Notes under the pieces: generated by a model
The model's input: the letters and a program-made list of their open reading frames with translations, nothing else
Database searches by the model: none
Told to the model about the DNA's origin: nothing
Made by a program: the position numbers and the translations under genes
Assembly (NCBI GenBank): GCA_945861535.1
Contig: CAMAUZ010000004.1
Coordinates: 124,001 to 188,000, forward strand
Reading direction: 5' to 3'
DNA: 64,000 nucleotides
Source of the DNA: Akkermansia muciniphila
Lineage (GTDB): Bacteria > Verrucomicrobiota > Verrucomicrobiia > Limisphaerales > BJHT01
Shown: positions 1 to 64,000 of the stretch, piece after piece
How positions within the stretch are numbered: position 1 is the stretch's first letter
How the letters are laid out: every line of letters starts with the position of its first letter

Positions 1-188
1 GGCGGCGAATTGGTCGGCGGACAGGGCGCGGCGGCCCCGGATTTCACCTTTGCCACGCTCTACCGAGTAAGTCGCTGGAGTAGCGGCCGACTACAGCCGC
101 AAACTGGTGCCCGCCCGATCCTCGCGAGCACAGACTCTCCCGCTCAGTTATTCGCCTGATACCGCACCCAAGCAGGGACGGAATAGGC

Positions 189-221
189 AAAAAAACCGCT
201 GACTCCCTGCGGAGTCAGCGG
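189..221 (-). terminator. Rho-independent terminator of the cytochrome-DUF1553 gene
   Basis: An 11-bp perfect inverted repeat (196-206 and 211-221) with a 4-base loop is followed, on the minus strand, by a run of seven T (A189-A195 on the plus strand). It lies about 40 bp past the stop codon of the minus-strand gene ending at 264. The GC-rich stem plus U-tract is the classic intrinsic terminator. The bases before it (1-188) show no gene I can support. Confidence 0.85.
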
Positions 222-263
222 CGTGAAGAGAGAGTGTGGGTGAATCTGTTAGTTTGCGGGCAA

Positions 264-3200
264 TCAGTCCACAAACATCAGCTCATTGGACAACAGGAGC
301 ACCTGGCAAAAACGCTCCCAAGTCTCCAGCGGCTTCTGGCGGCTGGCACGCGCACCCATTTCAAACTCAGCGCCTGCTTTCCATTCCCGGGCTTCGTCAC
401 CCGAGACCATGTCACCAGCACCCATTGTCTTGGCCATCGTCGCTCCCGCCGGCCTGACCGGTGCCGGACCCGCAACCCGAAGAGTCGGCGACCAGGTGAA
501 TTGGTCGGACCGGGGATTGGTGTTGCAGGTGACAATGAAGTCAATCGTGTCACCCCGTTTCAGCTCCACTTTCGGAATGTTGGTATCAACCTTCTTGGAG
601 TAAACCGTCCAACGGCCCAACTCACCGGCGCGACTGCTCACAATAAACGCCTGCACGCCATCACCTTCCTTGGAAATGTGGGTTAGAGCCGCTTCGATGG
701 TCAGAGTGGCATCCTTGGGCGCCGTGAAGCGCCGGATCACCGCCAACTGTTTGATGTTACCCGGATGGCCGCCCTTGCCGTCCAGACTCAGCATCCCATA
801 ACGCGAGTCGGGCAGCAACGGGCCACCCTGCCAAGCCTTGCCCGTATAGTGCGGCAGCGGATAGAAGCGTTGCACCGCCTTATATTTTTCGTCGTAGTTA
901 CCGTAACCGTATTTCCAGATAGGTTCGCGGGCATCGGACTTGATGCCCGACGCGGCTTCGAGGAAGCGGGTCGCCAATTTTACCTCAATCGGATCGGGCA
1001 GGCGCTGGAAAGCAGCCTGGTAGATCGCCTCGATGCGGCGCCCGTCGTCGACTTCATTCTTGAAGTCGGTGCGATGAACCAAGCCGCGCGCCAGATCGGC
1101 CACGAAGGGACTGTTCATCATAAACAGCGCCTGCTGCGGAACGGTCGAGTTGAAGCGTTCCCCCACGGTTGCCTCGGGATTGGCGAAATCGAAAGTGCGG
1201 AAAATCGTCGCCAGATTCCGGCGATCAATGAAACCGTACATCGTGCGCCGATAACTGAACGGCTCCTGGGTCAGGCTCACCGACTGCCCACCCATCGTCA
1301 GGTCCATCTTGCCACTGATCGTCAGCAGGTTGTCGCGAAACGCCTCGAAATCCAGCCGACGGCGATTCATGCGGTGGAACAACAGGTTGTTGGGATCAAC
1401 CGCCGAGAACTGCGGCACGTCATCGCTCGACTGCTGATAGGTGTTGGAGAGCATGATCATGCGGTTGAGCTTCTTGATGGACCAGTTGTTCTCCATGAAA
1501 TAGGAGGCCAGCCAGTCCAACAGTTCCGGATGGGACGGGTCTTGGGCCCGCATGCCGAAGTCGCTAATGGTCCGGACTATGGCTCCCCCGAAATGCTGGT
1601 ACCAGACGCGATTCACAAACACCCGGGCGGTCAACGGATTGTCTTTGCTGGCGATAGATCTCGCCAACTCCAGCCGGCCGCTACCCTTTTCAAATGGACG
1701 CCGATTCGGACCGGAGAGAATTTCCAAGAACTGTCGCGGCACTTCCGCACCACGGTTGTTCGGGCTTCCCTTGATCAGGATCGTGGCATTCCTCGGAGTC
1801 TTCTGGTCCATCAACGCCATGGCGCGCTTGGGTGATCCGGGATGGCTGACCTGCAGATTGACGATCTTGTCCAGATACGGACCTTCCTGATTGCGGATAC
1901 GGTTGTTGTTGAGACCCGCGAGCTGATCGTAGTTGAGCTTCAAGGGGGAATCATTGCCATAGAGAACCTTGCGCAATTCCTCTTGGGCCGGATCAGCCAA
2001 CCCCTTCGGCGCGGCTTCTTCTTCCTTGGAACTGGCTTTCTTCTTTTCGTAGAGAATGACCGCGCTCTGCCATTGCCGTTCCGCGTCCGCGAACAATTTC
2101 ACGTAGCGGTCGATGACCACGCCAAAGGAACTGGCCGGGGTGGAGAAAGCGCGGGCCACCAGCGGATTGAGCTTCTTCCCAGCGTCGCCTTTGTATTCCG
2201 CCGCCAGTTCCCTGCCCTTGGCGGCAAATTCCTTGTCGGATAGGTCATTGTAAGCAGCCCACGGAGCGAAGATCGGATCGTTCTTGCGGCCCGCAGCCTT
2301 CTTTACATACGAACTCCACCGCTGGATCATGAAAACCTCCAACTTCCGGTCGCGGGCAAATTTCTCGGTGTCAGCCCGATCCATTTTTTCATCACTGACA
2401 GACAAATCATGGGCTGCCAGCAAATAACCGAAGAGATTGGTGCGGGCCTTGGTGAGATAATTGTTCAACGTCCTGATGCGGAAGGTGTCCAACTCTTCTT
2501 CATAGGCGGCCTGCCGGGCGACAAACTCACGGTATTCCGGAGTGTCCACCGGCGCTTCCAAGAGAGGCTTCTCTGCGGGCTCGATGGAACTGGCAAACAC
2601 GCCGTAGAGTGAGTAGTAGTCGGCCGTAGGAATCGGGTCGAATTTGTGATCATGACACCGGGCGCAATACACCGACAACGCCAGCGTGCTCCGGGTCAGC
2701 GTGTCGATACGGTCGTCGATGGTATCCTGCATGTTGGCACCCTGACGCCCGAGGGTGAAAAATCCCATGGCCGCCAAGACTTTCTTGTCATCCCCGGCCA
2801 CCTGGTCACCAGCGATCTGTTCGATCAGGAACTGGTCGTAGGGTTTGTCCCGGTTGAACGCATCAACGACGTAGTCCCGATAGGTGAAGGAATAGATAAA
2901 CCGATTCGGACCCATGTTATTGTTATTGCCGCCCCGGGTGTCCGAGTAACGCGCCAAATCCAGCCAATACCGACCCCAGCGTTCCCCATAATGCGGTGAG
3001 TCCAGCAGTCCATCGACGACCTTGGTGTAGGCATCGGGGGATTCGTCGGAGACAAAGGATTCCACTTCCGCTTGGGAGGGGGGAAATCCAACCAGATCGA
3101 AATAGGCGCGTCGAATGAGGGTGACCTTGTCGGCCGGAAACGCGGGGATCATCTTCCGCTCTTCCAACTTCGCGAGGATGAAGGAATCGACCGGATTCTG

Positions 3201-3728
3201 GACCCACTTCTTGAGATTGAGCTTCGTCTGGGGAACCTCCGGCTTTTTGACCGGCTGAAACGACCAATGCGCCTTGGCTTTCGCCCGATCAGCTTCGCTC
3301 TTGAGAATGCCACCCTGCTTCCCGGTGCGGGGGTCCGGCGCACCCATCTTCACCCACGCTTCAAAGTCGGCGATCACAGCGTCCGACAACTTCTCTTTCG
3401 GCGGCATCTGGAGATTCGGGTCCAGATAGCGAATGGCTTTAATGAACAAGCTTTTCTCGGCATTGCCCGGCTCAATCGACGGTCCCGATGATCCACCTTT
3501 CATGGTCCCCTCCTTGGAGTCGAGGGCCAAGCCACCCTTGATCTTGTCGCTCTCGGCACTGTGGCACTTGTAGCAATTCTCGATGAGTGCCGGCCGAATC
3601 TTGCTTTCAAAAAACTCCGACTCTTCAGCCGACAACGGCTTCGCTGGTTCAGCGGCGAAACTTGTGACAGCCGCTTGGATGACAATCCAGGCAACCGCTC
3701 CTATTGGTCCCACTTTGCTCGTTTTCAT
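264..3728 (-). CDS. PSCyt1-DUF1549-DUF1553 secreted cytochrome-like protein
   Basis: This 1154-residue protein has a Sec-type signal peptide (residues 1-25). A planctomycete-type cytochrome c motif CYKCH follows at 52-56, with the MPPKEKLS segment typical of PSCyt1. The DUF1549 domain lies at about 178-385 and carries a second CxxCH (CARCH, 355-359) followed by DHKFDP. The DUF1553 domain lies at about 680-950. The C-terminal ~200 residues look beta-rich. Family knowledge: these proteins are abundant in Planctomycetes and Verrucomicrobia, are predicted to be exported, and are usually paired with a DUF1501 protein; their substrate is unknown. That pairing is present here, with the DUF1501 gene directly upstream on the same strand. 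The spacer between the two holds a strong hairpin, so readthrough or a separate promoter is needed. A heme-binding role is inferred from the motif only. Confidence 0.93.
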   Translation of the reverse strand: MKTSKVGPIGAVAWIVIQAAVTSFAAEPAKPLSAEESEFFESKIRPALIENCYKCHSAESDKIKGGLALDSKEGTMKGGSSGPSIEPGNAEKSLFIKAIRYLDPNLQMPPKEKLSDAVIADFEAWVKMGAPDPRTGKQGGILKSEADRAKAKAHWSFQPVKKPEVPQTKLNLKKWVQNPVDSFILAKLEERKMIPAFPADKVTLIRRAYFDLVGFPPSQAEVESFVSDESPDAYTKVVDGLLDSPHYGERWGRYWLDLARYSDTRGGNNNNMGPNRFIYSFTYRDYVVDAFNRDKPYDQFLIEQIAGDQVAGDDKKVLAAMGFFTLGRQGANMQDTIDDRIDTLTRSTLALSVYCARCHDHKFDPIPTADYYSLYGVFASSIEPAEKPLLEAPVDTPEYREFVARQAAYEEELDTFRIRTLNNYLTKARTNLFGYLLAAHDLSVSDEKMDRADTEKFARDRKLEVFMIQRWSSYVKKAAGRKNDPIFAPWAAYNDLSDKEFAAKGRELAAEYKGDAGKKLNPLVARAFSTPASSFGVVIDRYVKLFADAERQWQSAVILYEKKKASSKEEEAAPKGLADPAQEELRKVLYGNDSPLKLNYDQLAGLNNNRIRNQEGPYLDKIVNLQVSHPGSPKRAMALMDQKTPRNATILIKGSPNNRGAEVPRQFLEILSGPNRRPFEKGSGRLELARSIASKDNPLTARVFVNRVWYQHFGGAIVRTISDFGMRAQDPSHPELLDWLASYFMENNWSIKKLNRMIMLSNTYQQSSDDVPQFSAVDPNNLLFHRMNRRRLDFEAFRDNLLTISGKMDLTMGGQSVSLTQEPFSYRRTMYGFIDRRNLATIFRTFDFANPEATVGERFNSTVPQQALFMMNSPFVADLARGLVHRTDFKNEVDDGRRIEAIYQAAFQRLPDPIEVKLATRFLEAASGIKSDAREPIWKYGYGNYDEKYKAVQRFYPLPHYTGKAWQGGPLLPDSRYGMLSLDGKGGHPGNIKQLAVIRRFTAPKDATLTIEAALTHISKEGDGVQAFIVSSRAGELGRWTVYSKKVDTNIPKVELKRGDTIDFIVTCNTNPRSDQFTWSPTLRVAGPAPVRPAGATMAKTMGAGDMVSGDEAREWKAGAEFEMGARASRQKPLETWERFCQVLLLSNELMFVD

Positions 3729-3821
3729 TTTTTGAATCCAAAGATAATACCATCAGCACACCAACATCTAATACCTTGCGCCCCATCCAACCGCTCCAAC
3801 TGCGGCGGCAACAGACGCCAA

Positions 3822-3855
3822 AATTTCAACCAGTCCTTGCGGACTGGTTGAAATT
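3822..3855 (-). terminator. Strong hairpin between DUF1501 and cytochrome-DUF1553 genes
   Basis: A perfect 15-bp stem (3822-3836 pairing with 3841-3855) with loop TTGC sits 52 bp past the stop of the DUF1501 gene and about 95 bp upstream of the next minus-strand gene. On the minus strand it leads into TTTTGG, only a short U-run. It may attenuate or terminate transcription between the two genes, or protect the 3' end of the first message. Which of these applies cannot be decided from sequence. Confidence 0.55.
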
Positions 3856-3906
3856 AGACCGAACAAATCTGCTTTGGCTTACGACCGCACTGCGACGGCC
3901 AATCCG

Positions 3907-5319
3907 TTAGGCGATAACGTCTTTTACCACCTTGCCGAAGACGTCGGTCAACCGGAAATCCCGGCCGCCAGAGCGGAAGGTGAGCTTCTCGTGATCAAAG
4001 CCCAACAGGTGCAGGATCGTCGCGTGGAGATCATGCGGATCCACCGGGTTTTCGACCGCCGCACTGCCAAGTTCATCAGTCGCGCCGTAGGCGAAGCCAC
4101 CCTTGACACCGCCACCCGCCAACCAAGCCGACATGGCCTTGTTGTTATGCGTGCGCCCACCGGGACCGTCTTGAGCCGAGCTACGTCCGAACTCGGTGCT
4201 GCAGACGATCAATGTGTCCTTGAAGAGACCACGATCCTTGAGGTCTTGGATGAACGCGGCGATCGGCTGATCGCTTTGCGCCGCCGTGCGCGGCATGTTC
4301 TGCTGAATGCCCGCATGGGTGTCCCAACCGCCCTGCCAGACCTGCACGAAACGAACTCCGCGTTCCAGCAAGCGCCGGGCGATGATCATCTGCCGGGCGT
4401 GACCACCCTCACCGTAGGCTTTGACAACCTTCTCCGGTTCACGCGCCACATCGAACGCCTCGGTGGCCTCGGTCTGCATCCGGTAGGCCAGTTCAAAGGA
4501 CTGAATTCGGGCTTCCAACTGGGCTTCCGCTTTGCGCTTCTGCTTATGGACTTCGTTGAGCTGATACAGAAGATCAAGCTGCTCGCGCTGCTGGTTCGCC
4601 GAGGTGAAACCGCTCCGGATGTTCTCGATGAGCGTTTCGATCTTGGTGTTCCGCGGATCAATGTTCGTTCCTTGGTAGTGGCCCGGCATGAAGGCCGAAC
4701 CCCAGTTGCGCCCGTTGTTGCCACCCAAGACGACGAAGCCGGGGATGTTCTGGTTCTCGGTTCCCAAACCGTACAGCACCCACGACCCCATGCTGGGCTT
4801 CGGCAGGCGGAAGTCGCCGCAGGTCTGGAGCAAGGTCGCCTCGTCGTGCGCCGGCACCGCAGTGTTCATCGAGCGGATGATCGTCATGTCGTCGGCGTGC
4901 TTGGCGATATGCGGCCAGATTTCGCTCAGTTCAAGACCGCTCTTGCCCGAGGGGATGAACTTGAAGGGCGACGCCAGCAGCTTGCCACCCCCGCGGCCCA
5001 TGCCCGTGCCCGCAGTCATGCCAGCCTTCTTTTCCAACTCGGGCTTCGGATCCCAAGTGTCAATATGCGACTGGCCACCGCTCATCAAAATGTGAATGAC
5101 GCGCTTGGCCGAGCCCTTGAAATGACCCTGCTTGGGGGCCAGCAAGTTGGCCGAGGACTGCGCCGCCGCTTCCCGGACCAGATCAGGTCCGAGCATCGAG
5201 GCCAGCCCGAGCACGCCGAACCCGGTCCCGAACTTGTTCAGGAACTCGCGCTTCGTGAGGAAGGCATTCTTGAGTTGAGGCCGGTGATTTTCGTCGTTTG
5301 GGATGTAGTTGAGGTTCAT
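3907..5319 (-). CDS. DUF1501 domain protein
   Basis: This is a 470-residue DUF1501 protein of the alkaline phosphatase-like/sulfatase-like superfamily, common in Planctomycetes and Verrucomicrobia. I chose the ATG at 5319 because it puts the basic KREFLNKFG export-type signal and hydrophobic segment (about residues 25-45) at the N-terminus. The upstream in-frame extension to 5481 is not protein-like. Family motifs visible are GGQSHIDTWDPKPEL near residue 90, CSTEFGRSS, and the C-terminal DPHDLHATILHLLG followed by FRLTDVFG. It lies upstream of the cytochrome-DUF1553 gene, the usual family arrangement. The molecular activity of DUF1501 is not established; a periplasmic role alongside the cytochrome partner is inferred from linkage. 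Confidence 0.92.
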   Translation of the reverse strand: MNLNYIPNDENHRPQLKNAFLTKREFLNKFGTGFGVLGLASMLGPDLVREAAAQSSANLLAPKQGHFKGSAKRVIHILMSGGQSHIDTWDPKPELEKKAGMTAGTGMGRGGGKLLASPFKFIPSGKSGLELSEIWPHIAKHADDMTIIRSMNTAVPAHDEATLLQTCGDFRLPKPSMGSWVLYGLGTENQNIPGFVVLGGNNGRNWGSAFMPGHYQGTNIDPRNTKIETLIENIRSGFTSANQQREQLDLLYQLNEVHKQKRKAEAQLEARIQSFELAYRMQTEATEAFDVAREPEKVVKAYGEGGHARQMIIARRLLERGVRFVQVWQGGWDTHAGIQQNMPRTAAQSDQPIAAFIQDLKDRGLFKDTLIVCSTEFGRSSAQDGPGGRTHNNKAMSAWLAGGGVKGGFAYGATDELGSAAVENPVDPHDLHATILHLLGFDHEKLTFRSGGRDFRLTDVFGKVVKDVIA

Positions 5320-5597
5320 AACCGAAAACTTTTCAATTTTTCGCCGCCCAGAGCGCTTTTTTATCAAAACCGGGCGGCATTTGTTTACGGAAAGTAGCAT
5401 TCGCCACCACCACTGCAATACAATTTTGGAAACGCTGCAATGACGACACAGCAGCAGGTTTTTCCCGCGCTTGGCTCGCATTTTTCGGAGCCAACGTCGC
5501 GGTTGAACGGATTTATTTTTCCGCCCCGTGCGAGCCTGTTATCGACCGATTGAAAAGAAAATTGAGTTCTCCACCGGAATTCTCCACTCTCGCCGTC

Positions 5598-6059
5598 ATG
5601 TTCCGCGCTTCACTATTTGCCGTCGTATTGCTTTTGGCCACATCCGCCAGTCCGGATGCCGCGAGCAATCCGAAAATCATCAAGGTTCTGCCCCATTTCC
5701 TCGACCAGGCGGGCCACCACACCCTCTCCCCCAGCCTGTACGAACGGGACGCCTACCAGATGCAGCTCCGCAAACACCCGGAGCAAATCTCCGCCCTCCG
5801 CTTCGACATCCAGTGGAAGCCCGGTTCCCTCAAAGCTGCCGAGTGGAAACTGCGGGCGGAAATCCTCGGCACCAAAAGCCGCCCCGGCGAATTCAAGAGG
5901 GTGGAGCAGTCCGTAAAACCCGGCATCTGGTGGGAGAATTGGTCATCCCTGTCGCTCTCCAAAGACGCGTATCGCACCCTTGGTGAACTCAGCGCCTGGC
6001 GAATCACCCTGTGGGACGGCCAGAATCTGCTGGCGGAACAGAAGTCGTTTCTCTGGTAG
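5598..6059 (+). CDS. Small secreted protein of unknown function
   Basis: A 153-residue protein starting at ATG 5598. It begins with a short basic/hydrophobic signal peptide (MFRASLFAVVLLLATSASP). The mature part is Trp-rich (FDIQWKPGS, GIWWENWSSLSLS, AWRITLWDG), consistent with a compact beta-sheet domain that describes a measured or loaded ligand, but I do not recognise the family. An in-frame ATG at 5550 would remove the signal from the N-terminus and is less likely. It is divergent from the DUF1501 gene across a 278-bp AT-rich gap that probably holds both promoters. Coding is supported by the signal peptide and codon pattern. Confidence 0.7.
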   Translation: MFRASLFAVVLLLATSASPDAASNPKIIKVLPHFLDQAGHHTLSPSLYERDAYQMQLRKHPEQISALRFDIQWKPGSLKAAEWKLRAEILGTKSRPGEFKRVEQSVKPGIWWENWSSLSLSKDAYRTLGELSAWRITLWDGQNLLAEQKSFLW

Positions 6060-6396
6060 CCACCGCGGTCGCACCACGCCGCCCGTCGGGGTTTCGTCCC
6101 GCAAAGCCCAACCGCTGGCGTTCGGGAAGGCAGAACGACGTTGGCCCCGCGCCAGCATGAATAGCAGCGAGAAACCTTCCCCAGGGCAAACCTCCGGCCC
6201 CGCGTGCTTCCCTTCGCCTGCCGTTGCCGAGTTGAGCGCTTTCCACGCCCACAAATCGCGCACGCCCTAAGGTTGGACTTTCCTTCTACAAATCGGTTTT
6301 CTACCCTTCCCTGATTATCTGCGCCGGACCGGTGGAAATCCGTGGTATGATATGCCACCGCGCCATTCAGTCTGCGATGAGATAACCAACCTTTAC
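6060..6396. other. Intergenic stretch without a recognised gene
   Basis: This 337-bp gap contains no open frame with protein-like composition. The last ~80 bases before the glycosyltransferase become AT-rich and include TATGATAT at about 6345, a plausible -10 element, but I see no convincing -35 partner. Confidence 0.4.
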
Positions 6397-7545
6397 ATGA
6401 GCCATAGCCAACAACTTGCCGCCACGGAGTCCCCTCGCAAACGGATCGCCCTGAACGGCCGCTTCTCCGGCACTTTGAAACCCACGGGCACCCAAACGGT
6501 GGCCTTTCATCTCTTCGACGCCCTCCTACGCGAGCCGCGAGACTTTGATCTCGTCATCTACGCGGACTCGCGCTTCGCCGGCGTCGCCGCATGGAAAAAC
6601 CAGCCGGGCGTGGAATTTATCGAAGTCCCCTTCAGCGACTGGGGCCGCGCGAAGGCGCAGATGTGGGAACAATTCACGGTCTCCTCCGACGCCCGCCGCC
6701 GCGGCTGCACGCTGGTGCATCATCCGCTCACCACCTGCCCCCGTTTTCGGTTCGGCATCCGGCACCTCGTGACGATGCACGACGTCGGCTTTTACGATTA
6801 TCCCGACGGCTTCGGACTCCCATTCCTGCTGTTCCTGCGGCACGTCTGCGGACCGGCCTTCCGCCGCGCCGATCATCTCGTCGCCGTTTCCGATTACGTG
6901 GTCCGCACCATCCAGCAGCACCTGCATGTGCCGCGCGAGCGAATCAGCCGCGTCTATAATGCGATCAAACCCATGGCCGGACAGGCCCAGGCGCAAAACC
7001 TGCCGCGCGATCCCAACCTCATTTTCGGCATCAACCTCTGGCAGCCGCACAAAGGCCTGCCGCGCCTTCTGGAAGCCTTCGCCCGGCTGCGCGCCGAGCG
7101 GCCGAAGCTGGAACTCCACCTCGCCGGCCGCCCCCAGGGCATGTTCCGCGACCAACCCGAACTCGCCGCAAAACTCACCGCCCCCGGCGTGAAACTCCTC
7201 GGCTACGTCAGCGACGAAGACCTCGCCAAAGCCTACGCCACCTGCGCGCTGTGCGCCTATCCCTCGTCCTCCGAGGGCTTCGGACTCCCGGTGATCGAGG
7301 CCATGGCCGCGGGCGCGCCCGTCGTCACGTCCACCGCCACCGCCCTGCCCGAAGTCGCCGGCGGCAACGCCTTCCTCGTCGATCCCCTCTCCGTTGACAG
7401 CATCACGCAAGGTCTCCGCGACGCGCTCGACGAACCCGCCGACGCTCGCGCCCGCCGCATCGCCAAGGGCAAAGTGTGGGCCAGCGGTTTCACCTGGCAG
7501 AACGCCGCCAAGGATTACATCAAACTCTACCAGCGCTTTATGTGA
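6397..7545 (+). CDS. GT4-family glycosyltransferase
   Basis: A 382-residue GT-B fold glycosyltransferase of the GT4 (glycosyl transferases group 1) type. The N-terminal acceptor domain (about 1-200) includes THDVGF-like (MHDVGFYD, residues ~127-134) and VAVSDYVV (~163-170), typical of the family. The C-terminal domain has the nucleotide-sugar site with LGYVSDEDL and SSSEGFGLPVIEAMAAG (about 289-305), the EX7E motif. I chose ATG 6397 rather than 6352 because the extra 15 residues are not conserved-looking. It probably transfers a sugar from a nucleotide donor to a lipid or polysaccharide acceptor in the cytoplasm; the donor cannot be predicted. It stands alone, without other polysaccharide genes beside it. 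Confidence 0.93.
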   Translation: MSHSQQLAATESPRKRIALNGRFSGTLKPTGTQTVAFHLFDALLREPRDFDLVIYADSRFAGVAAWKNQPGVEFIEVPFSDWGRAKAQMWEQFTVSSDARRRGCTLVHHPLTTCPRFRFGIRHLVTMHDVGFYDYPDGFGLPFLLFLRHVCGPAFRRADHLVAVSDYVVRTIQQHLHVPRERISRVYNAIKPMAGQAQAQNLPRDPNLIFGINLWQPHKGLPRLLEAFARLRAERPKLELHLAGRPQGMFRDQPELAAKLTAPGVKLLGYVSDEDLAKAYATCALCAYPSSSEGFGLPVIEAMAAGAPVVTSTATALPEVAGGNAFLVDPLSVDSITQGLRDALDEPADARARRIAKGKVWASGFTWQNAAKDYIKLYQRFM

Positions 7546-7673
7546 AACCCGCGGCCCCAGCCAGCCCTTCCGGCCTGCTCTGGAGAAAATGCCGCGCTTC
7601 CCGGCAACCTCATCACCCACCTTCCCCGCGACCGCCACGCCGGCCGAAGCAGTTCCAAATCCAAGACTGACTT

Positions 7674-8284
7674 GTGGCCGAAACCATCGCTCCCGCTTCC
7701 AAGTCCGCCCTCCGCGCCGCCGCGCCCGGTCCGCGTTTCCTCGGCAACCTCCTCGACGATTACGTGCGCAATCTCCCGCGCTTCTTCGACCCGACCACCG
7801 GCGCCGTGGTCGAAGCCCAGGGCGACGCTGGCACGCCCGCGTTCCTCTCCACCGAGGTCACCGGCTGCGCCATCCGCGAGCTGATGACGCTCTACAAAAT
7901 GACCACCGATCTCCGGCGCTTCGAGCACGCCTGGCGGGCCGGCGCGTGGCTGCTCAACTTCGCCTTCAGCGCGCTCCTCGAATACTGCGCCGCGTGGGTC
8001 TGCCGCCACAGCCCCGTCCTCGTCCTCGCCGGCGGTATCGGCTCGCGCTGTTGACCGATCTCCTGCGAGCGCAATCCCAAGCCCTGGCCGCCATCGTCCA
8101 CCTGATTCACGACCCCGGCGGCGACCCCGCGCCCATCGTCCAGTTCATCAGCGATTCCATCGTCGATGAAAACTCCGCCCTGTCGCAATACACCTGCCGC
8201 GAACTGCGCTTCGTGCCCCAACCCGACGGCGACCGGCACTACGTTCCGCCTGTTCTGGTGCTTCCCTTGAGCTTTACGCCTTGA
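7674..8284 (+). pseudogene. Probable decayed gene in two frames
   Basis: From a GTG at 7674 one frame reads about 100 residues of convincing protein (RFLGNLLDDYVRNLPRFF, then STEVTGCAIRELMTLYKMT) with strong GC3, but degenerates after about 7975 and stops at 8054. A different plus frame then reads convincingly from about 8040 to the stop at 8284 (LLRAQSQALAAIVHLI, FISDSIVDENSALSQYTC). The simplest reading is a frameshifted or internally deleted gene; the two halves could also come from different genes. I do not recognise the family. If only the first half is expressed, it would be a 126-residue orphan. Confidence 0.4.
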
Positions 8285-8467
8285 GCTTGGTCCTTCTCCC
8301 CATTCCCGATTTCTCCATCCGCTTCGATGCCCAGGTCGCCCGATATTGTTTTGAAGAAAGGCGCGGGAAGAGCGTATGGTCTTGGCAGCCTGATTTCCGC
8401 CGCCTGCGCCATGCTCAATTCCGTCGCCGAGCACCGGGCGCGATCTGGGAAAACGGCCAGCCATTTT

Positions 8468-9901
8468 ATGATCGATCCACGCCCCCTTTCCCGGCGTCAC
8501 GCGCTGAAAAATCTCGCGTGCGGCTTTGGCTATCTCGCGCTGGCCGGCCTCGCCGCCGAGCGCGCCCGCGCCGGCCGCAGCAATCCCCTCGGCCTGCGCC
8601 TCGCCCACCACGCCCCGCGCGCCAAGCGGGTGATTTTCCTCTTCATGCAGGGCGGCGTGAGCCACGTCGATTCGTTCGATTACAAACCGCTGCTCGACGC
8701 CAAGGACGGCCAGATGCTGACCTTCGATGACGCCCGCAAGATCGCCAACAGCGGCAAGCGCGAAGGTTCCAGCCAGCGCGTGATGAAGCCCCTCTGGAAA
8801 TTCGCGCAGCACGGCCAAAGCGGCCGCTGGGGTTCCGACCTTTTCCCGCACATGGCGCGCAAATCCGACGACCTGTGCTTCCTTCATTCACTCCACACCG
8901 AGGGCGTGGCGCACGGCCCCGCGACGCTCTTCCTGCATTGCGGCGCGACCAATGTCATCCGGCCCTCGATGGGTTCGTGGGTGAGCTACGGCCTCGGTTC
9001 GGAAAGCGAAAATCTGCCCGCCTTCGTCAGCCTCAGCCCCTCGAGCGGCAACGGCGGCCCGCGCAATTTCGGCAATGCCTTCCTCCCCTCGATCTATCAG
9101 GGCACCGGCATCGGCAAGGCCGGCAGCCCCATCGGCGAGGCGACCATCCGCAATCTCACGAATCCGAAACTCTCGCCCGCCGAACAGCGCCGCAGCTTCG
9201 AGCTGATGCAGGAACTCAACGCCGAACAATTAAAACGCCACCCCGGCGACGGCGAACTCGAGGCCGTGATCAATTCCTACGAACTCGCTTGGCGCATGCA
9301 GAACAACGCGCCCGACGTCCTCGATCTCTCGAAAGAATCTCCCGCCACGCTCGCGCTCTACGGCATCAACGAAAAACCCACCGACAACTTCGGCCGCCAA
9401 TGCTTGATGGCCCGTCGCCTCTGCGAATCCGGTGTCCGCTACGTGCAGGTCACCTACGGCGACAACTCGGCGAACCCCGCGTGGGACCAGCACTCGAACC
9501 TGCCCAAGCACAAGGACCACGCCCTCGCCGTGGACAAACCCGTCGCGGGCCTGCTCGAAGACCTGAAACAGCGCGGCCTACTCGAGGACACCATCGTCTG
9601 GTGGGGCGGCGAATTCGGCCGTACGCCCTACGCCGAGAAGAACGGCACCGGTCGCGATCACAACCCCGGCGGCTTCACCGTCTGGCTCGCGGGCGGCGGC
9701 GTGAAGCCCGGCTTCGCCTACGGCTCGACCGATGAATGGGGCCATCTGGCCGTGGACAACAAGGTCCACATGCACGACCTCCACGCGACCATTCTCCATC
9801 TGCTCGGCCTCGATCACGAAAAGCTCACGTATCGTTTCGACGGCCGCGACTTCCGCCTCACCGATGTTCACGGCCACGTCGTAAACGACATCATCGCGTG
9901 A
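8468..9901 (+). CDS. DUF1501 domain protein
   Basis: A 477-residue DUF1501 protein. The ATG at 8468 places PLSRRHALKNLACGFGYLAL, a Tat-like signal, at residues 5-24; the in-frame extension back to 8327 is not protein-like. Motifs include GGVSHVDSFDYKPLL, WWGGEFGRTPYAE, HNPGGFTVWLAGGG and the C-terminal HMHDLHATILHLLG plus FRLTDVHG. Unlike the copy at 3907-5319, it has no cytochrome-DUF1549/1553 partner next to it: the neighbours are a decayed gene and a SUKH protein. A partner may therefore have been lost or may lie elsewhere. Confidence 0.93.
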   Translation: MIDPRPLSRRHALKNLACGFGYLALAGLAAERARAGRSNPLGLRLAHHAPRAKRVIFLFMQGGVSHVDSFDYKPLLDAKDGQMLTFDDARKIANSGKREGSSQRVMKPLWKFAQHGQSGRWGSDLFPHMARKSDDLCFLHSLHTEGVAHGPATLFLHCGATNVIRPSMGSWVSYGLGSESENLPAFVSLSPSSGNGGPRNFGNAFLPSIYQGTGIGKAGSPIGEATIRNLTNPKLSPAEQRRSFELMQELNAEQLKRHPGDGELEAVINSYELAWRMQNNAPDVLDLSKESPATLALYGINEKPTDNFGRQCLMARRLCESGVRYVQVTYGDNSANPAWDQHSNLPKHKDHALAVDKPVAGLLEDLKQRGLLEDTIVWWGGEFGRTPYAEKNGTGRDHNPGGFTVWLAGGGVKPGFAYGSTDEWGHLAVDNKVHMHDLHATILHLLGLDHEKLTYRFDGRDFRLTDVHGHVVNDIIA

Positions 9902-9997
9902 GCAACTCCGGCGCGCGGCCTTCAGGCCGCTTCAGCGTCCGCATGAAACGAAATCGGCGGACAGTCCCAATGTTCTGTTAGGCCACTTCACCACGTC

Positions 9998-10558
9998 ATG
10001 CTCGATCCTTACTTTCACAAGGTGATCGCACTTGCAAAAGTAGCTGCGTCTTTCGAACAACCCTCAGAGATTGATTGGCAAGCAGTCGAACGGGATTTGG
10101 AGGTGCCTTTGCCGGCAGATTACAAAAGCCTTGTGAGCAGATTGGGCACCGGTTGCTTTGGCGAGTTCTGGTTACACAATCCTGTCTGCACCTCTCATTA
10201 CGGGCGCTTGTCGCGGCGGTTGCTGATGGAGTTTCGGGAGTGGCACGAGCGAGATGCGCTCGGCATTCCATTGTTTCCGGATGCGGATGGGTATGTTTGG
10301 CTCGGCAGCTTACCGAACCACATGGACTTATTACTTTGTCCCGGCCGGGATTCGTCTGCGCCTTACAGGTTGGTTTGGTTTGAGGCGGATGGCCCTTCTC
10401 TTCATGATATTCCGATGACTCTCTGTCAGTTTCTCCACGACTTGTATTTTGGATTGCTACACACCGATTGGTCTGACTACGTCCGGGGGCTCGTTTGGGC
10501 CCCGGACGAGGTTTTCTTCACACCGCGACCAGGCGTGCGACGAGATGCTCATGCGTAG
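9998..10558 (+). CDS. SMI1/KNR4 (SUKH) family protein
   Basis: A 186-residue SUKH-domain protein. The diagnostic opening is visible: IDWQAVERDLEVPLPADYK (residues ~25-43) followed by the FGEFWLHNP strand. After it come the core PDADGYVWLGS and HDIPMTLCQFLHDLYFG near the C-terminus. Family knowledge: bacterial SUKH proteins are often immunity proteins to polymorphic toxins, but stand-alone copies are common and may have other roles. No toxin gene is adjacent. Codon use is less GC-biased than in neighbouring genes, which fits horizontal acquisition, though I could not measure this. Confidence 0.8.
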   Translation: MLDPYFHKVIALAKVAASFEQPSEIDWQAVERDLEVPLPADYKSLVSRLGTGCFGEFWLHNPVCTSHYGRLSRRLLMEFREWHERDALGIPLFPDADGYVWLGSLPNHMDLLLCPGRDSSAPYRLVWFEADGPSLHDIPMTLCQFLHDLYFGLLHTDWSDYVRGLVWAPDEVFFTPRPGVRRDAHA

Positions 10559-10730
10559 CCTTTATCGAACGCGGCCTAACCATGAACTGCTGCGAACGGC
10601 AGCGGGCCATCGTAGTTGCAATCGGCGCGTATCGTGGCCGTCGTCGCTGAGCTTGGGCCGTCGTTCGCCCTTCGCTCCGCGCTACGTCCACCCCCAACTC
10701 ACTTTCAGTTCACCACTCCCTCCTAAAATT

Positions 10731-11702
10731 ATGATCACCCTCCGTCCCGCCCTCACCTGCGCCCTCCTCCTCGGCTGCCTCGCCACGGCCACAACACCGT
10801 CGCGCGCCGCCAATCCCTTCGACCAATCCGCCGTCCCGCTCGAAGTGGACGCCACCGATCCCGCGCTCGCCAAGATCGTCCTGCTCGCCGGCACGCCCAG
10901 CAACAAATCCGGCCAGCACGAATACTTCGCCGGCTGCGCGCTGTTGATGAAATGGCTCAAGGCCACGCCCGGCGTCTGGCCCGTGATGGCCCGCGACGGC
11001 TGGCCGAAGAACGAGAAGATTTTCGAGAAAGCCCGCGCGGTCGTGTATTTCGGCGACGGCGGCGGCAAGCAGCCGTTCCTCGACGCCGACCGCTGGCAGG
11101 TGCTGAAGCGCACGATCACGGGCGACACCGGCTTCGTGTTGCTGCACCAGGCCGTGGACTTCCCGCTTGGTCCGCAGACCGACCAGGTCAAAGCGTGGCT
11201 CGGCGGCGTGTTCCTCAAGGACATCGGTTGCCGCGGCCACTGGGACATGGAGTTCAGCCAGTTCCCCGACCACGCCGTCACGCGCGGTGTGAAACCCTTC
11301 GCCGCCCCCGGCGACGGCTGGCTCTACAACCTCCACTTCGCCGACAAGGGCTTCGTCCCGCTCATCGCCGGCCAGGTCCCCGACAAATCCCGCAGCAGCG
11401 CCGACGCCAAGAAACACAACGGCCGCGCCGAAGTCATCGGCTGGGCCTACGAACGTCCCGAGGGCGGCCGCGGCTTCGGCTTCACCGGCGCGGACCTCCA
11501 CAAAAACTGGGGTGCCGAAGGCCAGCGCAAACTCGTCGTCAACGGCATCCTCTGGTCCGCCAAAATCGCCATCCCCGACGGCGGCGCAAAAGTCGATTTC
11601 GACCCCGCCGAGCTGAACCAGTTTCTCGACGACAAACGTTCGCTCACCACCGCCGGCGCACCGAAAGCCGACGCCAAAAAGCCGGCCGCACCAAAGAAGT
11701 AG
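10731..11702 (+). CDS. Secreted ThuA-like domain protein
   Basis: A 323-residue protein starting at ATG 10731, with a clear signal peptide (residues 1-24, ending SRAANP). The mature region begins KIVLLAGTPSNKSGQHEYFAG. It continues with AVVYFGDGGG, GFVLLHQAVDFP and GFGFTGADLHKNWG, the order expected for the ThuA-like (trehalose-utilisation, class I glutamine amidotransferase-like fold) family. The C-terminal ~45 residues are Lys/Ala/Pro-rich and probably disordered. Family members in Verrucomicrobia are usually exported and linked to sugar-related oxidoreductases; the reaction is not established. Confidence 0.85.
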   Translation: MITLRPALTCALLLGCLATATTPSRAANPFDQSAVPLEVDATDPALAKIVLLAGTPSNKSGQHEYFAGCALLMKWLKATPGVWPVMARDGWPKNEKIFEKARAVVYFGDGGGKQPFLDADRWQVLKRTITGDTGFVLLHQAVDFPLGPQTDQVKAWLGGVFLKDIGCRGHWDMEFSQFPDHAVTRGVKPFAAPGDGWLYNLHFADKGFVPLIAGQVPDKSRSSADAKKHNGRAEVIGWAYERPEGGRGFGFTGADLHKNWGAEGQRKLVVNGILWSAKIAIPDGGAKVDFDPAELNQFLDDKRSLTTAGAPKADAKKPAAPKK

Positions 11703-11825
11703 GCGCTGGCACCAACCGCGGCGTGGGGACGGCCCGGCCCCACCACCATGCGGGGACGAGCCGACCGCGCCCCTTTAGCTGAAAGCGCATTGGAAAACCA
11801 CCAACTGCCCGCCTACTCTCACGAC

Positions 11826-12065
11826 ATGACCATCACGTTGCCCGACGATCCCGCGTTGCAGCACCTCGACGAAGCACAGGTACGGCTCGAACTCGCGTGC
11901 GGCCTGTTTGCCTCCGGGCGCATCTCGCGGGGAGTTGCCGCGCGCCTCGCCGGGCTTGGCTCGCTGCCATTCGATGAGGAACTGTTCCGTCGGCAGATTC
12001 CCTCGTTCACCGAGGAAATGCTGGAGCAGGATTTGGCGGCATGGCAAAGCATGAAGCAGGAGTGA
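11826..12065 (+). CDS. UPF0175 family antitoxin-like protein
   Basis: A 79-residue protein with the UPF0175 pattern: a short N-terminal strand (MTITLPDD), then a helical segment (ALQHLDEAQVRLELACGLFASGRIS), then a helix-turn-helix-like stretch (GVAARLAGLGSLPFDEELFRRQ) and an acidic tail. Family knowledge: UPF0175 genes typically precede a DUF3368 (PIN-like) gene as a toxin-antitoxin pair with overlapping ends. Here the downstream partner is present only as a 27-codon remnant that starts inside this gene at 12041. The antitoxin therefore appears orphaned. Confidence 0.75.
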   Translation: MTITLPDDPALQHLDEAQVRLELACGLFASGRISRGVAARLAGLGSLPFDEELFRRQIPSFTEEMLEQDLAAWQSMKQE

Positions 12066-12124
12066 TCGTCGTCACCGACACGTTCGCCGCGCGACCGACA
12101 GGGTATCTCGGAAACGCTTTCTGA
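12041..12124 (+). pseudogene. Truncated DUF3368 (PIN-like) toxin remnant
   Basis: An ATG at 12041, overlapping the 3' end of the UPF0175 gene, opens 27 codons that include GVIVVTDTFA. This resembles the conserved start of DUF3368 toxins (hydrophobic strand followed by an Asp and Thr/Ser, first PIN catalytic Asp). The frame stops at 12122-12124, exactly where the DUF3800 gene starts (TGATG). The rest of the toxin (about 130 residues) is missing. The assignment rests on position and about nine residues, so it is an inference. Confidence 0.5.
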
Positions 12125-13038
12125 TGAGCTTGCGCGCCTCAACTACCTTCGACGGAAAAAACCAGCTGCAGGTCTGCCACCTGTTCGTGGACGAGGCGGG
12201 CACTCCGGACATCTTCGATGCCAAGGGCAGAAACAATATCGGCAAGGAAGGCTGCTCGCGTTTCTTTTTGCTAGGAATGCTCGAGGTGGAGGCTCCCGAG
12301 ACGCTAACCGAAGCGCTCACCGGATTGCGCGAGCAGCTTCGCGCCGACCCTTACTTTGCTACGGCACCATCCTTTCAGCCGCAGCGGAGGAAAACCGCCC
12401 TGTTGCTGCATGCGAAAGATGACCTGCCGGAAGTGCGGGTAAAGGTGTTCGACCTCCTGCGCTCCCATGGCCCTGCCATTCGATTCCGCGCCGTGGTGTG
12501 CGACAAGGAGGCAATCCGGATCCGTGAGGAAGCCAAACGCGAAGCCGCTCCCGGCTACCGCTACGACCCCGACCACCTTTACGATCAACTGGCCCGGTCA
12601 CTATTCGCGAAGTTCAACGGGGTGGCCGACCGTTTTCATCTGCGAATGGCCAAACGCGGCAGCAAGGACCGCAACGCCGCCCTGCGCACGGCGTTGGAAC
12701 ACGCGGAAGCGGACTTCGCCCTGAGCTTCGGATTCTCCCGCGGCGGCCCGGAAAAATGGCAGACCACGGTAACGAATCCCAAGGACACGGTTTGCCTCCA
12801 AGCCACGGATTATTTCCTCTGGGCGCTCCAGCGTTTTTACGAGCCACGAGTGCATCCTGAAACCGGCGAGGTCACCCACGAAGACCGCTATCTGAACGCC
12901 ATGTGGCCGCAGGTGAGCCAGATTCACGACCTCCACTTCGACCGGGCGGAGGGAACTTTTTTTGCCGGAGGAACTGCGCTCACCCTCGCCCAGCGCTTCG
13001 GACCCCAACTCCAGAAAAAGAAAAAGCCACAAGTATAG
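12124..13038 (+). CDS. DUF3800 domain protein
   Basis: A 304-residue DUF3800 protein. The hallmark FVDEAGTPDI is at residues 21-30, and the family's central conserved region KDRNAALRTALEHAEADFALSF is near residue 180. DTVCLQATDYFLWALQRFYE follows at about 220-240. Family knowledge: DUF3800 has a predicted RNase H-like core and is frequent in mobile and defence-linked DNA, but its activity is unproven. Its start codon overlaps the stop of the broken DUF3368 frame, which suggests the deletion joined this gene to the toxin-antitoxin promoter. Confidence 0.85.
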   Translation: MSLRASTTFDGKNQLQVCHLFVDEAGTPDIFDAKGRNNIGKEGCSRFFLLGMLEVEAPETLTEALTGLREQLRADPYFATAPSFQPQRRKTALLLHAKDDLPEVRVKVFDLLRSHGPAIRFRAVVCDKEAIRIREEAKREAAPGYRYDPDHLYDQLARSLFAKFNGVADRFHLRMAKRGSKDRNAALRTALEHAEADFALSFGFSRGGPEKWQTTVTNPKDTVCLQATDYFLWALQRFYEPRVHPETGEVTHEDRYLNAMWPQVSQIHDLHFDRAEGTFFAGGTALTLAQRFGPQLQKKKKPQV

Positions 13039-13117
13039 GAGCCTTTTGGACTCTCACGGCGCGTGGCCGAATTTCGCTTGCAGCGGGAGCAAAGTCGATC
13101 AAGCAGGACCGGCTGTA

Positions 13118-13139
13118 AAGCGCCAAACTCCTGGCGCTT
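13118..13139. terminator. Possible bidirectional hairpin between convergent genes
   Basis: An 8-bp perfect stem (13118-13125 with 13132-13139, loop AACTCC) lies in the 125-bp gap between the convergent DUF3800 and sulfatase genes. There is no U-tract on either side, so it is only a weak terminator candidate. Confidence 0.3.
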
Positions 13140-13163
13140 GAATCCGCTTCGGTTCTCCCCACC

Positions 13164-14693
13164 TCAACGCAAGTCCAGCGCCGGCAAGGGAAACTCCACC
13201 GACGCGGTGTGCTGCTCGCGCAGGAGCGCGCTGAGTTTGGCGACCAACTCGGGATTCTTTTCCGCAACGTTGGTGGTCTCGGCGGGGTCGTCGCGGAGAT
13301 TGTAGAGTTCGACGGCGAGGTTGGGTTTGAGGGTGGATTTCGGGCCGGGCTTGAGGTTTTGGCGTACGGCTTTCCAGTCGCCGACACGCACGCTTTGCTG
13401 GCCGCCGTAGCCGGGGAATTCACGGTAGAGAAACAGCCGCGCTTCCTGCGCCTTTCCGAGCAGCGTCGGCGCGAAACTGTGGCCGTCGATTTCCTTGGGG
13501 TTGACGCCATCCGCGCCGCTGAGTTCGAGCAGCGTGGGCAGCCAGTCCTCGAAGCCCGTCACGCGGTCGCTCACGGTGCCGGCGGCGATTTTTCCTGGCC
13601 AGCGCACGATGCCCGGCACGCGCACGCCGCCTTCGTAGAGCGAGCCTTTGCGTCCGCGAAACGGCCCGGCGCTGTGGAAGAAATCGCAGTCGGTGCCGCC
13701 GAGTTGATCGTAGAGCGGTCCGTTGTCGGAGGTGAAAACGAAGATCGTGTTCGTGTCCTGCCCGACTTCTTTCACGAGGTCCATCAGGCGGCCGATCTCC
13801 GTGTCCATGCGCGTGACCATGGCCGCGTAGGCGGCGCGCGGCGTGCGATGCGGCAGATAGGCACGCCCGCCGGGATACGGTTCCTCGGGAAATTTCCCGG
13901 CGTATTCGGCGAGCGAATCCTCGGGCACTTGCAACGCCAGATGCGGCACCGGCGTCGGCGCAAAGAGGAAGAACGGTTTGTCTTTATTGTCGCGCACGAA
14001 CCGCCGCGCCTGTTCCCAGATGAGGTCGGGCGCGTAATCTTTGCCACGGTAGCGAACGTAATTCGCAGGGTCCTTGGGATCGGCGTCCGGCGGGAGTTTC
14101 TGGTGCGCAGCGAAGGGCGGGTTGTCCAGCGCCACCTGCCGATCGTTATCCCAAAGTTTTTGCGGGTAATAATTGTGCGCCACCGCCTGGCAGTTGTAGC
14201 CGAAGAAACGGTTGATCCCCTGCTTCAGCGGTTCGCCCGTCGAGTCCGGCGCGCCCAGTCCCCACTTGCCGAACGCGCCCGTCACGTAGCCGCGCGTCTG
14301 GAGCAGTTTCGGCAGCGTGACGGTGTCGGCGGGGATCGGATACTGCCCCTCGCTGCCCGGCCGGAACTGGCGGTTGTCGCGGATGAACGCGTGCCCCGGA
14401 TGCTTCCCGGTCATCAACACGCACCGCGACGGCGCACACACGGCATTGCCCGAATAATGCTGCGTGAAGCGCATCCCCTCGGCCGCGAGCCGGTCCACAT
14501 TCGGCGTGCGAATCAGCTTCTGTCCGTAGGCTCCGATATCGCCCCAACCCAGGTCGTCGGCGATGATGAAGACAATGTTCGGAGGCCGCGGCGCGGCGAC
14601 GCTGGCGAGCGGGGACAACCAACCGAGAAGGAAGAAGAGGATGGGAAACACGGAGCGAAGCGAGAAGCGGGCGAGATAAAGCCGGGATTTCAT
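13164..14693 (-). CDS. Secreted sulfatase (arylsulfatase-type)
   Basis: A 509-residue sulfatase. ATG 14693 gives a signal peptide (residues 1-34). Metal-binding IIADDLGWGD is at 43-52, and the formylglycine motif C-A-P-S-R is at 86-90 with MTGKHPG following, matching the CxPSR consensus with Cys as the modified residue. KWGLG, TSDNGP and the GDWKAVRQNL C-terminal motif are also present. It hydrolyses a sulfate ester after export; the substrate (algal polysaccharides are common for this group) cannot be read from the sequence. Maturation needs a formylglycine-generating enzyme. The FGE-like domain at 24639-27977 is a binding-type domain lacking obvious catalytic cysteines, so it is not the likely modifier. 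Confidence 0.95.
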   Translation of the reverse strand: MKSRLYLARFSLRSVFPILFFLLGWLSPLASVAAPRPPNIVFIIADDLGWGDIGAYGQKLIRTPNVDRLAAEGMRFTQHYSGNAVCAPSRCVLMTGKHPGHAFIRDNRQFRPGSEGQYPIPADTVTLPKLLQTRGYVTGAFGKWGLGAPDSTGEPLKQGINRFFGYNCQAVAHNYYPQKLWDNDRQVALDNPPFAAHQKLPPDADPKDPANYVRYRGKDYAPDLIWEQARRFVRDNKDKPFFLFAPTPVPHLALQVPEDSLAEYAGKFPEEPYPGGRAYLPHRTPRAAYAAMVTRMDTEIGRLMDLVKEVGQDTNTIFVFTSDNGPLYDQLGGTDCDFFHSAGPFRGRKGSLYEGGVRVPGIVRWPGKIAAGTVSDRVTGFEDWLPTLLELSGADGVNPKEIDGHSFAPTLLGKAQEARLFLYREFPGYGGQQSVRVGDWKAVRQNLKPGPKSTLKPNLAVELYNLRDDPAETTNVAEKNPELVAKLSALLREQHTASVEFPLPALDLR

Positions 14694-14865
14694 AGCGCGA
14701 AAGCTAGCGATGGTCGGGCGGTGCGCCAACGGCATTTTGTCCCATGAGAATTCTCCACTGCGCCGCGAGGTCGGTGGGCGGAATCCGGCTCCCTGACAAA
14801 CCTGCGCTTGCGACTGCGGCAACGAACTCTTGGCCGCTGCCAGGTGATCTGTTACGAACTCCGAA

Positions 14866-16041
14866 ATGAAAATCGTCAAACTCTCCCTCAAGAACTGGAG
14901 GAATTTCAAACAGCTTGAGGAAGTGCCGCTGCAGGAGCGTTCTTATGTGATCGGCGCGAATGCGGTGGGAAAATCCAACTTTCTGGATGCTCTGCGTTTT
15001 CTCCGCGACGTGGCCGCGCCGGCCGGAACCAAGCCCGAAGCGGGCGGGTTGCAAGAGGCGATCAAACGTCGTGAAGGTCTCGCCAAGCTCCGTTGTTTGA
15101 ACGCGCAAAAGGAAACCGAGGTTAAAATTGAAGTTACTGTTCAGGATGGCGGCGATGTCTGGTGCTACACACTTGGCTTCAAAGGCGAAGGTAAAGGGAA
15201 CAATCGGAATGTCATTACTCGTGAGAGTGTCAGCAAAAACGGGAACCGGCTCCTAGAGTGTCAGCGACCAGATGCCGCGGACGGGACCGACCCGGACCGG
15301 CTGACGACGACTTACCTCGAGAATCCGAACGCCAACAAAGCATTCCGACCGCTGGCCCATTACTTCGCCGCCATTACTTATCTCCACCTGGTCCCGCAGT
15401 TACTGAAGCACGCCGACGAACTCGGCGGCAACCGCCTCCAACGCGATCCCTTTGGGCAGGGTTTTCTCCTGCGCATTGCCGAGACCTCGTCGCGCACGCG
15501 GGATGCCCGGCTCAGGCGTATCCAACGGGCCTTGGACCAGGTGGTGCCACAATTCAAACAACTGTCGTTTGAGCAGGATCCGACCAATGGCTCACCGCAC
15601 CTCAAGGCTAATTTCAGCCATTGGCGCGAGAGCGGGGCATGGCAACGCGAGAGTCAGTTCTCCGATGGCACACTCCGCCTTATAGGATTGCTCTGGTCAC
15701 TGATGGAGGGTGACTCGCTGCTGCTGTTGGAGGAGCCAGAGTTGTCTCTGAATCTGGAGATAGTCAGAAGGCTGCCGCAACTAATCCATCTCGTGCTCAA
15801 GGGCGGAAAGTATCCCGATCGTCAGGTCATCCTGACCACGCACAGCGAACCCTTGCTTTCGGACTTGTCACTCGGCACCGAATCCATCATTCGGCTGGTC
15901 AGTACCGGCAATGGAACCGTCATCGCTCCGGCGAACGAGAAAGAAAAAATCATGCTCAAAAGCGGCTTCTCGGTCGGCCAAGCGCTGTTGCCGGCAGTGG
16001 GACCGGCTGGCTTGGAACAACTCGCCCTTGCCGGAGTGTGA
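14866..16041 (+). CDS. AAA/ABC-type ATPase of a two-gene module (COG4637-like)
   Basis: A 391-residue SMC/ABC-class ATPase of the OLD-like group. The start KIVKLSLKNWRNFKQLEEV is the typical RecF-like opening. Walker A GANAVGKSN is at 30-38, the ABC signature FSDGTLRLIGLL at 265-276, Walker B SLLLLEEPELSLN at 284-296 and the H-loop LTTHSEPLL at 323-331. There is no C-terminal nuclease domain. Its stop overlaps the start of the next gene by one base (TGATG), so the two are translationally coupled. Family knowledge: this ATPase/DUF4276 pair recurs across bacteria and resembles in logic the ATPase + TOPRIM-effector defence pairs (OLD, Gabija, PARIS). A defence role here is inference. Confidence 0.9.
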   Translation: MKIVKLSLKNWRNFKQLEEVPLQERSYVIGANAVGKSNFLDALRFLRDVAAPAGTKPEAGGLQEAIKRREGLAKLRCLNAQKETEVKIEVTVQDGGDVWCYTLGFKGEGKGNNRNVITRESVSKNGNRLLECQRPDAADGTDPDRLTTTYLENPNANKAFRPLAHYFAAITYLHLVPQLLKHADELGGNRLQRDPFGQGFLLRIAETSSRTRDARLRRIQRALDQVVPQFKQLSFEQDPTNGSPHLKANFSHWRESGAWQRESQFSDGTLRLIGLLWSLMEGDSLLLLEEPELSLNLEIVRRLPQLIHLVLKGGKYPDRQVILTTHSEPLLSDLSLGTESIIRLVSTGNGTVIAPANEKEKIMLKSGFSVGQALLPAVGPAGLEQLALAGV

Positions 16042-16655
16042 TGAAGCTCAGCAATCAAGTGTTTCTGGCGGCTGAGGACAGACTGGGACTGGCGCTGGGA
16101 TCACGACTGGTCGGAGAACAGCCTGCACTACAAATCTGGCGCAAGGATGATAGCGGTGGGTGTGTCAAACTGAAGGTTGACGTGGGCAAGTACAACCAGA
16201 TGGCTGGCATCGGCTATCCAGTTTTGCTGCTGACAGATTTGGATCGTCGACCGTGCTGCACTGACCTTCTGAATTCCTGGCTGGGTGAAGGTAGGAAACC
16301 AAACTTGAACTTTCTTCTGCGCATTTGTGTGCGGGAGGCCGAGGCTTGGTTGCTGGCACACCCGGCACCTCTTGCCAGGCTTTTCAAACTGTCGGTCTCG
16401 AGATTTCCAACCCAGCCGGAAACCTTGGCTGATCCCAAGGCCGAGCTCTTGAAACTCGCCGCGAAAGCACCGGCGAAGATTCGCAAGGCCCTGCTTCCGG
16501 CCGCCGGTTCCAGTGCCACGATTGGTCGAGAGTACAACGATGTTCTCTGTCCCTTGGTGCGCGGCGAATGGGATATTGAAGAGGCCTCCCGCCGTGCCCC
16601 ATCGCTCCAACGGGCCAGAAGTAGGATACGCGAACTGGCGCTGAGAGTTTCTTAG
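16041..16655 (+). CDS. DUF4276-like, TOPRIM-fold partner of the ATPase
   Basis: A 204-residue protein coupled to the ATPase gene. It has TOPRIM-like elements: an acidic residue after the first strand (FLAAEDRLG, Glu12), a second strand ending in Asp-x-Asp (LLLTDLDRRP, Asp66 and Asp68) and a conserved ICVREAEAWLLA helix (about 96-107). After these come DPKAELLKLAAKA and a basic tail. The pattern matches DUF4276 proteins. If the fold call is right, the acidic triad could coordinate metal for nucleic-acid cleavage. The protein would then be the effector and the ATPase the sensor, as in other ATPase/TOPRIM modules. No experiment-based function is known to me. Confidence 0.75.
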   Translation: MKLSNQVFLAAEDRLGLALGSRLVGEQPALQIWRKDDSGGCVKLKVDVGKYNQMAGIGYPVLLLTDLDRRPCCTDLLNSWLGEGRKPNLNFLLRICVREAEAWLLAHPAPLARLFKLSVSRFPTQPETLADPKAELLKLAAKAPAKIRKALLPAAGSSATIGREYNDVLCPLVRGEWDIEEASRRAPSLQRARSRIRELALRVS

Positions 16656-16751
16656 CTCGCCGAGTCGAGGCCGGGGAAGTGACTCGACCGGGAACGGGCG
16701 CATCTCGGTTGCTGGCGAGGCGAGCGGGCGGCTACGGAGCGACACCTTCGC

Positions 16752-16890
16752 TGTAGCGCAGATTTCCAAACCGGCTGTGTCGCCGACTTCCGAGTCGGCG
16801 AGGCGTCGGCCAACTCGAGCGCGCCGGAAAACTCCACCGGCCGCAGGTTTAGAAACCTACGATACAGCAGGCTTGGAAGCCTGCGCTACG
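16752..16890. repeat. Palindromic repeat family 1, copy A
   Basis: About 140 bp built of nested inverted repeats, opening GTAGCGCAGATTTCCAAA and closing TTGGAAGCCTGCGCTAC. Inside are perfect small palindromes around GCCGACTTCCGAGTCGGC and GGTTTAGAAACC. The same organisation recurs at 19136-19290 and 31397-31516. It lies in the gap before the cutA gene's 3' end and looks like a REP/BIME-type element, non-coding. Confidence 0.85.
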
Positions 16891-16907
16891 GGCGCGACTC
16901 AGTTCCC

Positions 16908-17234
16908 TCACTTCACCGCCGCGCCGAGCCAGGCGAGGTACTTGGCGCTGCCGCTGGCGATGGGGAGGACGACGAACTCAGCGGTGTCGTAGGTATGTTG
17001 CGCGAGGATGAGCTGCTCGAGTTTCGCGAGGCGGGGGCGGGTGGTTTTCAGGATCAGCAATACCTCGGCGCTGGTTTCGAGTTTGCCCTGCCACCAGTAG
17101 TGCGACTCGATTTTCGGCACGAGGTTGGCGCACGCGACGAGCTTGGCGGTGAGCGCGGCCTTGGCGAGACGCCGCGCGGTTTTCAGGTCCGGCGCGGTGA
17201 CGAGGACGACGACGGCATTGGTTCGGGCGGGCAT
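16908..17234 (-). CDS. cutA: Divalent-cation tolerance protein CutA
   Basis: A 108-residue CutA1 protein of normal family length. The start VVLVTAPDLKTARRLAKAAL, the LVACANLVPKIESHYWWQGKLE core, and the EVLLILKTT and TYDTAEFVVLPI strands are diagnostic. Family knowledge: it is a trimeric ferredoxin-like protein linked to copper/divalent-metal tolerance, cytoplasmic, with an unresolved precise function. It stands alone between repeat-rich gaps. Confidence 0.95.
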   Translation of the reverse strand: MPARTNAVVVLVTAPDLKTARRLAKAALTAKLVACANLVPKIESHYWWQGKLETSAEVLLILKTTRPRLAKLEQLILAQHTYDTAEFVVLPIASGSAKYLAWLGAAVK

Positions 17235-17345
17235 TTTGGGGATTCTTCGGGATTGGGACGGTGTTGTGGGAAGCGCCGGGAGCGTGGCGCGGAAAACGAT
17301 GAAGAGCAGGGTTCCTCGCTGTTGCGAGTGGACTGAACGACGGTG

Positions 17346-17423
17346 GGTAGGGCGCGTCTGTCCTCAGCGCGCCGGTGGGATGTCCACCCGTCCGCGACGC
17401 GCTGAGGACAGACGCGCCCTACC
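17346..17423. repeat. 26-bp perfect inverted repeat
   Basis: Arms 17346-17371 and 17398-17423 are perfect 26-nt reverse complements with a 26-nt spacer that itself contains GTGGGATGTCCAC. The outer ends read GGTAGGGCGCGT and ACGCGCCCTACC, similar to the ends of the 130-bp element at 23741-24007 (GTAGGG...CCCTAC). It is a probable MITE- or REP-like element. Confidence 0.8.
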
Positions 17424-17545
17424 AGCGTCGGCGTGTTCCTGATCAGTCACCAGACAGGCAGGCCATTCCCTTCAAGACAGCGGAAGAACAAAGTTAGAGT
17501 CTCCTTGCGTCGTCTCCTACAAGGCAAGGCGGGCGCCGCCGTGTC

Positions 17546-19045
17546 TCAATCCGCCCCCTCCGCCTTCGGTTCCGGCAGCAGGAAGCCCACGGCGAAACTG
17601 ATCACCGCGATCGTGAGCGCGACGTAGCCCGCGGCTTGCGCGACGTGCGCGGGGAGCATCGGGCCGGTGCCGGCGAGCATCGGCGCGACGAGGTTGGTGG
17701 TCACGAAAGCCATGCTGGTGCCGATCATGCGGCCACCGACATTCGTGGCGAAGCTGCCGCCGGTGCCGCGCAGGTGCAGCGGGAAAACCTTCGGCAAATA
17801 TTCCCCGAAGTAGCTGAACTGCGCGACCGTGAGCAGCCCGCAAATCCCGTAGGCCCACAGGAAGGTGTTCCCGCCTTGGTGGAAGAAAACAAAGTACGTG
17901 AGCGGCAAAACGATCAGCGCCGGGATCTGGAAAACCTTGAGGAGCACGACGCGCCGGATGCCCACGATCAGCAGGATCGCCAGCGAGATGCGGCCGATCA
18001 AACCGCCCATTTCCTGATGGAACTGCACGGTGTCGGCCATCTTCTTCACCTCGTCGTTGATGGGTTTTTGTTTGCCGAAGTTCGCCTTGATGTCGCCCAT
18101 GATTTTCTTGCGGGCCTCGTCGCCGGGCGGCAGGGCGTTGAGTTGTTTGTTGAGGGCCTCGGCTTCTTTGCGCAGCGGGGCGAGGGCTTTGGCTTGGTCT
18201 TTCAACTCAGGCAGGCCGGGCGTGACGCGGGCGACGGTGACTTGCAGCGCGCCGAACGCGATGCCGTAGGCGCAGGCGGACAGGGCGGCGGTGACGAGCG
18301 TCACGCGGCGCAACTCGGGCGCGAAGAGCGCGGCGAAGCTCGGGCGCTTGAGCGAGCCGGACGCGCGGCGTTCGCGCCAGACCTGGCTCTCCGGTACAAA
18401 CGGCAGCAGCAGCGCGATCGGAATGGCGGGCAGGAGACCGGTCATCAGCAGGTAGCGCCAAGTGGACGGCGCGCTGGCGCCGAGGCCCTGCGGCAGGCCC
18501 AGGTGCGGCAGGTCGGCCGCGTGTTTGCTGAGCCAGAAACTCACCATGGTGACGACCACGCCGCCGAGCGAGGCGAAGGCTTGGGTGATGCCGAGCCAGC
18601 GTTCGCGCTGCTTCTTGTCGGCGAAGATTTCCGCCAGCCAGGTGATGGCCGCCACGAATTCCACGCAGACGCCGATGAAGGTCAGGCTGCGGAAGAGAAT
18701 GAAGATCGGCAGCGTCGGGGCGAACGCAGCGGCGAACGGCGAGAACGAATAGAGGAAGATACTCCCCGCCATCACGGTCTTGCGCCCGAAGCGGTCCACG
18801 AGCCAGCCGCCGAGCAGGCCAAAGACGCCGCCGCACAGCGCGGAAATCCACAGGAGGCGTCCGACCCAGTCGGTGACAATGGGATTGTTCTGCGGAATCT
18901 TGAGCAACTCGGCGATGGCGGGCGCGGCGACCAGCGGAGTCATCAGCAGCTCGTAGGTGTCGAAGAGAAAGCCGATGCTGGCGATGACGACGACAAGGAT
19001 TTCGACAGTGGTTAGTTTTTTCGGAGGTGCGGCGGGAGCGTTCAT
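17546..19045 (-). CDS. MFS transporter with a large central loop
   Basis: A 499-residue major-facilitator permease of the sugar-porter/metabolite-H+ symporter type. ATG 19045 starts shortly before TM1. The loop 2-3 signature GGWLVDRFGRKTVM is clear, and RSLTFIGVCVEFVAAITWLAEIF forms TM4. Between TM6/7 is an unusually long, charged, helical segment of about 80 residues (ELKDQAKALAPLRKEAEALNKQ onward) that could form a cytoplasmic coiled coil. The C-terminal half has LPKVFPLHLRGTGGSFATN, similar to the family's second-half motif. The substrate is unknown. Confidence 0.92.
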   Translation of the reverse strand: MNAPAAPPKKLTTVEILVVVIASIGFLFDTYELLMTPLVAAPAIAELLKIPQNNPIVTDWVGRLLWISALCGGVFGLLGGWLVDRFGRKTVMAGSIFLYSFSPFAAAFAPTLPIFILFRSLTFIGVCVEFVAAITWLAEIFADKKQRERWLGITQAFASLGGVVVTMVSFWLSKHAADLPHLGLPQGLGASAPSTWRYLLMTGLLPAIPIALLLPFVPESQVWRERRASGSLKRPSFAALFAPELRRVTLVTAALSACAYGIAFGALQVTVARVTPGLPELKDQAKALAPLRKEAEALNKQLNALPPGDEARKKIMGDIKANFGKQKPINDEVKKMADTVQFHQEMGGLIGRISLAILLIVGIRRVVLLKVFQIPALIVLPLTYFVFFHQGGNTFLWAYGICGLLTVAQFSYFGEYLPKVFPLHLRGTGGSFATNVGGRMIGTSMAFVTTNLVAPMLAGTGPMLPAHVAQAAGYVALTIAVISFAVGFLLPEPKAEGAD

Positions 19046-19135
19046 CGCGGCGGAGTGTGCGGAGGAGGGGGAAAGATTCAATTGGAATTCAAGAGCAGGC
19101 GAAAAACGGGGCGCATCCGCGCACTGCCCCGGGGC

Positions 19136-19290
19136 GTAGCGCAGACTTCCAAGTCTGCTGTGTCGCGGGTTTCCAAACCCGCGGTCCATACAAACGCTCG
19201 AAGCGCTTTGGAATAACCCGCGCGTCTCGCCGCCACCGCGCCTGCCGATTTGGAAATCGGCGACACAGCAGGTTTGGAAACCTGCGCTAC
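19136..19290. repeat. Palindromic repeat family 1, copy B
   Basis: A second copy of the family described at 16752, opening GTAGCGCAGACTTCCAAG and closing GGTTTGGAAACCTGCGCTAC. It carries an extra ~50-bp middle segment between the two palindromic halves. It lies between the 3' end of uvrB and the 5' end of the MFS gene. Confidence 0.85.
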
Positions 19291-19304
19291 ACAGGATCGC
19301 GGCC

Positions 19305-21383
19305 CTACCCGGCCGCCTCGGGAAGCGCCTTCGCGCGGCCTTTGCGCGCTTTGCCCGCGCCCGCGCCGCGCTTGGGCTTGCCGTAATTGACCGCGGTCGC
19401 CGAGGTCGTGTCGGGCTGGCCGCCGGTGCCCCGTTTAAGTTCGCGAATCTGGTCGCGCAGGAGCGCCGCCTTCTCGAACTCGAGGTTGTCCGCGGCGGCG
19501 ATCATTTCCGCCTCCAGCTCGCGCAACGTCTCGGTGACATCGAAGTTTTTCGCCGACTCGCGCAGCACGGCGTCGGCGCGGGCATAGACTTCCTTTTGCG
19601 AACTGAGACTTTCCTCGACGGCGCGCGTGACGCTGCGGGGCGTGATGTTGTGTTCGCGGTTGTAGGCGAGCTGCCGCTGGCGGCGGTAGTCGGAGATGGC
19701 GAGGAATTTCTTGATGCTCTCGGTCATCACGTCGGCGTAGAGGATGACCTCGCCGTTGAGATGCCGCGCGGCGCGGCCGGCGGTCTGAATGAGGCTGGTG
19801 ACGGAGCGGAGGTAGCCTTCCTTGTCGGCGTCGAGAATACCGACGAGCGAGACCTCGGGCAGGTCGAGACCTTCGCGCAGGAGGTTGATGCCGACGAGCA
19901 CATCGAACTCGCCTTTGCGCAGGGCACGCAGGATTTCCACGCGCTCGATGGCGTCGATCTCGCTGTGCAGATAGCGGACGCTGATGCCGACATCGCGCAG
20001 GTAATCGGTGAGTTCCTCGGCCGTGCGCTTGGTGAGCGTGGTGACGAGGATGCGCTGCTTCAGGTCGGCGCGGAGGCGGATTTCATTGATCAGGTCGTCG
20101 ATCTGCCCCTTGAGCGGGCGCACGGAAACCTTCGGGTCCACGAGGCCGGTCGGGCGGACGATCTGCTCGACCACCTGCTGGCGGGACAACTCGAGTTCGC
20201 GCGGCGCGGGCGTGGCGCTGACGTAGAGCGTCTGGCCCTGCATGGACTGGAATTCCTCGAAGTTCAGCGGGCGGTTGTCGAGCGCGCTGGGCAGGCGGAA
20301 CCCGTGCTCGACGAGCGTCGTCTTGCGCGAACGGTCGCCCGCATACATGCCGCCGATCTGCGGCAGCGTGGCGTGGGATTCGTCGATGACCAGGAGGTAA
20401 TCCTTGGGGAGAAAATCCAGCAGCGTGCAGGGTTTCGTGCCCGGCGCGCGGCCGGCGATGTGGCGCGAGTAATTCTCGATGCCGGAGCAGAAGCCCATTT
20501 CCTCCATCATTTCCAAGTCGTATTCGGTGCGCATCTTGATGCGCTGGGCCTCGAGGAGTTTGCCGTTCATCTCGAATTGCGCGATGCGGTCACCGAGCTC
20601 CTCGCCGATCGTGATGATCGCGCGCTTAAGCTTGTCGGCGGTGGTGACGAACTGCTTGCCGGGATAAACCGTGAGCGCCTCCAGTTCCTCGAACTTGTGC
20701 CCCGTCAGCGGATCAAAGCGCGAGATGCGGTCGATCTGGTCGCCGAAAAACTCGAAACGCAGCGCGTCCTCGGTGTAGCCGGGGCACAGCTCGACGGTGT
20801 CGCCGCGCACGCGGAAATTGCCACGGGTGAAGTCGATGTCGTTGCGGTTGTACTGGATGTCCACGAGCCGCATGAGCAACTGGTCGCGCGTGATTTCCTG
20901 CCCCACGCGCAGCGGAATCACCATCGCCTCGTAATCCTCGCGGCTGCCGATGCCGTAGATGCACGACACGCTGGCGACCACGATCACGTCGCGGCGCGCG
21001 AACAGGGAACTCATCGTCGAGAGCCGCAGCCGTTCAATCTCCTGGTTAATCGAGGAGTCTTTTTCGATGAACGTGTCCGTGCGCGGAATGTAGGCCTCGG
21101 GCTGGTAGTAGTCGAAGTAGCTGACAAAGTACTCGACGGCGTTTTTGGGGAAGAAGCCTTTGAACTCGGCGTAGAGCTGCGCGGCGAGGGTTTTGTTGTG
21201 CGAGATCACCAGCGTCGGGCGGTTCACGTTGCGGATGACATTGGCGACGCTGAAGGTCTTGCCCGAGCCGGTCACCCCGAGGAGCGTCTGATGTTTCACG
21301 CCCGCCAGCAGCGCCTCGGTCAGCTTCTGAATGGCCTGCGGCTGGTCACCGGCGGGGGAGTAGGAGGAGACGAGTTCAAACAT
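19305..21383 (-). CDS. uvrB: Excinuclease ABC subunit B
   Basis: A 692-residue UvrB, slightly longer than usual because of a basic tail ([17 protein letters not shown]). The P-loop [14 protein letters not shown] is near residue 40, the beta-hairpin [12 protein letters not shown] near 90, and the DEAD-like helicase motif VIDESH near 335. QTAGRAARH (motif VI) is near 540. The C-terminal UVR motif [18 protein letters not shown] binds UvrC. It acts in nucleotide excision repair, loading after UvrA and recruiting UvrC. No SOS box is evident to me in the short upstream region. Confidence 0.98.
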
Positions 21384-21765
21384 CGGGGCGCAACTATGGG
21401 GACGCGAGGGAGGGTGTCAAACGACGGGGCGGCCCTGGGGAGGGCTGGTAAAAAATGGGGGCGGAAATAATGGGAGGGACGGGAAAGGCTGCGCCGCTCC
21501 TGTGGGGCAGGCTGCCAGCCTGACGGTTCGGGTGGCATCCGTGCCGCCCGTACCCACGGCGGACGTGCGGCACGGCGGACCTTGGAACACGGGGCAGGGA
21601 TGCCCCGTGAACCGGCAGGCAAGGATGCCTGCCCCACTCATCCGCGTTCCCAGTTCCCTCTTGATATTCGCCCCCCGTGTTTGTTCAGTCGGACGCGTCT
21701 CTGGCCGTAAACCGCGAAAGTGTTAAGGGTACCGGACAGCAACCGTTTGCGAAGACCGCGACCCA
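21384..21765. other. Intergenic region carrying repeat family 2
   Basis: This 382-bp gap between divergent uvrB and the zinc-ribbon gene must hold both promoters. Most of it is the repeat at 21501-21636. The last ~100 bases before 21766 contain no motif I can name. Confidence 0.5.
21501..21636. repeat. Palindromic repeat family 2, copy A
   Basis: A 136-bp element beginning TGTGGGGCAGGCTGCCAGCC and ending AAGGATGCCTGCCCCAC, with internal ACGGGGCAGGGATGCCCCGT and GGCATCCGTGCCGCCCGT. The ends are inverted repeats of each other. A second copy is at 28860-28996. Confidence 0.85.
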
Positions 21766-22815
21766 ATGAGCGAAAAAACGTATCTAAAGACCTTTTGTAA
21801 AAAGTGCGGCGGCAAGATCGAGTTCCCCGACTACGCTCGCGGCGCGAGCATCAACTGCCCCCACTGCGGCCAGGAAACCATCCTCTCCGTCGCTTCCGCC
21901 GCCCCCATCGCCCCATCCGTCGCCGCCGCCGCCGCGGCCCCGCCGCCCGCAGGCGGCCCCGCCGCTGCAACGGCGCCGCCCGCCTCCGCCCGACCGGCCG
22001 GCACTGCGAACACCCGTCCCCCCGCCGCCAAAAACGCCACCGCCGCCGGTGCCGCCGCCATCACCGCCGCCGCCGCCGCGGCTGTCGCCGCCGCCGACAA
22101 GGCCAAGGCCAAGGCCCGCTCCGCTCCGCCCCCCGCGACCCGCTCCACCTCCCCCAGTCCCAGCAAAATCTCCGCCGCCCTGGCCACGCCGCTCGACGAG
22201 ATCTACGCGGAGATGGACAAGCAGAAGAAAAAGGAAAGCTGCCCGAGCTGTTCCAGCCGCATCGACGCCGGGCAAAGCGTCTGCCCCACTTGCGGCGCCG
22301 GACTCGTCCGACATGTCCGCATCATCCGCCGGTACGGCAGCCTCCTGCTCGTCGCCCTCATCATCGCCTTTCCCTTCCTGCTCCCGCGCGATTTCAAACT
22401 CCCCTTTGCCGCCCTCGAAAAACAAAAGTCGAAATTCGTCGCCCCCGCCAAGCCCGACATCGAGATGATCAACCCCGCGTGGAGCAAGGCCAAGGAAGGC
22501 AACGTCCACTTCATCTCCGGCACCATCGTCAACAACTCCACCAAGTACCGCTTCCTCGGCGTGAGGGTGGAATTCGAGTTGCTCGACAAAACCGGCAATT
22601 CCCTCGGCAAAACCGTCGATCAACTCGGCATCCTCGAACCGAAAAAGAACTGGGTCTTCCGCGCCGTCGCCATTGACCCCGACGCCACCAATTTCAAATT
22701 TGTCGCCCTCCACGCCCAGAAAGTCCTCGCCGAAAAACCTGCCGCTCCCGAGAAGCCGCCCGCCGCCAAGGCGCCCGCCGAAAAAACCCCCGCGCCCAAG
22801 CCCGCGTCCAAATAG
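21766..22815 (+). CDS. Zinc-ribbon, single-pass membrane protein with FxLYD-like domain
   Basis: A 349-residue protein in four parts. (1) An N-terminal zinc ribbon has Cys11/14 and Cys31/34 (FCKKCGG...NCPHCGQE). (2) A ~110-residue Ala/Pro-rich low-complexity linker follows. (3) A second zinc ribbon (CPSCSSRIDAGQSVCPTC) is directly before a transmembrane helix (SLLLVALIIAFPFLL). (4) A C-terminal beta domain reads NVHFISGTIVNNSTKYRFLGVR and LGILEPKKNWVFRA, resembling FxLYD/DUF3426-type extracytoplasmic domains. It is probably an inner-membrane protein with cytoplasmic zinc ribbons. The function is unknown; the fold assignments are from motif pattern. Confidence 0.85.
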   Translation: MSEKTYLKTFCKKCGGKIEFPDYARGASINCPHCGQETILSVASAAPIAPSVAAAAAAPPPAGGPAAATAPPASARPAGTANTRPPAAKNATAAGAAAITAAAAAAVAAADKAKAKARSAPPPATRSTSPSPSKISAALATPLDEIYAEMDKQKKKESCPSCSSRIDAGQSVCPTCGAGLVRHVRIIRRYGSLLLVALIIAFPFLLPRDFKLPFAALEKQKSKFVAPAKPDIEMINPAWSKAKEGNVHFISGTIVNNSTKYRFLGVRVEFELLDKTGNSLGKTVDQLGILEPKKNWVFRAVAIDPDATNFKFVALHAQKVLAEKPAAPEKPPAAKAPAEKTPAPKPASK

Positions 22816-22880
22816 GCGCGCGCGCACCCTTGTCCGCCCGAGCGCGTGCGACTGCCCACCACTCCGGAAGGCGGGGTAAA

Positions 22881-22991
22881 AACCACTGACCGGCACTAAC
22901 CGGCACTAATTAAAAACCAAGGCCATCCGAACCTGACGAGCAAGGTCGGCCTGTTGGTCTTATTAGTGCCAGTCAGTGCCGGTCAGTGGTT
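22881..22991. repeat. Large imperfect palindrome
   Basis: Arms 22881-22910 and 22962-22991 match as reverse complements at 28 of 30 positions, around a 51-nt spacer. Each arm holds a repeated GACCGGCACTAA-type unit. It lies in a 473-bp gap between the zinc-ribbon gene and the small gene at 23289. The remainder of that gap shows only the low-complexity sentence-like motif near 23055 also seen near 8263. Confidence 0.8.
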
Positions 22992-23288
22992 TCAGCGTAT
23001 TCCCGTTGCAGCGGCCCCCGGGTGATACATCCGCTGTTGGCACCTGGACCTTGGCGCTTCCCTTGAGCTTTGTGCTTTGCGCTTGGAGCTTTTTCCCCAC
23101 CCCCTCGCCGTGTCAGCCCGTTTGTCGGGATTCTTGTCGGGGAAAAATGACAGCCTCTCCGGCAGTCGCGCGCGCCCGCCTTTCCTAGCGTGAAGTCGCG
23201 CCGGGACGAGTGGACCGGCGCGGCGTGCCACTCACGCCGGGGTCCCCGACGGGGCCATTCACCACTCGCAACTGCGAAAGGCCCGAAG

Positions 23289-23675
23289 ATGAATGCGACC
23301 ATCGAACCCACGCCCACGCCCGTTACCACGCCCGTGACCTCGGGCACTCATGCCCCCACCGCGCTCCCCGCCGCCGCGCCCGCGCCGACGACCCGCGAAA
23401 TCCTCAACCGCGTCGTCGGCGACACGGTGCGCCAGGCCATCGACGCGCTGAGCGACGGCGGCGAGATCATCGTCATGGCGCATCCGACCGAAGTGCGGAC
23501 GGGCGTGGGGACGGGGCTGGCGCCGGGACGTTACCTGCTCGTGACCGTGCAGAGTTCGGGCCTCGCGTACGCGCCCGAGCCGCCGCTCACCGTGCCGGCG
23601 GGCGTCCACCTCGCGTGGCGTGCCGCGCGGGACGGCATGGACGCGGGCCTGTGCCTGCGGGTGGCGACAGCGTGA
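23289..23675 (+). CDS. Small hypothetical protein
   Basis: A 128-residue protein from ATG 23289. The first ~35 residues are Thr/Pro/Ala-rich (PTPTPVTTPVTSG). A folded part follows: TREILNRVVGDTVRQAIDAL, then strands GGEIIVMAHP, GRYLLVTVQSSG and GVHLAWRAARDG. I do not recognise a family. The amphipathic pattern and GC3 bias support coding. It is isolated, flanked on both sides by repeats. Confidence 0.55.
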   Translation: MNATIEPTPTPVTTPVTSGTHAPTALPAAAPAPTTREILNRVVGDTVRQAIDALSDGGEIIVMAHPTEVRTGVGTGLAPGRYLLVTVQSSGLAYAPEPPLTVPAGVHLAWRAARDGMDAGLCLRVATA

Positions 23676-23740
23676 CCGGGTGTGTCCCGTAGCCGCCGAG
23701 GTAACGAGGCGGAGCGCCACGACGGCCAAACGCCCTCCTG

Positions 23741-24007
23741 GTAGGGCCGAGTTGCGCGCGTCCGTGACCTTTCCCCGGCCCGACCAAACGCGAGAGGGCA
23801 TTCATCATCGCGGTCAGTTCGGGCGCGGTCGTGGGGAAAAGGTTACGGACGCGCGCAACGCGTCCCTACCGGATTTGGTAGGGCCGAGTTGCGCTCGGCC
23901 CTGACCTTTCCCCGGCCCGGACAAACGCCAGAGCGCATTCAACATCGCTGTCAGTTCGGGCGCGGTCGTGGGGGAAAGGTCACGGACGCGCGCAACGCGT
24001 CCCTACC
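23741..24007. repeat. Tandem pair of 130-bp elements with terminal inverted repeats
   Basis: Two direct copies (23741-23870 and 23878-24007), each exactly 130 bp, are separated by 7 bp and differ at roughly a dozen positions. Each begins GTAGGGCCGAGTTGCGC and ends GCGCAACGCGTCCCTAC. About 36 bp at each end are near-perfect inverted repeats, running in to CCTTTCCCC / GGGGAAAGG. No coding potential. The structure is that of a non-autonomous MITE or a BIME-like unit. Confidence 0.85.
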
Positions 24008-24039
24008 GGAGTGAAATGCCGCGCTCCAGGAGCGTGGGC

Positions 24040-24172
24040 GGAGCGCGGCTGTGTCCCGCGCGGCGCGGGATCAGCCGCAGCGGCCGCGGCGGGAGGGACG
24101 GCACACAAAATCTCGACGCCCTCACGCGGTCCGTCCGTGCTGCGGCTGGTCGCTGCGACACAGCCGCGCTCC
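24040..24172. repeat. Inverted repeat with 16-bp arms
   Basis: Perfect arms 24040-24055 and 24157-24172 (GGAGCGCGGCTGTGTC and its complement) enclose about 100 bp rich in GCGGCTG motifs. It lies immediately downstream (minus-strand sense) of the template repeat. No gene is seen between it and the template. Confidence 0.75.
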
Positions 24173-24346
24173 GGGGGAGGAAATACGGGCCGTGACTTTC
24201 GGGTTTCACGCCTACCGGCCACGGCCCGCGCCGCGTATTTTCCCCGGCTTCTCCGGGGCCTGGTGATGCGGGTTAGGTGGCTTCTTGGCACTGACGGGCA
24301 AGGCCCATTGCCCGGCCCGCACCTCGCCGTTTCCGTTGAGCACCTT

Positions 24347-24485
24347 CCAGCAGCCACGCCCACCAACACACACCGAAACCCAAGATTGTTGTTACGATTC
24401 TCAGGCTCGTTGTCGTTGCGGTACGAAGCGCGGAGGTTGTCGTGATCGTTGTTGATCCACGAGCCCCCGCGCACCACGCGAGCGC
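24347..24485 (-). repeat. DGR template repeat (TR)
   Basis: A 139-bp copy of the 3' end of the FGE-domain gene, in the same orientation and about 170 bp downstream of it. Compared with the variable repeat (24655-24790) it has ten substitutions and one extra codon. Nine of the ten are adenines here, on the minus (coding) strand, among 26 adenines in 139 bases. Read in the target's frame it encodes INNDHDNLRAS and RNDNEPENRNNNLGF, the Asn-rich AAC/AAT pattern typical of template repeats. The last 38 bases contain no adenine and are identical in both copies, as expected for the initiation-of-mutagenic-homology end. Similarity stops abruptly at both ends, so it is not a simple duplication of the gene's 3' region. 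Confidence 0.88.
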
Positions 24486-24541
24486 GTCTGTCCGCACCAC
24501 CCGTTCTGGCATATCCCGCACCGAAAAGTACGGTTTTGGCC

Positions 24542-24567
24542 AAAAAAATTTCGCCGCTAACGCGGCG
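24542..24567 (-). terminator. Hairpin with U-tract downstream of the DGR target gene
   Basis: A 6-bp GC stem (24552-24557 with 24562-24567, 4-base loop) is followed on the minus strand by AAA and then seven T. It lies 72 bp past the target gene's stop and upstream of the template repeat. It can serve as an intrinsic terminator. Hairpins downstream of variable repeats also assist retrohoming in phage DGRs, but this one is farther away than in that case. Confidence 0.6.
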
Positions 24568-24638
24568 GAGATAAGAGGAAAAAGACAAAAGGGAAAAGGG
24601 CAAAAAGTTAAAAGGGAAAGAGGGCCAGAGGGCAGAGC

Positions 24639-27600
24639 CTAACCGTGCCACCCACCAGCAGCCACGCCCACCAACACACACCGAAACCCAAGACTGTCGA
24701 TACGAGTCCCACGCTCGTAGTCGTAGCGGTACGAAGCGCGGAGGGTGTCGTGAACGTTGATCCACGAGCCCCCGCGCACCACGCGAGCGCCCGTGTTTTC
24801 AAGGTCCGCCTCAAGCTTTTCGGCCTTCGCTTCGTAGCCGGCGTAATTGGGCAATCTCGGTGTGAGACACCACTCCCACACATTGCCCGCCATGTCTTCG
24901 GCCCCGCACTTGGCCCGGCCTTGGGAGAACAGGGCCACCGCCGAGGTTTTGTTCAGGCCGGTATTGCCCATGTTACAGAGCTCAGCGATGGCCTTGTCCT
25001 CGTTGCCCCACGGGTACGTCCGGCCATCGAGGTGGCGCGCCGCGCGTTCCCACTGGGCTTCGGTCGGCAGGCAGATGACCTCGTGCTTTTCGATCCGTCC
25101 CGCCGTTCGCAGCTTGCCCGTGAGCCAGCGGCAGAAGGCAAACGCCTCGTACCAGCTCACGCCCACGCGCGGATGATTCGGGGTCTGGAACACCGGGTCG
25201 TCATCATTGCGCGGGCCGGTGATTTTATTTTTCGTGCGCCACTGCCACCCGGCCTTGGTCCAACACGTTTCGTGCTTCGCCGCATACCCATCGTCATCCA
25301 CAAACGCCGCGTACTGCGCCACCGTGACCGGGTAGCGGCTGATCGAGTAGTCCTCCCGGATCAACCCGCATTTCGGCATCTGTGGCCGCTCGGTGTCGAA
25401 ACCCTCACCCGCCTTGCTGCCCATGATGAACGGTCCCTTGGGGAGTTTGATCCAGTGTTTGGTCCCGTAATCCAGCCCCACGCCGTCGCGGTCATCGCCA
25501 AACCGCCCGATGGCCGAGGCGGCGCGGGCACGGTTGGCAATGGGCAGGGTGCCGTCGCGGACCTCGGTGAGGCGTTGGACGAGGCGGGCGACAATCTCCG
25601 GGGTGCGGCGGGGATTCTTGTCGCCCCACTTCGCCATGCCGACGTCGCGCGCGATCTCGACGGCCAGATCGAGGTCATCCAGCGCCTCCGGATCAGTGAC
25701 GACGCCATCGGGGATGAGTTCATCGACCAGGTCGCGAACATCGCTGCGGTCCGTGTGAACGTAGGTCTTGACCCCGGCGGCCCATTGCACCGGCAGCCGG
25801 GCGTAGTTTCCCTGGTCGCGGAGGAGTTGGCGGGCGCGCAGATCGAATGATTGGGGATTATCCTGATCCTTCCAAAAATCCTCGCGGGCGAGGTGGCAGC
25901 CGGCGAGGAATTCCTCGAATTTATAGGGAAATTGGAACTGTTTGCCGTCGTCGGACTGGAGCACCCCGGCGCGATGTTGCATGGCCAGGATCATCCGGTT
26001 CACCCAGTCCGTATCGACATCCCCGATCTCGATCAAGCAGCCACGAATCAGGGTGATCTCCACACGGTTTTCCCCGCGCTTGGAGTGCGGCCGGGCGGCG
26101 CGGGCAAGATAGGCGATGGCCTGGAGTTGTTCGCGGAGGCGTTTGACGCCGTTGTCGATTCCTTTTTCTTTGAGGAGCGCGAGCAGGGTTGGCAGTCCGT
26201 CGGTGTCCTCGGCATCGCCGCGGCGTTTGCGCGTATCGTTGAGGATGCCATCGACGAGTTCGTTCATGAGTTCGGCGCTGGAGTTGGGCAGTTGCTTTTC
26301 GGGCCGATGGAGGGCGGCCATGGCGGTCAGGAAAAACGGGTTGGACGCCATCTTTACGAGGCGCTCGGTGTCGAGGGCGCGGATGAGGGATTGGGCCGTG
26401 CTGACGGCTTCGGCATCATACTCGGTGCGCTTGTCGGAGAGCTGGCGGTACCAAGCGTTGACAAAGCGGTCACGCAGTTCGGGGGAAAGGGGAACGATGG
26501 TGTGTTCGTTCGGGAAGGCGGCGAGTTTGAACTCTGGGAGCCGGTAGGAGGCGATGCGGCAGGTGACGGCGATCCGGCATTTGCGAAAGCCGCCGGTGGC
26601 GAAGGACTCGATGGCGCGTTTGACAACCGGCAGGAGTGCGCCCGGGACTTCGTCGAGGCCATCGAACATCACCAGGGCGAGGCCGCGGGTCAGGACTTCG
26701 CGCAGATGCGGTGCAGCGGCGTGGCTGTGCTCCGCCAATTGCGAGTGTACATGGTGGTACACGTCTTCGGACGTGCCGACATCGGCGGCGGTGAGTCCAC
26801 GGGAGAACGGAAGCAGCGGAATCCGCACAGGCAGCGCGCGGCAGGCGCGGAGGAGGCCATCGACCTCGTCGCTGATGCCCGCAAACTTGGAGTCGTCCGG
26901 TTTTGGGCTGGAGAGTTTGTCGGCGAGGAAAAGGGTGACGTACTGGACGAAGGTGGATTTGCCCGAGCCGGGTTCGCCGAGGAGAACCACGCGGGGCGGG
27001 GTGGAAGTGAGGAGGGCTTCGAGGGCGGAGAGGTGGCCGGGTTGTTCCGCGCTTTCGGGTTTACGCAACTGGGTTTCATTCCTGGCTCGCGGCGTATCCG
27101 TCTGCAAGCTGGCGTAAACATGCGGCAGGCGGGGGATGCGACTGCTGGAAAGCTTGATGCCGCGGAGTTCGACCTGATCGCATTTATCGGCCACCGAGGC
27201 CATCCAATCGCGGAACTCGGCGAGAAGGGCGTCGTCGGTGAGGGGGGGAGCGGTGGATGTGGCCGAAGCGGTAGACGGGGCGAGCGGAGAACGAGGGAGT
27301 TTTGGGGGGAAGGGCATCGTGTCGGGGGATCCCCATTTGGCGAGATTGGCGAGGGCGTCGGCGATGAGGAGGAGTTGGGGGGTATCGGCAAGGACGGGGG
27401 GAGCGGCGGGGGCTTTTGGGTTGTGGATGGCGATGAGGAGTTGGTCGGCCGAGATGTCGGAGGTGTGGCAGCAGATGTCGAGGGAGGAGGTGGTTTTGTC
27501 GCGGGGGGTGGTTTTTTTGATTGAGAACCAGTGGTCGAGGGTGAAGGTGCCTTTGTCACCCGCTTTTATATACCCGCAGAAATCACGCATCCACTCGAGG

Positions 27601-27977
27601 GCGTCGGGATCGCTGCGATCGAGCACGCCTTTGAGCATGGCGGCGGGGCTGCCGGGTTTACCGCGGAGGAGCGGGTGCGTTCCCGGATGATCGGCGTAGA
27701 GGTCGAGGATGTATTTCAGGCGGACCAGCGCGAGGACCAGCGCCTTGAAAGCCTGCGGCTTGGCGGATGGATCGGTGGGGTCGCTCCAGTCCAACGGCCG
27801 CTCGAGGGTCCGGCCGGGGAGGTTGGAGGTGAGAAACTGTTGCTTCCACCCCTTGTCATCGGGATCCCCATAGGCACCGGCCGTCTCGACGCGGGTGGCG
27901 ACGAGTTTCACGGGGTCGAGCTGGAAGGTGAGGGTGACGCGGGGAGTGGGCGGGGTGGTTGGCGTGGCGGAACTCAT
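24639..27977 (-). CDS. NACHT-type NTPase fused to FGE-sulfatase/CLec domain; DGR target
   Basis: A 1112-residue protein. Residues 1-250 form an unrecognised N-terminal domain (HTSDISADQLLIAIHNPKA) and a Pro/Ser linker. A NACHT/STAND NTPase follows, with P-loop GEPGSGKSTF at 334-343 and Walker B LVMFDGLDEV at 435-444. A helical region runs to about 830. From about 845 it is an FGE-sulfatase (formylglycine-generating-enzyme-like, C-type-lectin fold) domain with FIMGSKAGEG, PTEAQWERAARH, GNVWEW, RVVRGGSW and LGFRCVLV. No catalytic Cys pair is visible in its C-terminal part, so it is probably a binding scaffold. Residues 1063-1108 are encoded by the variable repeat. STAND NTPases switch on when a sensor domain binds ligand. 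Here the sensor would be the diversifiable domain and the N-terminus the likely output. It is isolated in a repeat-rich region. Confidence 0.92.
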   Translation of the reverse strand: MSSATPTTPPTPRVTLTFQLDPVKLVATRVETAGAYGDPDDKGWKQQFLTSNLPGRTLERPLDWSDPTDPSAKPQAFKALVLALVRLKYILDLYADHPGTHPLLRGKPGSPAAMLKGVLDRSDPDALEWMRDFCGYIKAGDKGTFTLDHWFSIKKTTPRDKTTSSLDICCHTSDISADQLLIAIHNPKAPAAPPVLADTPQLLLIADALANLAKWGSPDTMPFPPKLPRSPLAPSTASATSTAPPLTDDALLAEFRDWMASVADKCDQVELRGIKLSSSRIPRLPHVYASLQTDTPRARNETQLRKPESAEQPGHLSALEALLTSTPPRVVLLGEPGSGKSTFVQYVTLFLADKLSSPKPDDSKFAGISDEVDGLLRACRALPVRIPLLPFSRGLTAADVGTSEDVYHHVHSQLAEHSHAAAPHLREVLTRGLALVMFDGLDEVPGALLPVVKRAIESFATGGFRKCRIAVTCRIASYRLPEFKLAAFPNEHTIVPLSPELRDRFVNAWYRQLSDKRTEYDAEAVSTAQSLIRALDTERLVKMASNPFFLTAMAALHRPEKQLPNSSAELMNELVDGILNDTRKRRGDAEDTDGLPTLLALLKEKGIDNGVKRLREQLQAIAYLARAARPHSKRGENRVEITLIRGCLIEIGDVDTDWVNRMILAMQHRAGVLQSDDGKQFQFPYKFEEFLAGCHLAREDFWKDQDNPQSFDLRARQLLRDQGNYARLPVQWAAGVKTYVHTDRSDVRDLVDELIPDGVVTDPEALDDLDLAVEIARDVGMAKWGDKNPRRTPEIVARLVQRLTEVRDGTLPIANRARAASAIGRFGDDRDGVGLDYGTKHWIKLPKGPFIMGSKAGEGFDTERPQMPKCGLIREDYSISRYPVTVAQYAAFVDDDGYAAKHETCWTKAGWQWRTKNKITGPRNDDDPVFQTPNHPRVGVSWYEAFAFCRWLTGKLRTAGRIEKHEVICLPTEAQWERAARHLDGRTYPWGNEDKAIAELCNMGNTGLNKTSAVALFSQGRAKCGAEDMAGNVWEWCLTPRLPNYAGYEAKAEKLEADLENTGARVVRGGSWINVHDTLRASYRYDYERGTRIDSLGFRCVLVGVAAGGWHG
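24655..24790 (-). repeat. DGR variable repeat (VR) at the 3' end of the NACHT-FGE gene
   Basis: 136 bp encoding residues ~1063-1108 of the target. Substitutions relative to the template give Val, Thr, Tyr, Tyr, Arg, Gly, Thr, Ile, Asp and Ser in place of Asp, Asn, Asn, Asn, Pro, Glu, Asn, Asn, Asn and Asn. Codon changes such as AAC to TAC, ACC, ATC and GAC are all at adenines. The one exception is CCT to CGT. One AAC codon of the template is absent. The variable positions fall where the CLec fold exposes its ligand-binding loop, just before the invariant LGFRCVLV strand. Confidence 0.88.
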
Positions 27978-28092
27978 AGGCGGTGTGTCGCGGGAAGGTA
28001 GGGCGGCGGGCGGACGCGTGACAAGGAGAAGGAGGGCGGGCCGAAGGGGGGCGCTTCTCCGTTTCTTGCAGCGACGCGGCGTGGTTTTGGCC

Positions 28093-28283
28093 GTCCCGGA
28101 GGGACGACTGAGAATAGCCCAGCACTTGAGTGCTGGGTACGCGGCGATTCCCCCGGCCAGTCCCGCAGGGACGACCGAGTCCGTGGCAAGCTGGGTCGGC
28201 CGTCCCTATCGGGACTTGGTGCTTCCCCCAACGCCGACCCAGCACTGAAGTGCTGGGCTACTTTCATGTGTCCCTCCGGGACC
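28093..28283. repeat. Composite palindromic repeat with CAGCACT/AGTGCTG cores
   Basis: Starts GTCCCGGAGGGAC and ends GTCCCTCCGGGAC, mutually inverted. Inside are AGCCCAGCACTTGAGTGCTGGGT and its mirror CCCAGCACTGAAGTGCTGGGCT, plus GTCCCGCAGGGAC and GTCCCTATCGGGAC. It occupies the gap upstream of the NACHT-FGE gene. From 27978 to 28983 I find no gene: this repeat, repeat family 2 copy B and unstructured GC-rich DNA fill it. Confidence 0.8.
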
Positions 28284-28859
28284 GCGGGAAGGGAGCGGGG
28301 TGTTGCAAAGAATTGAGCGGCGCCCGATGGCGGGCTGTGCGCGCCACAGATGCCTGCGCCGAGGTTCACCCGTCTCCCCCAAACCCAATTGGCCCTGCGG
28401 TGGGAAAGCGCCGGGCCTCTGGCGCCGTTTTTGCGGCACGGTCTCCGCTGCGGCCCCCATACCAACCCCGGCCAGATCGGATGAAATTGTCTGCGCCCAG
28501 CGCGTGCCGAGTTAACCGCGTTGCCCATTTCCCTCCCTCCCGCGCCTGTCGGCAACCTTGTCGGTGAATTTCAGACAAACCCACCGACGGCAGGATCAAA
28601 CCCCCAACCCTATCCTCGGGACGCTTCGAAAATTTTATGCGGTTCGAAGCAGCGTTCGCGAGACGCCGGGTCCTGGCCGGGACCCAGAACCGCTCCACGA
28701 CAACGACAGTGAAAACGAACAGCGTCCTATGAAACCATTCGCAAACAACGGCGCTCCCACCACGGCGGGGAGCGAGAAGACGGCGGCAGTCAACCAAGCT
28801 CGTGGCCACGAGCAGGGCGCGTCGCGTCCGCGGCCCGCGCGGCAAGGGCACTCCGGCTC

Positions 28860-28996
28860 TGTGGGGCAGGCTTCCAGCCGGACGGTTCGGGCGGCATCCG
28901 TGCCGCCCGTTCCCACGGCGGCCGGCCGGAGCGGCGGAAGCCGGAACACGGGGCAGGGATGCCCCGCGAACTGGCAGGCAGGGATGCCTGCCCCAC
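28860..28996. repeat. Palindromic repeat family 2, copy B
   Basis: A second copy of the element at 21501-21636, about 137 bp, with the same boundaries (TGTGGGGCAGG to GATGCCTGCCCCAC). Its right end carries the ATG at 28984 that is the best start of the following gene, so the repeat abuts or supplies the translation start. Confidence 0.85.
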
Positions 28997-29595
28997 AAGG
29001 GTGCAAGAAACTGAGCTGCGGTCGGCGGGCGGCGTTGCTCGGGTGGTTGCTCGCGCTCGTGACGCTGCTGGTGCTCGCGCCGGGGCTGCGGGCGCTGACG
29101 ATCGAGGAGTTGCAGAACGATCCGCACCTCACGCCGGAGCGGCTGGCGGCGCGTTTCTCGCAGTTCAAATTCGAACTGCGGGCGGAGGTGCAGCCGCCGG
29201 AGAAGTTCCTCGAACGCCGCGCCGGGGATTGCGACGACTTCGCCACGCTGGCGGCCGGCGTGCTGCGGGCGCGCGGCTACACGCCGCATCTGGTGGAGGT
29301 GCGGATGCCGGGGTATCTGCACGCGGTGTGCTACATCGCGGAGACGCGGAGCTATCTCGACTTCAACCGGCGCGGAAGCTTCCGGCGCGCAGTGCCGTGC
29401 GACGGAACGCTCACGGACATCGCGGCGCGGGTGGCGCGGTCGTTCCACACGGAGTGGACGGCGGTGGCGGAGTTCTCGTGGGAACGCGGGATCGAGCGTA
29501 CGTTGCAGACGGTGCGGCGGGAGCGCGGCGGGCTGGTGATCGACCGGCCCGGCGGCCCGGCCCGGCCGGTCGCGACGGCGAAGGGGCAGCGGTGA
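28984..29595 (+). CDS. Secreted transglutaminase-like (papain-fold) protein
   Basis: A 203-residue protein. I chose ATG 28984 because it gives a textbook signal peptide (basic GCKKLSCGRR, then LLGWLLALVTLLVLAPG). The in-frame ATG at 28729 would add 85 residues that are mostly translated repeat DNA. The mature domain has the transglutaminase-like triad: Cys83 in RAGDCDDFATLAAGVL, His113 in GYLHAVC and Asp126 in YLDFNRRG. Such exported proteins act as cysteine proteases or peptidoglycan/protein-modifying enzymes; the substrate is unknown. Confidence 0.75.
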   Translation: MPAPQGCKKLSCGRRAALLGWLLALVTLLVLAPGLRALTIEELQNDPHLTPERLAARFSQFKFELRAEVQPPEKFLERRAGDCDDFATLAAGVLRARGYTPHLVEVRMPGYLHAVCYIAETRSYLDFNRRGSFRRAVPCDGTLTDIAARVARSFHTEWTAVAEFSWERGIERTLQTVRRERGGLVIDRPGGPARPVATAKGQR

Positions 29596-29978
29596 GGCCG
29601 CACGCGCTACCCCGGGGCGCGACCGGTCCCCGGTCGCAGCGGGTGCGAAGGGGTGGGGCGGCGGGATTTTCCCAGCGCCCTCGCAAATGCGGAGCCGCTG
29701 CGGGCGGGGGCCGCCCGCGCGCCAGGGGCGGGCGCTCGGGAGTTTGGAGTTCCGCCTTCAGGCGGTCGGGGCGGCGAATGCGCGCGGCGTTGGCATTTTA
29801 CCAGTCGCGCTTTTTTCAGCGTCTCGCGGGCTGAAGCCGGAACTCCGAACGAACGGGCGGCGGAGGGCGACCGTCCCCGGCCGCAGCAACGTCCGCACGC
29901 ACCAAGGCGTTGGATTCGTCCGGATCACTCTGCGCTCCACCTTGCTGCGCCCGGGGACGGGCGCGCTCCGGCCGCGCG
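29596..29978. other. Intergenic region with an inverted repeat
   Basis: This 383-bp gap separates the convergent transglutaminase-like gene and pheA. It contains an imperfect inverted repeat: TTTGGAGTTCCGCCTTCAGG near 29740-29760 pairs with CTGAAGCCGGAACTCCGAA near 29832-29850. No gene is seen and no clear U-tract terminator. Confidence 0.5.
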
Positions 29979-31040
29979 TCACTCGACGTGGGGATAGGAG
30001 CCGAGGATTTTCACGAGGCTGCAATGTTCGCCGAGCTGCTGGAGCGCGCGGGCGACTTTGGGGTCGGTGCTGTGGCCGTCGCAGTCCACGAAGAAGAAGT
30101 ATTCCCACGCCTTTCGCTTGCTGGGGCGCGACTCGATTTTGGTCATGTTGATGCGGTAGCGGCGGAAGGGGGCGAGGGCCTTGTGCAGCGCGCCGACTTT
30201 ATCAGCGATGCTGAACATCACGCTGGTGCGGTCGTGGCCGGTGGCGGGGCTGCACTGGCGGCCGAGGACGAGGAAGCGGGTGACGTTGTGGGCGTTGTCC
30301 TGGAGGTCGTGTTCGAGGACGGGCACCTGATATTTCTCGGCGGCGAGCAGGCCGGCGATGGCGGCGGAATCTTTCTCGGCGGCGGCGAGTTCGGCGGAGC
30401 GGGCGTTGGAGGAGGTCTCGATGAGTTCGACGTTGGGGAAGTTTTTCTGCACCCAGCCGCGGCACTGCGCGAGGGTCTGCGGGTGGACGAAAAGTTTCTT
30501 GATGCGGCGGCGCGGGGTGCGGCTGACGAGGCAGTGGGAGATGGGGAGGACGATCTGGGAGACGATCTTCAGGTCGCTGTCCACGAACATGTCGAGGGTG
30601 TGGGTGACGACGCCTTCGGTGGAGTTTTCGACGGGCACGACGCCGTAGTCGGCGCGGCCTTTGGAGACTTCGTTGAAGACTTCAGCGATGGTTTTTTGCG
30701 AGGCGTAGAGCAGGCTCGAACCGAAGCGCTGGAGGGCGGCCTGGTGGGTGAAGGTCGCCTCCGGGCCGAGGTAGGCGATGGTCATGGATTTCTCGAGCGC
30801 GAGGGCGCTGGACATGATCTCGCGGTAGATGGCGCGGATGGACTCGTTGGTGATCGGGCCGGCGTTGAGTTTGCAGATGCGCTCGAGGACCTGGCGCTCG
30901 CGGTGCGGGGCGTAAATCTCGCCGCCGTCCTGGCGCTTGATCTCGCCGATGCCGAGGACGTGGCGGGTGCGTTCGTTGAGCAGCTTGACGATCTGCGCGT
31001 CGATGCGGTCGATTTCCTGGCGGTGCTCGGAGAGGTTCAT
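29979..31040 (-). CDS. pheA: Bifunctional chorismate mutase/prephenate dehydratase
   Basis: A 353-residue P-protein starting at ATG 31040. The AroQ-type chorismate mutase is at 1-80 (LSEHRQEIDRIDAQIVKLLNERT). The prephenate dehydratase domain (about 88-265) has IAYLGPEATFTHQAA, VPVENSTEGVV and the catalytic NVTRFLVLG. The ACT regulatory domain has GALHKALAPF and the phenylalanine-binding ESRP motif. It converts chorismate via prephenate to phenylpyruvate in phenylalanine synthesis, with expected feedback inhibition by Phe through the ACT domain. It lies upstream of nothing obviously co-regulated; scpB-scpA lie on the same strand beyond a 512-bp repeat-rich gap. Confidence 0.97.
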   Translation of the reverse strand: MNLSEHRQEIDRIDAQIVKLLNERTRHVLGIGEIKRQDGGEIYAPHRERQVLERICKLNAGPITNESIRAIYREIMSSALALEKSMTIAYLGPEATFTHQAALQRFGSSLLYASQKTIAEVFNEVSKGRADYGVVPVENSTEGVVTHTLDMFVDSDLKIVSQIVLPISHCLVSRTPRRRIKKLFVHPQTLAQCRGWVQKNFPNVELIETSSNARSAELAAAEKDSAAIAGLLAAEKYQVPVLEHDLQDNAHNVTRFLVLGRQCSPATGHDRTSVMFSIADKVGALHKALAPFRRYRINMTKIESRPSKRKAWEYFFFVDCDGHSTDPKVARALQQLGEHCSLVKILGSYPHVE

Positions 31041-31204
31041 CCTAAAGAGGGGGGGGTGGAATGGCCGCAAAAAACGCAAAGAGACGCAAAAAAAGCAGCG
31101 GTGGGAGGGAAAGATGATCCGGCTAGAATTTCGCACTTATCAATCTTTGCGAAAGTTCGTGCCGACCGCACCTGGGCCTCCGGCTCCCTCGCCTCCGTTC
31201 GGAA

Positions 31205-31290
31205 CGGAGGAGAGGGCCGGGGAGAGGAGGCGCTCCGCAAGGCTGGGCCGCTCGCAATGGTGAGGCACCCCTCTCCCCTGCCCTCTCCCC
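31205..31290. repeat. Inverted repeat with GGAGAGGG cores
   Basis: GGAGAGGGCCGGGGAGAGG near 31209 is mirrored by CCTCTCCCCTGCCCTCTCC near 31270, with one mismatch. It is part of the 512-bp gap between pheA and scpB that also holds family 1 copy C. Confidence 0.7.
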
Positions 31291-31396
31291 GTTCGTGCCT
31301 CACGGGGCGAGGGAGACGGACGCGCTGGTGGTTATCACGGTCTCGGCACAAATTCTCGCAACGGTTGATATTCCTGTGGCGCGCGCCGCGCGCCGA

Positions 31397-31516
31397 GTAG
31401 CGCAGGTTTCCAAACCTGCTGTGTCGCCGACTTCCAAGTCGGCAGGGTGTCGGCCTCGCCGGACGCCGTGCGGGTTTAGAAACCCGCGATACAGCAGGCT
31501 TGGAAGCCTGCGGTAC
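31397..31516. repeat. Palindromic repeat family 1, copy C
   Basis: The third copy of the family at 16752 and 19136, from GTAGCGCAGGTTTCCAAA to GGAAGCCTGCGGTAC. It lies 36 bp from the stop of scpB and could influence the 3' end of that message. Confidence 0.85.
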
Positions 31517-31552
31517 AAGCTGGGTGCCAAATATCCGCGCCAGGCTCATCGG

Positions 31553-32299
31553 TCAGTTGGTGGCGGGATTTTCCGGTGACGCGGCGGGAGCCGTGGGTGG
31601 CGCGGCCGGAGACTCGGGTGCGGCGGCCGCGGCGGGCGTGCCGGGCGCGGCTTCGGCGGTTTCGAGGGAGACTTCTTCTTTCGGGGCCGGGTTGGCCTCG
31701 GCGTCGGCGGTGACGAGGGTCTCGGGTTTTTTCAACGGGATGCGGCGGAGTTCGTCGGCGTCCGGGAGGTCTTCGAGGCTGCGCAGACCGAAGTATTCCA
31801 GAAATTGCTGGGTGGTGCCGTAGGTGCCGGGACGGCCGGGGGCGTCGGCGCGACCGACCTGCTCGACGAGGCTGCGCTCGACGAGGGTCTGCATCACGCC
31901 ATCCACGGCGACGCCGCGAATCTGCTCGATCTCGGCGCGGGTCAGCGGCTGACGATAGGCGACGATGGCGAGCGTTTCGAGCGCGGGCTGCGAGAGGCGC
32001 GTGGGGCGGGCTTTTTCGCCGACGAGCACTTTGATCCAGGGCGAAAATTCCGGCGTGCTGGCGAAGAGCCACGAGCCGGCGATGCAGGTGAGGCGGTAGC
32101 TGCGTTTGGCGGCTTCGTGGTCGTGGGCGAGCTGTTCGAGGGCGGCGACGAGCTCCTCTTCCTTCAGCTTTTTGAAGGCCTTGACGGCGGTGTCCTCGGA
32201 CTGCTCGGCGGCGGCGTTGAGCAGGTCGCGGAGTTCGCGCGGGCTGAGCGGTTTCTGCGCGGAGAAGAGGAGGGATTCGAGGATGAATTTGAGTTCCAT
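31553..32299 (-). CDS. scpB: Segregation and condensation protein B
   Basis: A 248-residue ScpB. MELKFILESLLFSAQKPLSP is the conserved opening. The paired winged-helix region includes LSQPALETLAIVAYRQPLTRAEIEQIRGV (about 115-143) and YGTTQQFLEYFGLRSLEDLP. The last ~60 residues are an Ala/Pro/Glu-rich tail not needed in the family. With ScpA and an SMC ATPase (not in the window) it forms the condensin complex. The start codon lies 3 bp after the scpA stop, so the two are one operon in the order scpA-scpB. Confidence 0.96.
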   Translation of the reverse strand: MELKFILESLLFSAQKPLSPRELRDLLNAAAEQSEDTAVKAFKKLKEEELVAALEQLAHDHEAAKRSYRLTCIAGSWLFASTPEFSPWIKVLVGEKARPTRLSQPALETLAIVAYRQPLTRAEIEQIRGVAVDGVMQTLVERSLVEQVGRADAPGRPGTYGTTQQFLEYFGLRSLEDLPDADELRRIPLKKPETLVTADAEANPAPKEEVSLETAEAAPGTPAAAAAPESPAAPPTAPAASPENPATN

Positions 32300-32302
32300 G
32301 CG

Positions 32303-33148
32303 TCAGGTGGCGGGGAGCGTTTCGGCGGCGGACGGGACGGGGGACGCGGCGGCGGGCGCGGCAGTGACGGCGGCTTCGGCGGACGGTTCGGCGGCCATTT
32401 CCTCAACGGGCGGCGGCGTGACGGCGGACGGGGCGCGGACGAGTTGAATCTCGTCGAACGGCTCGGGCTGCGTGATGAGAAGCTGCTTGAGGCGGATCAG
32501 TTCGAGCATCGCCAGGAAGGTGACGACGACCTCGGTGCGGCTGGTCGCCGACGCGAACAGTTCGGAGAACTTGATGGTCGTGCGTTCGCTGAGCGTGCGC
32601 AGGAGCAGCTCGATTTTTTCGCTGACGGTCCATTTGTCCTGAAAAATGTCGCGCACCTCCTGCTGCTGGAAGCGCTTGAGGATGGCGTTGACGGCGTTGA
32701 CGAGGTCGAAGATCGAGACGACGGGCCGGGCGACGGGGGCCTCGACGATCTGGGGCTTGCCGGGCTGGCGGGCGTAGGTGTTTTCCTGCTGCGTCTCGCG
32801 TTCCTGCAGGCGCGCGGCGACGTCCTTGAATTTCTTGTACTCGACGAGGCGGCGGATGAGCTCCCAGCGCGGGTCTTCGGTGTCCTCGTCCTCCTCGGTC
32901 GCCTCGACCTGCTGCTCGACGGGGAGGAGTTCGCGGCTCTTGATGTACATGAGCGTCGCGGCCATCACGAGGAACTCGCCAGCAACATCGAGGTCGAGCT
33001 GGCGCATCATTTCGATGTGCCGGATGAACTCGGTGGCGATCTTGGTGAGATTGATGTCGTAAATGTCCACCTCCTCCTTCTTCACAAGATAGAGGAGCAA
33101 ATCGAGCGGGCCTTCGAAGACCTCGAACTGGACTTTGTATTCGGACAT
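32303..33148 (-). CDS. scpA: Segregation and condensation protein A
   Basis: A 281-residue ScpA kleisin. ATG 33148 is chosen because YKVQFEVFEGPLDLLLYLVKKEEVDIYDI is the conserved start; upstream in-frame sequence is not protein-like. LDVAGEFLVMAATLMYIKSRELLP is at about 55-78. The C-terminal winged helix contains VVVTFLAMLELIRLKQL and ends near residue 240. An Ala/Pro-rich tail follows, like that of its partner. It bridges the SMC heads and recruits ScpB in chromosome segregation. Confidence 0.96.
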   Translation of the reverse strand: MSEYKVQFEVFEGPLDLLLYLVKKEEVDIYDINLTKIATEFIRHIEMMRQLDLDVAGEFLVMAATLMYIKSRELLPVEQQVEATEEDEDTEDPRWELIRRLVEYKKFKDVAARLQERETQQENTYARQPGKPQIVEAPVARPVVSIFDLVNAVNAILKRFQQQEVRDIFQDKWTVSEKIELLLRTLSERTTIKFSELFASATSRTEVVVTFLAMLELIRLKQLLITQPEPFDEIQLVRAPSAVTPPPVEEMAAEPSAEAAVTAAPAAASPVPSAAETLPAT

Positions 33149-33352
33149 TGGCGATGGCGCAGGTCGGCTGGATTCCCGCGGCGCGGCGCACAGTAAGGGG
33201 AGCGTCTTTGCTTTGGCAATTCCTGAACGTGGGCGGGCGCGCCGACGCGCCAGCAGCGCCCGCGGTCCGCCGCGCCGCGCAGGAAAATGATTTGAACACC
33301 TCCCCGCCCTGCGCCAGCTTGCGCCGGTGAATTTCAAGAGCTGACATTTTTT

Positions 33353-34150
33353 ATGAATCACACTTCTCCCTCCACGGCCCGGCGTTCACAGCTCGCCTTC
33401 ACCCTCATCGAACTCCTCGTGGTGATCGCGATCATCGGGATTCTGGCCAGCATGTTGTTGCCGGCCCTGTCCTCGGCCAAATCCAAGGGGCAGCGCGCCA
33501 GTTGTATCAGCAGTTTGAAGCAGGTGGCGCTGGCGTTCTCGATTTACACGCAGGACAATGATGACACGTTTCCGGCGGGCGCCTCGCAGGGCGCCTTGGG
33601 CAACCAGCCCGAGGACTGGATTTGGTGGCAGAACAACCCGAACACCATCGGCAGCCCGCCGCGGGCGATTGATCAAAGCCCGCTGGCTTCCTACCTCGGC
33701 GGGTTCGCTCCCGCGTGCCGGACCAACGGCGCTTCGGTGCTGCGGTGTCCAGCCGACAAACTGTGGAAGAACCGCGTGAGTCCGTTCGCGCCGGCGACGA
33801 CTCCGGGCTACACCTTTTCCTATTCCTTCAACAGCTTCGGCCAGAACAACGGCATGGCCACCTTCATCAACTCCACGCGCTCCACCATCGTGCGATTCCG
33901 GACCTCCCAGATCATCCGGCCGGACTCCAAGTTCATGTTGGTCGAGGAGCGGGGCGGACCGGACGACGGCCCGACCATTTTCACCGCCGGAACCGATTGG
34001 ATCAATGACGGCCGCTGGGCCGGCGCGCAGGACGTGCTGACCGTGCGTCACGGACTCCAGGCCGCCTCGGCGTTTGGTGATTTTCACGTCGAACTCCTGC
34101 GGTACAACGCGGCGAGCAGCAACAGCGTGGCCGACCCCCTGGCTCCTTAA
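33353..34150 (+). CDS. Type II secretion pseudopilin-like protein (prepilin N-terminus)
   Basis: A 265-residue protein with a prepilin-peptidase site and methylation motif: after a short basic leader, AFTLIELLVVIAIIGILASMLLPALSSAKSK is split here as AFTLIELLVVIAIIGIL (about 15-31) plus the rest of the helix. A globular part follows with CISSLKQVALAFSIYTQDN, DWIWWQN and a late His (VRHG) spaced before GDFHVELL. That matches the H-X9-DG-type extracellular proteins numerous in Planctomycetes and Verrucomicrobia. It is exported and probably assembled into a pseudopilus or anchored at the surface; the specific role is unknown. Confidence 0.92.
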   Translation: MNHTSPSTARRSQLAFTLIELLVVIAIIGILASMLLPALSSAKSKGQRASCISSLKQVALAFSIYTQDNDDTFPAGASQGALGNQPEDWIWWQNNPNTIGSPPRAIDQSPLASYLGGFAPACRTNGASVLRCPADKLWKNRVSPFAPATTPGYTFSYSFNSFGQNNGMATFINSTRSTIVRFRTSQIIRPDSKFMLVEERGGPDDGPTIFTAGTDWINDGRWAGAQDVLTVRHGLQAASAFGDFHVELLRYNAASSNSVADPLAP

Positions 34151-34168
34151 TCTCGATCGGCCCGCAGC

Positions 34169-34540
34169 ATGAGAATTTTGTTGCTCACCGCCCTGTCACT
34201 CGTGCTGCTCGGCTGCGGTCGTAGCAGTGATCAGACCAAGGAAGCCGCACCGTTGCCCACCGCCCCGGCGGAGCCAGCGGAGGCGGGCGATGCGACCATT
34301 CTGAATGCCCCGGGCCAAGCGAGTACCGCCGCGTCGGGTGTGGTCCGGGTCGGATACGCCACCGAGGAGTCCTTGAAGGAATACAACAAGGCGCTGAAGG
34401 CGTGGATCGACCGGGTTTCGTACCTCCCGCAAAATGTAAAAGAACTCTCCACCCTGCGCGGCTGTCCCAAGCCCCCGCCCGCGCCGCCGGGACGGGTGCT
34501 GGTCTTTGACCCGAAGACGTGGGCGGTCCACATGGAATAG
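34169..34540 (+). CDS. Small lipoprotein of unknown function
   Basis: A 123-residue lipoprotein: signal MRILLLTALSLVLLGC with the lipobox Cys at 16, then a Pro/Ala-rich linker and a short conserved-looking helix (EESLKEYNKALKAWIDRV). It begins 19 bp after the pseudopilin stop, so the two are probably co-transcribed and may work together at the cell surface. Confidence 0.8.
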   Translation: MRILLLTALSLVLLGCGRSSDQTKEAAPLPTAPAEPAEAGDATILNAPGQASTAASGVVRVGYATEESLKEYNKALKAWIDRVSYLPQNVKELSTLRGCPKPPPAPPGRVLVFDPKTWAVHME

Positions 34541-34724
34541 TTGCGCGCAGGCGGCGCGCGGCGGCGCGAGGCGGTTCCCGGCCAGCGCACCGTCGAGTCG
34601 GCCGCGATGCCGGGAATTCTCCACCCCCCTTCGTTTACGCGACCGTTGCGCCCGGAGACCGGTCGCGCGCCAGCCAACCGGACCGCACTTGGTTTTCCCC
34701 ACCCACCTCCCCTACCCTCCCGGC

Positions 34725-35075
34725 ATGGCGAAACAGTGGCTGACCCGCGTGACCGAATTGCTGGAAGGCGTCACGGTGAAGTTCGCGTACGTGCAGGACG
34801 GCGTGCCGCGCGAAGGCTTTCTGGCGCGGATCGGCGACCAGATCGTGGCCTACGAAAACGTCTGCCGGCACCTCCCGCTCCCGCTCGATTTCGGGGACAA
34901 CCACATCTTCACGCAGGACCGGCAATACTTCGCCTGCCAGACCCACGGCGCCATCTACGAACCACTGACCGGCCTGTGCCTCCACGGCCCGTGCGCCGGC
35001 GCAAGCCTGAAGCCCCTGCGCGTCAGTTCCGAAAACGGCGAGCTGTGGCTCGAAGTGCTGGACACAATCGGCTGA
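34725..35075 (+). CDS. Rieske-type [2Fe-2S] ferredoxin-like protein
   Basis: A 116-residue single-domain Rieske protein. The two ligand pairs are Cys47-x-His49 (ENVCRHLPL) and Cys71-x2-His74 (FACQTHGAIY), correctly spaced for a Rieske cluster. ATG 34725 is preferred because the upstream extension is not protein-like. No signal peptide is present, so it is cytoplasmic, perhaps an electron carrier for an oxygenase. No oxygenase gene is adjacent. Confidence 0.9.
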   Translation: MAKQWLTRVTELLEGVTVKFAYVQDGVPREGFLARIGDQIVAYENVCRHLPLPLDFGDNHIFTQDRQYFACQTHGAIYEPLTGLCLHGPCAGASLKPLRVSSENGELWLEVLDTIG

Positions 35076-35318
35076 CGCGCCCGAGCCAAAAAAATCCGAC
35101 GCGCCCGGCCGTAGCTTCGTACAATTCGCACCCTGATGAATCACCTCGGCGAACTGACGCCCGCGCGCGCAACCGCCAGCACCAGATCGCCGGCCAGCCA
35201 GTTCTCCAGCGTTGTCCCACGACCCGCTCCCAGTTTCTCGAAGACACTACTTTCCACCGCTCGCGAGTTCCTTCACTTTTCGCAACGCATCGAACCAAAC
35301 CTCCGTTTCGCCAGCCCC

Positions 35319-36496
35319 ATGCCACACTCGAACTGTCACCGTCGCGCCACCTTCCACCTCCTCGCCGCCCTGCAAATCGCCGGTTCGGCGCTATTCGCCA
35401 CCGCGCTCGCCGCGGCCGATACCTTCCCGATCCAACCCGTCTCCCCGGCACAGGCGGAGGAATACAAGCTCGACGCGGCGTTCTTCAAGAAAGCCACGTT
35501 GGTGCAGAACATTCTCATCGCCACTTCGGACAAGGTTTCGGATTTCACCCATCGCGAGGCGGCCTATCAGTTCGACATGGTGATGCAGAGCATCCGCCCG
35601 GAAATCGCCCGGCGCATCCGGGATCGCAAGGTGCTGTGCGTGCTCGTCGGTCACCGGGAACTCACGTCCGATGTCCCGCTGTTTGCCTCGGACAAGACCG
35701 GCAAGGAACTCGACTTTTACAACTGGCGGCAGCGCGGCTTCCTCACCACCAAGCACGGCCGCCCGGTCGTGCTCTTCGCCGAGGAAGATGTGATGGAATA
35801 CGAGGGCGGCATGCAGCTCGAAAGCATCCTCATTCACGAATTTGGCCATGTGATTCAGGGGGCGGGGTTCGACCCGGAATTGAACGCCCGGGTGAAGGCG
35901 GCCTTCGAGCACGCCAAAGCGAAGGGAATCTATAACGATGGCTATGCCGCCCAGAAATTCCGGCGCGTGAAAAGCGAGACGCCCTGGTCAAATCGTTCCC
36001 CGCAGAAACCCCGGGGTTTCTCAGTCAGTGTCTCGACGGCGGCGACATCCTCGTCAACGGCCGGCCCGTCCGCGCTGACGCCAAGGTGACCCGGGAAGAC
36101 AAGGTGCTCATCGTGTTTGGCGGCCCGAAGCGATGCTATGCGCTGGCGAGCCAGGCGGAGTATTGGGCCGAGGGCGTGCAGGATTGGTATGACACCAATC
36201 GAACCATGGACCACGATCACAATCACATTCACACCCGCAGCCAGTTGAAAACGTACGACCCCGAGCTGGCCAAACTCTGCGCCGAGGTCTTGGGTGACTC
36301 GGAATGGCGCTTTGTTTCGCCCCGCACCCGTGCCGGTCAGGGGCATCTGGCGGGCTACCATCCGGCCACCGCGCCCAAGGTCGTGAAACTTGAGCACATC
36401 GACCTGGCGGCACAGGACTACTACGACAAGTACTGGAAAGACTTCTGGAAACGCCTGCATGAAAAACATGCAAAAGCAGGAGTCCCCAAGCCGTAG
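35319..36496 (+). pseudogene. Frameshifted secreted zinc metallopeptidase-like gene
   Basis: From ATG 35319 the first frame reads a signal peptide (residues 1-32) and a domain with the zinc motif ILIHEFGHVIQG (His173, Glu174, His177), then loses sense after about 35965. A second frame (offset +2) reads ALVKSFPAETPGFL, then GGDILVNGRPV and KVLIVFGGPKRCYAL, through to the stop at 36496. It ends with the plausible C-terminus DYYDKYWKDFWKRL. The two frames join into one ~390-residue protein if a single indel near 35965-35990 is corrected. Either the gene is newly inactivated or there is a base error. A separate 136-residue ORF starting at 36086 is therefore not an independent gene. Confidence 0.75.
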
Positions 36497-37284
36497 CGGT
36501 GATCCCGGAGGTGCGGTTCGCTCCAGCGCACCTCAACTCCGGGAGACACCCCGCCCGCTCAATGCGGCTGAGCCGGGTAGATACAGTCGCAAATACCGAA
36601 AAGACCACCGAGACACTCTGAACGCAGAGCGGCGGAGCCGCAGCCCAAGGAGCGCGGATGTGTCCGCCGAGGACCAGCAGCAGCAGCCCCGAAACGTCAT
36701 GGGCACCCGTTGAAATCAGACACTTCCCGTGCGGCCAACCTGCTACGACTGGTGCTCCGCGCGCACAGCGCGCTCCGCGAGGATGTTGCCGTGGCACGGA
36801 CGGCCAGATCAGCCCGCCGCCAACTCGTCATTTCCCATTCCTTTGCCCTAAATTCCCCTGCCAAAATCCGCCGTGCTCCCGCTCGGCTCCGTCCAGCACC
36901 ACCAACCAAATCACGCCTGTCCCTCCGCGCCAGCAGCGGGTACGCCGGGGGCAGCCGCACCATTCTCTCTTCCCGCGCTCCGCTTGGGCTGCGGCTCCAC
37001 CGCTCTGCGCTACAAATCTGCAGTGTCCTCGCGCGCCGCGAGGATCCCGGAGCGCGGCATTTATGCCGCTTCAACGTGTGAGGTGCGGGGATGCTCGGAC
37101 CCGCGACGACGTTCGAACGGTGAAGCGGCGAGAACGCCGCGCTCCTTGGGCTGCGGCCCCGCCGCACTGTGTTCACCGTGTTTCTGCGATACCTCCAAAT
37201 CGGCTCAACCGAATTGCTACGGCTAACCCCTAACTCCGCCCGGAGCGGCCGTGAAAAAAACTCGCCTTACGGCCTCGGAACCCG
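36497..37284. repeat. 788-bp gap with dispersed inverted repeats, no gene
   Basis: The gap contains at least three related copies of a GGGCTGCGG-centred motif. They are 36628-36657 (GGAGCCGCAGCCCAAGGAGC), 36974-37009 (inverse, CGCTTGGGCTGCGGCTCCAC) and 37137-37165 (inverse, GCTCCTTGGGCTGCGGCCCC). They can pair with one another over several hundred bases. A near-palindrome lies around GGAGGTGCGGTTCGCTCC at 36508. A fragment resembling the CCATTCCTTTGCCC repeat at 62250 occurs at about 36835. No open frame here looks coding. Confidence 0.65.
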
Positions 37285-40074
37285 ATGCTGCGCCCCGCAA
37301 TGTTCCCAAAGCAAAAGCCGTGTTCCTACCACCACGCAGCAGCCCCAGGTCGCGCCGCAGGAGGCGGCAAACCGTTCCGCTCCCACGCGACGCCGCTCGT
37401 GCGGTTTACGCTTGGTGCCCTCCTGTTTCTCAGCGCCATTCCCGCGACCTTTGCGGAGCCAATCTTGGCCGGACTGACCGCCAGCCAACTCGCTGTAGAA
37501 ACTAAGGGACTGGTCTTAATCGAGGAACTCAACTGTGTGGCCTGCCACACCGGCGACGCGTCACTGGTCTCTCGCTCGAAGAAAGCCCCGCGCCTGTCGG
37601 AGGTCGGCTCGCGGGTGAATCCGGGCTACCTCGAGTCATTCATCCGCGATCCGCACGGCAGCAAGCCCGGCACCACCATGCCGGATGTCCTGACTCAGTT
37701 CAGTGGGGAAGAAAGGAAGCAGGTCGCCACCTCACTCAGCCATTTCCTAGTTTCGCTGCGGAAGAACGACTTTGCGTTGCAGCCGCCCGACGCGGTGGCG
37801 GCGCAGCACGGGAAGCGCCTGTTTCATTCCCGCGGTTGCGCAGCCTGTCATTCGCCGCGCGATGAGAAAGGCGCGGAGTCACTCGGGAAGACCTCCGTCC
37901 CGCTGGGAGCGTTGGAGAAGAAATATAGTTTCAAGAGTCTGGTGAGTTTTCTGCGCCAGCCACACACCAGCCGGCCCTCGGGACGCATGCCCGACCTGCG
38001 CCTCGGCGGACAAGACCCCGAACGCATCGCCCACTATCTGCTGCAAGACACGCGGGTGCCGGGCAGCCTCGCCTACACGCTCTATCGCGGCCAGGTGTGG
38101 GAAGGGCTGGCGAGTGACAAGGTCACTGCCGAGCGCGCCGGGCAGGTGCCGGACTTTGACTTGGATAGCTTGGGCAAACCCCAGCATCACTCGGCCATCA
38201 AATACGACGGCTGGATCAACCTGACAAACCAGGGTCGCTACACGTTTTACCTGAAGCTGAACGGTGGGTCGCTGACCATCGCTGGAAAACCAGTCATCCA
38301 GCAGGAACCCAGTGACCGACGGGGGACAAAGCAACTCGACGGCGCGGCGGAACTGGCGGCCGGTTGGAATAAGATTCAGCTCATCTATTTTCACACCGGC
38401 CGGGAGCCCAAGCTCTCACTCGAAATGGCAGGACCGCAGTTCCCCCGAGGCCCAATACCTTCGTCGATGCTCTTCATCTCCAACGAACTCATTCCCGCTC
38501 TCCAGCCGCTCAAGGTGGACACCGCACTCGCCGCGCGTGGCCGGGAACATTTCAGCCAACTCGGCTGCGCGAATTGCCACGACGATCTCCGGCTCCCGTC
38601 GAAATCCGCCTTCGCTTTCTCCAAACTCACTGCCAGCCGGGGATGTCTGAGTGAGGCTGCCGGCGTGTGGCCGCGCTTCGATCTCACTGCGGAGCAGCGC
38701 GCTTGGATCGCGAAAGCATTGCCGCAGGCCGAGAAGCCCCAGCTCGATGACCGACAACAGATCAACAAGACACTTGCCACCTTCAATTGCATCGCCTGTC
38801 ACGAGCGCACCGGCGTCGGCGGAATCGCGCCGGAGCGTAACGCGCTCTTCACCGGCACCCAGCCGTCGCTTGGCGATCAGGGCCGTGTACCGCCGCCGCT
38901 GACGCACGTCGGCGCGAAGCTGCAACCCGAGTGGCTCGCCGAAGTCCTGCTGCGCGGGAAACGCCAGCGCGGCTATCTCGACGCCGCCATGCCGCAGTTT
39001 GGCGAAGCCCAGGTCGGCCATCTCGTCGAACTGTTCGGCAAGGTCGATACCTTGGAGAAAGTAACCATCCCGAAAATTACCAACCTTCAGGAGTCCAAAG
39101 CCGCCGGCCATGAGATGATCGGCGTCTCCGGACTAAGCTGCATCGTCTGTCATGAGTTCAACGGACAGAAGTCCGGCGAAATGAGCGCGCTGGATCTCGT
39201 CTATGTCACCGACCGACTGAAGAAGGATTGGTTCCATCTCTACCTGCGGCAGCCGGCTCGCTTTCATCCCACGGTGATCATGCCCAGCTACTGGCCGGAC
39301 GGTAAGTCAGTCCGCCCGAACCTCCTCGGCGGCGACCCCGCACAGCAAATCGAAGCCCTGTGGCTCTATCTGGCCGACGGTGTCCGGGTAAAGAAGCCGG
39401 TAGGATTGTCCCGCGAATCCAACGAGCTGCGCGTGGGCGATGTGACGGAGCTTTGTCGGGGACGCAGTTCCATCGGCTATCGCGGGATCGGCGTGGGCTA
39501 TCCCGAACGCATCAGCCTCGCCTTCGATTCGGAAGAGATGACTTTGCGCCAACTCTGGAAAGGCGAGTTCGCGAACGCTGAGCTGGGTTCCTTCCGCCCC
39601 CGTGGCACCGATCAAATCGCGTTCCCGCCGGGCATCCCGTTTCATCGCCTGAAGTCGCTGGAGGAGAACTGGCCTTACAAGGGCAAGACCAGCTACGCGT
39701 TCCCGCAGGACCACGGCTACCAGTTCCGCGGCTATCATCTGGATGCCGCGCGCCGGCCAACCTTCCTCTATCACTACGGCGACATCGCGGTGCAAGACTA
39801 CTTCGAGGATGCGCGCGATAAAGACGGCGGAACTTACTTCAAACGCACACTCCGCTTCGAGACACCGACCGCGCAGTCACCGTTTTATTTCCGAGCTGCC
39901 GTCGGCAAAGGTGTCGCAGCCAAGTCCGACCGCAGCTTCAGCATCGCTCCACTGCAACTGCGCATCACCAGCGACCACAAGGGAATCGTGCGCGAAGGTA
40001 ACGCCGGCGAGGTGCTGATTCCCCTGACTCTTCCCCAAGGCCGCTCCACCCTCACCCTGGAATACCAATGGTAA
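37285..40074 (+). CDS. Large secreted multi-heme cytochrome c-like protein with PA14-like domain
   Basis: A 929-residue protein with a signal-type hydrophobic segment at ~38-56. Five CxxCH heme motifs are at 84 (CVACH), 185 (CAACH), 428 (CANCH), 502 (CIACH) and 619 (CIVCH). Between the second and third (about 300-380) lies a PA14-like beta domain (YDGWINLTNQGRYTFYLKLN). The C-terminal 250 residues lack heme motifs and look beta-rich (RGYHLDAARRPTFLYHYGDI-like segments). This arrangement matches exported multidomain cytochromes of Planctomycetes and Verrucomicrobia that sit with propeller-type dehydrogenases. It is followed 41 bp later by a peptidase gene. Partner specificity is unknown. Confidence 0.88.
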   Translation: MLRPAMFPKQKPCSYHHAAAPGRAAGGGKPFRSHATPLVRFTLGALLFLSAIPATFAEPILAGLTASQLAVETKGLVLIEELNCVACHTGDASLVSRSKKAPRLSEVGSRVNPGYLESFIRDPHGSKPGTTMPDVLTQFSGEERKQVATSLSHFLVSLRKNDFALQPPDAVAAQHGKRLFHSRGCAACHSPRDEKGAESLGKTSVPLGALEKKYSFKSLVSFLRQPHTSRPSGRMPDLRLGGQDPERIAHYLLQDTRVPGSLAYTLYRGQVWEGLASDKVTAERAGQVPDFDLDSLGKPQHHSAIKYDGWINLTNQGRYTFYLKLNGGSLTIAGKPVIQQEPSDRRGTKQLDGAAELAAGWNKIQLIYFHTGREPKLSLEMAGPQFPRGPIPSSMLFISNELIPALQPLKVDTALAARGREHFSQLGCANCHDDLRLPSKSAFAFSKLTASRGCLSEAAGVWPRFDLTAEQRAWIAKALPQAEKPQLDDRQQINKTLATFNCIACHERTGVGGIAPERNALFTGTQPSLGDQGRVPPPLTHVGAKLQPEWLAEVLLRGKRQRGYLDAAMPQFGEAQVGHLVELFGKVDTLEKVTIPKITNLQESKAAGHEMIGVSGLSCIVCHEFNGQKSGEMSALDLVYVTDRLKKDWFHLYLRQPARFHPTVIMPSYWPDGKSVRPNLLGGDPAQQIEALWLYLADGVRVKKPVGLSRESNELRVGDVTELCRGRSSIGYRGIGVGYPERISLAFDSEEMTLRQLWKGEFANAELGSFRPRGTDQIAFPPGIPFHRLKSLEENWPYKGKTSYAFPQDHGYQFRGYHLDAARRPTFLYHYGDIAVQDYFEDARDKDGGTYFKRTLRFETPTAQSPFYFRAAVGKGVAAKSDRSFSIAPLQLRITSDHKGIVREGNAGEVLIPLTLPQGRSTLTLEYQW

Positions 40075-40115
40075 GTCGCACGATTTTTCCACCTTGGTTG
40101 GGTGAGGCATTTCGA

Positions 40116-42275
40116 ATGTTGCGCTGCTTGCTTACTATCGTCCGCCGCCGCATTGCCTTGCGGTTGCTCCTTCTCACTTCACTCACTGTCACCATGACCA
40201 TTGCCACCGCCGCCCCACCGCCAACCCAAAAGAAACAAGTCACGGATGAGTATCACGGCGTGAAGGTCGTGGACGACTACCGCTGGCTCGAGGAACCCGG
40301 GTCCCCGGCGGTGAAGGAATGGACCGCAGCGCAGAACCAGCACTCGCGCGCGTGGCTGGATGCGCGGTCTGACCGCGCGGGCATTGAGGCCAAGCTCACC
40401 GCGCTGTATGCCAAGGACACGCCGTCGCACACCGGGCTGGTGTCGAGGCCGGGACGGTTGTTCGCGCTGAAGTTTCAGCCGCCGAGGCAGCAGCGGCTGC
40501 TCGTCACGCTCGCCTCGGCCGATGATTTGAAGTCGGAGCGAGTGGTGCTCGACCCCAACGAACTCGAGCCGAAGGGCCAGGTCGCGATGGATTGGTTCGT
40601 GCCGTCGCCGGACGGCAAACTCATCGCCGTCTGCCTTTCCGAGCACGGCAGCGAGGAGGGCACGCTGCATTTCTATCGCACCGAAACCGGTGAGCGTTTG
40701 CCCGACCGGATTCCGCGCGTGCAATACCCCACCGGCGGCGGCAGCGCGGCGTGGACGCCGGACAGCACGGCGGTTTTTTACACCCGCTATCCGCACAAGG
40801 GCGAGCGACCCGAGGCCGACCTGAACTTCTTCCAGCAGATTTATTTTCACCAACTCGGCAGCCCGGAGAGCCAAGACTCTTACTCCGCCGGCCGTGACTT
40901 CCCGCGCATTGCGGAGATTGACCTCGCGACCTCTCACGATGGGCGATGGCTGCTCGCGAGCGTGGCCAATGGCGACGGCGGCGAGTTCGCGCACCATGTC
41001 CGCGAGACCAAGGCGGGGGCCGCGTGGCGGCAAATCACGCGGCACGAGGATGGCATCAAGGAAGTGGAGTTCAGCCACGACGGCACGCTGCTTTATCTCC
41101 GCTCGGTGAAAGACGCGCCGCGCGGTAAAATCCTGCGCCTGCCCATCAGCGGCCACTTGCGCGACGCCGCAGTCATAGTCCCGGAGAGCGAGGCGGTCAT
41201 CGAAGGCATCACGCTCACAGAGAAGTTTCTCTTTGTGGCCGACCTCATCGGCGGGCCGTCGCGCATCCGGCAATTCGGGCTGGATGGGAAAGGCGAGCGC
41301 ATCGTGCCATTGCCCGAGGCCTCCGGCGTGGGCGGGCTTCTCGCGGTGGAGGGCCACATCCTGTTCCGCCAGAGCAGCTACGTCGCGCCCGCCGCTTGGA
41401 TGCGCTACGACCCCGCCGTCGGCACCCTGAAGCAGACCGCGCTCTTCAACACTTCGCCCGTGGCCCTGAGTGACATCGAGGCCGTGCGCGAATTCGCCGT
41501 CAGCAAGGACGGCACCAAAGTCCCCGTCAACATCCTGCGCCGCAAAGGCACCAAGCTGGACGGCAACAATCCCACGCTCCTCTACGCCTACGGTGGCTAC
41601 GGGCACAGCATGAGGCCGGGGTTTAATTTCGAGCAGCGCCTGTGGTTCGACCGGGGCGGCATCTACGTCATCGCCAACCTGCGCGGCGGCGGCGAATACG
41701 GCGAGGACTGGCACCTCGCGGGCAACCTCACCAAGAAGCAGAACGTGTTCGATGACTTCGCCGCCTGCGCGCAACACCTCATCACCCGCGGCTACACGCG
41801 CCCCGAGAAACTCGCCGTCGAGGGCGGCAGCAACGGTGGCCTGCTCATGGGCGCGTTCCTCACGCAGCACCCCGCGCTTGCCCGCGCGGTCGTCGCCCAT
41901 GTCGGCATCTACGACATGCTCCGCGTGGAGCTGGACCCGAACGGGGCGTTCAACGTCACGGAGTTCGGCACGGTCAAGGACCCCGCACAGTTCCGCGCGC
42001 TCCGCGCTTACTCGCCCTTCCACAACGTGAAGGACGGCACGAAATACCCCGCCGTCTTCTTCCTCGCGGGCGAGACCGACGGCCGCGTGAACCCCGCCAA
42101 CTCCCGCAAGATGACCGCACGTCTCCAAGCCGCCACCACCTCCGGGCACCCGATTCTTGTCCGCCTCAGCTCCGCCTCCGGCCATGGAATGGGCACCGCC
42201 CTCACGGAGCGAATCGCGCAGAAGGCCGACGTGTTCGCTTTCCTCTTCGACCAGCTAGGGACAACAGAGAAGTAA
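40116..42275 (+). CDS. Prolyl oligopeptidase (S9A family)
   Basis: A 719-residue prolyl oligopeptidase, normal family length. The N-terminal EYHGVKVVDDYRWLEEP is the family signature, the seven-bladed propeller spans about 90-440, and the alpha/beta-hydrolase domain follows. The catalytic triad is visible: Ser572 in EGGSNGGLLMGAF, Asp655 in GETDGRVNP and His690 in GHGMGT. ATG 40116 follows a GGTGAGG Shine-Dalgarno-like site and gives a hydrophobic N-terminal signal, so the enzyme is probably exported. It cleaves after proline in short peptides. Confidence 0.96.
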   Translation: MLRCLLTIVRRRIALRLLLLTSLTVTMTIATAAPPPTQKKQVTDEYHGVKVVDDYRWLEEPGSPAVKEWTAAQNQHSRAWLDARSDRAGIEAKLTALYAKDTPSHTGLVSRPGRLFALKFQPPRQQRLLVTLASADDLKSERVVLDPNELEPKGQVAMDWFVPSPDGKLIAVCLSEHGSEEGTLHFYRTETGERLPDRIPRVQYPTGGGSAAWTPDSTAVFYTRYPHKGERPEADLNFFQQIYFHQLGSPESQDSYSAGRDFPRIAEIDLATSHDGRWLLASVANGDGGEFAHHVRETKAGAAWRQITRHEDGIKEVEFSHDGTLLYLRSVKDAPRGKILRLPISGHLRDAAVIVPESEAVIEGITLTEKFLFVADLIGGPSRIRQFGLDGKGERIVPLPEASGVGGLLAVEGHILFRQSSYVAPAAWMRYDPAVGTLKQTALFNTSPVALSDIEAVREFAVSKDGTKVPVNILRRKGTKLDGNNPTLLYAYGGYGHSMRPGFNFEQRLWFDRGGIYVIANLRGGGEYGEDWHLAGNLTKKQNVFDDFAACAQHLITRGYTRPEKLAVEGGSNGGLLMGAFLTQHPALARAVVAHVGIYDMLRVELDPNGAFNVTEFGTVKDPAQFRALRAYSPFHNVKDGTKYPAVFFLAGETDGRVNPANSRKMTARLQAATTSGHPILVRLSSASGHGMGTALTERIAQKADVFAFLFDQLGTTEK

Positions 42276-42288
42276 TTCGGACTGAAGA

Positions 42289-45207
42289 ATGCGCGAACTG
42301 ACCATGCGGTTCATCCCGGAGCGAATCATCGCTCTGCTGCTCGCCGCTACCTGCGCTCTCCACGCGGGCGACGAGCAGGCCGAGCTGTTGTTCGTCCGGC
42401 GCGTGTCGCCGCTCTTCAACGAAAAGTGCCTCGCCTGCCACGGCAACGACGCGCAGAAAATCAAAGGCGGCTTCGACATGCGCACGCACGCCGGTCTGCT
42501 CAAGGGCGGTGAGAGCGAGAAGCCGTCCATCGTCGCCGGCAAGCCCGAGGCCAGTCCGCTCTATCTCGCCGTCACGCGCCTGCACGAGGACGACAATTGG
42601 ATGCCGATGCCGCCGAAGGAGGCGGACAAGCTCACGCCCGAACAGATCGGCTGGATCAGGCAATGGATCGCCGGCGGCGCACCGTGGCCCGACGCCGGGC
42701 GGGTGAAGGAACTCACGAAAGCCAATGCGGACAAGTGGTCGGCGGAAGACGGCATCGTGGTGAAAACGAGCGGCGGTCTCAGCGCCGAGTGGACGAATCG
42801 CAGGTACCAACCCGAGGCCTTGTGGGCTTATCAGCCGGTGAAGAAGCCCGCGCCGCCAGAACTCGCGAATCGTAAATCACAGGTCGTAAATCCGATTGAT
42901 GCCTTCCTCGCCGCGAAGCTGCCCGCCGGCCTCCAACCCGCACCGCTCGCGGACCGCCTCACGCTCATCCGCCGCGCGACGTTTGACCTCACCGGCCTGC
43001 CGCCGAAGCCGGAGGAGATCGCGGCGTTTGTGGGTGACAAAGATTCCGACGACAAGTCATTCAGCAAAGTCGTCGCGCGCCTGCTCGCCTCGCCGCACTA
43101 CGGCGAGCGCATGGCGCAGCACTGGCTCGACGTGGTGCGGTACGCGGATTCGAGCGGCTTCTCGAATGACTACGAGCGCGGGAACGCGTGGCGCTACCGC
43201 GACTACGTGGTGCGCGCGTTCAACGCCGACAAGCCGTACCACCAGTTCATCCGTGAGCAGCTCGCTGGCGACGAGCTTGATGCGAACGATTCTGAGAAGC
43301 TCGTCGCGACGGGCTTTCTGCGGATGGGACCGTGGGAGCTGACCGGCATGGAGGTGGAGCGAATCGCGCGCCAGCGTTTCCTCGACGATGTGGCGAACAG
43401 CGTGGGCGAAACGTTCCTCGCGCACTCGCTCCAGTGCGCGCGTTGTCACGATCACAAGTTCGATCCCGTGCCGACGCAGGACTATTATGCGCTCCAGGCG
43501 GTCTTCGCTACGACGCAGCTTGCGGAGCGCGCCGCGCCGTTTTTGCCGACCGAGAACACCGCCGGCTTCGAGGAGAAAAGGTTCCTCGAGGCCCGCCGCA
43601 TGGAATACCTCGCGCTGTTGCGGCAACTCGACGAGAAACTCGTGAAGAACGCGGAGGGATGGTTCAAGGAGAAGGGCCTTGATGCGACGAAATGGAATGC
43701 GGCCATTGAGCAGACCGGCAGTTCGACGCCCGCCGATCGCAATGGCCGGCGGCGCGAGTATGGCGGCCTCTTCGACGCCGCGCGGGCGGCCATGGCGAAG
43801 CAGGGAGTGCCCCAGAGTCAATACCCGCCCAAGCTTGTCGGCTTCTCGCCGCAGGACTACGGCAATGAACGCGTGGCGCGCAAGGGTCTCGAACGCCTCA
43901 AGTGGGAACTGGACCGCTACGAACCTTTTGCGCTCGCCGTGTTTGGCGGGCGCACGCGCCAATACAAAACGGTCTTCACTCCCATTCGGGTGCCGGCCAA
44001 CCGCATGACCGAAGGCGAGCTGGAAGAGACATGCGTGCTCACCGGCGGCGATCCGTTCGCCTTGGGGCAAAAGGTGAAGCCCGGCGTGCTCAGCGTGATT
44101 GGCGCGGGGCAGAAGACGCCGATCCCCGACGCCATCGAAGGGCGGCGCAAGGCGTTCGCCGAGTGGGTCGCGAGTGCGGAGAATCCGCTCACCACGCGTG
44201 CCATCGTGAATCGCATCTGGCTCTGGCATTTCGGCCAGTCCCTCGCGGGCAACCCGAACAACTTCGGCAGCACCGGCAAGAAGCCCACGCATCCGGAGCT
44301 GCTCGACTGGCTCGCGGCGACGTTCGTGGACGGGAGCGCGGGCGGCCCGCCCGCGAGCCCGTGGTCCTTCAAGGCGATGCACCGGCTCATCATGAGTTCC
44401 GAGGCGTATCGGCGTAGCTCGACTTTCCAAAGTCAAGAGTCCACGAACCGCCAGAGTCTCGACATTGGAATGTCGAGCTACACCGTCTTTAGGCCGCGGC
44501 GCCTCACCGCGGAGGAACTGCGCGACTCGATGCTCGCCGCCACGGGTGAGTTGAATCCCACGCTCGGCGGCATCCCCAATCGTCCCGAGATCAATCTCGA
44601 AGCCGCGCTCCAGCCGCGGCAGGTCATGGGCACGTTCGCCAACGCGTGGACACCGAACCCGAAGCCGGAGCAGCGTCATCGCCGCTCGCTCTACGCGCTG
44701 CGGATTCGCGGGCTGCCCGATCCGTTCCTCGAGGTGTTCAACCATCCTGCGCCGGATTTCTCGTGCGAGAACCGCTCCGCCTCGACCGTCACGCCGCAGG
44801 TTTTCGGCCTCTTCAACGGTCGCGCCAGCTACGACCGCGCGCTCGCCCTCGCCCATCGGGCCGTGAAGGAAGCGACGTCCGACGACGCGGCGCTCACGCG
44901 CTGTTTCCAACTTGCCTACGGACGGGCGCCGCGCGCCGAAGAGTTGCAAGCTTGCCTCGCCCACTGGCGCGCGATGGAGGCGAAACAGAAATCGGTGACG
45001 ATGGAGGCGCCAAAGCCGCCGCTCGAAGTGAAGCGCGAAGCCGTCGAAGAAAACACCGGCGAGAAATTCACCTTCACCGAGAAGCTCGAAGCCTACGCCG
45101 AATTCGTCCCCGACCTCCAACCGGCTGCCGTGGACGCCCGCACCCGCGCGCTGGCCGATGTCTGCCTCGTGCTCTTCAACGCGAACGAATTTTCGTATGT
45201 GTATTGA
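42289..45207 (+). CDS. PSCyt1-DUF1549-DUF1553 secreted cytochrome-like protein
   Basis: A 972-residue member of the same family as 264-3728 but shorter. The signal peptide is at 1-26. PSCyt1 CLACH is at 47-51 (FNEKCLACHGND). DUF1549 starts about 200 (NPIDAFLAAKL, THYGERMAQHWLDVVRYADS-type region) and contains CARCHDHKFDPVPT at 383-396. DUF1553 spans about 625-880 (NPLTTRAIVNRIWLWHFG). It starts 14 bp after the peptidase stop. The DUF1501 partner is at 45868-47304, separated by a convergent NTase gene, an interrupted version of the usual pair. Confidence 0.94.
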   Translation: MRELTMRFIPERIIALLLAATCALHAGDEQAELLFVRRVSPLFNEKCLACHGNDAQKIKGGFDMRTHAGLLKGGESEKPSIVAGKPEASPLYLAVTRLHEDDNWMPMPPKEADKLTPEQIGWIRQWIAGGAPWPDAGRVKELTKANADKWSAEDGIVVKTSGGLSAEWTNRRYQPEALWAYQPVKKPAPPELANRKSQVVNPIDAFLAAKLPAGLQPAPLADRLTLIRRATFDLTGLPPKPEEIAAFVGDKDSDDKSFSKVVARLLASPHYGERMAQHWLDVVRYADSSGFSNDYERGNAWRYRDYVVRAFNADKPYHQFIREQLAGDELDANDSEKLVATGFLRMGPWELTGMEVERIARQRFLDDVANSVGETFLAHSLQCARCHDHKFDPVPTQDYYALQAVFATTQLAERAAPFLPTENTAGFEEKRFLEARRMEYLALLRQLDEKLVKNAEGWFKEKGLDATKWNAAIEQTGSSTPADRNGRRREYGGLFDAARAAMAKQGVPQSQYPPKLVGFSPQDYGNERVARKGLERLKWELDRYEPFALAVFGGRTRQYKTVFTPIRVPANRMTEGELEETCVLTGGDPFALGQKVKPGVLSVIGAGQKTPIPDAIEGRRKAFAEWVASAENPLTTRAIVNRIWLWHFGQSLAGNPNNFGSTGKKPTHPELLDWLAATFVDGSAGGPPASPWSFKAMHRLIMSSEAYRRSSTFQSQESTNRQSLDIGMSSYTVFRPRRLTAEELRDSMLAATGELNPTLGGIPNRPEINLEAALQPRQVMGTFANAWTPNPKPEQRHRRSLYALRIRGLPDPFLEVFNHPAPDFSCENRSASTVTPQVFGLFNGRASYDRALALAHRAVKEATSDDAALTRCFQLAYGRAPRAEELQACLAHWRAMEAKQKSVTMEAPKPPLEVKREAVEENTGEKFTFTEKLEAYAEFVPDLQPAAVDARTRALADVCLVLFNANEFSYVY

Positions 45208-45214
45208 GGGCGAA

Positions 45215-45781
45215 TCACTGCTCCGCCTGGAGGGCGTCCCACGTTTCGACGTAGTGGTGACGGACGGGTTCGTCCACTGTGAGGTCGCGCGGAAGCTTGA
45301 GGGCTTTGATCAGTTCGATCACGTCCGCCTTGTCCTTGAGCCGCCAGTTGGGATTGGTGGACCAACTGTCGAGCTTGAGGGAGATCAGTTGGGCGAGTGT
45401 GACGAAGCGCGGCACCTCGGCGACCACAATGGGTTCGGGAAACGGAACCTTGCATTTGGCGCGCAGCGCCCGGCCGGCGGGGAGGAAGTTGATCTGAACG
45501 CCATTGCGCCGGTCACACACGGTGTCAGCGATGCCGGGCACCACTCGGAACGGCCCGGCCAGGTCCGCCGTCAGCCACTCCACAGCTTCGAGCACGTCGG
45601 GCACGATGATGTCCGCGTCGAGTGTGACCCGAAAATAACCGTGCTCCTGAACGGCCAACCCGCCCGCGATGAGGTGGGGAATGTCGTGGTCCGCCAGAAT
45701 GGCGACGGCCGAGCGCACCGTCTGCTCCAGGCCGGAGGTGCCGGTGTGCTCGCGAAGCAGATATGCGCCGTCGGTTTCCAC
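45215..45781 (-). CDS. Minimal nucleotidyltransferase-like protein
   Basis: About 188 residues from a GTG at 45781. The NTase core reads IPHLIAGGLAVQEHGYFRVT followed by LDADI, with the paired Asp55/Asp57 of a Pol-beta-type nucleotidyltransferase. VTLAQLISLKLDSW and DKADVIELIKAL follow. The layout resembles AbiEii/DUF6036-type NTases found as toxin-antitoxin components. An in-frame ATG at 45904 would overlap the divergent DUF1501 gene and adds no conserved-looking sequence. It is inserted between a cytochrome-DUF1553 gene and its DUF1501 partner and may have arrived by transfer. Confidence 0.75.
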   Translation of the reverse strand: METDGAYLLREHTGTSGLEQTVRSAVAILADHDIPHLIAGGLAVQEHGYFRVTLDADIIVPDVLEAVEWLTADLAGPFRVVPGIADTVCDRRNGVQINFLPAGRALRAKCKVPFPEPIVVAEVPRFVTLAQLISLKLDSWSTNPNWRLKDKADVIELIKALKLPRDLTVDEPVRHHYVETWDALQAEQ

Positions 45782-45867
45782 CCCGCTACCATGCGACCGG
45801 CGCGGCGGTTTGTCAGACCCAAATTTCACCCTGAGAAAATGGGCGGAAGTTTCCGCGTGTGAACGTA

Positions 45868-47304
45868 ATGAAGACTTTTTTCCCTTGCGCCGGCGCCCGC
45901 GCATTGCACGCGCCGACGCGGCGCGAGTTCATTTACAGCCTGGGCACGAGCCTGGGTAGCGTGGCGTTCACCGCGATGATGGCGCGCGACTCGAGCGCGG
46001 CGGAGAAGGTAAGTCCGCTCGCGCCCAAGGCCGGACATTTTCCCGCGAAGGCGAAGAGCTGCATCTTCCTGATGATGGAAGGCGGACCGTCGCACATCGA
46101 CACGTTCGACCCGAAGCCGGATTTGGAGAAACAGCACCTCAAGGAATTCGTGCGCGAAGGGAAGCAGAAGTCCGCAATGGAAAGCGGCAAGCGCTACTAC
46201 GTGAAAAGCCCGTTCAAGTTCCGCAAGGCCGGCCAGAGCGGCGCGGACATGGCGGAGAACTGGGAGCACCTCGCGAAGGTCGCGGACGAGATTTGCTTCT
46301 GGCGCGGCTGCCACGTGGACTCGGTGAATCACCCGACGGCGATGTATCAGTTGAATTGCGGCAACCGCTTCGGTGGCGACCCGGGCCTTGGCGCATGGGT
46401 GAACTACGGCCTCGGCTCGGTGAACCAGGACTTGCCCGGCTTCATCGTGCTGCCGGAGGTTTCCTATCCGCAGGGTGGCGCGGCGAACTGGAGCAATGGC
46501 TATCTGCCCGCGAGTTTCCAAGGCACGCCGCTGCGCGCGAAAGGTTCGCCCATCCTCGACCTCACGCCGCCCGCCGGCATCACGCCCGAGCATCAGCGCG
46601 CAAACCTCGATCTGCTTGCGAAGCTCAACACCGCGCACGCCGCGCAGCATCCCGGCCACGACGAACTCGCCGCGCGCATGAACAATTACGAACTCGCCTT
46701 CCGCATGCAGATGCAAGTGCCGGAGACACTCGACCTCTCGAAGGAAGACGCGCAGACGAAGGAAAACTACGGCATCGGCAAAGACGCGACGGATTCGTTC
46801 GGGCGCAAATGTCTCCTCGCGCGCAGGCTCGTCGAGAAAGGCGTGCGCTTCATCCAGCTCTACAACGGCACGTGGGATTCGCACGACTACATCGAGCGCG
46901 CCCACGGCAATCTCGTCCGCGGCGTGGACCAACCCATCGCCGCGCTCATCGCCGACCTCAAGCAACGCAGCCTCCTCGAGAGCACCCTCATCGTGTGGTG
47001 TGGGGAATTCGGCCGCACGCCTGACAACGGCGTGCGCGGCGGCACCGCCTACGGTCGTGACCACAACCCGAATGCGATGACCATCTGGCTCGCGGGCGGC
47101 GGCTGCAAAGCCGGCACCACGCTCGGCGCGACGGACGATCTGGGAATGACCGCCGTGGAAGGCAAGGCGCACGTGCGCGATTTCCACGTCACGCTGCTGC
47201 GCCTCCTCGGCCTCGACGACAACAAACTCACCTACTACCACGCAGGCCGCTTCAAGCAGCTCTCCCAATTCGGCGGCCAGGTGGTCAAAGGACTCATCTC
47301 ATGA
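45868..47304 (+). CDS. DUF1501 domain protein
   Basis: A 478-residue DUF1501 protein. The start APTRREFIYSLGTSLGSVAF gives a Tat-like signal (RREF). Motifs: MMEGGPSHIDTFDPKPDLE, IVWCGEFGRTPDN, GRDHNPNAMTIWLAGGG, HVRDFHVTLLRLLGLDDNK. ATG 45868 is preferred; a GTG 9 bp upstream is an alternative. Its last codon overlaps the next start (ATGA), so it is translationally coupled to a propeller protein, an extension of the usual DUF1501 partnership. Confidence 0.93.
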   Translation: MKTFFPCAGARALHAPTRREFIYSLGTSLGSVAFTAMMARDSSAAEKVSPLAPKAGHFPAKAKSCIFLMMEGGPSHIDTFDPKPDLEKQHLKEFVREGKQKSAMESGKRYYVKSPFKFRKAGQSGADMAENWEHLAKVADEICFWRGCHVDSVNHPTAMYQLNCGNRFGGDPGLGAWVNYGLGSVNQDLPGFIVLPEVSYPQGGAANWSNGYLPASFQGTPLRAKGSPILDLTPPAGITPEHQRANLDLLAKLNTAHAAQHPGHDELAARMNNYELAFRMQMQVPETLDLSKEDAQTKENYGIGKDATDSFGRKCLLARRLVEKGVRFIQLYNGTWDSHDYIERAHGNLVRGVDQPIAALIADLKQRSLLESTLIVWCGEFGRTPDNGVRGGTAYGRDHNPNAMTIWLAGGGCKAGTTLGATDDLGMTAVEGKAHVRDFHVTLLRLLGLDDNKLTYYHAGRFKQLSQFGGQVVKGLIS

Positions 47305-48794
47305 AACCACTCACCCTATTAATCCTATTGCAGACTTTGGCGCTCACTCCCTTCCTTCGCGCCGAGGAAGACCTCGGGGCCATGTGGGGCACCGCGGCGG
47401 AGGAGGCCAAATACTATCCCATCGTCAACTTACTCATTCCCACCGGCGTCCCCCTGCGACCGGGGGGACTGGAAATCCTGCCAGATGGACGGCTCGCCGT
47501 GGGCACGCGGCGGGGTGACATCTATTTCATCAAGGGCGCGTTCGATACTCCGCCCAGGCCGGAGTATCAGCTCTTCGCCAGTGGCCAGGATGAGATCTTC
47601 TCCCTGGCGTGGAAGGACGGCGCACTGACCTCGACCAGTTGGGGGGAAGTTACTCGCATTTCCGATACCGACGCCGATGGGATTGCCGACCGGTATGACA
47701 CGTTGACCAGCAACTGGGGCTATGCCGAGGGGCACGAATTTGCCTTTGCCTCCAAGCACGATTCCGCCGGTAACATCTGGGTGGCATTGGGACTGAGTGG
47801 CTCGTACGAGTCCCACAACCTGTATCGCGGTTGGGCGGTGAAAGTGACGCCGCAGGGAAAGATGATTCCGGTGTGCAGCGGTTTGCGCAGCCCCGGCGGC
47901 GTAGGCGCCAACGCCCAGGGCGCGATGTTTGCCATCGAGAGTCAGGGGCCGTGGAACGGATGCTGTTCGTTGAAGCATCTCAAGGAGGGCGGCTTCGTAG
48001 GGCATCCCGCGAGTTACAACTGGTATCCCTTCGCGCCCGGCGTGAAGGCGCCCGAGCTCAAGCCGAACACCAATTCACGCATGGGCGTGGAGAAGAAACG
48101 GATCAAGGAACTGGTGCCCCCGGCGGTGAAGTTTCCCTACATCAAGATGGGCCGCTCCCTCTCCGGGTTCCGTCTCAACACTACGGGCGGAAAGTTCGGC
48201 CCTTTCGACGGCCAACTCTTCCTCGGTGACTACAGTCTCAGCCTGATCCTGCGCGCGACCACCGAGCAGATCAACGGCGTGTGGCAGGGCGCGTGTTATC
48301 CATTTCGCGAAGGGCTGGCCACCGGGATAATGAATGTGGAGTTCTCGCCCAAAGGGCAGCTCGTCGCCGGAGGATTTACCACCAGCCGCCAGTGGCCCGT
48401 GCGCGGAACCGAGCCATTTGCCCTCCAACGGATAGACTGGAACGGCGTCGTGCCGTTCGAGATCAAGGAGATCAACATCAAGAGAGACGGCTTCCTGATC
48501 ACCTTCACCAAGCCCGTGGACAAGCAAATCGCCGCCAAGCCCGAATCCTACAACATCACCACCTATACCCATATCTACCACGGTGCCTATGGCAGTCCCG
48601 AGGTGGATCAGACGACCGCACAGGTGACCCAGGCAATCCCCGCAGCGGACGGTCTCTCAGTGATGGTGCGACTGGAGGGGATCGTAGAAGACCATATCCA
48701 TGACTTTGACCTCGCCAAAATCACCGCCCCGGACGGCCAACGTCTCTTGCACACCAAGGCTTACTACACGGTGAACGAGATTCCGAAAGACTAA
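47301..48794 (+). CDS. L-sorbosone dehydrogenase-like beta-propeller protein
   Basis: A 497-residue exported protein (signal peptide 1-21). It has the six-bladed propeller pattern of PQQ-dependent sugar/sorbosone dehydrogenase-like proteins: GVPLRPGGLEILPDGRLAVG, ISDTDADGIADRYDTL, GLRSPGGVGANAQGAMFAIE, and FDGQLFLGDYSLSLILR. Family knowledge: in Planctomycetes and Verrucomicrobia these domains often carry an extra cytochrome; none is fused here. No canonical PQQ ligands can be confirmed by eye, so enzymatic activity is uncertain. It overlaps the DUF1501 stop by 4 bp. Confidence 0.88.
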   Translation: MKPLTLLILLQTLALTPFLRAEEDLGAMWGTAAEEAKYYPIVNLLIPTGVPLRPGGLEILPDGRLAVGTRRGDIYFIKGAFDTPPRPEYQLFASGQDEIFSLAWKDGALTSTSWGEVTRISDTDADGIADRYDTLTSNWGYAEGHEFAFASKHDSAGNIWVALGLSGSYESHNLYRGWAVKVTPQGKMIPVCSGLRSPGGVGANAQGAMFAIESQGPWNGCCSLKHLKEGGFVGHPASYNWYPFAPGVKAPELKPNTNSRMGVEKKRIKELVPPAVKFPYIKMGRSLSGFRLNTTGGKFGPFDGQLFLGDYSLSLILRATTEQINGVWQGACYPFREGLATGIMNVEFSPKGQLVAGGFTTSRQWPVRGTEPFALQRIDWNGVVPFEIKEINIKRDGFLITFTKPVDKQIAAKPESYNITTYTHIYHGAYGSPEVDQTTAQVTQAIPAADGLSVMVRLEGIVEDHIHDFDLAKITAPDGQRLLHTKAYYTVNEIPKD

Positions 48795-48875
48795 CGCTCC
48801 GAAACCTCCGATTCCGGACAATCCCTGACGAGGCGTGGGTTGACGGTCCCCCTGACTTCGCGGCATTTTGCCCTC

Positions 48876-49076
48876 ATGAGCACTCTGATTGAAATCGAAC
48901 AGGCGATTGAACAACTGCCACCGCAGACGTTCCGCGAGCTGCGCAAGTGGATCGCCGATCGTGATTGGGCACAGTGGGACTCGCGAATCGAGGCGGATGT
49001 GGCTGCCGGCAAGTTCGACGCACTGCGCAATCGAATCCAAGCTGATGACACAGCCGGAAATTGCGCCCAACTGTGA
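48876..49076 (+). CDS. Antitoxin-like protein (RelE/ParE-type module)
   Basis: A 66-residue protein from ATG 48876 (LIEIEQAIEQLPPQTFRELR, then WDSRIEADVAAGKFDAL). The EADVAAGKFD pattern is typical of small antitoxins whose C-terminal helix wraps the toxin. The last base pairs overlap the downstream toxin start (GTGA). It likely neutralises and represses that toxin. Confidence 0.75.
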   Translation: MSTLIEIEQAIEQLPPQTFRELRKWIADRDWAQWDSRIEADVAAGKFDALRNRIQADDTAGNCAQL

Positions 49077-49330
49077 AGCACAAGGCGCATCCAAAGTTTT
49101 GGTTTCATTATCGCCAGCTTTCCTCTTCAGCACGTGCCCTGGCGGATAAGAATTTCGAGTTGTTGCAAGCGAACCCGAGGCATGGGTCTCTGCAATTGAA
49201 GAAGGTGGGCCGGAAAATGTATTCGGCACGGATCGGGCTGGAACACCGCGCACTGACTTTTGATCTAGGCACTCATTTGGTGGGGTTCTGGATCGGCTCG
49301 CTCGACGAATATGAACGGCTGATTGGGTGA
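49073..49330 (+). CDS. RelE/ParE-superfamily toxin-like protein
   Basis: An 85-residue protein from GTG 49073 overlapping the antitoxin stop by 4 bp. It has the compact RelE/ParE pattern: HPKFWFHYRQLSSSARALAD, then NPRHGSLQLKKVGRKMYSAR, EHRALTF and a final strand LVGFWIGSLDEYERLI. Members either cleave mRNA on the ribosome or inhibit gyrase; which applies is not clear. The TTG at 49061 is an alternative start. Confidence 0.75.
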   Translation: MKHKAHPKFWFHYRQLSSSARALADKNFELLQANPRHGSLQLKKVGRKMYSARIGLEHRALTFDLGTHLVGFWIGSLDEYERLIG

Positions 49331-49378
49331 AAGCAGCCGTGAGTTGACGGCACGGTGGGCACCAGACACTCTCCGCGC

Positions 49379-49603
49379 ATGAACACGATCACCGCAATCT
49401 TTGAACCCGCCGCGGACGGCACGTTGCACCTGCCAGTGCCTGAGGCCTGGCGCAAGCTGTCCATTCGCGTGACTGCGGAGTTGGAGCCGGTGGAGAAAAC
49501 TGAGATGGTCCCGAGCTTGAAGGGCTTTGGCTGTTTACAGGGAAAGATTTCGATGGCGCAGGATTTTGATGAGCCGCTGGAGGATTTCAAAGAATACACC
49601 TGA
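49379..49603 (+). CDS. VapB-like antitoxin (DUF2281-type)
   Basis: A 74-residue protein beginning MNTITAIFEPAADGTLHLPV, the small beta-strand start of DUF2281/AbrB-like antitoxins. It ends in an acidic helix (DFDEPLEDFKEYT) suited to binding a PIN toxin. Its stop overlaps the next start by one base (TGATG). Confidence 0.75.
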   Translation: MNTITAIFEPAADGTLHLPVPEAWRKLSIRVTAELEPVEKTEMVPSLKGFGCLQGKISMAQDFDEPLEDFKEYT

Positions 49604-49996
49604 TGCGCCTGCTCATTGATACTCATGCGTTGCTGTGGTTCTGCGAGGGCAGCAAGCTGCTAACCGAGGCAGCCCGGGCGGCGATGGAGGATGAAACGAA
49701 CGAACGGTTCGTCAGCCAGGCCGTCCCGTGGGAGATAGCGATCAAGCTGGCACTCGGGAAATTGCAGCTCCAAGCGGACTACCAGGCGATCTTTCCCGGG
49801 GTGTTGGATGCGAACGGATTTAGAATGTTGCCCCCCAAGCTTCGAACACTATCGTCGTCTCATCACGCTGCCGAGGCATCATGGAGACCCTTTTGACCGG
49901 CTCATGATTTGCCAGGCACAGACCGAAGGGCTGACGATCATCACCCGCGATCCGCAGTTTTCCGCCTACGATGTTTCGCTGTTGTGGCGCGGATGA
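49603..49996 (+). pseudogene. Frameshifted PIN-domain (VapC-like) toxin
   Basis: The frame from ATG 49603 reads a PIN domain start: LLIDTHALLWF with the catalytic Asp6, then VPWEIAIKLALGKL. It runs into a stop at 49896. Another frame continues the domain from PPSFEHYRRLITLPRHHGDP and DRLMICQAQTEGLTIITRDP to 49996. The two meet at a run of six C (49831-49836). With five C the protein is continuous (LPPSFEHYRR). So a +1 indel in a homopolymer inactivates the toxin, or the base call is wrong. Confidence 0.85.
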
Positions 49997-50032
49997 GCAC
50001 CGTCACCAACTCGCACCCCGACCTGTCAACCC

Positions 50033-51067
50033 ATGCCTACACGACCACTGAGTCTTCTTTGTTCCATCGCCTTCCTCCTATCCTTCGCCGATGGTCGCGC
50101 CCAAGTTCCCGCCGAACTGCAATGGCTGACCTACCCCGGCGGTGACGGCCCCGGCAAAGGCAGGCGCGTCGTGCTCATCGCCGCCGATCAGGAATATCGC
50201 AGCGAACAGTCGATGCCCATGATGGCCAAGATTCTCAGCACCCATCATGGCTTCGACTGCACCGTGCTGTTCGCCGTGAATGAAAAGGGAGAGGTCGATC
50301 CGACCATGCCGGTCTATCCCGAGAAAGGTAAGGAATTCAAACAGCACCACATTCCCGGCCTTGAGCAACTGGCGTCGGCTGACTTGGTCATCTTCTTTCC
50401 CCGTCTGCTCACGCTTCCGGTGCCCGAGCGCGAACTCATTGTGAAATATGTCGATTCCGGAAAACCGATCATCTCGCTGCGGACGGGGAACCACGGCTTC
50501 CACGCCGCGTTGCCCTATAAGATCAACGGCAAACAGGTCCGCTGGGGTGAGGATGTGCTCGGCGGTTCCTTCATGGGCCATCATGGGCGCTGGCAGGCGG
50601 ACTCCACCCGCGGCACCATTGTGCCGGAACAGAAGGATCACCCCATTCTGATTGGCGTGAGTGACATCTGGGGGAACTCGGACGTTTACCGGACCTACAA
50701 AGAAGGGACAAGTCTGCCAGCGGGCTGCACCGCCCTGGTCTGGGGCCAGCCCTTGATGGGCCGGAAGCCCGACGATCTACCGAATCCCAAACTGGAACCG
50801 CTGCCCGTCGCCTGGTTCAAGCACTGGCAGACCAGCGAGGGCAAAACCGCCCGGGTCTTGCAATCCACCATGGGCAGCGGCACCGACCTCGAGAATCCCG
50901 GCCTGCGACGGCTCATCATTAACGCCGTCTATTGGGGCATCGGCATGGAATCCACCATCACTCCCACCCGCAGCGTTGATATCGTCGGCACCTACAAGCC
51001 GCTCAAAAGCGGGTTCAACTACAAAGAAATCGGCGTCGTCCCGAAGCCACCCTCGGCCTACAAATAG
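50033..51067 (+). CDS. Secreted ThuA-like domain protein
   Basis: A 344-residue exported protein (signal 1-23). ThuA-like hallmarks: RRVVLIAADQEYRSEQSMPM, ADLVIFFPRLLTLP, GKPIISLRTGNHGFHAALP, VLGGSFMGHHG and a C-terminal RRLIINAVYWGIG. It is shorter in its N-terminus than the copy at 10731 and of a distinct subfamily. The next gene starts 47 bp later on the same strand, so they may be co-transcribed. Confidence 0.85.
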   Translation: MPTRPLSLLCSIAFLLSFADGRAQVPAELQWLTYPGGDGPGKGRRVVLIAADQEYRSEQSMPMMAKILSTHHGFDCTVLFAVNEKGEVDPTMPVYPEKGKEFKQHHIPGLEQLASADLVIFFPRLLTLPVPERELIVKYVDSGKPIISLRTGNHGFHAALPYKINGKQVRWGEDVLGGSFMGHHGRWQADSTRGTIVPEQKDHPILIGVSDIWGNSDVYRTYKEGTSLPAGCTALVWGQPLMGRKPDDLPNPKLEPLPVAWFKHWQTSEGKTARVLQSTMGSGTDLENPGLRRLIINAVYWGIGMESTITPTRSVDIVGTYKPLKSGFNYKEIGVVPKPPSAYK

Positions 51068-51113
51068 AATCTCGACGACGACATATTTCACGAAGCCTGT
51101 CAGGAACTGCCGC

Positions 51114-52355
51114 ATGACACTCAGTGCCTCCTTGTCTTACTCGCTGCCCTTGGCTGTTTTTTTGCGAAGCATGCTGCTGGTCTGCGGAATTGCGGCGGGC
51201 GGCCTCGCGGCGGCCGAGCCGGATTTTGCGGGTGAATGGGACACGACCTACGGCCGGATGTCTCTCCGGGTCGAGGGCAAGTCAGTGGTGGGAACTTACT
51301 TCGTCCCCGGTGGCCCGGTGAATGACTTGAGGGGTGAGAGCAGCAGCGGCAAACTCACTTTCACCTACTCCGAGCCGGATGTGATCGGCGAGGGGCAATT
51401 CATCCTCAGTACCGACCGCCGAAGCTTCTCGGGGCGCTGGCGGGAAAAAGGGCAGAGCCGATGGGATTCGTGGGATGGCCGGCGCGTGGTGGCCGCGGCC
51501 GCCGGGTTTTCCGGCGTCTGGAAGACCAGTTTCGGCCTGATGCGTCTGAACCAGGACGGCGAAAAGGTCACCGGCTGTTACACCTTTGGCGAGCGCTCGG
51601 AAATTAGCGGCACGGTGAAGTCCGGCGTACTGGGCTTCACTTACCAAGAACCCAGCGGGGTCGCAGGCGTCGGTGAGTTCAAGCTTGGCGCCGATGCCGG
51701 CTCGTTTTCCGGAACTTGGAAACAGCAGGACGGCAAGCTGGGCGGAGGCTGGGAGGGCGCGCGTCTGGCACCCACGCCCGGACGGTCTTGGCTGGTGGTG
51801 CTGGAGGCAAACTGGGAGGCCAACCTGCGCGCCAACGAGTATTCCTTCGGCGACATGCTCAAACAGTTTTTCACCCGGGTCCCCGGCGTGGCGGTCCGCC
51901 ATCGCTACTTCGACGGCCGCGAGAATTTCGCCAGATGGTGTGCCGAACTGCCCTACCTTAACGAACCGATTGTGTTCTACATTGCAAGCCACGGGACAGA
52001 GGCGGGGATCACAGTTGGGAGGAATACGCTCACCGGTGACTTCATCGGACAGCAACTTCGCCATGCCCGGGACATCAGACTGGTGCATCTCGGTGCTTGT
52101 CTCGCGATGGCGGGCGATGTCCCCCAGCGCATCCGTGCCGCCAGCGGACTGCCCGCTCCGGTCTCCGGCTATACCAAAGTCGCAGACTGGGCCGGGAGCG
52201 CCGTGATTGATTTCATGCTGCTGGATCTCGTGCTCGCCCGCCAGATGCAGCCAGCCGAGGCGGTCCGCCAGGTGCAGAAAAGCATGGCCTTCGCGGGAGA
52301 CAAAGAGCTGCCGGACAGCGCCATCAAACCCGCCGGATTGAAGGTCCTGGAGTGA
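51114..52355 (+). CDS. Secreted caspase-like protein with two N-terminal beta repeats
   Basis: A 413-residue protein with a signal segment (about 1-35). Two similar ~80-residue repeats follow (DFAGEWDTTYGRMSLR and FSGVWKTSFGLMRLNQDG, each ending SFSGRW/SFSGTW), probably small beta-barrel or beta-sandwich units. The C-terminal half has SWLVVLEANWEANLRANEYS, FYIASHGTEAGI (His293) and RLVHLGACLAMAGD (Cys329). This is the His-Gly / Ala-Cys dyad layout of caspase-fold (C14) peptidases, with the large-subunit length right for that family. The call is from the dyad and strand order only. Being exported is unusual for a caspase-like enzyme. Confidence 0.7.
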   Translation: MTLSASLSYSLPLAVFLRSMLLVCGIAAGGLAAAEPDFAGEWDTTYGRMSLRVEGKSVVGTYFVPGGPVNDLRGESSSGKLTFTYSEPDVIGEGQFILSTDRRSFSGRWREKGQSRWDSWDGRRVVAAAAGFSGVWKTSFGLMRLNQDGEKVTGCYTFGERSEISGTVKSGVLGFTYQEPSGVAGVGEFKLGADAGSFSGTWKQQDGKLGGGWEGARLAPTPGRSWLVVLEANWEANLRANEYSFGDMLKQFFTRVPGVAVRHRYFDGRENFARWCAELPYLNEPIVFYIASHGTEAGITVGRNTLTGDFIGQQLRHARDIRLVHLGACLAMAGDVPQRIRAASGLPAPVSGYTKVADWAGSAVIDFMLLDLVLARQMQPAEAVRQVQKSMAFAGDKELPDSAIKPAGLKVLE

Positions 52356-52480
52356 CTTGCCCCAGAGGCCCCGACCTTATGCGGGCCACGACCAGTGCCC
52401 GCATTCTGCTTGCCTCACGGCGCGCAGAGGTTTAGTCCCTTGCACGATCCTTTGCCGTTCATCGCTGACACGAAAAACTT

Positions 52481-53890
52481 ATGAAACTTCCCAAGACTTC
52501 CCGCCGCCGCTTTGTCCAGGCCGGCGGCGTTGGTTTGCTCAATCTCGCGGTGCCGGGTTTGGTCGTCGGCAAGGATAAATTCGATGCGTCCGGCAAGGCC
52601 GTGTCCTCGAAGAAATGCTGCATTTTCCTGCTGCTGTGCGGCGGCCCGAGTCACATCGACACCTGGGACTTGAAGCCCGAGGCCCCGTCCGAAATTCGCG
52701 GGCCTTACAAACCGATCCGCACCAAGGTGCCGGGGATGCAGTTGAGCGAGCTGCATCCGCAGCTCGCGAAGGTCACCGACCAGTTTTGTCTCATCCGCTC
52801 GGTGCATCATCCCCGGCCGATCAACAATCACTTCGATGCCATGCACAATCTGCTGTGCGGGCAGGTGGTCGAGCGGGTCCGGGAAGGCGTGCCCGACGAC
52901 CTGCCTTACATTGGCTCGGTGGTGGCCAAGAGTCTCTCCAACGAACGCAACCTGATTTCCAACGCGTGGCTCATCAAATGTGTCGGCCCGCCGGTGTTCT
53001 GCGCCCCGAACCTCGGCTCGGGCGGTTATCTCGGCTCGGCGTATGCGCCGGTGTTCATTGGCTCCGCGGACAATCATCCGGCGATGCCGAAATTCCGGCT
53101 GCCGGAAATTTATGACACCGCCGATCCCGCCCGCCTGCAGGAACGGCGCAAACTGCTCGACGCGCTCGAATCCGACCGGCTCGCCGCCGACGCGGGCGGC
53201 AAGGACTGGCATGAACTGCGCGAACTGGCTTACGACGCGATGACCCGGCCGGAAGGGCGCGCGGCCTTTGACTTGAGTCGCGAGCCGGTGACGGTCCGCG
53301 AGCGTTACGGCATGCATCCGCTCGGTCAGAACCTGCTCCTCGCGCGGCGGATGGTGGAGGCCGGCGTGCGTTTCGTGACCGTCAATGGCTGGGTCGGCTC
53401 CGCACCCGGAGAAACCGGCGGGGGACCGCCCAGTTCCAGTTGGGACATGCACGGCGGCAACATGGGCATGGGCAACGCCTTCAGCAACGGTTCCTACGGC
53501 ATGAACTTCTGTCTGCCGCGCCTCGATCAAGCCCTCTCCGCGCTCCTGACTGATCTCAAGGATCGCGGCATGTTGGATGACACGCTTGTCGTCGCGATGG
53601 GCGAGTTCGGGCGCACGCCGGTCATCCTGACGCAGGGGCCGCCCGGCCGGCAGCACTGGCCGCAATGCTTCTCCGCCATCATGGCCGGTGGCGGCATCCG
53701 CGGCGGGGCCGTCTATGGCGAATCCGACAAAACCGCCGCTGCGCCGAAGAGCCATCCGGTGACGCCGCAAGATATCCACGCCACGGTCCTCCATGCCTTG
53801 GGTGTGCCTCTGAGCGACATCGGCAAGAACACCGGCATCATCCGTCCGCCGTTCTCCTCGGGGAAGCCGATCACGGCCCTGTTCGGATAA
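52481..53890 (+). CDS. DUF1501 domain protein
   Basis: A 469-residue DUF1501 protein with a Tat-type start (LPKTSRRRFVQAGGVGLLNL). Motifs: LLCGGPSHIDTWDLKPEAPS, VVAMGEFGRTPVI, AIMAGGGIRGG and a C-terminus TPQDIHATVLHALG followed by RPPFSSGKPITALFG. A decayed copy of this exact C-terminus is present at 59384-59531. It heads a plus-strand run with DUF1552 and DUF1592-type genes. Confidence 0.94.
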   Translation: MKLPKTSRRRFVQAGGVGLLNLAVPGLVVGKDKFDASGKAVSSKKCCIFLLLCGGPSHIDTWDLKPEAPSEIRGPYKPIRTKVPGMQLSELHPQLAKVTDQFCLIRSVHHPRPINNHFDAMHNLLCGQVVERVREGVPDDLPYIGSVVAKSLSNERNLISNAWLIKCVGPPVFCAPNLGSGGYLGSAYAPVFIGSADNHPAMPKFRLPEIYDTADPARLQERRKLLDALESDRLAADAGGKDWHELRELAYDAMTRPEGRAAFDLSREPVTVRERYGMHPLGQNLLLARRMVEAGVRFVTVNGWVGSAPGETGGGPPSSSWDMHGGNMGMGNAFSNGSYGMNFCLPRLDQALSALLTDLKDRGMLDDTLVVAMGEFGRTPVILTQGPPGRQHWPQCFSAIMAGGGIRGGAVYGESDKTAAAPKSHPVTPQDIHATVLHALGVPLSDIGKNTGIIRPPFSSGKPITALFG

Positions 53891-54046
53891 GCCTGACTCG
53901 GCAGCCGCGCGACCTGAGTATCCCCGCGGCCTTCAACACCCTCATACTCACTCCCCGATGGTGGTCGCCTGAGCCAGGCCATCGGGCCAGGCCGGACAGA
54001 AAATACCTGTCGAAAAACTGACGGATTCTGCGACCGTTGAAGACGT

Positions 54047-55414
54047 ATGCAATCCTCCCGACGAAAATTCCTGCAGGCCAACGGCGCTTTGGTGGCGCTC
54101 CCTTTTCTGCATTCGCTCGCGAGCGCCGCCGGCGGCCCGGTGCGGAAAGAATCGAAACCGGCACGGAGGCTGGTGATGATCTACGCCCCCAATGGTCTGG
54201 TCCGCCGCTGCTTTTTTCCGGGTGAAGAAAAGTCCGAGCTGCCCGGCTTTGTCGGAGGCTTCAACGCGGACAAGCTCAAGAACCAGAAACGGATTCCGAA
54301 CCAACCCGGCATCTATCCCGTGACGCTGACTGAAACGATGCAGCCATTGGCGCCGCACCACGGAGACATCACTTTGGTCACGGGCCTCGACCGGACTTAC
54401 AAGGATGGGCAGGACGTCCACGCGCAGGGGGCCTCCTGTTACCTGACCAGTGTTTCGCCGGAGCAGGCCGCGGCGAAAGGCATGGCGCATCCCAATGGTC
54501 GCAGCCTGGATCAGGTCATCGGCGACCACGTCGGCCATGCCACGGTTTTCAACACGCTGGAGATCAGTTGCAACGGCTTCAAGGCGGGCAAGGAGGACAT
54601 CTACTTTGACAATATCTCGTGGTATGGACCGGATCGCATCGCCCCCTCCATCAAGGATCCCAAGAAACTCTATGACCGGCTGTTCATGGCCGACAGTTAC
54701 CGCACCCATGTGGCCGATGTCACCGACCTGATGCTGGCCGATGCCAGGGCGCTCGCTAAAAAGCTGGGGCGCAATGACCGCGAAACGCTCGGCGAGTTCA
54801 TGGAGATGATCCGCAATGTGGAAATCCGCATCGCCAAGCTCCAAAGGCTGGTCGCCACGGCGGATGTGAGAATTCCGAAGAACGAAATCTTGCCACGCGG
54901 CGAATATATCCGCCTGCAGGCTGATTTGATGCTGCTGGCGCTCCAGATGGGTATCACCAACGTCTGCACCTTCATGCTGGGACCGGAGCGCTGGGAGGCC
55001 CCGATGCTTTACGAGGGGGTCTTCGACAAACCGGTGAACCACCACACCATGACCCACAATCAGAAGGGCGATGGCTACAAGAGCCTCCAGAAAATTGACG
55101 TCTTCCACATGGAGCAATACGCCTATGTGCTGCGGCGGATGAAGGAACTTAAGGAAGCGGACGGCACGTCCCTGCTGGACAACTCGCTGGTCACCTATGG
55201 CGCGGGGCTGGGCGACGGAGCGACGCACCAGTATTTCGACCTGCCCCTCATCGTCGCCGGCACGGGCCAGAAGCAGATCAAGCAGGGGCGCTTCATCCAA
55301 TGCCGGAGCGGCACGCTTAATTCCAACATGTGGCTGACGCTCGCCAAGCTGATGGGTCTGGAGACCAAACAGTATGCTGACAGTTCCGGTGTCATCTCTG
55401 ACCTGTGGACTTGA
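54047..55414 (+). CDS. DUF1552 domain protein
   Basis: A 455-residue DUF1552 protein. Its Tat-like start SSRRKFLQANGALVALPFLH is typical. Body motifs: VMIYAPNGLVRRCFFP, THVADVTDLMLADA, QADLMLLALQMGITNVCTFM, TYGAGLGDGATHQYFDLPLI. Family knowledge: DUF1552 genes pair with DUF1587/1592/1588/1585 genes, exactly as here (stop at 55414, partner start at 55425, 10 bp gap). The activity is unknown. Confidence 0.95.
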   Translation: MQSSRRKFLQANGALVALPFLHSLASAAGGPVRKESKPARRLVMIYAPNGLVRRCFFPGEEKSELPGFVGGFNADKLKNQKRIPNQPGIYPVTLTETMQPLAPHHGDITLVTGLDRTYKDGQDVHAQGASCYLTSVSPEQAAAKGMAHPNGRSLDQVIGDHVGHATVFNTLEISCNGFKAGKEDIYFDNISWYGPDRIAPSIKDPKKLYDRLFMADSYRTHVADVTDLMLADARALAKKLGRNDRETLGEFMEMIRNVEIRIAKLQRLVATADVRIPKNEILPRGEYIRLQADLMLLALQMGITNVCTFMLGPERWEAPMLYEGVFDKPVNHHTMTHNQKGDGYKSLQKIDVFHMEQYAYVLRRMKELKEADGTSLLDNSLVTYGAGLGDGATHQYFDLPLIVAGTGQKQIKQGRFIQCRSGTLNSNMWLTLAKLMGLETKQYADSSGVISDLWT

Positions 55415-55424
55415 GCTGACGATC

Positions 55425-58367
55425 ATGGTTGGACCCAAGCTTATCGTCCGCTGCACGCTGCTGTTCTTACTCATCGGATTTGCCTTCGAGGGAAAAGGTG
55501 CCGACAGTTTCGACACCTTCATCAAGCCACTCTTTGCCGGGCAATGCGTCAAATGCCACGGCGGGGAGAAAACCAAGGGTAAGGTCAATCTCACGGAGCT
55601 CCCTGACACGGCACACTTCCTGACCAAGCCACAGTTACTCAACAACCTGATCAAGGTCATTGATGCCCGGGAAATGCCGCCCGAGAACGAGCCGCCACTC
55701 ACTGAGGCAGATCGCACCCGGCTGCTTGCGTCCCTGAAGTCCCTGCTGAGCCAGTCCGCCGCCCGCGGCGGCCCGCCGTCCGTTGGCCTCCGCCGGTTGA
55801 ACCGCTATCAATACAACAACGCGGTGCGGGACCTGTTCCAACTCCGGCGCGATGTCTTCAGCCTGCCGGAGAAGTTGATGACTCGGAATGGAGACTATCT
55901 CCGGTCTGACAAAATGCCGGACAAAGTCAGCGTGGCCTGCCTGGCCCTGCGACCCGCGCCCGGTTTTCAGGAAGTGAACCCGTTTCCAAAAGACCTGCGA
56001 GCCTCCCACGGCTACGACAATCAAGCCAACCAACTGACGCTCTCGCCGCTGTTGCTGGATTCCTTTCTGAAACTCAGCGTTTCCATCCTGCAAAGCCCTG
56101 ACTTCACAGAGAATAACGTCGGCATCTGGAATGGGTTCTTCCGGGCACCCGCGCCGGACTCGGACTCACGGGCGGAGATCAGCCGGCGGATGGCTCCCTT
56201 TTTGAGACAAGCGTTCCGCCGGGCGGTGGATGCCGAAACGGTCCAGCGCTACACGGATTACGCGGTCAGTCAGACCAAGCGGGGCTTGTCGTTCACGGAC
56301 AGCATGAAGAAGGCGGCGTCGGCAGTCATGTCCTCGCCGCTGTTCCTCTATCGATTCGCATCGGAGGACGCGGCGGATGGGAACTATCAGCTCGCTTCCC
56401 GGCTGTCTTTCTTTCTCTGGGGCAGCAGCCCCGACGCCGAGCTGCTGCGGCTGGCGGAGACTGGTGAACTGTCTCAACCGGCGTCTCTGAATCAGACAAT
56501 CACGCGCCTGCTCGCCGATCCGAAGATCGAACGCTTCCTTGATACCTTCCCGGCCCAATGGATGCAGCTTGAGAACGTGCTGTCGGCCGCGCCCGACCCT
56601 GCCAAAGCCCGGTTGTTCAGCCTGGATAGGAGCAACCCGGCCAGCACCCACATGGTGCTCGAACCATTGCTGCTCTTTGATGCGGTGTTTCTGGAAAACC
56701 GCCCGCTCAGTGATCTGATTAAGCCGCCCTTCAGCTACCAGAGTGACTTTCTCCGCACTTGGTATCACTCGGATTTGAAACCGCCGGTGCCGGATGTTAC
56801 CAAGCTGCTGGATGAAAACCGCACCAATGAAGCCAAGCGCCAGGCCCTCACAGCGGAGATTCAGAATACTCGGGCCGGGCTGGATGCCTTGCTTGACCCC
56901 GTGAAGACCCGACTGCTCGCCGCCCGCCAGCACGCTACCGGTACGGAGAAACGGGTGGATTTGCAACCCTTCGCTGCATGGGAATTTAACGACTCTTTGA
57001 AAGACACCGTGGGATCGCTGGAGCTACGGGCGAAAGGCAAGCTGCGTTACCGGGACGGCATGCTGATCCTAGAAAAAAACGCCCACCTGCAGAGCGATAA
57101 GCTACCGATTGATCTCAAGGCCAAGACCCTGGAGGTCTGGTGCCGAGTTCATGACCTTGGTCAGTCCGGTGGCGGATTGATGGGAATTCAGGGGCGGGGC
57201 GATCTCTTTGACACCATCGTGCTCGGCGAACGTAAGCGCGGGCATTGGATTTCCGGCAGCAATGGTTTTGCCCGCACGGAGGACTTTCCCGGTTCCTTTC
57301 CCGAGGAATCGCCCATGCAGGACCTGCACCTGGTAATGGTCTATGCCGGGGACGGCACCACGACGCTCTATCGCAATGGCAAACCATACGGCAAACCCTA
57401 CCGGAAGGGCGCGACGACCTTTCCCGCCCAAGACAGCACCGTAATCTTCGGCGTCCGCCACCTGCCCGCCGGCGGCAACCGACACTTGTCAGTAAGTCTG
57501 GCGAAGGCGCGTCTCTACACCCGCGCTCTGACTGCGGACGAAGTTGCTGCATCCAATGCCGGTGGCAGTTATCTCCCGAACGACGAGTTGGTGCGGGCCT
57601 TGACACCCGAACAAAGGATTAAGCGTGAGGCGCTGACCAACTCACTCGCGCAATCGGAACAAGCCCTTAAAGCCATCCCGAAAACCAGAGACCCCGGTGA
57701 GGTCCAGAGAGAAGCGGCGCAAAACCACGACCGCGAGTTGCTCAACAAACTCCGCTCGACCACCTTCGAGCGCGTGGCGGCCACGGACCCCCGCTACGGC
57801 GGCGTCATCACCACCGCAGCCATGGCCAGCATGACCTCCGGCCCGGATCGGACTCATCCCATCGCGCGCGGTGCGTGGATTATTGAAGTCATCCTCAATG
57901 ACCCGCCGCCCCCGCCGCCGAACAATGTGCCGCCGTTGAAAGAAGACGATTCCGCGAAGGACCTGACCATCCGGGAGCAGTTCGCCGAGCACCGGAAAAA
58001 CCCCGATTGCGCCGGGTGTCACTCGCGGCTCGATCCGCTGGGTTTTGCGATGGAGAACTTCGACATCACCGGGCGGTGGCGGGACAAGTATGAGAACGGC
58101 CGAAAGGTGGACGCGAGCGGGACCTTCCTGAAAAAATACCCTTTTGACGGCATCGTTGACTTCAAGGAATCCTTGGTGAAAGAAAACCGCCGCTTCGCCA
58201 GCGCCTTCACCGGACACTTGTTACGGTTCGCCCTGTCGCGTGAACTCACTCCGGCCGACTCACTCGCGATTGACGCCATCGTCAGCAAGACCGAGGGCGA
58301 TAACTTCAAGTTGAAGTCTCTGCTCCGGGAGATCGTGCTCAGTGATGCGTTCCTCCAGCCGCGTTGA
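55425..58367 (+). CDS. PSCyt-DUF1587/1592/1588/1585 protein with LamG insertion
   Basis: A 980-residue exported protein (signal 1-26). Cytochrome motif CVKCHGGEKT is at 41-50, then REMPPENEPPLTEADR. DUF1587 includes GLRRLNRYQYNNAVRDLF (about 125-142), DUF1592 includes YQLASRLSFFLWGSSPD and DUF1588 follows. A LamG/concanavalin-like domain is inserted at about 510-710 (FAAWEFNDSLKDTVG, TLEVWCRVHDLGQSGGG, ALTADEVAAS). The C-terminal CAGCHSRLDPLGFAMENFD and the DUF1585 end follow. The LamG insertion suggests binding to a polysaccharide or surface. It is the partner of DUF1552. Confidence 0.92.
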   Translation: MVGPKLIVRCTLLFLLIGFAFEGKGADSFDTFIKPLFAGQCVKCHGGEKTKGKVNLTELPDTAHFLTKPQLLNNLIKVIDAREMPPENEPPLTEADRTRLLASLKSLLSQSAARGGPPSVGLRRLNRYQYNNAVRDLFQLRRDVFSLPEKLMTRNGDYLRSDKMPDKVSVACLALRPAPGFQEVNPFPKDLRASHGYDNQANQLTLSPLLLDSFLKLSVSILQSPDFTENNVGIWNGFFRAPAPDSDSRAEISRRMAPFLRQAFRRAVDAETVQRYTDYAVSQTKRGLSFTDSMKKAASAVMSSPLFLYRFASEDAADGNYQLASRLSFFLWGSSPDAELLRLAETGELSQPASLNQTITRLLADPKIERFLDTFPAQWMQLENVLSAAPDPAKARLFSLDRSNPASTHMVLEPLLLFDAVFLENRPLSDLIKPPFSYQSDFLRTWYHSDLKPPVPDVTKLLDENRTNEAKRQALTAEIQNTRAGLDALLDPVKTRLLAARQHATGTEKRVDLQPFAAWEFNDSLKDTVGSLELRAKGKLRYRDGMLILEKNAHLQSDKLPIDLKAKTLEVWCRVHDLGQSGGGLMGIQGRGDLFDTIVLGERKRGHWISGSNGFARTEDFPGSFPEESPMQDLHLVMVYAGDGTTTLYRNGKPYGKPYRKGATTFPAQDSTVIFGVRHLPAGGNRHLSVSLAKARLYTRALTADEVAASNAGGSYLPNDELVRALTPEQRIKREALTNSLAQSEQALKAIPKTRDPGEVQREAAQNHDRELLNKLRSTTFERVAATDPRYGGVITTAAMASMTSGPDRTHPIARGAWIIEVILNDPPPPPPNNVPPLKEDDSAKDLTIREQFAEHRKNPDCAGCHSRLDPLGFAMENFDITGRWRDKYENGRKVDASGTFLKKYPFDGIVDFKESLVKENRRFASAFTGHLLRFALSRELTPADSLAIDAIVSKTEGDNFKLKSLLREIVLSDAFLQPR

Positions 58368-58413
58368 GCTGGGAAGGGACGGTGGCGGTGAACCATGAAC
58401 GCCGCGCCGATGC

Positions 58414-58869
58414 TTACTTCCGAATCGGTAGCTTCGCCCAAGCTTCCAGTTGATCGTCGAGGGATTTGTCGTGTGCCAGCCGCATGAATTGTTTCTTGGA
58501 AACCATCCCACGCTCATCGAACGCCACGAACAACGCCCGCCAGAAGAACCCCAGTTCCCTTTCCCCCCGCCCTTCCATAGGTCCCCAGGGTCGCCCCGGT
58601 CCCGGTATGGCCTCCCCGACAAGACTAATAACACGCGGCCCGTCCAACTCCCATGAGTAAGCGAGAGCGGGCGGGGATTTGCACTCCATGGAGGCAGCGC
58701 CAAACCGGTTGGTGACGACGGCCCTGTCGGTGGAACCAATCACAATGGACTCTGCGTCTGAATTTGTGATGCGTACTTTCCCAGCCAAGGGCTTTCGCGA
58801 AAGCGGGGGAAGAATGACGCACCCGGTGGTCAGCATCAGACTGAGCGCAACAATGGCACGGGGTTTCAT
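58414..58869 (-). CDS. Small lipoprotein of unknown function
   Basis: A 151-residue lipoprotein: MKPRAIVALSLMLTTGC with the lipobox Cys at 17, then a single domain (VRITNSDAESIVIGS, SWELDGPRVISLVGEA, ERELGFFWRALFVAF). No family is recognised. It is convergent with the DUF1592 gene. Confidence 0.75.
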   Translation of the reverse strand: MKPRAIVALSLMLTTGCVILPPLSRKPLAGKVRITNSDAESIVIGSTDRAVVTNRFGAASMECKSPPALAYSWELDGPRVISLVGEAIPGPGRPWGPMEGRGERELGFFWRALFVAFDERGMVSKKQFMRLAHDKSLDDQLEAWAKLPIRK

Positions 58870-59281
58870 GCGAATTCAGCCACGCGGAAGACGAGCTGGT
58901 TTCGGCTGCTGGACGGCGTGGAATTCATAGCTATTGGCCGTCTCGAAGGGAACTGGATTTGCCTCCTGTGGCAAGCGCAAGGTAAGGCGGAATGGGCGCC
59001 GCCCGCGGAGTGCGGTGACGTGCCACCAGTTTCACGAGGCGACTTGTCGGCGTCGAACTGCGGGAGGCTTGGGTGCGAAAGGGGGGCGTTGGCGGCTCGC
59101 ACCAGCTTCAGCGCACCCGCGAGTACGGAGGCGCAACAAAAGTTTGACGGCCACAGATTCATTCCGACATGGCGAGCAGATTGGCGCCGCTGTGGTTGGG
59201 CCTCGATACAGGCGCGCTTCAGGGGTGCCGGCCATTTTTTGCATGCTTCCCATCCGCTCCGGCGGTCGATCACTTTTCGCC
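58870..59281. other. Stretch without a recognised gene
   Basis: No frame on either strand has convincing codon use or motifs. Open frames here (for example 58866-59273 minus) are Pro/Arg/Ser-rich with no domain. It may be decayed DNA linked to the chimeric relic immediately downstream. Confidence 0.4.
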
Positions 59282-59531
59282 ACGGCTAAAATTCGGGTGC
59301 TGAGGGTGGAAGATTCGCCGGTCATGCGCCGGGCGATCATGCTGACGTTGGCGAAGTATCCGTCGCTGGAAATCGCCGGCGCGGCGCCGAAAAGCCATCC
59401 CGCAACGTCGCAAGATCTCCACGCCACGGTGCTCCACGCTCTGGGCAGCCCTTGAGCGACCACGGCAAAACACTGGCATCATCCGTCCGCCATTCTCGCC
59501 CGGGAAGCCCGTCATGGCGCTGTTCGGATAA
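59282..59531 (+). pseudogene. Chimeric relic: response-regulator start joined to DUF1501 end
   Basis: From 59282 the frame reads TAKIRVLRVEDSPVMRRAIM and LTLAKYPSLEIAGAA, the first ~34 residues of a CheY/CheB-type receiver domain. At about 59384 it switches without a stop into PKSHPATSQDLHATVLHALG, the C-terminus of a DUF1501 protein nearly identical to that at 53740-53890. A one-base deletion near 59450 then shifts it. The last part (HGKNTGIIRPPF-like, then GKPVMALFG and TAA at 59529-59531) lies in another frame. Neither half is functional. Confidence 0.8.
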
Positions 59532-59652
59532 GTCGGAACCATTCACCGGCCTTGGAGCTTCCCCCCATCGCGCCACCTCCCCGGGCGTGGAAAGCGGCAG
59601 CGGCGCCCACTTCTGCATCGCCCCGTCACGCGGGTGGGATGAAGCTCCGCCG

Positions 59653-60873
59653 ATGTCTGCGCCCGCTCCTCCCAATCCCGCCGTGCCGCCGCCCCGGCCC
59701 AAATTGCCCCGCACCGTGTGGGCGCTGGGCTGGACGAGCTTTTTCACGGATGTCTCGACGGAGATCATTTATCCGCTGCTGCCAATTTTTCTCACGGTCA
59801 CGCTGGGCGCGACGGTGGCGTTTGTCGGGCTGATCGAGGGCGTGGCGGAATGCACGGCGAGCGTGCTCAAGGTGGCTTCGGGTTGGTGGTCGGATCGCGT
59901 GCGGCGCCGCAAGCCGTTCGCCGTGGCGGGCTATGCGTTGAGCGGGCTGACGCGTCCGCTGCTGGCGTTGGCGGGCACGACGGGTCACGTGCTCGCGGCG
60001 CGTTTCATTGACCGCGTCGGCAAGGGAATCCGCAGCGCGCCACGCGACGCGCTGCTGACGGAGGCGGTGCCGGCGGATCAGCGCGGCGCGGCGTTCGGGG
60101 TGCAGCGCGCACTGGACAACGCGGGCGCGGTGCTCGGGCCGCTCATCGCCTGGGCGCTGCTGACGTGGGTGACGCAGGATTTTCGCGTGCTCTTCTGGAT
60201 CGCCACGGTGCCGATGGTGGCGGCGCTGCTGGTGCTCACGCTGGGCGCAAAGGAGCAAGCGCCGGCACCCCCAATGCCCGCGAGCAATCCCGTGGCACCG
60301 CCGGAGCCTTTCGTGGTGCAGCCGCGTTTCAAAGCCTATCTCGCGCTGCTGTTCCTCTTCACGCTCGGCAATTCCAGCGACGCCTTTTTGCTCCTGCGTG
60401 CGCAGTCGCTGGGCGTGAGCGTCGCGGAAATTCCGCTGCTCTGGGCGCTGTTGAATCTGATCAAGGCCGTGAGCGTGCTGCCCGCGGGGCGGCTCAGCGA
60501 CCGGATCGGGCGGCGGCCATTGGTCGTGGGGGGATGGCTGGTGTATGCGCTGGTTTATTTGGGTTTCGCGCGGGCCGGCGCGGCGTGGCAGGTGTGGGCG
60601 TTGTTCGCGGTGTACGGACTTTTTTACGGACTGACGGAAGCCGCCGAGCGCGCGTGGGTGGCGGACCTTTATCCCAAGGCGCAGCGCGGACAGGCGTATG
60701 GCTGGTATCATGCGACGGTCGGCCTGGCGTCGCTGCCGGCGAGTTTGTTGATGGGCTGGCTGTGGTATCGGCTGGGGCCGGGGTTTGCGTTTCTCACGGG
60801 CGCGAGCTTCGCGGGCGCGGCGGCCGTGCTGCTGTGGCTGTGCCTGAAGCCGGTTGCGGCACCTCGCGTCTGA
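59653..60873 (+). CDS. MFS transporter
   Basis: A 406-residue, 12-helix MFS permease. ATG 59653 precedes a Pro-rich N-terminus and TM1 (TVWALGWTSFFTDVSTEIIYPLLPIFL). Loop 2-3 reads SGWWSDRVRRRKPFAVAGYA and loop 8-9 GRLSDRIGRRPLVVGG, both typical. The TM1 sequence resembles a group of efflux-type MFS proteins; the substrate is unknown. The next gene starts 8 bp downstream, suggesting an operon. Confidence 0.92.
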   Translation: MSAPAPPNPAVPPPRPKLPRTVWALGWTSFFTDVSTEIIYPLLPIFLTVTLGATVAFVGLIEGVAECTASVLKVASGWWSDRVRRRKPFAVAGYALSGLTRPLLALAGTTGHVLAARFIDRVGKGIRSAPRDALLTEAVPADQRGAAFGVQRALDNAGAVLGPLIAWALLTWVTQDFRVLFWIATVPMVAALLVLTLGAKEQAPAPPMPASNPVAPPEPFVVQPRFKAYLALLFLFTLGNSSDAFLLLRAQSLGVSVAEIPLLWALLNLIKAVSVLPAGRLSDRIGRRPLVVGGWLVYALVYLGFARAGAAWQVWALFAVYGLFYGLTEAAERAWVADLYPKAQRGQAYGWYHATVGLASLPASLLMGWLWYRLGPGFAFLTGASFAGAAAVLLWLCLKPVAAPRV

Positions 60874-60881
60874 GTTCGCCC

Positions 60882-62150
60882 ATGAAACCTGCCGCCTTCC
60901 TCGCTGTCGCCGCGCTCCTGTGCTCCGCCCATTTCTCCCTCGCCGACAACTGGCCGACCTGGCGCGGCCCGCGTCACGACGGAGTCAGCGCCGAGAAGAA
61001 TCTCCCGACCGAATGGAGCGCGACGACGAACGTGCTCTGGAAAACACCGCTGCCCGGCCAGGGCGCGGCGACGCCGGTCGTGTGGGGCGACACGCTGTTT
61101 TTGACCAGTGAAGACGGGGATGATCTCGTGCTCCTCTGCCTCGGAACCGATGGCAAGGAACGGTGGAAACAAAAGATTGGCGCCGGCGCCAAGCGCTCGC
61201 GCGGCGGCGAGGGCAACGGCGCGACGCCCTCGCCCAGCACCGATGGCAAGCTCGTTTTCGGCTACGTGGGCACGGGCGACTTCGCGGCGTTTGATTTCGC
61301 GGGCAAGCAGGTCTGGCATTTCAACGCGCAGGAGCGTTACGGAAAATTCTCCTACGGCTTCGGCATGCACACCACGCCGCTGCTGCACGACGGCCGGCTT
61401 TATCTCCAGCTCATCCACGCGCGCGCCGCACTCGTCGTCGCACTCGACGCCGCGACCGGAAAAGAAGTCTGGAAAGTCGAGCGCAAGAGCGACGGTCACA
61501 GCGAATGCCTGCATTCCTACGCCTCGCCGTGCCTCTGGTTCCGCGGCCGCGAAGCCCGCCTCATCACGCATGGCAACGACTACGCCATCGCCCACAACCT
61601 TGCCGACGGCTCCGAGGCCTGGCGGCTCGGCGATCTCAATCCCAAGGCACGCTACAACAGCACGCTGCGCTTCGTCGCCTCGCCGGTGGCGGTGGACAAT
61701 CTCATCGTCGTGCCCACTGCCAAAAACGGTGTCGTCGTGGGCGTGAAGCCCGAGGCCGCCGGCCACCTCAGCGCGGGCGCGACGGGTGAGGCGTGGCGGC
61801 TGCCCAGCGGCACGCCGGATGTCCCGTCGCCGGTGGTCTATGAAGGCCGCGTCTATCTCTGCCGCGAGAACGGCGTGCTCACCTGCCTCGATGCCACGAC
61901 CGGCAAGCAGCTCTACTCCGAGCGCGCGCACTCGCAGACCTACCGCGCCTCGACCGTGGCAGGGGACGGTAAGATTTTCCTCACCGCCAAGGACGGCACC
62001 GTCACCGTGGTGCAGGCCGGGCCGGAGCTGAAAATCCTCGCGAAGAACAAGCTGCCCGATCAGTTCACCGCGTCGCCCGCCATCGCCAATGGCCGCCTCT
62101 ATTTGCGCGGCTTCGAGGCCCTCTACGCCATCGGCACGGCGGCAAAGTAG
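60882..62150 (+). CDS. Secreted PQQ-like (WD40-type) beta-propeller protein
   Basis: A 422-residue exported protein (signal 1-22). It has the opening NWPTWRGPRHDGVSAEKNLP and repeated propeller blades (VVALDAATGKEVWKVER, PVVYEGRVYLCRENGVLTCL, KIFLTAKDGTVTVVQ), ending at NGRLYLRGFEALYAIG. Family knowledge: these outer-membrane-assembly-like PQQ-repeat proteins are frequent in Planctomycetes and Verrucomicrobia and mostly lack proven cofactor binding. It probably follows the MFS gene in one transcript. Confidence 0.92.
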   Translation: MKPAAFLAVAALLCSAHFSLADNWPTWRGPRHDGVSAEKNLPTEWSATTNVLWKTPLPGQGAATPVVWGDTLFLTSEDGDDLVLLCLGTDGKERWKQKIGAGAKRSRGGEGNGATPSPSTDGKLVFGYVGTGDFAAFDFAGKQVWHFNAQERYGKFSYGFGMHTTPLLHDGRLYLQLIHARAALVVALDAATGKEVWKVERKSDGHSECLHSYASPCLWFRGREARLITHGNDYAIAHNLADGSEAWRLGDLNPKARYNSTLRFVASPVAVDNLIVVPTAKNGVVVGVKPEAAGHLSAGATGEAWRLPSGTPDVPSPVVYEGRVYLCRENGVLTCLDATTGKQLYSERAHSQTYRASTVAGDGKIFLTAKDGTVTVVQAGPELKILAKNKLPDQFTASPAIANGRLYLRGFEALYAIGTAAK

Positions 62151-62160
62151 CGCTGCAAGC

Positions 62161-62267
62161 GCAGGGGAATGGGGGGACAGGAATTGCGGCAGGGGAATTT
62201 TGGGCAAGGGAATGGAGGCAAAGGAATGAGATTCCAAGTTGCCCTTCCGCTGTCCCCATTCCTTTGC
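62161..62267. repeat. Inverted repeat with GGAATGGGG / CCCCATTCC arms
   Basis: GCAGGGGAATGGGGGGACAG (62161-62180) is mirrored by CTGTCCCCATTCCTTTGC (62250-62267), with related GGCAAAGGAATG units between. A fragment of the same unit occurs near 36835. It lies in the 262-bp gap before the cardiolipin synthase-like gene. Confidence 0.7.
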
Positions 62268-62412
62268 CCCCCTTTCCCTGCCCTACCCCCTTCCCTCGCC
62301 CCCGATTTCATTTGTCTGGTGCGGTTGGGTGCGGTCTTTAGATTTTCCCATGCAGACTGCGGGCAGGCCTCGGATTCGTCTCCGCCCTGCGACCCCGGAC
62401 GGACTCGGCTTG

Positions 62413-63675
62413 ATGAAACAGTTCCTACAACTCTTTGCGGCAGTGCTGGCAGGCGTGTGGCTCACCGGCTGCGCGAGCTTTGGCTCGAGCCGCATCAAGT
62501 ATCAGATCGAGTCGCAGTATGCGGTCACCGAGCCGCAGTTCCTCCGCTCGCTCGGACAGTTGCTCGGACCGGGCATCGTGGCGGGCAACCGCGTGACGGC
62601 CCTCGTGAACGGCGACCGGATTTTTCCCGAAATGCTGGCGGCGGTGCGGGGCGCGCAGAAGACGATCACGTTCGAAACCTATATCTATTGGTCCGGCGAA
62701 ATCGGGGCGCAGTTCACCGCGGCGCTGATCGAACGGGCGCGGGCGGGGGTGAAGGTGCATCTGCTCATCGACTGGTTCGGGTCGGCGCGGATCGACGCGG
62801 GGGCGTTGCGGCGGATGGAGGAGGCGGGGGTCGAGATCGAGAAATATCATCCGTTGTTCTGGAAAGGACCGCTGCGCGTGAACCATCGCGATCACCGGAA
62901 GATTCTGGTGATCGATGGGAAGTCCGGCTTCACGGGCGGCGCGGGCATCGGGGATCTATGGCTCGGGAACGCGCAGGACCCGGAGCATTGGCGCGACACG
63001 CAGTTCAAACTCGAGGGGCCGGCCGTCGGGCAGATGCAGGCGGCGTTCATGGACAACTGGATGAAGACGCGCAACGTCGTGCTGCACGGCGAAGAGTATT
63101 TCCCGGCGCTCGATTCCGTGGGAATGGATTACGCGCAGGTGTTTTTCAGCTCGCCGCGGGACGGTGTCGAGAGTGTGCGGTTGATGTATCTGCTCTCGAT
63201 CGCCGCGGCGCAAAAGAGCATCCGCCTGGCGTCTCCCTACTTCGTGCCAGGCGACATGATGGTGAAGGGCTTGATCGCGGCGCGGGAACGGGGCGTGAGT
63301 GTCGAGGTGATCCTGCCAGGACCGCACACTGACACGCATTTCGTCGGCCTGGCGTCGCGCGACCGCTGGGCACCGCTGCTCCAAGCGGGCGTGAAAATCT
63401 ACGAATATCAGCCGACGATGTATCACACCAAGGTGATGATCGTGGATGACATCTGGGTGTCGGTGGGTTCGGCGAACATCGACAGCCGCTCCTTCCGGTT
63501 GAATGACGAGGCGAACCTGAATGTGTTCTCCGCGGCGTTCGCGGCGGAGCAGATCCGAATTTTCGAGGAGGATAAAACCAAGTCGCGCGAGATGTCCGTG
63601 AAGGAGTGGCGCGAGCGGTCGCTGCTGCACCGGCTGGGAGAGATGGTGAGCGGCTGGTTCCGGTCGCAGTTGTGA
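62413..63675 (+). CDS. Phospholipase D-like cardiolipin synthase lipoprotein
   Basis: A 420-residue PLD-superfamily protein. From ATG 62413 it has a lipoprotein-type signal (LQLFAAVLAGVWLTGC, lipobox Cys20), then TFETYIYWSGEIG. Two HKD motifs are present: His161/Lys163 in NHRDHRKILVIDG and His338/Lys340 in MYHTKVMIVDDIWVSVGSANID. Order and spacing match cardiolipin synthases (ClsA/ClsB type). Being a lipoprotein rather than a two-helix membrane protein is more like the ClsB/YmdC group or other envelope PLD enzymes, so the product is not certain. Confidence 0.92.
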   Translation: MKQFLQLFAAVLAGVWLTGCASFGSSRIKYQIESQYAVTEPQFLRSLGQLLGPGIVAGNRVTALVNGDRIFPEMLAAVRGAQKTITFETYIYWSGEIGAQFTAALIERARAGVKVHLLIDWFGSARIDAGALRRMEEAGVEIEKYHPLFWKGPLRVNHRDHRKILVIDGKSGFTGGAGIGDLWLGNAQDPEHWRDTQFKLEGPAVGQMQAAFMDNWMKTRNVVLHGEEYFPALDSVGMDYAQVFFSSPRDGVESVRLMYLLSIAAAQKSIRLASPYFVPGDMMVKGLIAARERGVSVEVILPGPHTDTHFVGLASRDRWAPLLQAGVKIYEYQPTMYHTKVMIVDDIWVSVGSANIDSRSFRLNDEANLNVFSAAFAAEQIRIFEEDKTKSREMSVKEWRERSLLHRLGEMVSGWFRSQL

Positions 63676-63751
63676 GGGGACGGAGCAGGAGAATGCCGCG
63701 CAGAGAAATAGGGAGAGGGAAGAGTTGGAACGAGGTTCGGGTAGTCGCGAC

Positions 63752-64000
63752 TCACATTGGGGCGGACGAACTGAACACGTAAACCCTGACTGGGTTGCGA
63801 AAGTGCGAAGGGTTTGAAACCTCCACCTGAAACTCACAGGGAGTTCGACTCTGAACCCCGGAAACCCGCAAGTGGAGCGAGTTTGTCGATCTTGTGATTT
63901 CACCAATATAGAGGTCGACACGAGTGTTGGGGATGACGGGGGCAAACTTCCCGTCCGCGTGTTTCATCAGGAAGCCGAACCGGCCTCGATTGATTACACT
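63752..64000 (-). CDS. 3' end of a gene of unknown function (runs off the window)
   Basis: A minus-strand frame is open from the window edge to a stop at 63752. The visible 82 residues read like protein: GRFGFLMKHADGKFAPVIPN, VDLYIGEITRSTNSLHLRVSG and CEFQVEVSNPSHFRNPV. The start lies beyond 64000. A Met at 63967 is an internal candidate only. No family is recognised. Confidence 0.5.
   Translation of the reverse strand, partial: SVINRGRFGFLMKHADGKFAPVIPNTRVDLYIGEITRSTNSLHLRVSGVQSRTPCEFQVEVSNPSHFRNPVRVYVFSSSAPM

What the first reader, a model, noticed from the sequence alone, without database searches (positions are those of the whole stretch)
24347..24790. Template/variable repeat pair with adenine-specific differences: a diversity-generating retroelement
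Seen directly: 24347-24485 and 24655-24790 are the same 136-139 bp in the same orientation, differing at ten bases. On the minus (coding) strand nine of the ten are adenines in the downstream copy (26 of its 139 bases are A), changed to T, C or G. The shared 38-base 3' end contains no adenine and is identical. Homology ends sharply at both borders. Established knowledge: DGRs copy a template repeat through an error-prone reverse transcriptase that mutates adenines, and homing starts at an invariant 3' end of the variable repeat. Inference: this is a DGR whose variable repeat is the end of the NACHT-FGE gene.
Basis: partly seen in the sequence, partly recalled or inferred. Interest (0 to 1): 0.95.

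Follow-up and report, generated by a model that had tools for sequence, protein, structure and literature searches.

The report
Retroelement target and template without reverse transcriptase
A bacterial sensor gene carries the marks of a machine that rewrites part of the gene at random, together with the RNA template for the rewriting, but the enzyme that should do it is missing at this place and from the assembled genomes of both species that have the locus, so who runs the machine, or whether it has just stopped, is open.

Summary
In detail: 24347-24485 (TR) and 24655-24790 (VR) differ at ten bases, nine of them TR adenines (p = 3.5e-7; BPP-1 control positive, three other repeats negative). 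It is DGR-made: VR is the C-terminal end of a NACHT-FGE (C-type-lectin-fold) gene, no A-to-N change in the TR codons makes a stop, and TR is followed by a structured RNA (24178-24342, minus strand) that covaries across the order and occupies the place of the DGR spacer RNA. In eight related genomes the same VR-TR-RNA cassette is followed within about 1 kb by avd and a DGR reverse transcriptase. Here, and in the one congener available, both genes are missing from the locus and from the assembled genomes (96.6% and 95% complete); interspersed repeats lie in their place. Yet in both species VR equals its own TR at 28/28 non-adenine sites where the two species' TRs differ, so homing continued after the species split, until recently. 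Either a reverse transcriptase acts in trans from DNA not in either assembly, or both lineages lost it very recently; the data do not decide. New variant of a known kind (Thiohalocapsa has RT-less DGR loci beside an intact one).

The parts
24639..27977 (-). Target gene, 1112 aa: NACHT-like STAND NTPase with C-terminal FGE-sulfatase (C-type-lectin-fold) domain
   Evidence: Pfam FGE-sulfatase E 1e-51 at residues 840-1101; NACHT E 3.5e-5, just under the cut-off; the FGE part matches PDB 2y3c, Treponema denticola variable protein 1, E 3e-11
24655..24790 (-). Variable repeat (VR), last codons of the target gene
24550..24575 (-). Hairpin followed by T run after the target gene (terminator-like; approximate coordinates), found at the same place in the related loci
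   Evidence: alignment of VR-TR spacers
24347..24485 (-). Template repeat (TR), 26 adenines, AAC/AAT-rich codons, no stop reachable by A changes
24178..24342 (-). Structured RNA directly after TR, corresponds to the DGR spacer (Sp) RNA; three conserved hairpins, the last terminator-like
   Evidence: R2, built from loci with an RT only, scores it 142.7 bits, within their range; covariation
23739..24168 (.). Interspersed inverted and tandem repeats (GGTAGGGACGCG... family and another inverted repeat) where avd and the reverse transcriptase lie in related loci

Best explanation
This is the non-coding half of a diversity-generating retroelement: target gene with VR, template repeat, and spacer RNA. 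A DGR reverse transcriptase with Avd copied the TR transcript, putting random bases opposite adenines, and the cDNA replaced the VR of the NACHT-FGE gene, varying the lectin-fold surface of a presumed sensor. The avd and RT genes that follow the RNA in related genomes were lost from this locus and repeats lie there instead. The same state is seen in the only congener available, and homing went on in both lineages after they split. The enzyme therefore most likely acted in trans, at least after the local copy was lost. Whether it still does is undecided. Shown: TR/VR pattern, RNA family, lack of RT/Avd in both assemblies, concerted evolution. Inferred: action in trans, transcription, sensor role.
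For: Adenine-only differences in both species. At 106 non-adenine sites the two species' TRs differ at 28, and at all 28 each VR matches its own TR; one deviation elsewhere. Sp RNA family: covariance-model hits in 13 of 320 genomes of the order; 94% of cells paired and 21 of 34 pairs with double changes, against 31-46% and 5-8 when slid. With a model built without them, the RNAs of window and congener score 142.7 and 135.9 bits; loci with an RT score 119.8-164.1. Loci of the family with intact flanks have avd and a cognate RT (63-100% identical to that of G035) within about 1 kb. No RVT_1 match in G001 at E<=10. In the own genome only a group II maturase. Avd absent from both. No RT/Avd remnant downstream. 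Known precedent: Thiohalocapsa loci DGR 4/5, where MITE-like repeats replaced the RT and diversification is attributed to action in trans (PMC10907252).
Against: No trans-acting enzyme was found. Both assemblies are drafts, so 'absent' is not proven. The RT-less state may have arisen twice and recently, which needs no trans action. The two loci lie in different neighbourhoods, so common origin of the RT-less junction rests on the shared repeat family alone. No expression or population data.
Confidence: 0.6

Rival explanations
1. Freshly orphaned DGR: each lineage had its own local avd-RT until very recently, lost it independently to repeat-driven deletion, and the pair is now dead but has not yet drifted.
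For: RT and Avd missing from both assemblies. RT loss is not rare: G090 has a decayed locus with target fused to TR-RNA and no VR, RT or clear avd. In the window pair there is already one non-adenine substitution and a 3-base deletion.
Against: It needs two recent independent losses with TR and Sp RNA left whole. VR-TR divergence at non-adenine sites is 1 of 231 (95% upper bound 2%) against 26% between species, so both losses must fall in roughly the last tenth of the time since the split. The same interspersed repeat lies at both junctions.
Confidence: 0.3
2. The local or unlinked RT exists in the population or genome but is missing from the consensus assemblies (structural variants, plasmid, or gap).
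For: Such mixtures were seen by long reads in Thiohalocapsa (PMC10907252). DGR-like RTs about 43% identical occur on plasmids of other bacteria. Both genomes are fragmented.
Against: Completeness 96.6% and 95%. Both contigs run through the locus into other genes without RT. A random gap in both is unlikely (about 0.2% if independent). This overlaps with the best explanation in mechanism.
Confidence: 0.25
3. Ordinary tandem duplication with later divergence or gene conversion under selection; no retroelement.
For: The copies are close together in direct orientation.
Against: 25 of 27 substitutions over both species at TR adenines; other repeats show no such bias; gene conversion would also homogenise adenine sites; TR is followed by an RNA of DGR loci with an RT.
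Confidence: 0.01

Closest known systems
Thiohalocapsa PB-PSB1 DGR loci 4 and 5 (Dore et al. 2024, PMC10907252)
   Same: DGR targets in conflict-type proteins with lectin-fold domains; RT gene replaced by MITE-like repeats; diversification attributed to components acting in trans
   Different: There an intact related locus (DGR 2) with matching TR is in the same genome; here no DGR RT is found in either species, and the template used is the local one
Bordetella phage BPP-1 DGR
   Same: Adenine-specific TR/VR differences; by published work a structured spacer RNA after TR (PMC12875486)
   Different: BPP-1 has avd and brt at the locus; its spacer is not matched by the RNA model; its target is a phage tail protein
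FGE-target DGRs of the same GTDB order (G035, G086, G265, G118, G075, G273, G087, G129)
   Same: VR-TR-Sp RNA order, same RNA family, FGE-type target
   Different: They carry avd (mostly antisense) and a DGR RT within about 1 kb
Rfam RT-3 RNA (RF03068)
   Same: Weak full-length match; shared GGUA...CGAA element in the last hairpin
   Different: 14.2 bits, far under the gathering score 40.5; no RT-3 match in the tested relative G035 locus; membership not shown

Membership tests
Diversity-generating retroelement | TR/VR pair whose substitutions fall on TR adenines | tested here: met
Diversity-generating retroelement | VR at the 3' end of a protein-coding target, C-type-lectin fold | tested here: met
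   FGE domain; match to TvpA 2y3c; no model was folded here
Diversity-generating retroelement | Invariant 3' end of TR and VR (IMH) | tested here: met
   39 identical bases without adenine
Diversity-generating retroelement | Structured spacer RNA 3' of TR | tested here: met
Diversity-generating retroelement | DGR-type reverse transcriptase in the element | tested here: not met
   none at the locus or in the assembly; only a group II maturase, TIGR04416 above cut-off
Diversity-generating retroelement | Accessory protein Avd | tested here: not met
   no match in G000 or G001 at E<=0.1; clear matches in 9 of the 10 relatives searched, only E 0.008 in G090
Diversity-generating retroelement | Ongoing mutagenic homing | not testable with these tools
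   needs population reads or an assay; recent past homing is inferred
Rfam RT-3 RNA | Score above the family's gathering threshold | tested here: not met
   14.2 against 40.5 bits

The most novel reading that the evidence does not exclude
A lasting RT-less DGR: a target-template-RNA cassette that has been kept functional in a genus for most of its history by a reverse transcriptase supplied from outside the core genome (for example a plasmid), so that the ability to diversify a NACHT sensor is switched on only when that element is present.
Probability: 0.2. Interest if true: 0.8.

Novelty: new variant of a known kind. Interest (0 to 1): 0.55.

Why it matters
DGRs are usually searched for by their reverse transcriptase, so loci like this are invisible to such searches. 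The covarying spacer-RNA model gives a handle to find them and to pair orphan templates with their enzymes. If the cassette is served in trans, diversification of an immune-type sensor would be divided between a resident target and a separate, perhaps mobile, enzyme. If it is freshly dead, it dates how such systems are lost.

Tried and rejected
An RT in the window: none. The group II-like RT on C50 as supplier: QG motif, TIGR04416 above cut-off, truncated, and absent from the congener. My first reading of G035:C358 as a second RT-less cassette: wrong, it is a canonical VR-TR-Sp-avd-RT locus followed by a second TR-Sp. Rfam RT-3: sub-threshold. A cognate RT in viral contigs: only 38% identical or less, and the Sp core pattern is absent there. 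Cognate RT on plasmids: below 60%. RNA model on NACHT-FGE loci of other phyla and on viral DGRs: no convincing match, so the RNA family looks restricted. PADLOC: no match of the target. Synteny between the two species downstream: none found within the 92 kb of contig C4 compared; an earlier attempt with tblastx gave no usable result, as the program may not be installed.

Full report
Observation. On the minus strand the end of the gene 24639-27977 (VR, 24790-24655) and a copy about 170 bases further on (TR, 24485-24347) differ at ten bases, nine of them TR adenines (p = 3.5e-7), plus a 3-base gap; the last 39 bases are identical and free of adenine. The bacteriophage BPP-1 DGR gives the same signal in the same test, and three other repeats do not. 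No second pair of this kind is in the genome.

The target. The gene codes for 1112 residues with a NACHT-like NTPase part (Pfam score just below the cut-off; Walker-type sequence seen directly) and an FGE-sulfatase domain whose end is the VR. The domain matches, among FGE enzymes, the solved DGR variable protein TvpA (2y3c). TR codons are mostly AAC and AAT; no change of a TR adenine makes a stop in the VR frame. That DGRs diversify NACHT-linked lectin-fold proteins is known (PMC10907252), so the target is not the novelty.

The missing half. The own genome (G000, 7.9 Mb, 169 contigs, 96.6% complete) has one reverse transcriptase, on contig C50. It has the QG motif of group II introns, scores above the cut-off of TIGR04416 and is truncated. 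Queries with the BPP-1 enzyme and the enzyme of a relative find nothing else, and Avd is not found. Downstream of the TR there is no remnant of either gene.

The congener. G001, the only other genome of the genus held, has an orthologous gene (57-60% identical) with a VR and a TR of its own (L138: 2441-2581, 2750-2890) and 14 of 14 substitutions at TR adenines. It too has no Avd, and no RVT_1 match at E up to 10.

The RNA. After the TR both species share a region that is better conserved than the spacer before it. It is also found in G035 of the same order, next to a DGR enzyme with the SQ motif (GLPIGNLTSQ at C358; GLPVGNLTSQ at C182; seen directly). A covariance model (R1) finds it in 13 of 320 genomes of the order. 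Across 22 matches 94% of cells are paired and 21 of 34 pairs have changes on both sides, far above shuffles and slid controls. That alignment was fitted to the model, so this leans towards it, but the RNAalifold counts on the MAFFT alignment of five sequences agree (13 of 37 pairs). The RNA lies where BPP-1 has the spacer that recruits the RT-Avd complex and primes cDNA synthesis (PMC12875486). That it does the same here is inference.

Order of the related loci. In eight genomes the order is VR - TR - RNA - avd (mostly antisense) - RT within about 1 kb; the second G035 locus, C182, has avd - RT - TR - RNA. G345 and G459 of the class fit as well. Loci without RT are those cut by contig ends, weak RNA matches, G090 (a decayed locus without VR), and the window and G001, whose contigs run on. 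There, interspersed repeats (78 and 74 hits of the motif per genome) follow the RNA. The model R2, built only from loci that have an RT, scores the window's RNA 142.7 and G001's 135.9 bits, within the range of 119.8-164.1: no sign of decay.

Timing. At 106 sites without adenine in either TR, the TRs differ at 28. In all 28 each VR follows its own TR; one VR base deviates elsewhere. So copying from TR to VR went on after the species parted. VR-TR divergence at such sites is 1 in 231 (95% upper bound 2.1%) against 26% between species, so the last copying was recent in both. If the RT-less arrangement is inherited, the enzyme acted in trans for most of that time. If not, both lost it very recently. 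The shared repeat favours the former; the different neighbouring genes leave it open.

Verdict. DGR origin is as good as certain. The RT-less state of both assemblies is shown; its meaning is not. A similar state, with MITE-like repeats in place of the RT and an intact sister locus in the genome, is published for Thiohalocapsa. Here no sister locus is found. The organism was not identified by name; the genome handles carry none.

Noticed in passing
L138, L139, L167-L171, L173, L175: At the 3' border VR reads T-AGG where TR reads A-AGG in most loci of the family, whatever the reading frame; this may be the polarity mark between target and template (IMH/IMH*).
   Followed up: partly
L174 (G090:C17:1-12000), RNA at 5274-5444: An FGE gene runs directly into a TR-like end followed by the Sp RNA, with no VR, no RT and no clear avd: a decayed DGR.
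   Followed up: partly
L117 (JAIOAS010000106.1), VR 3132-3224, TR 3488-3580; L075 (DYKZ01000006.1): NACHT/FGE-related loci of Chloroflexota with adenine-biased pairs but no RT match within the locus (L117), or only a C-terminal RT piece and Avd (L075).
   Followed up: no
window 23739-24010 and G001:C270 3085-3889: Interspersed repeat family GGTAGGGACGCGYTGCGCGCGTCC, over 70 hits in each of the two genomes, often in inverted or tandem pairs.
   Followed up: partly
L139:1944-3362 and L144:3558-4919: In G035 the RT reading frame runs on through the template repeat, so that the TR is also a possible C-terminal extension of the RT.
   Followed up: no
window 21482-21637 and 28841-28996: A second repeat pair (85% identical over 156 bases) on either side of the locus.
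   Followed up: no
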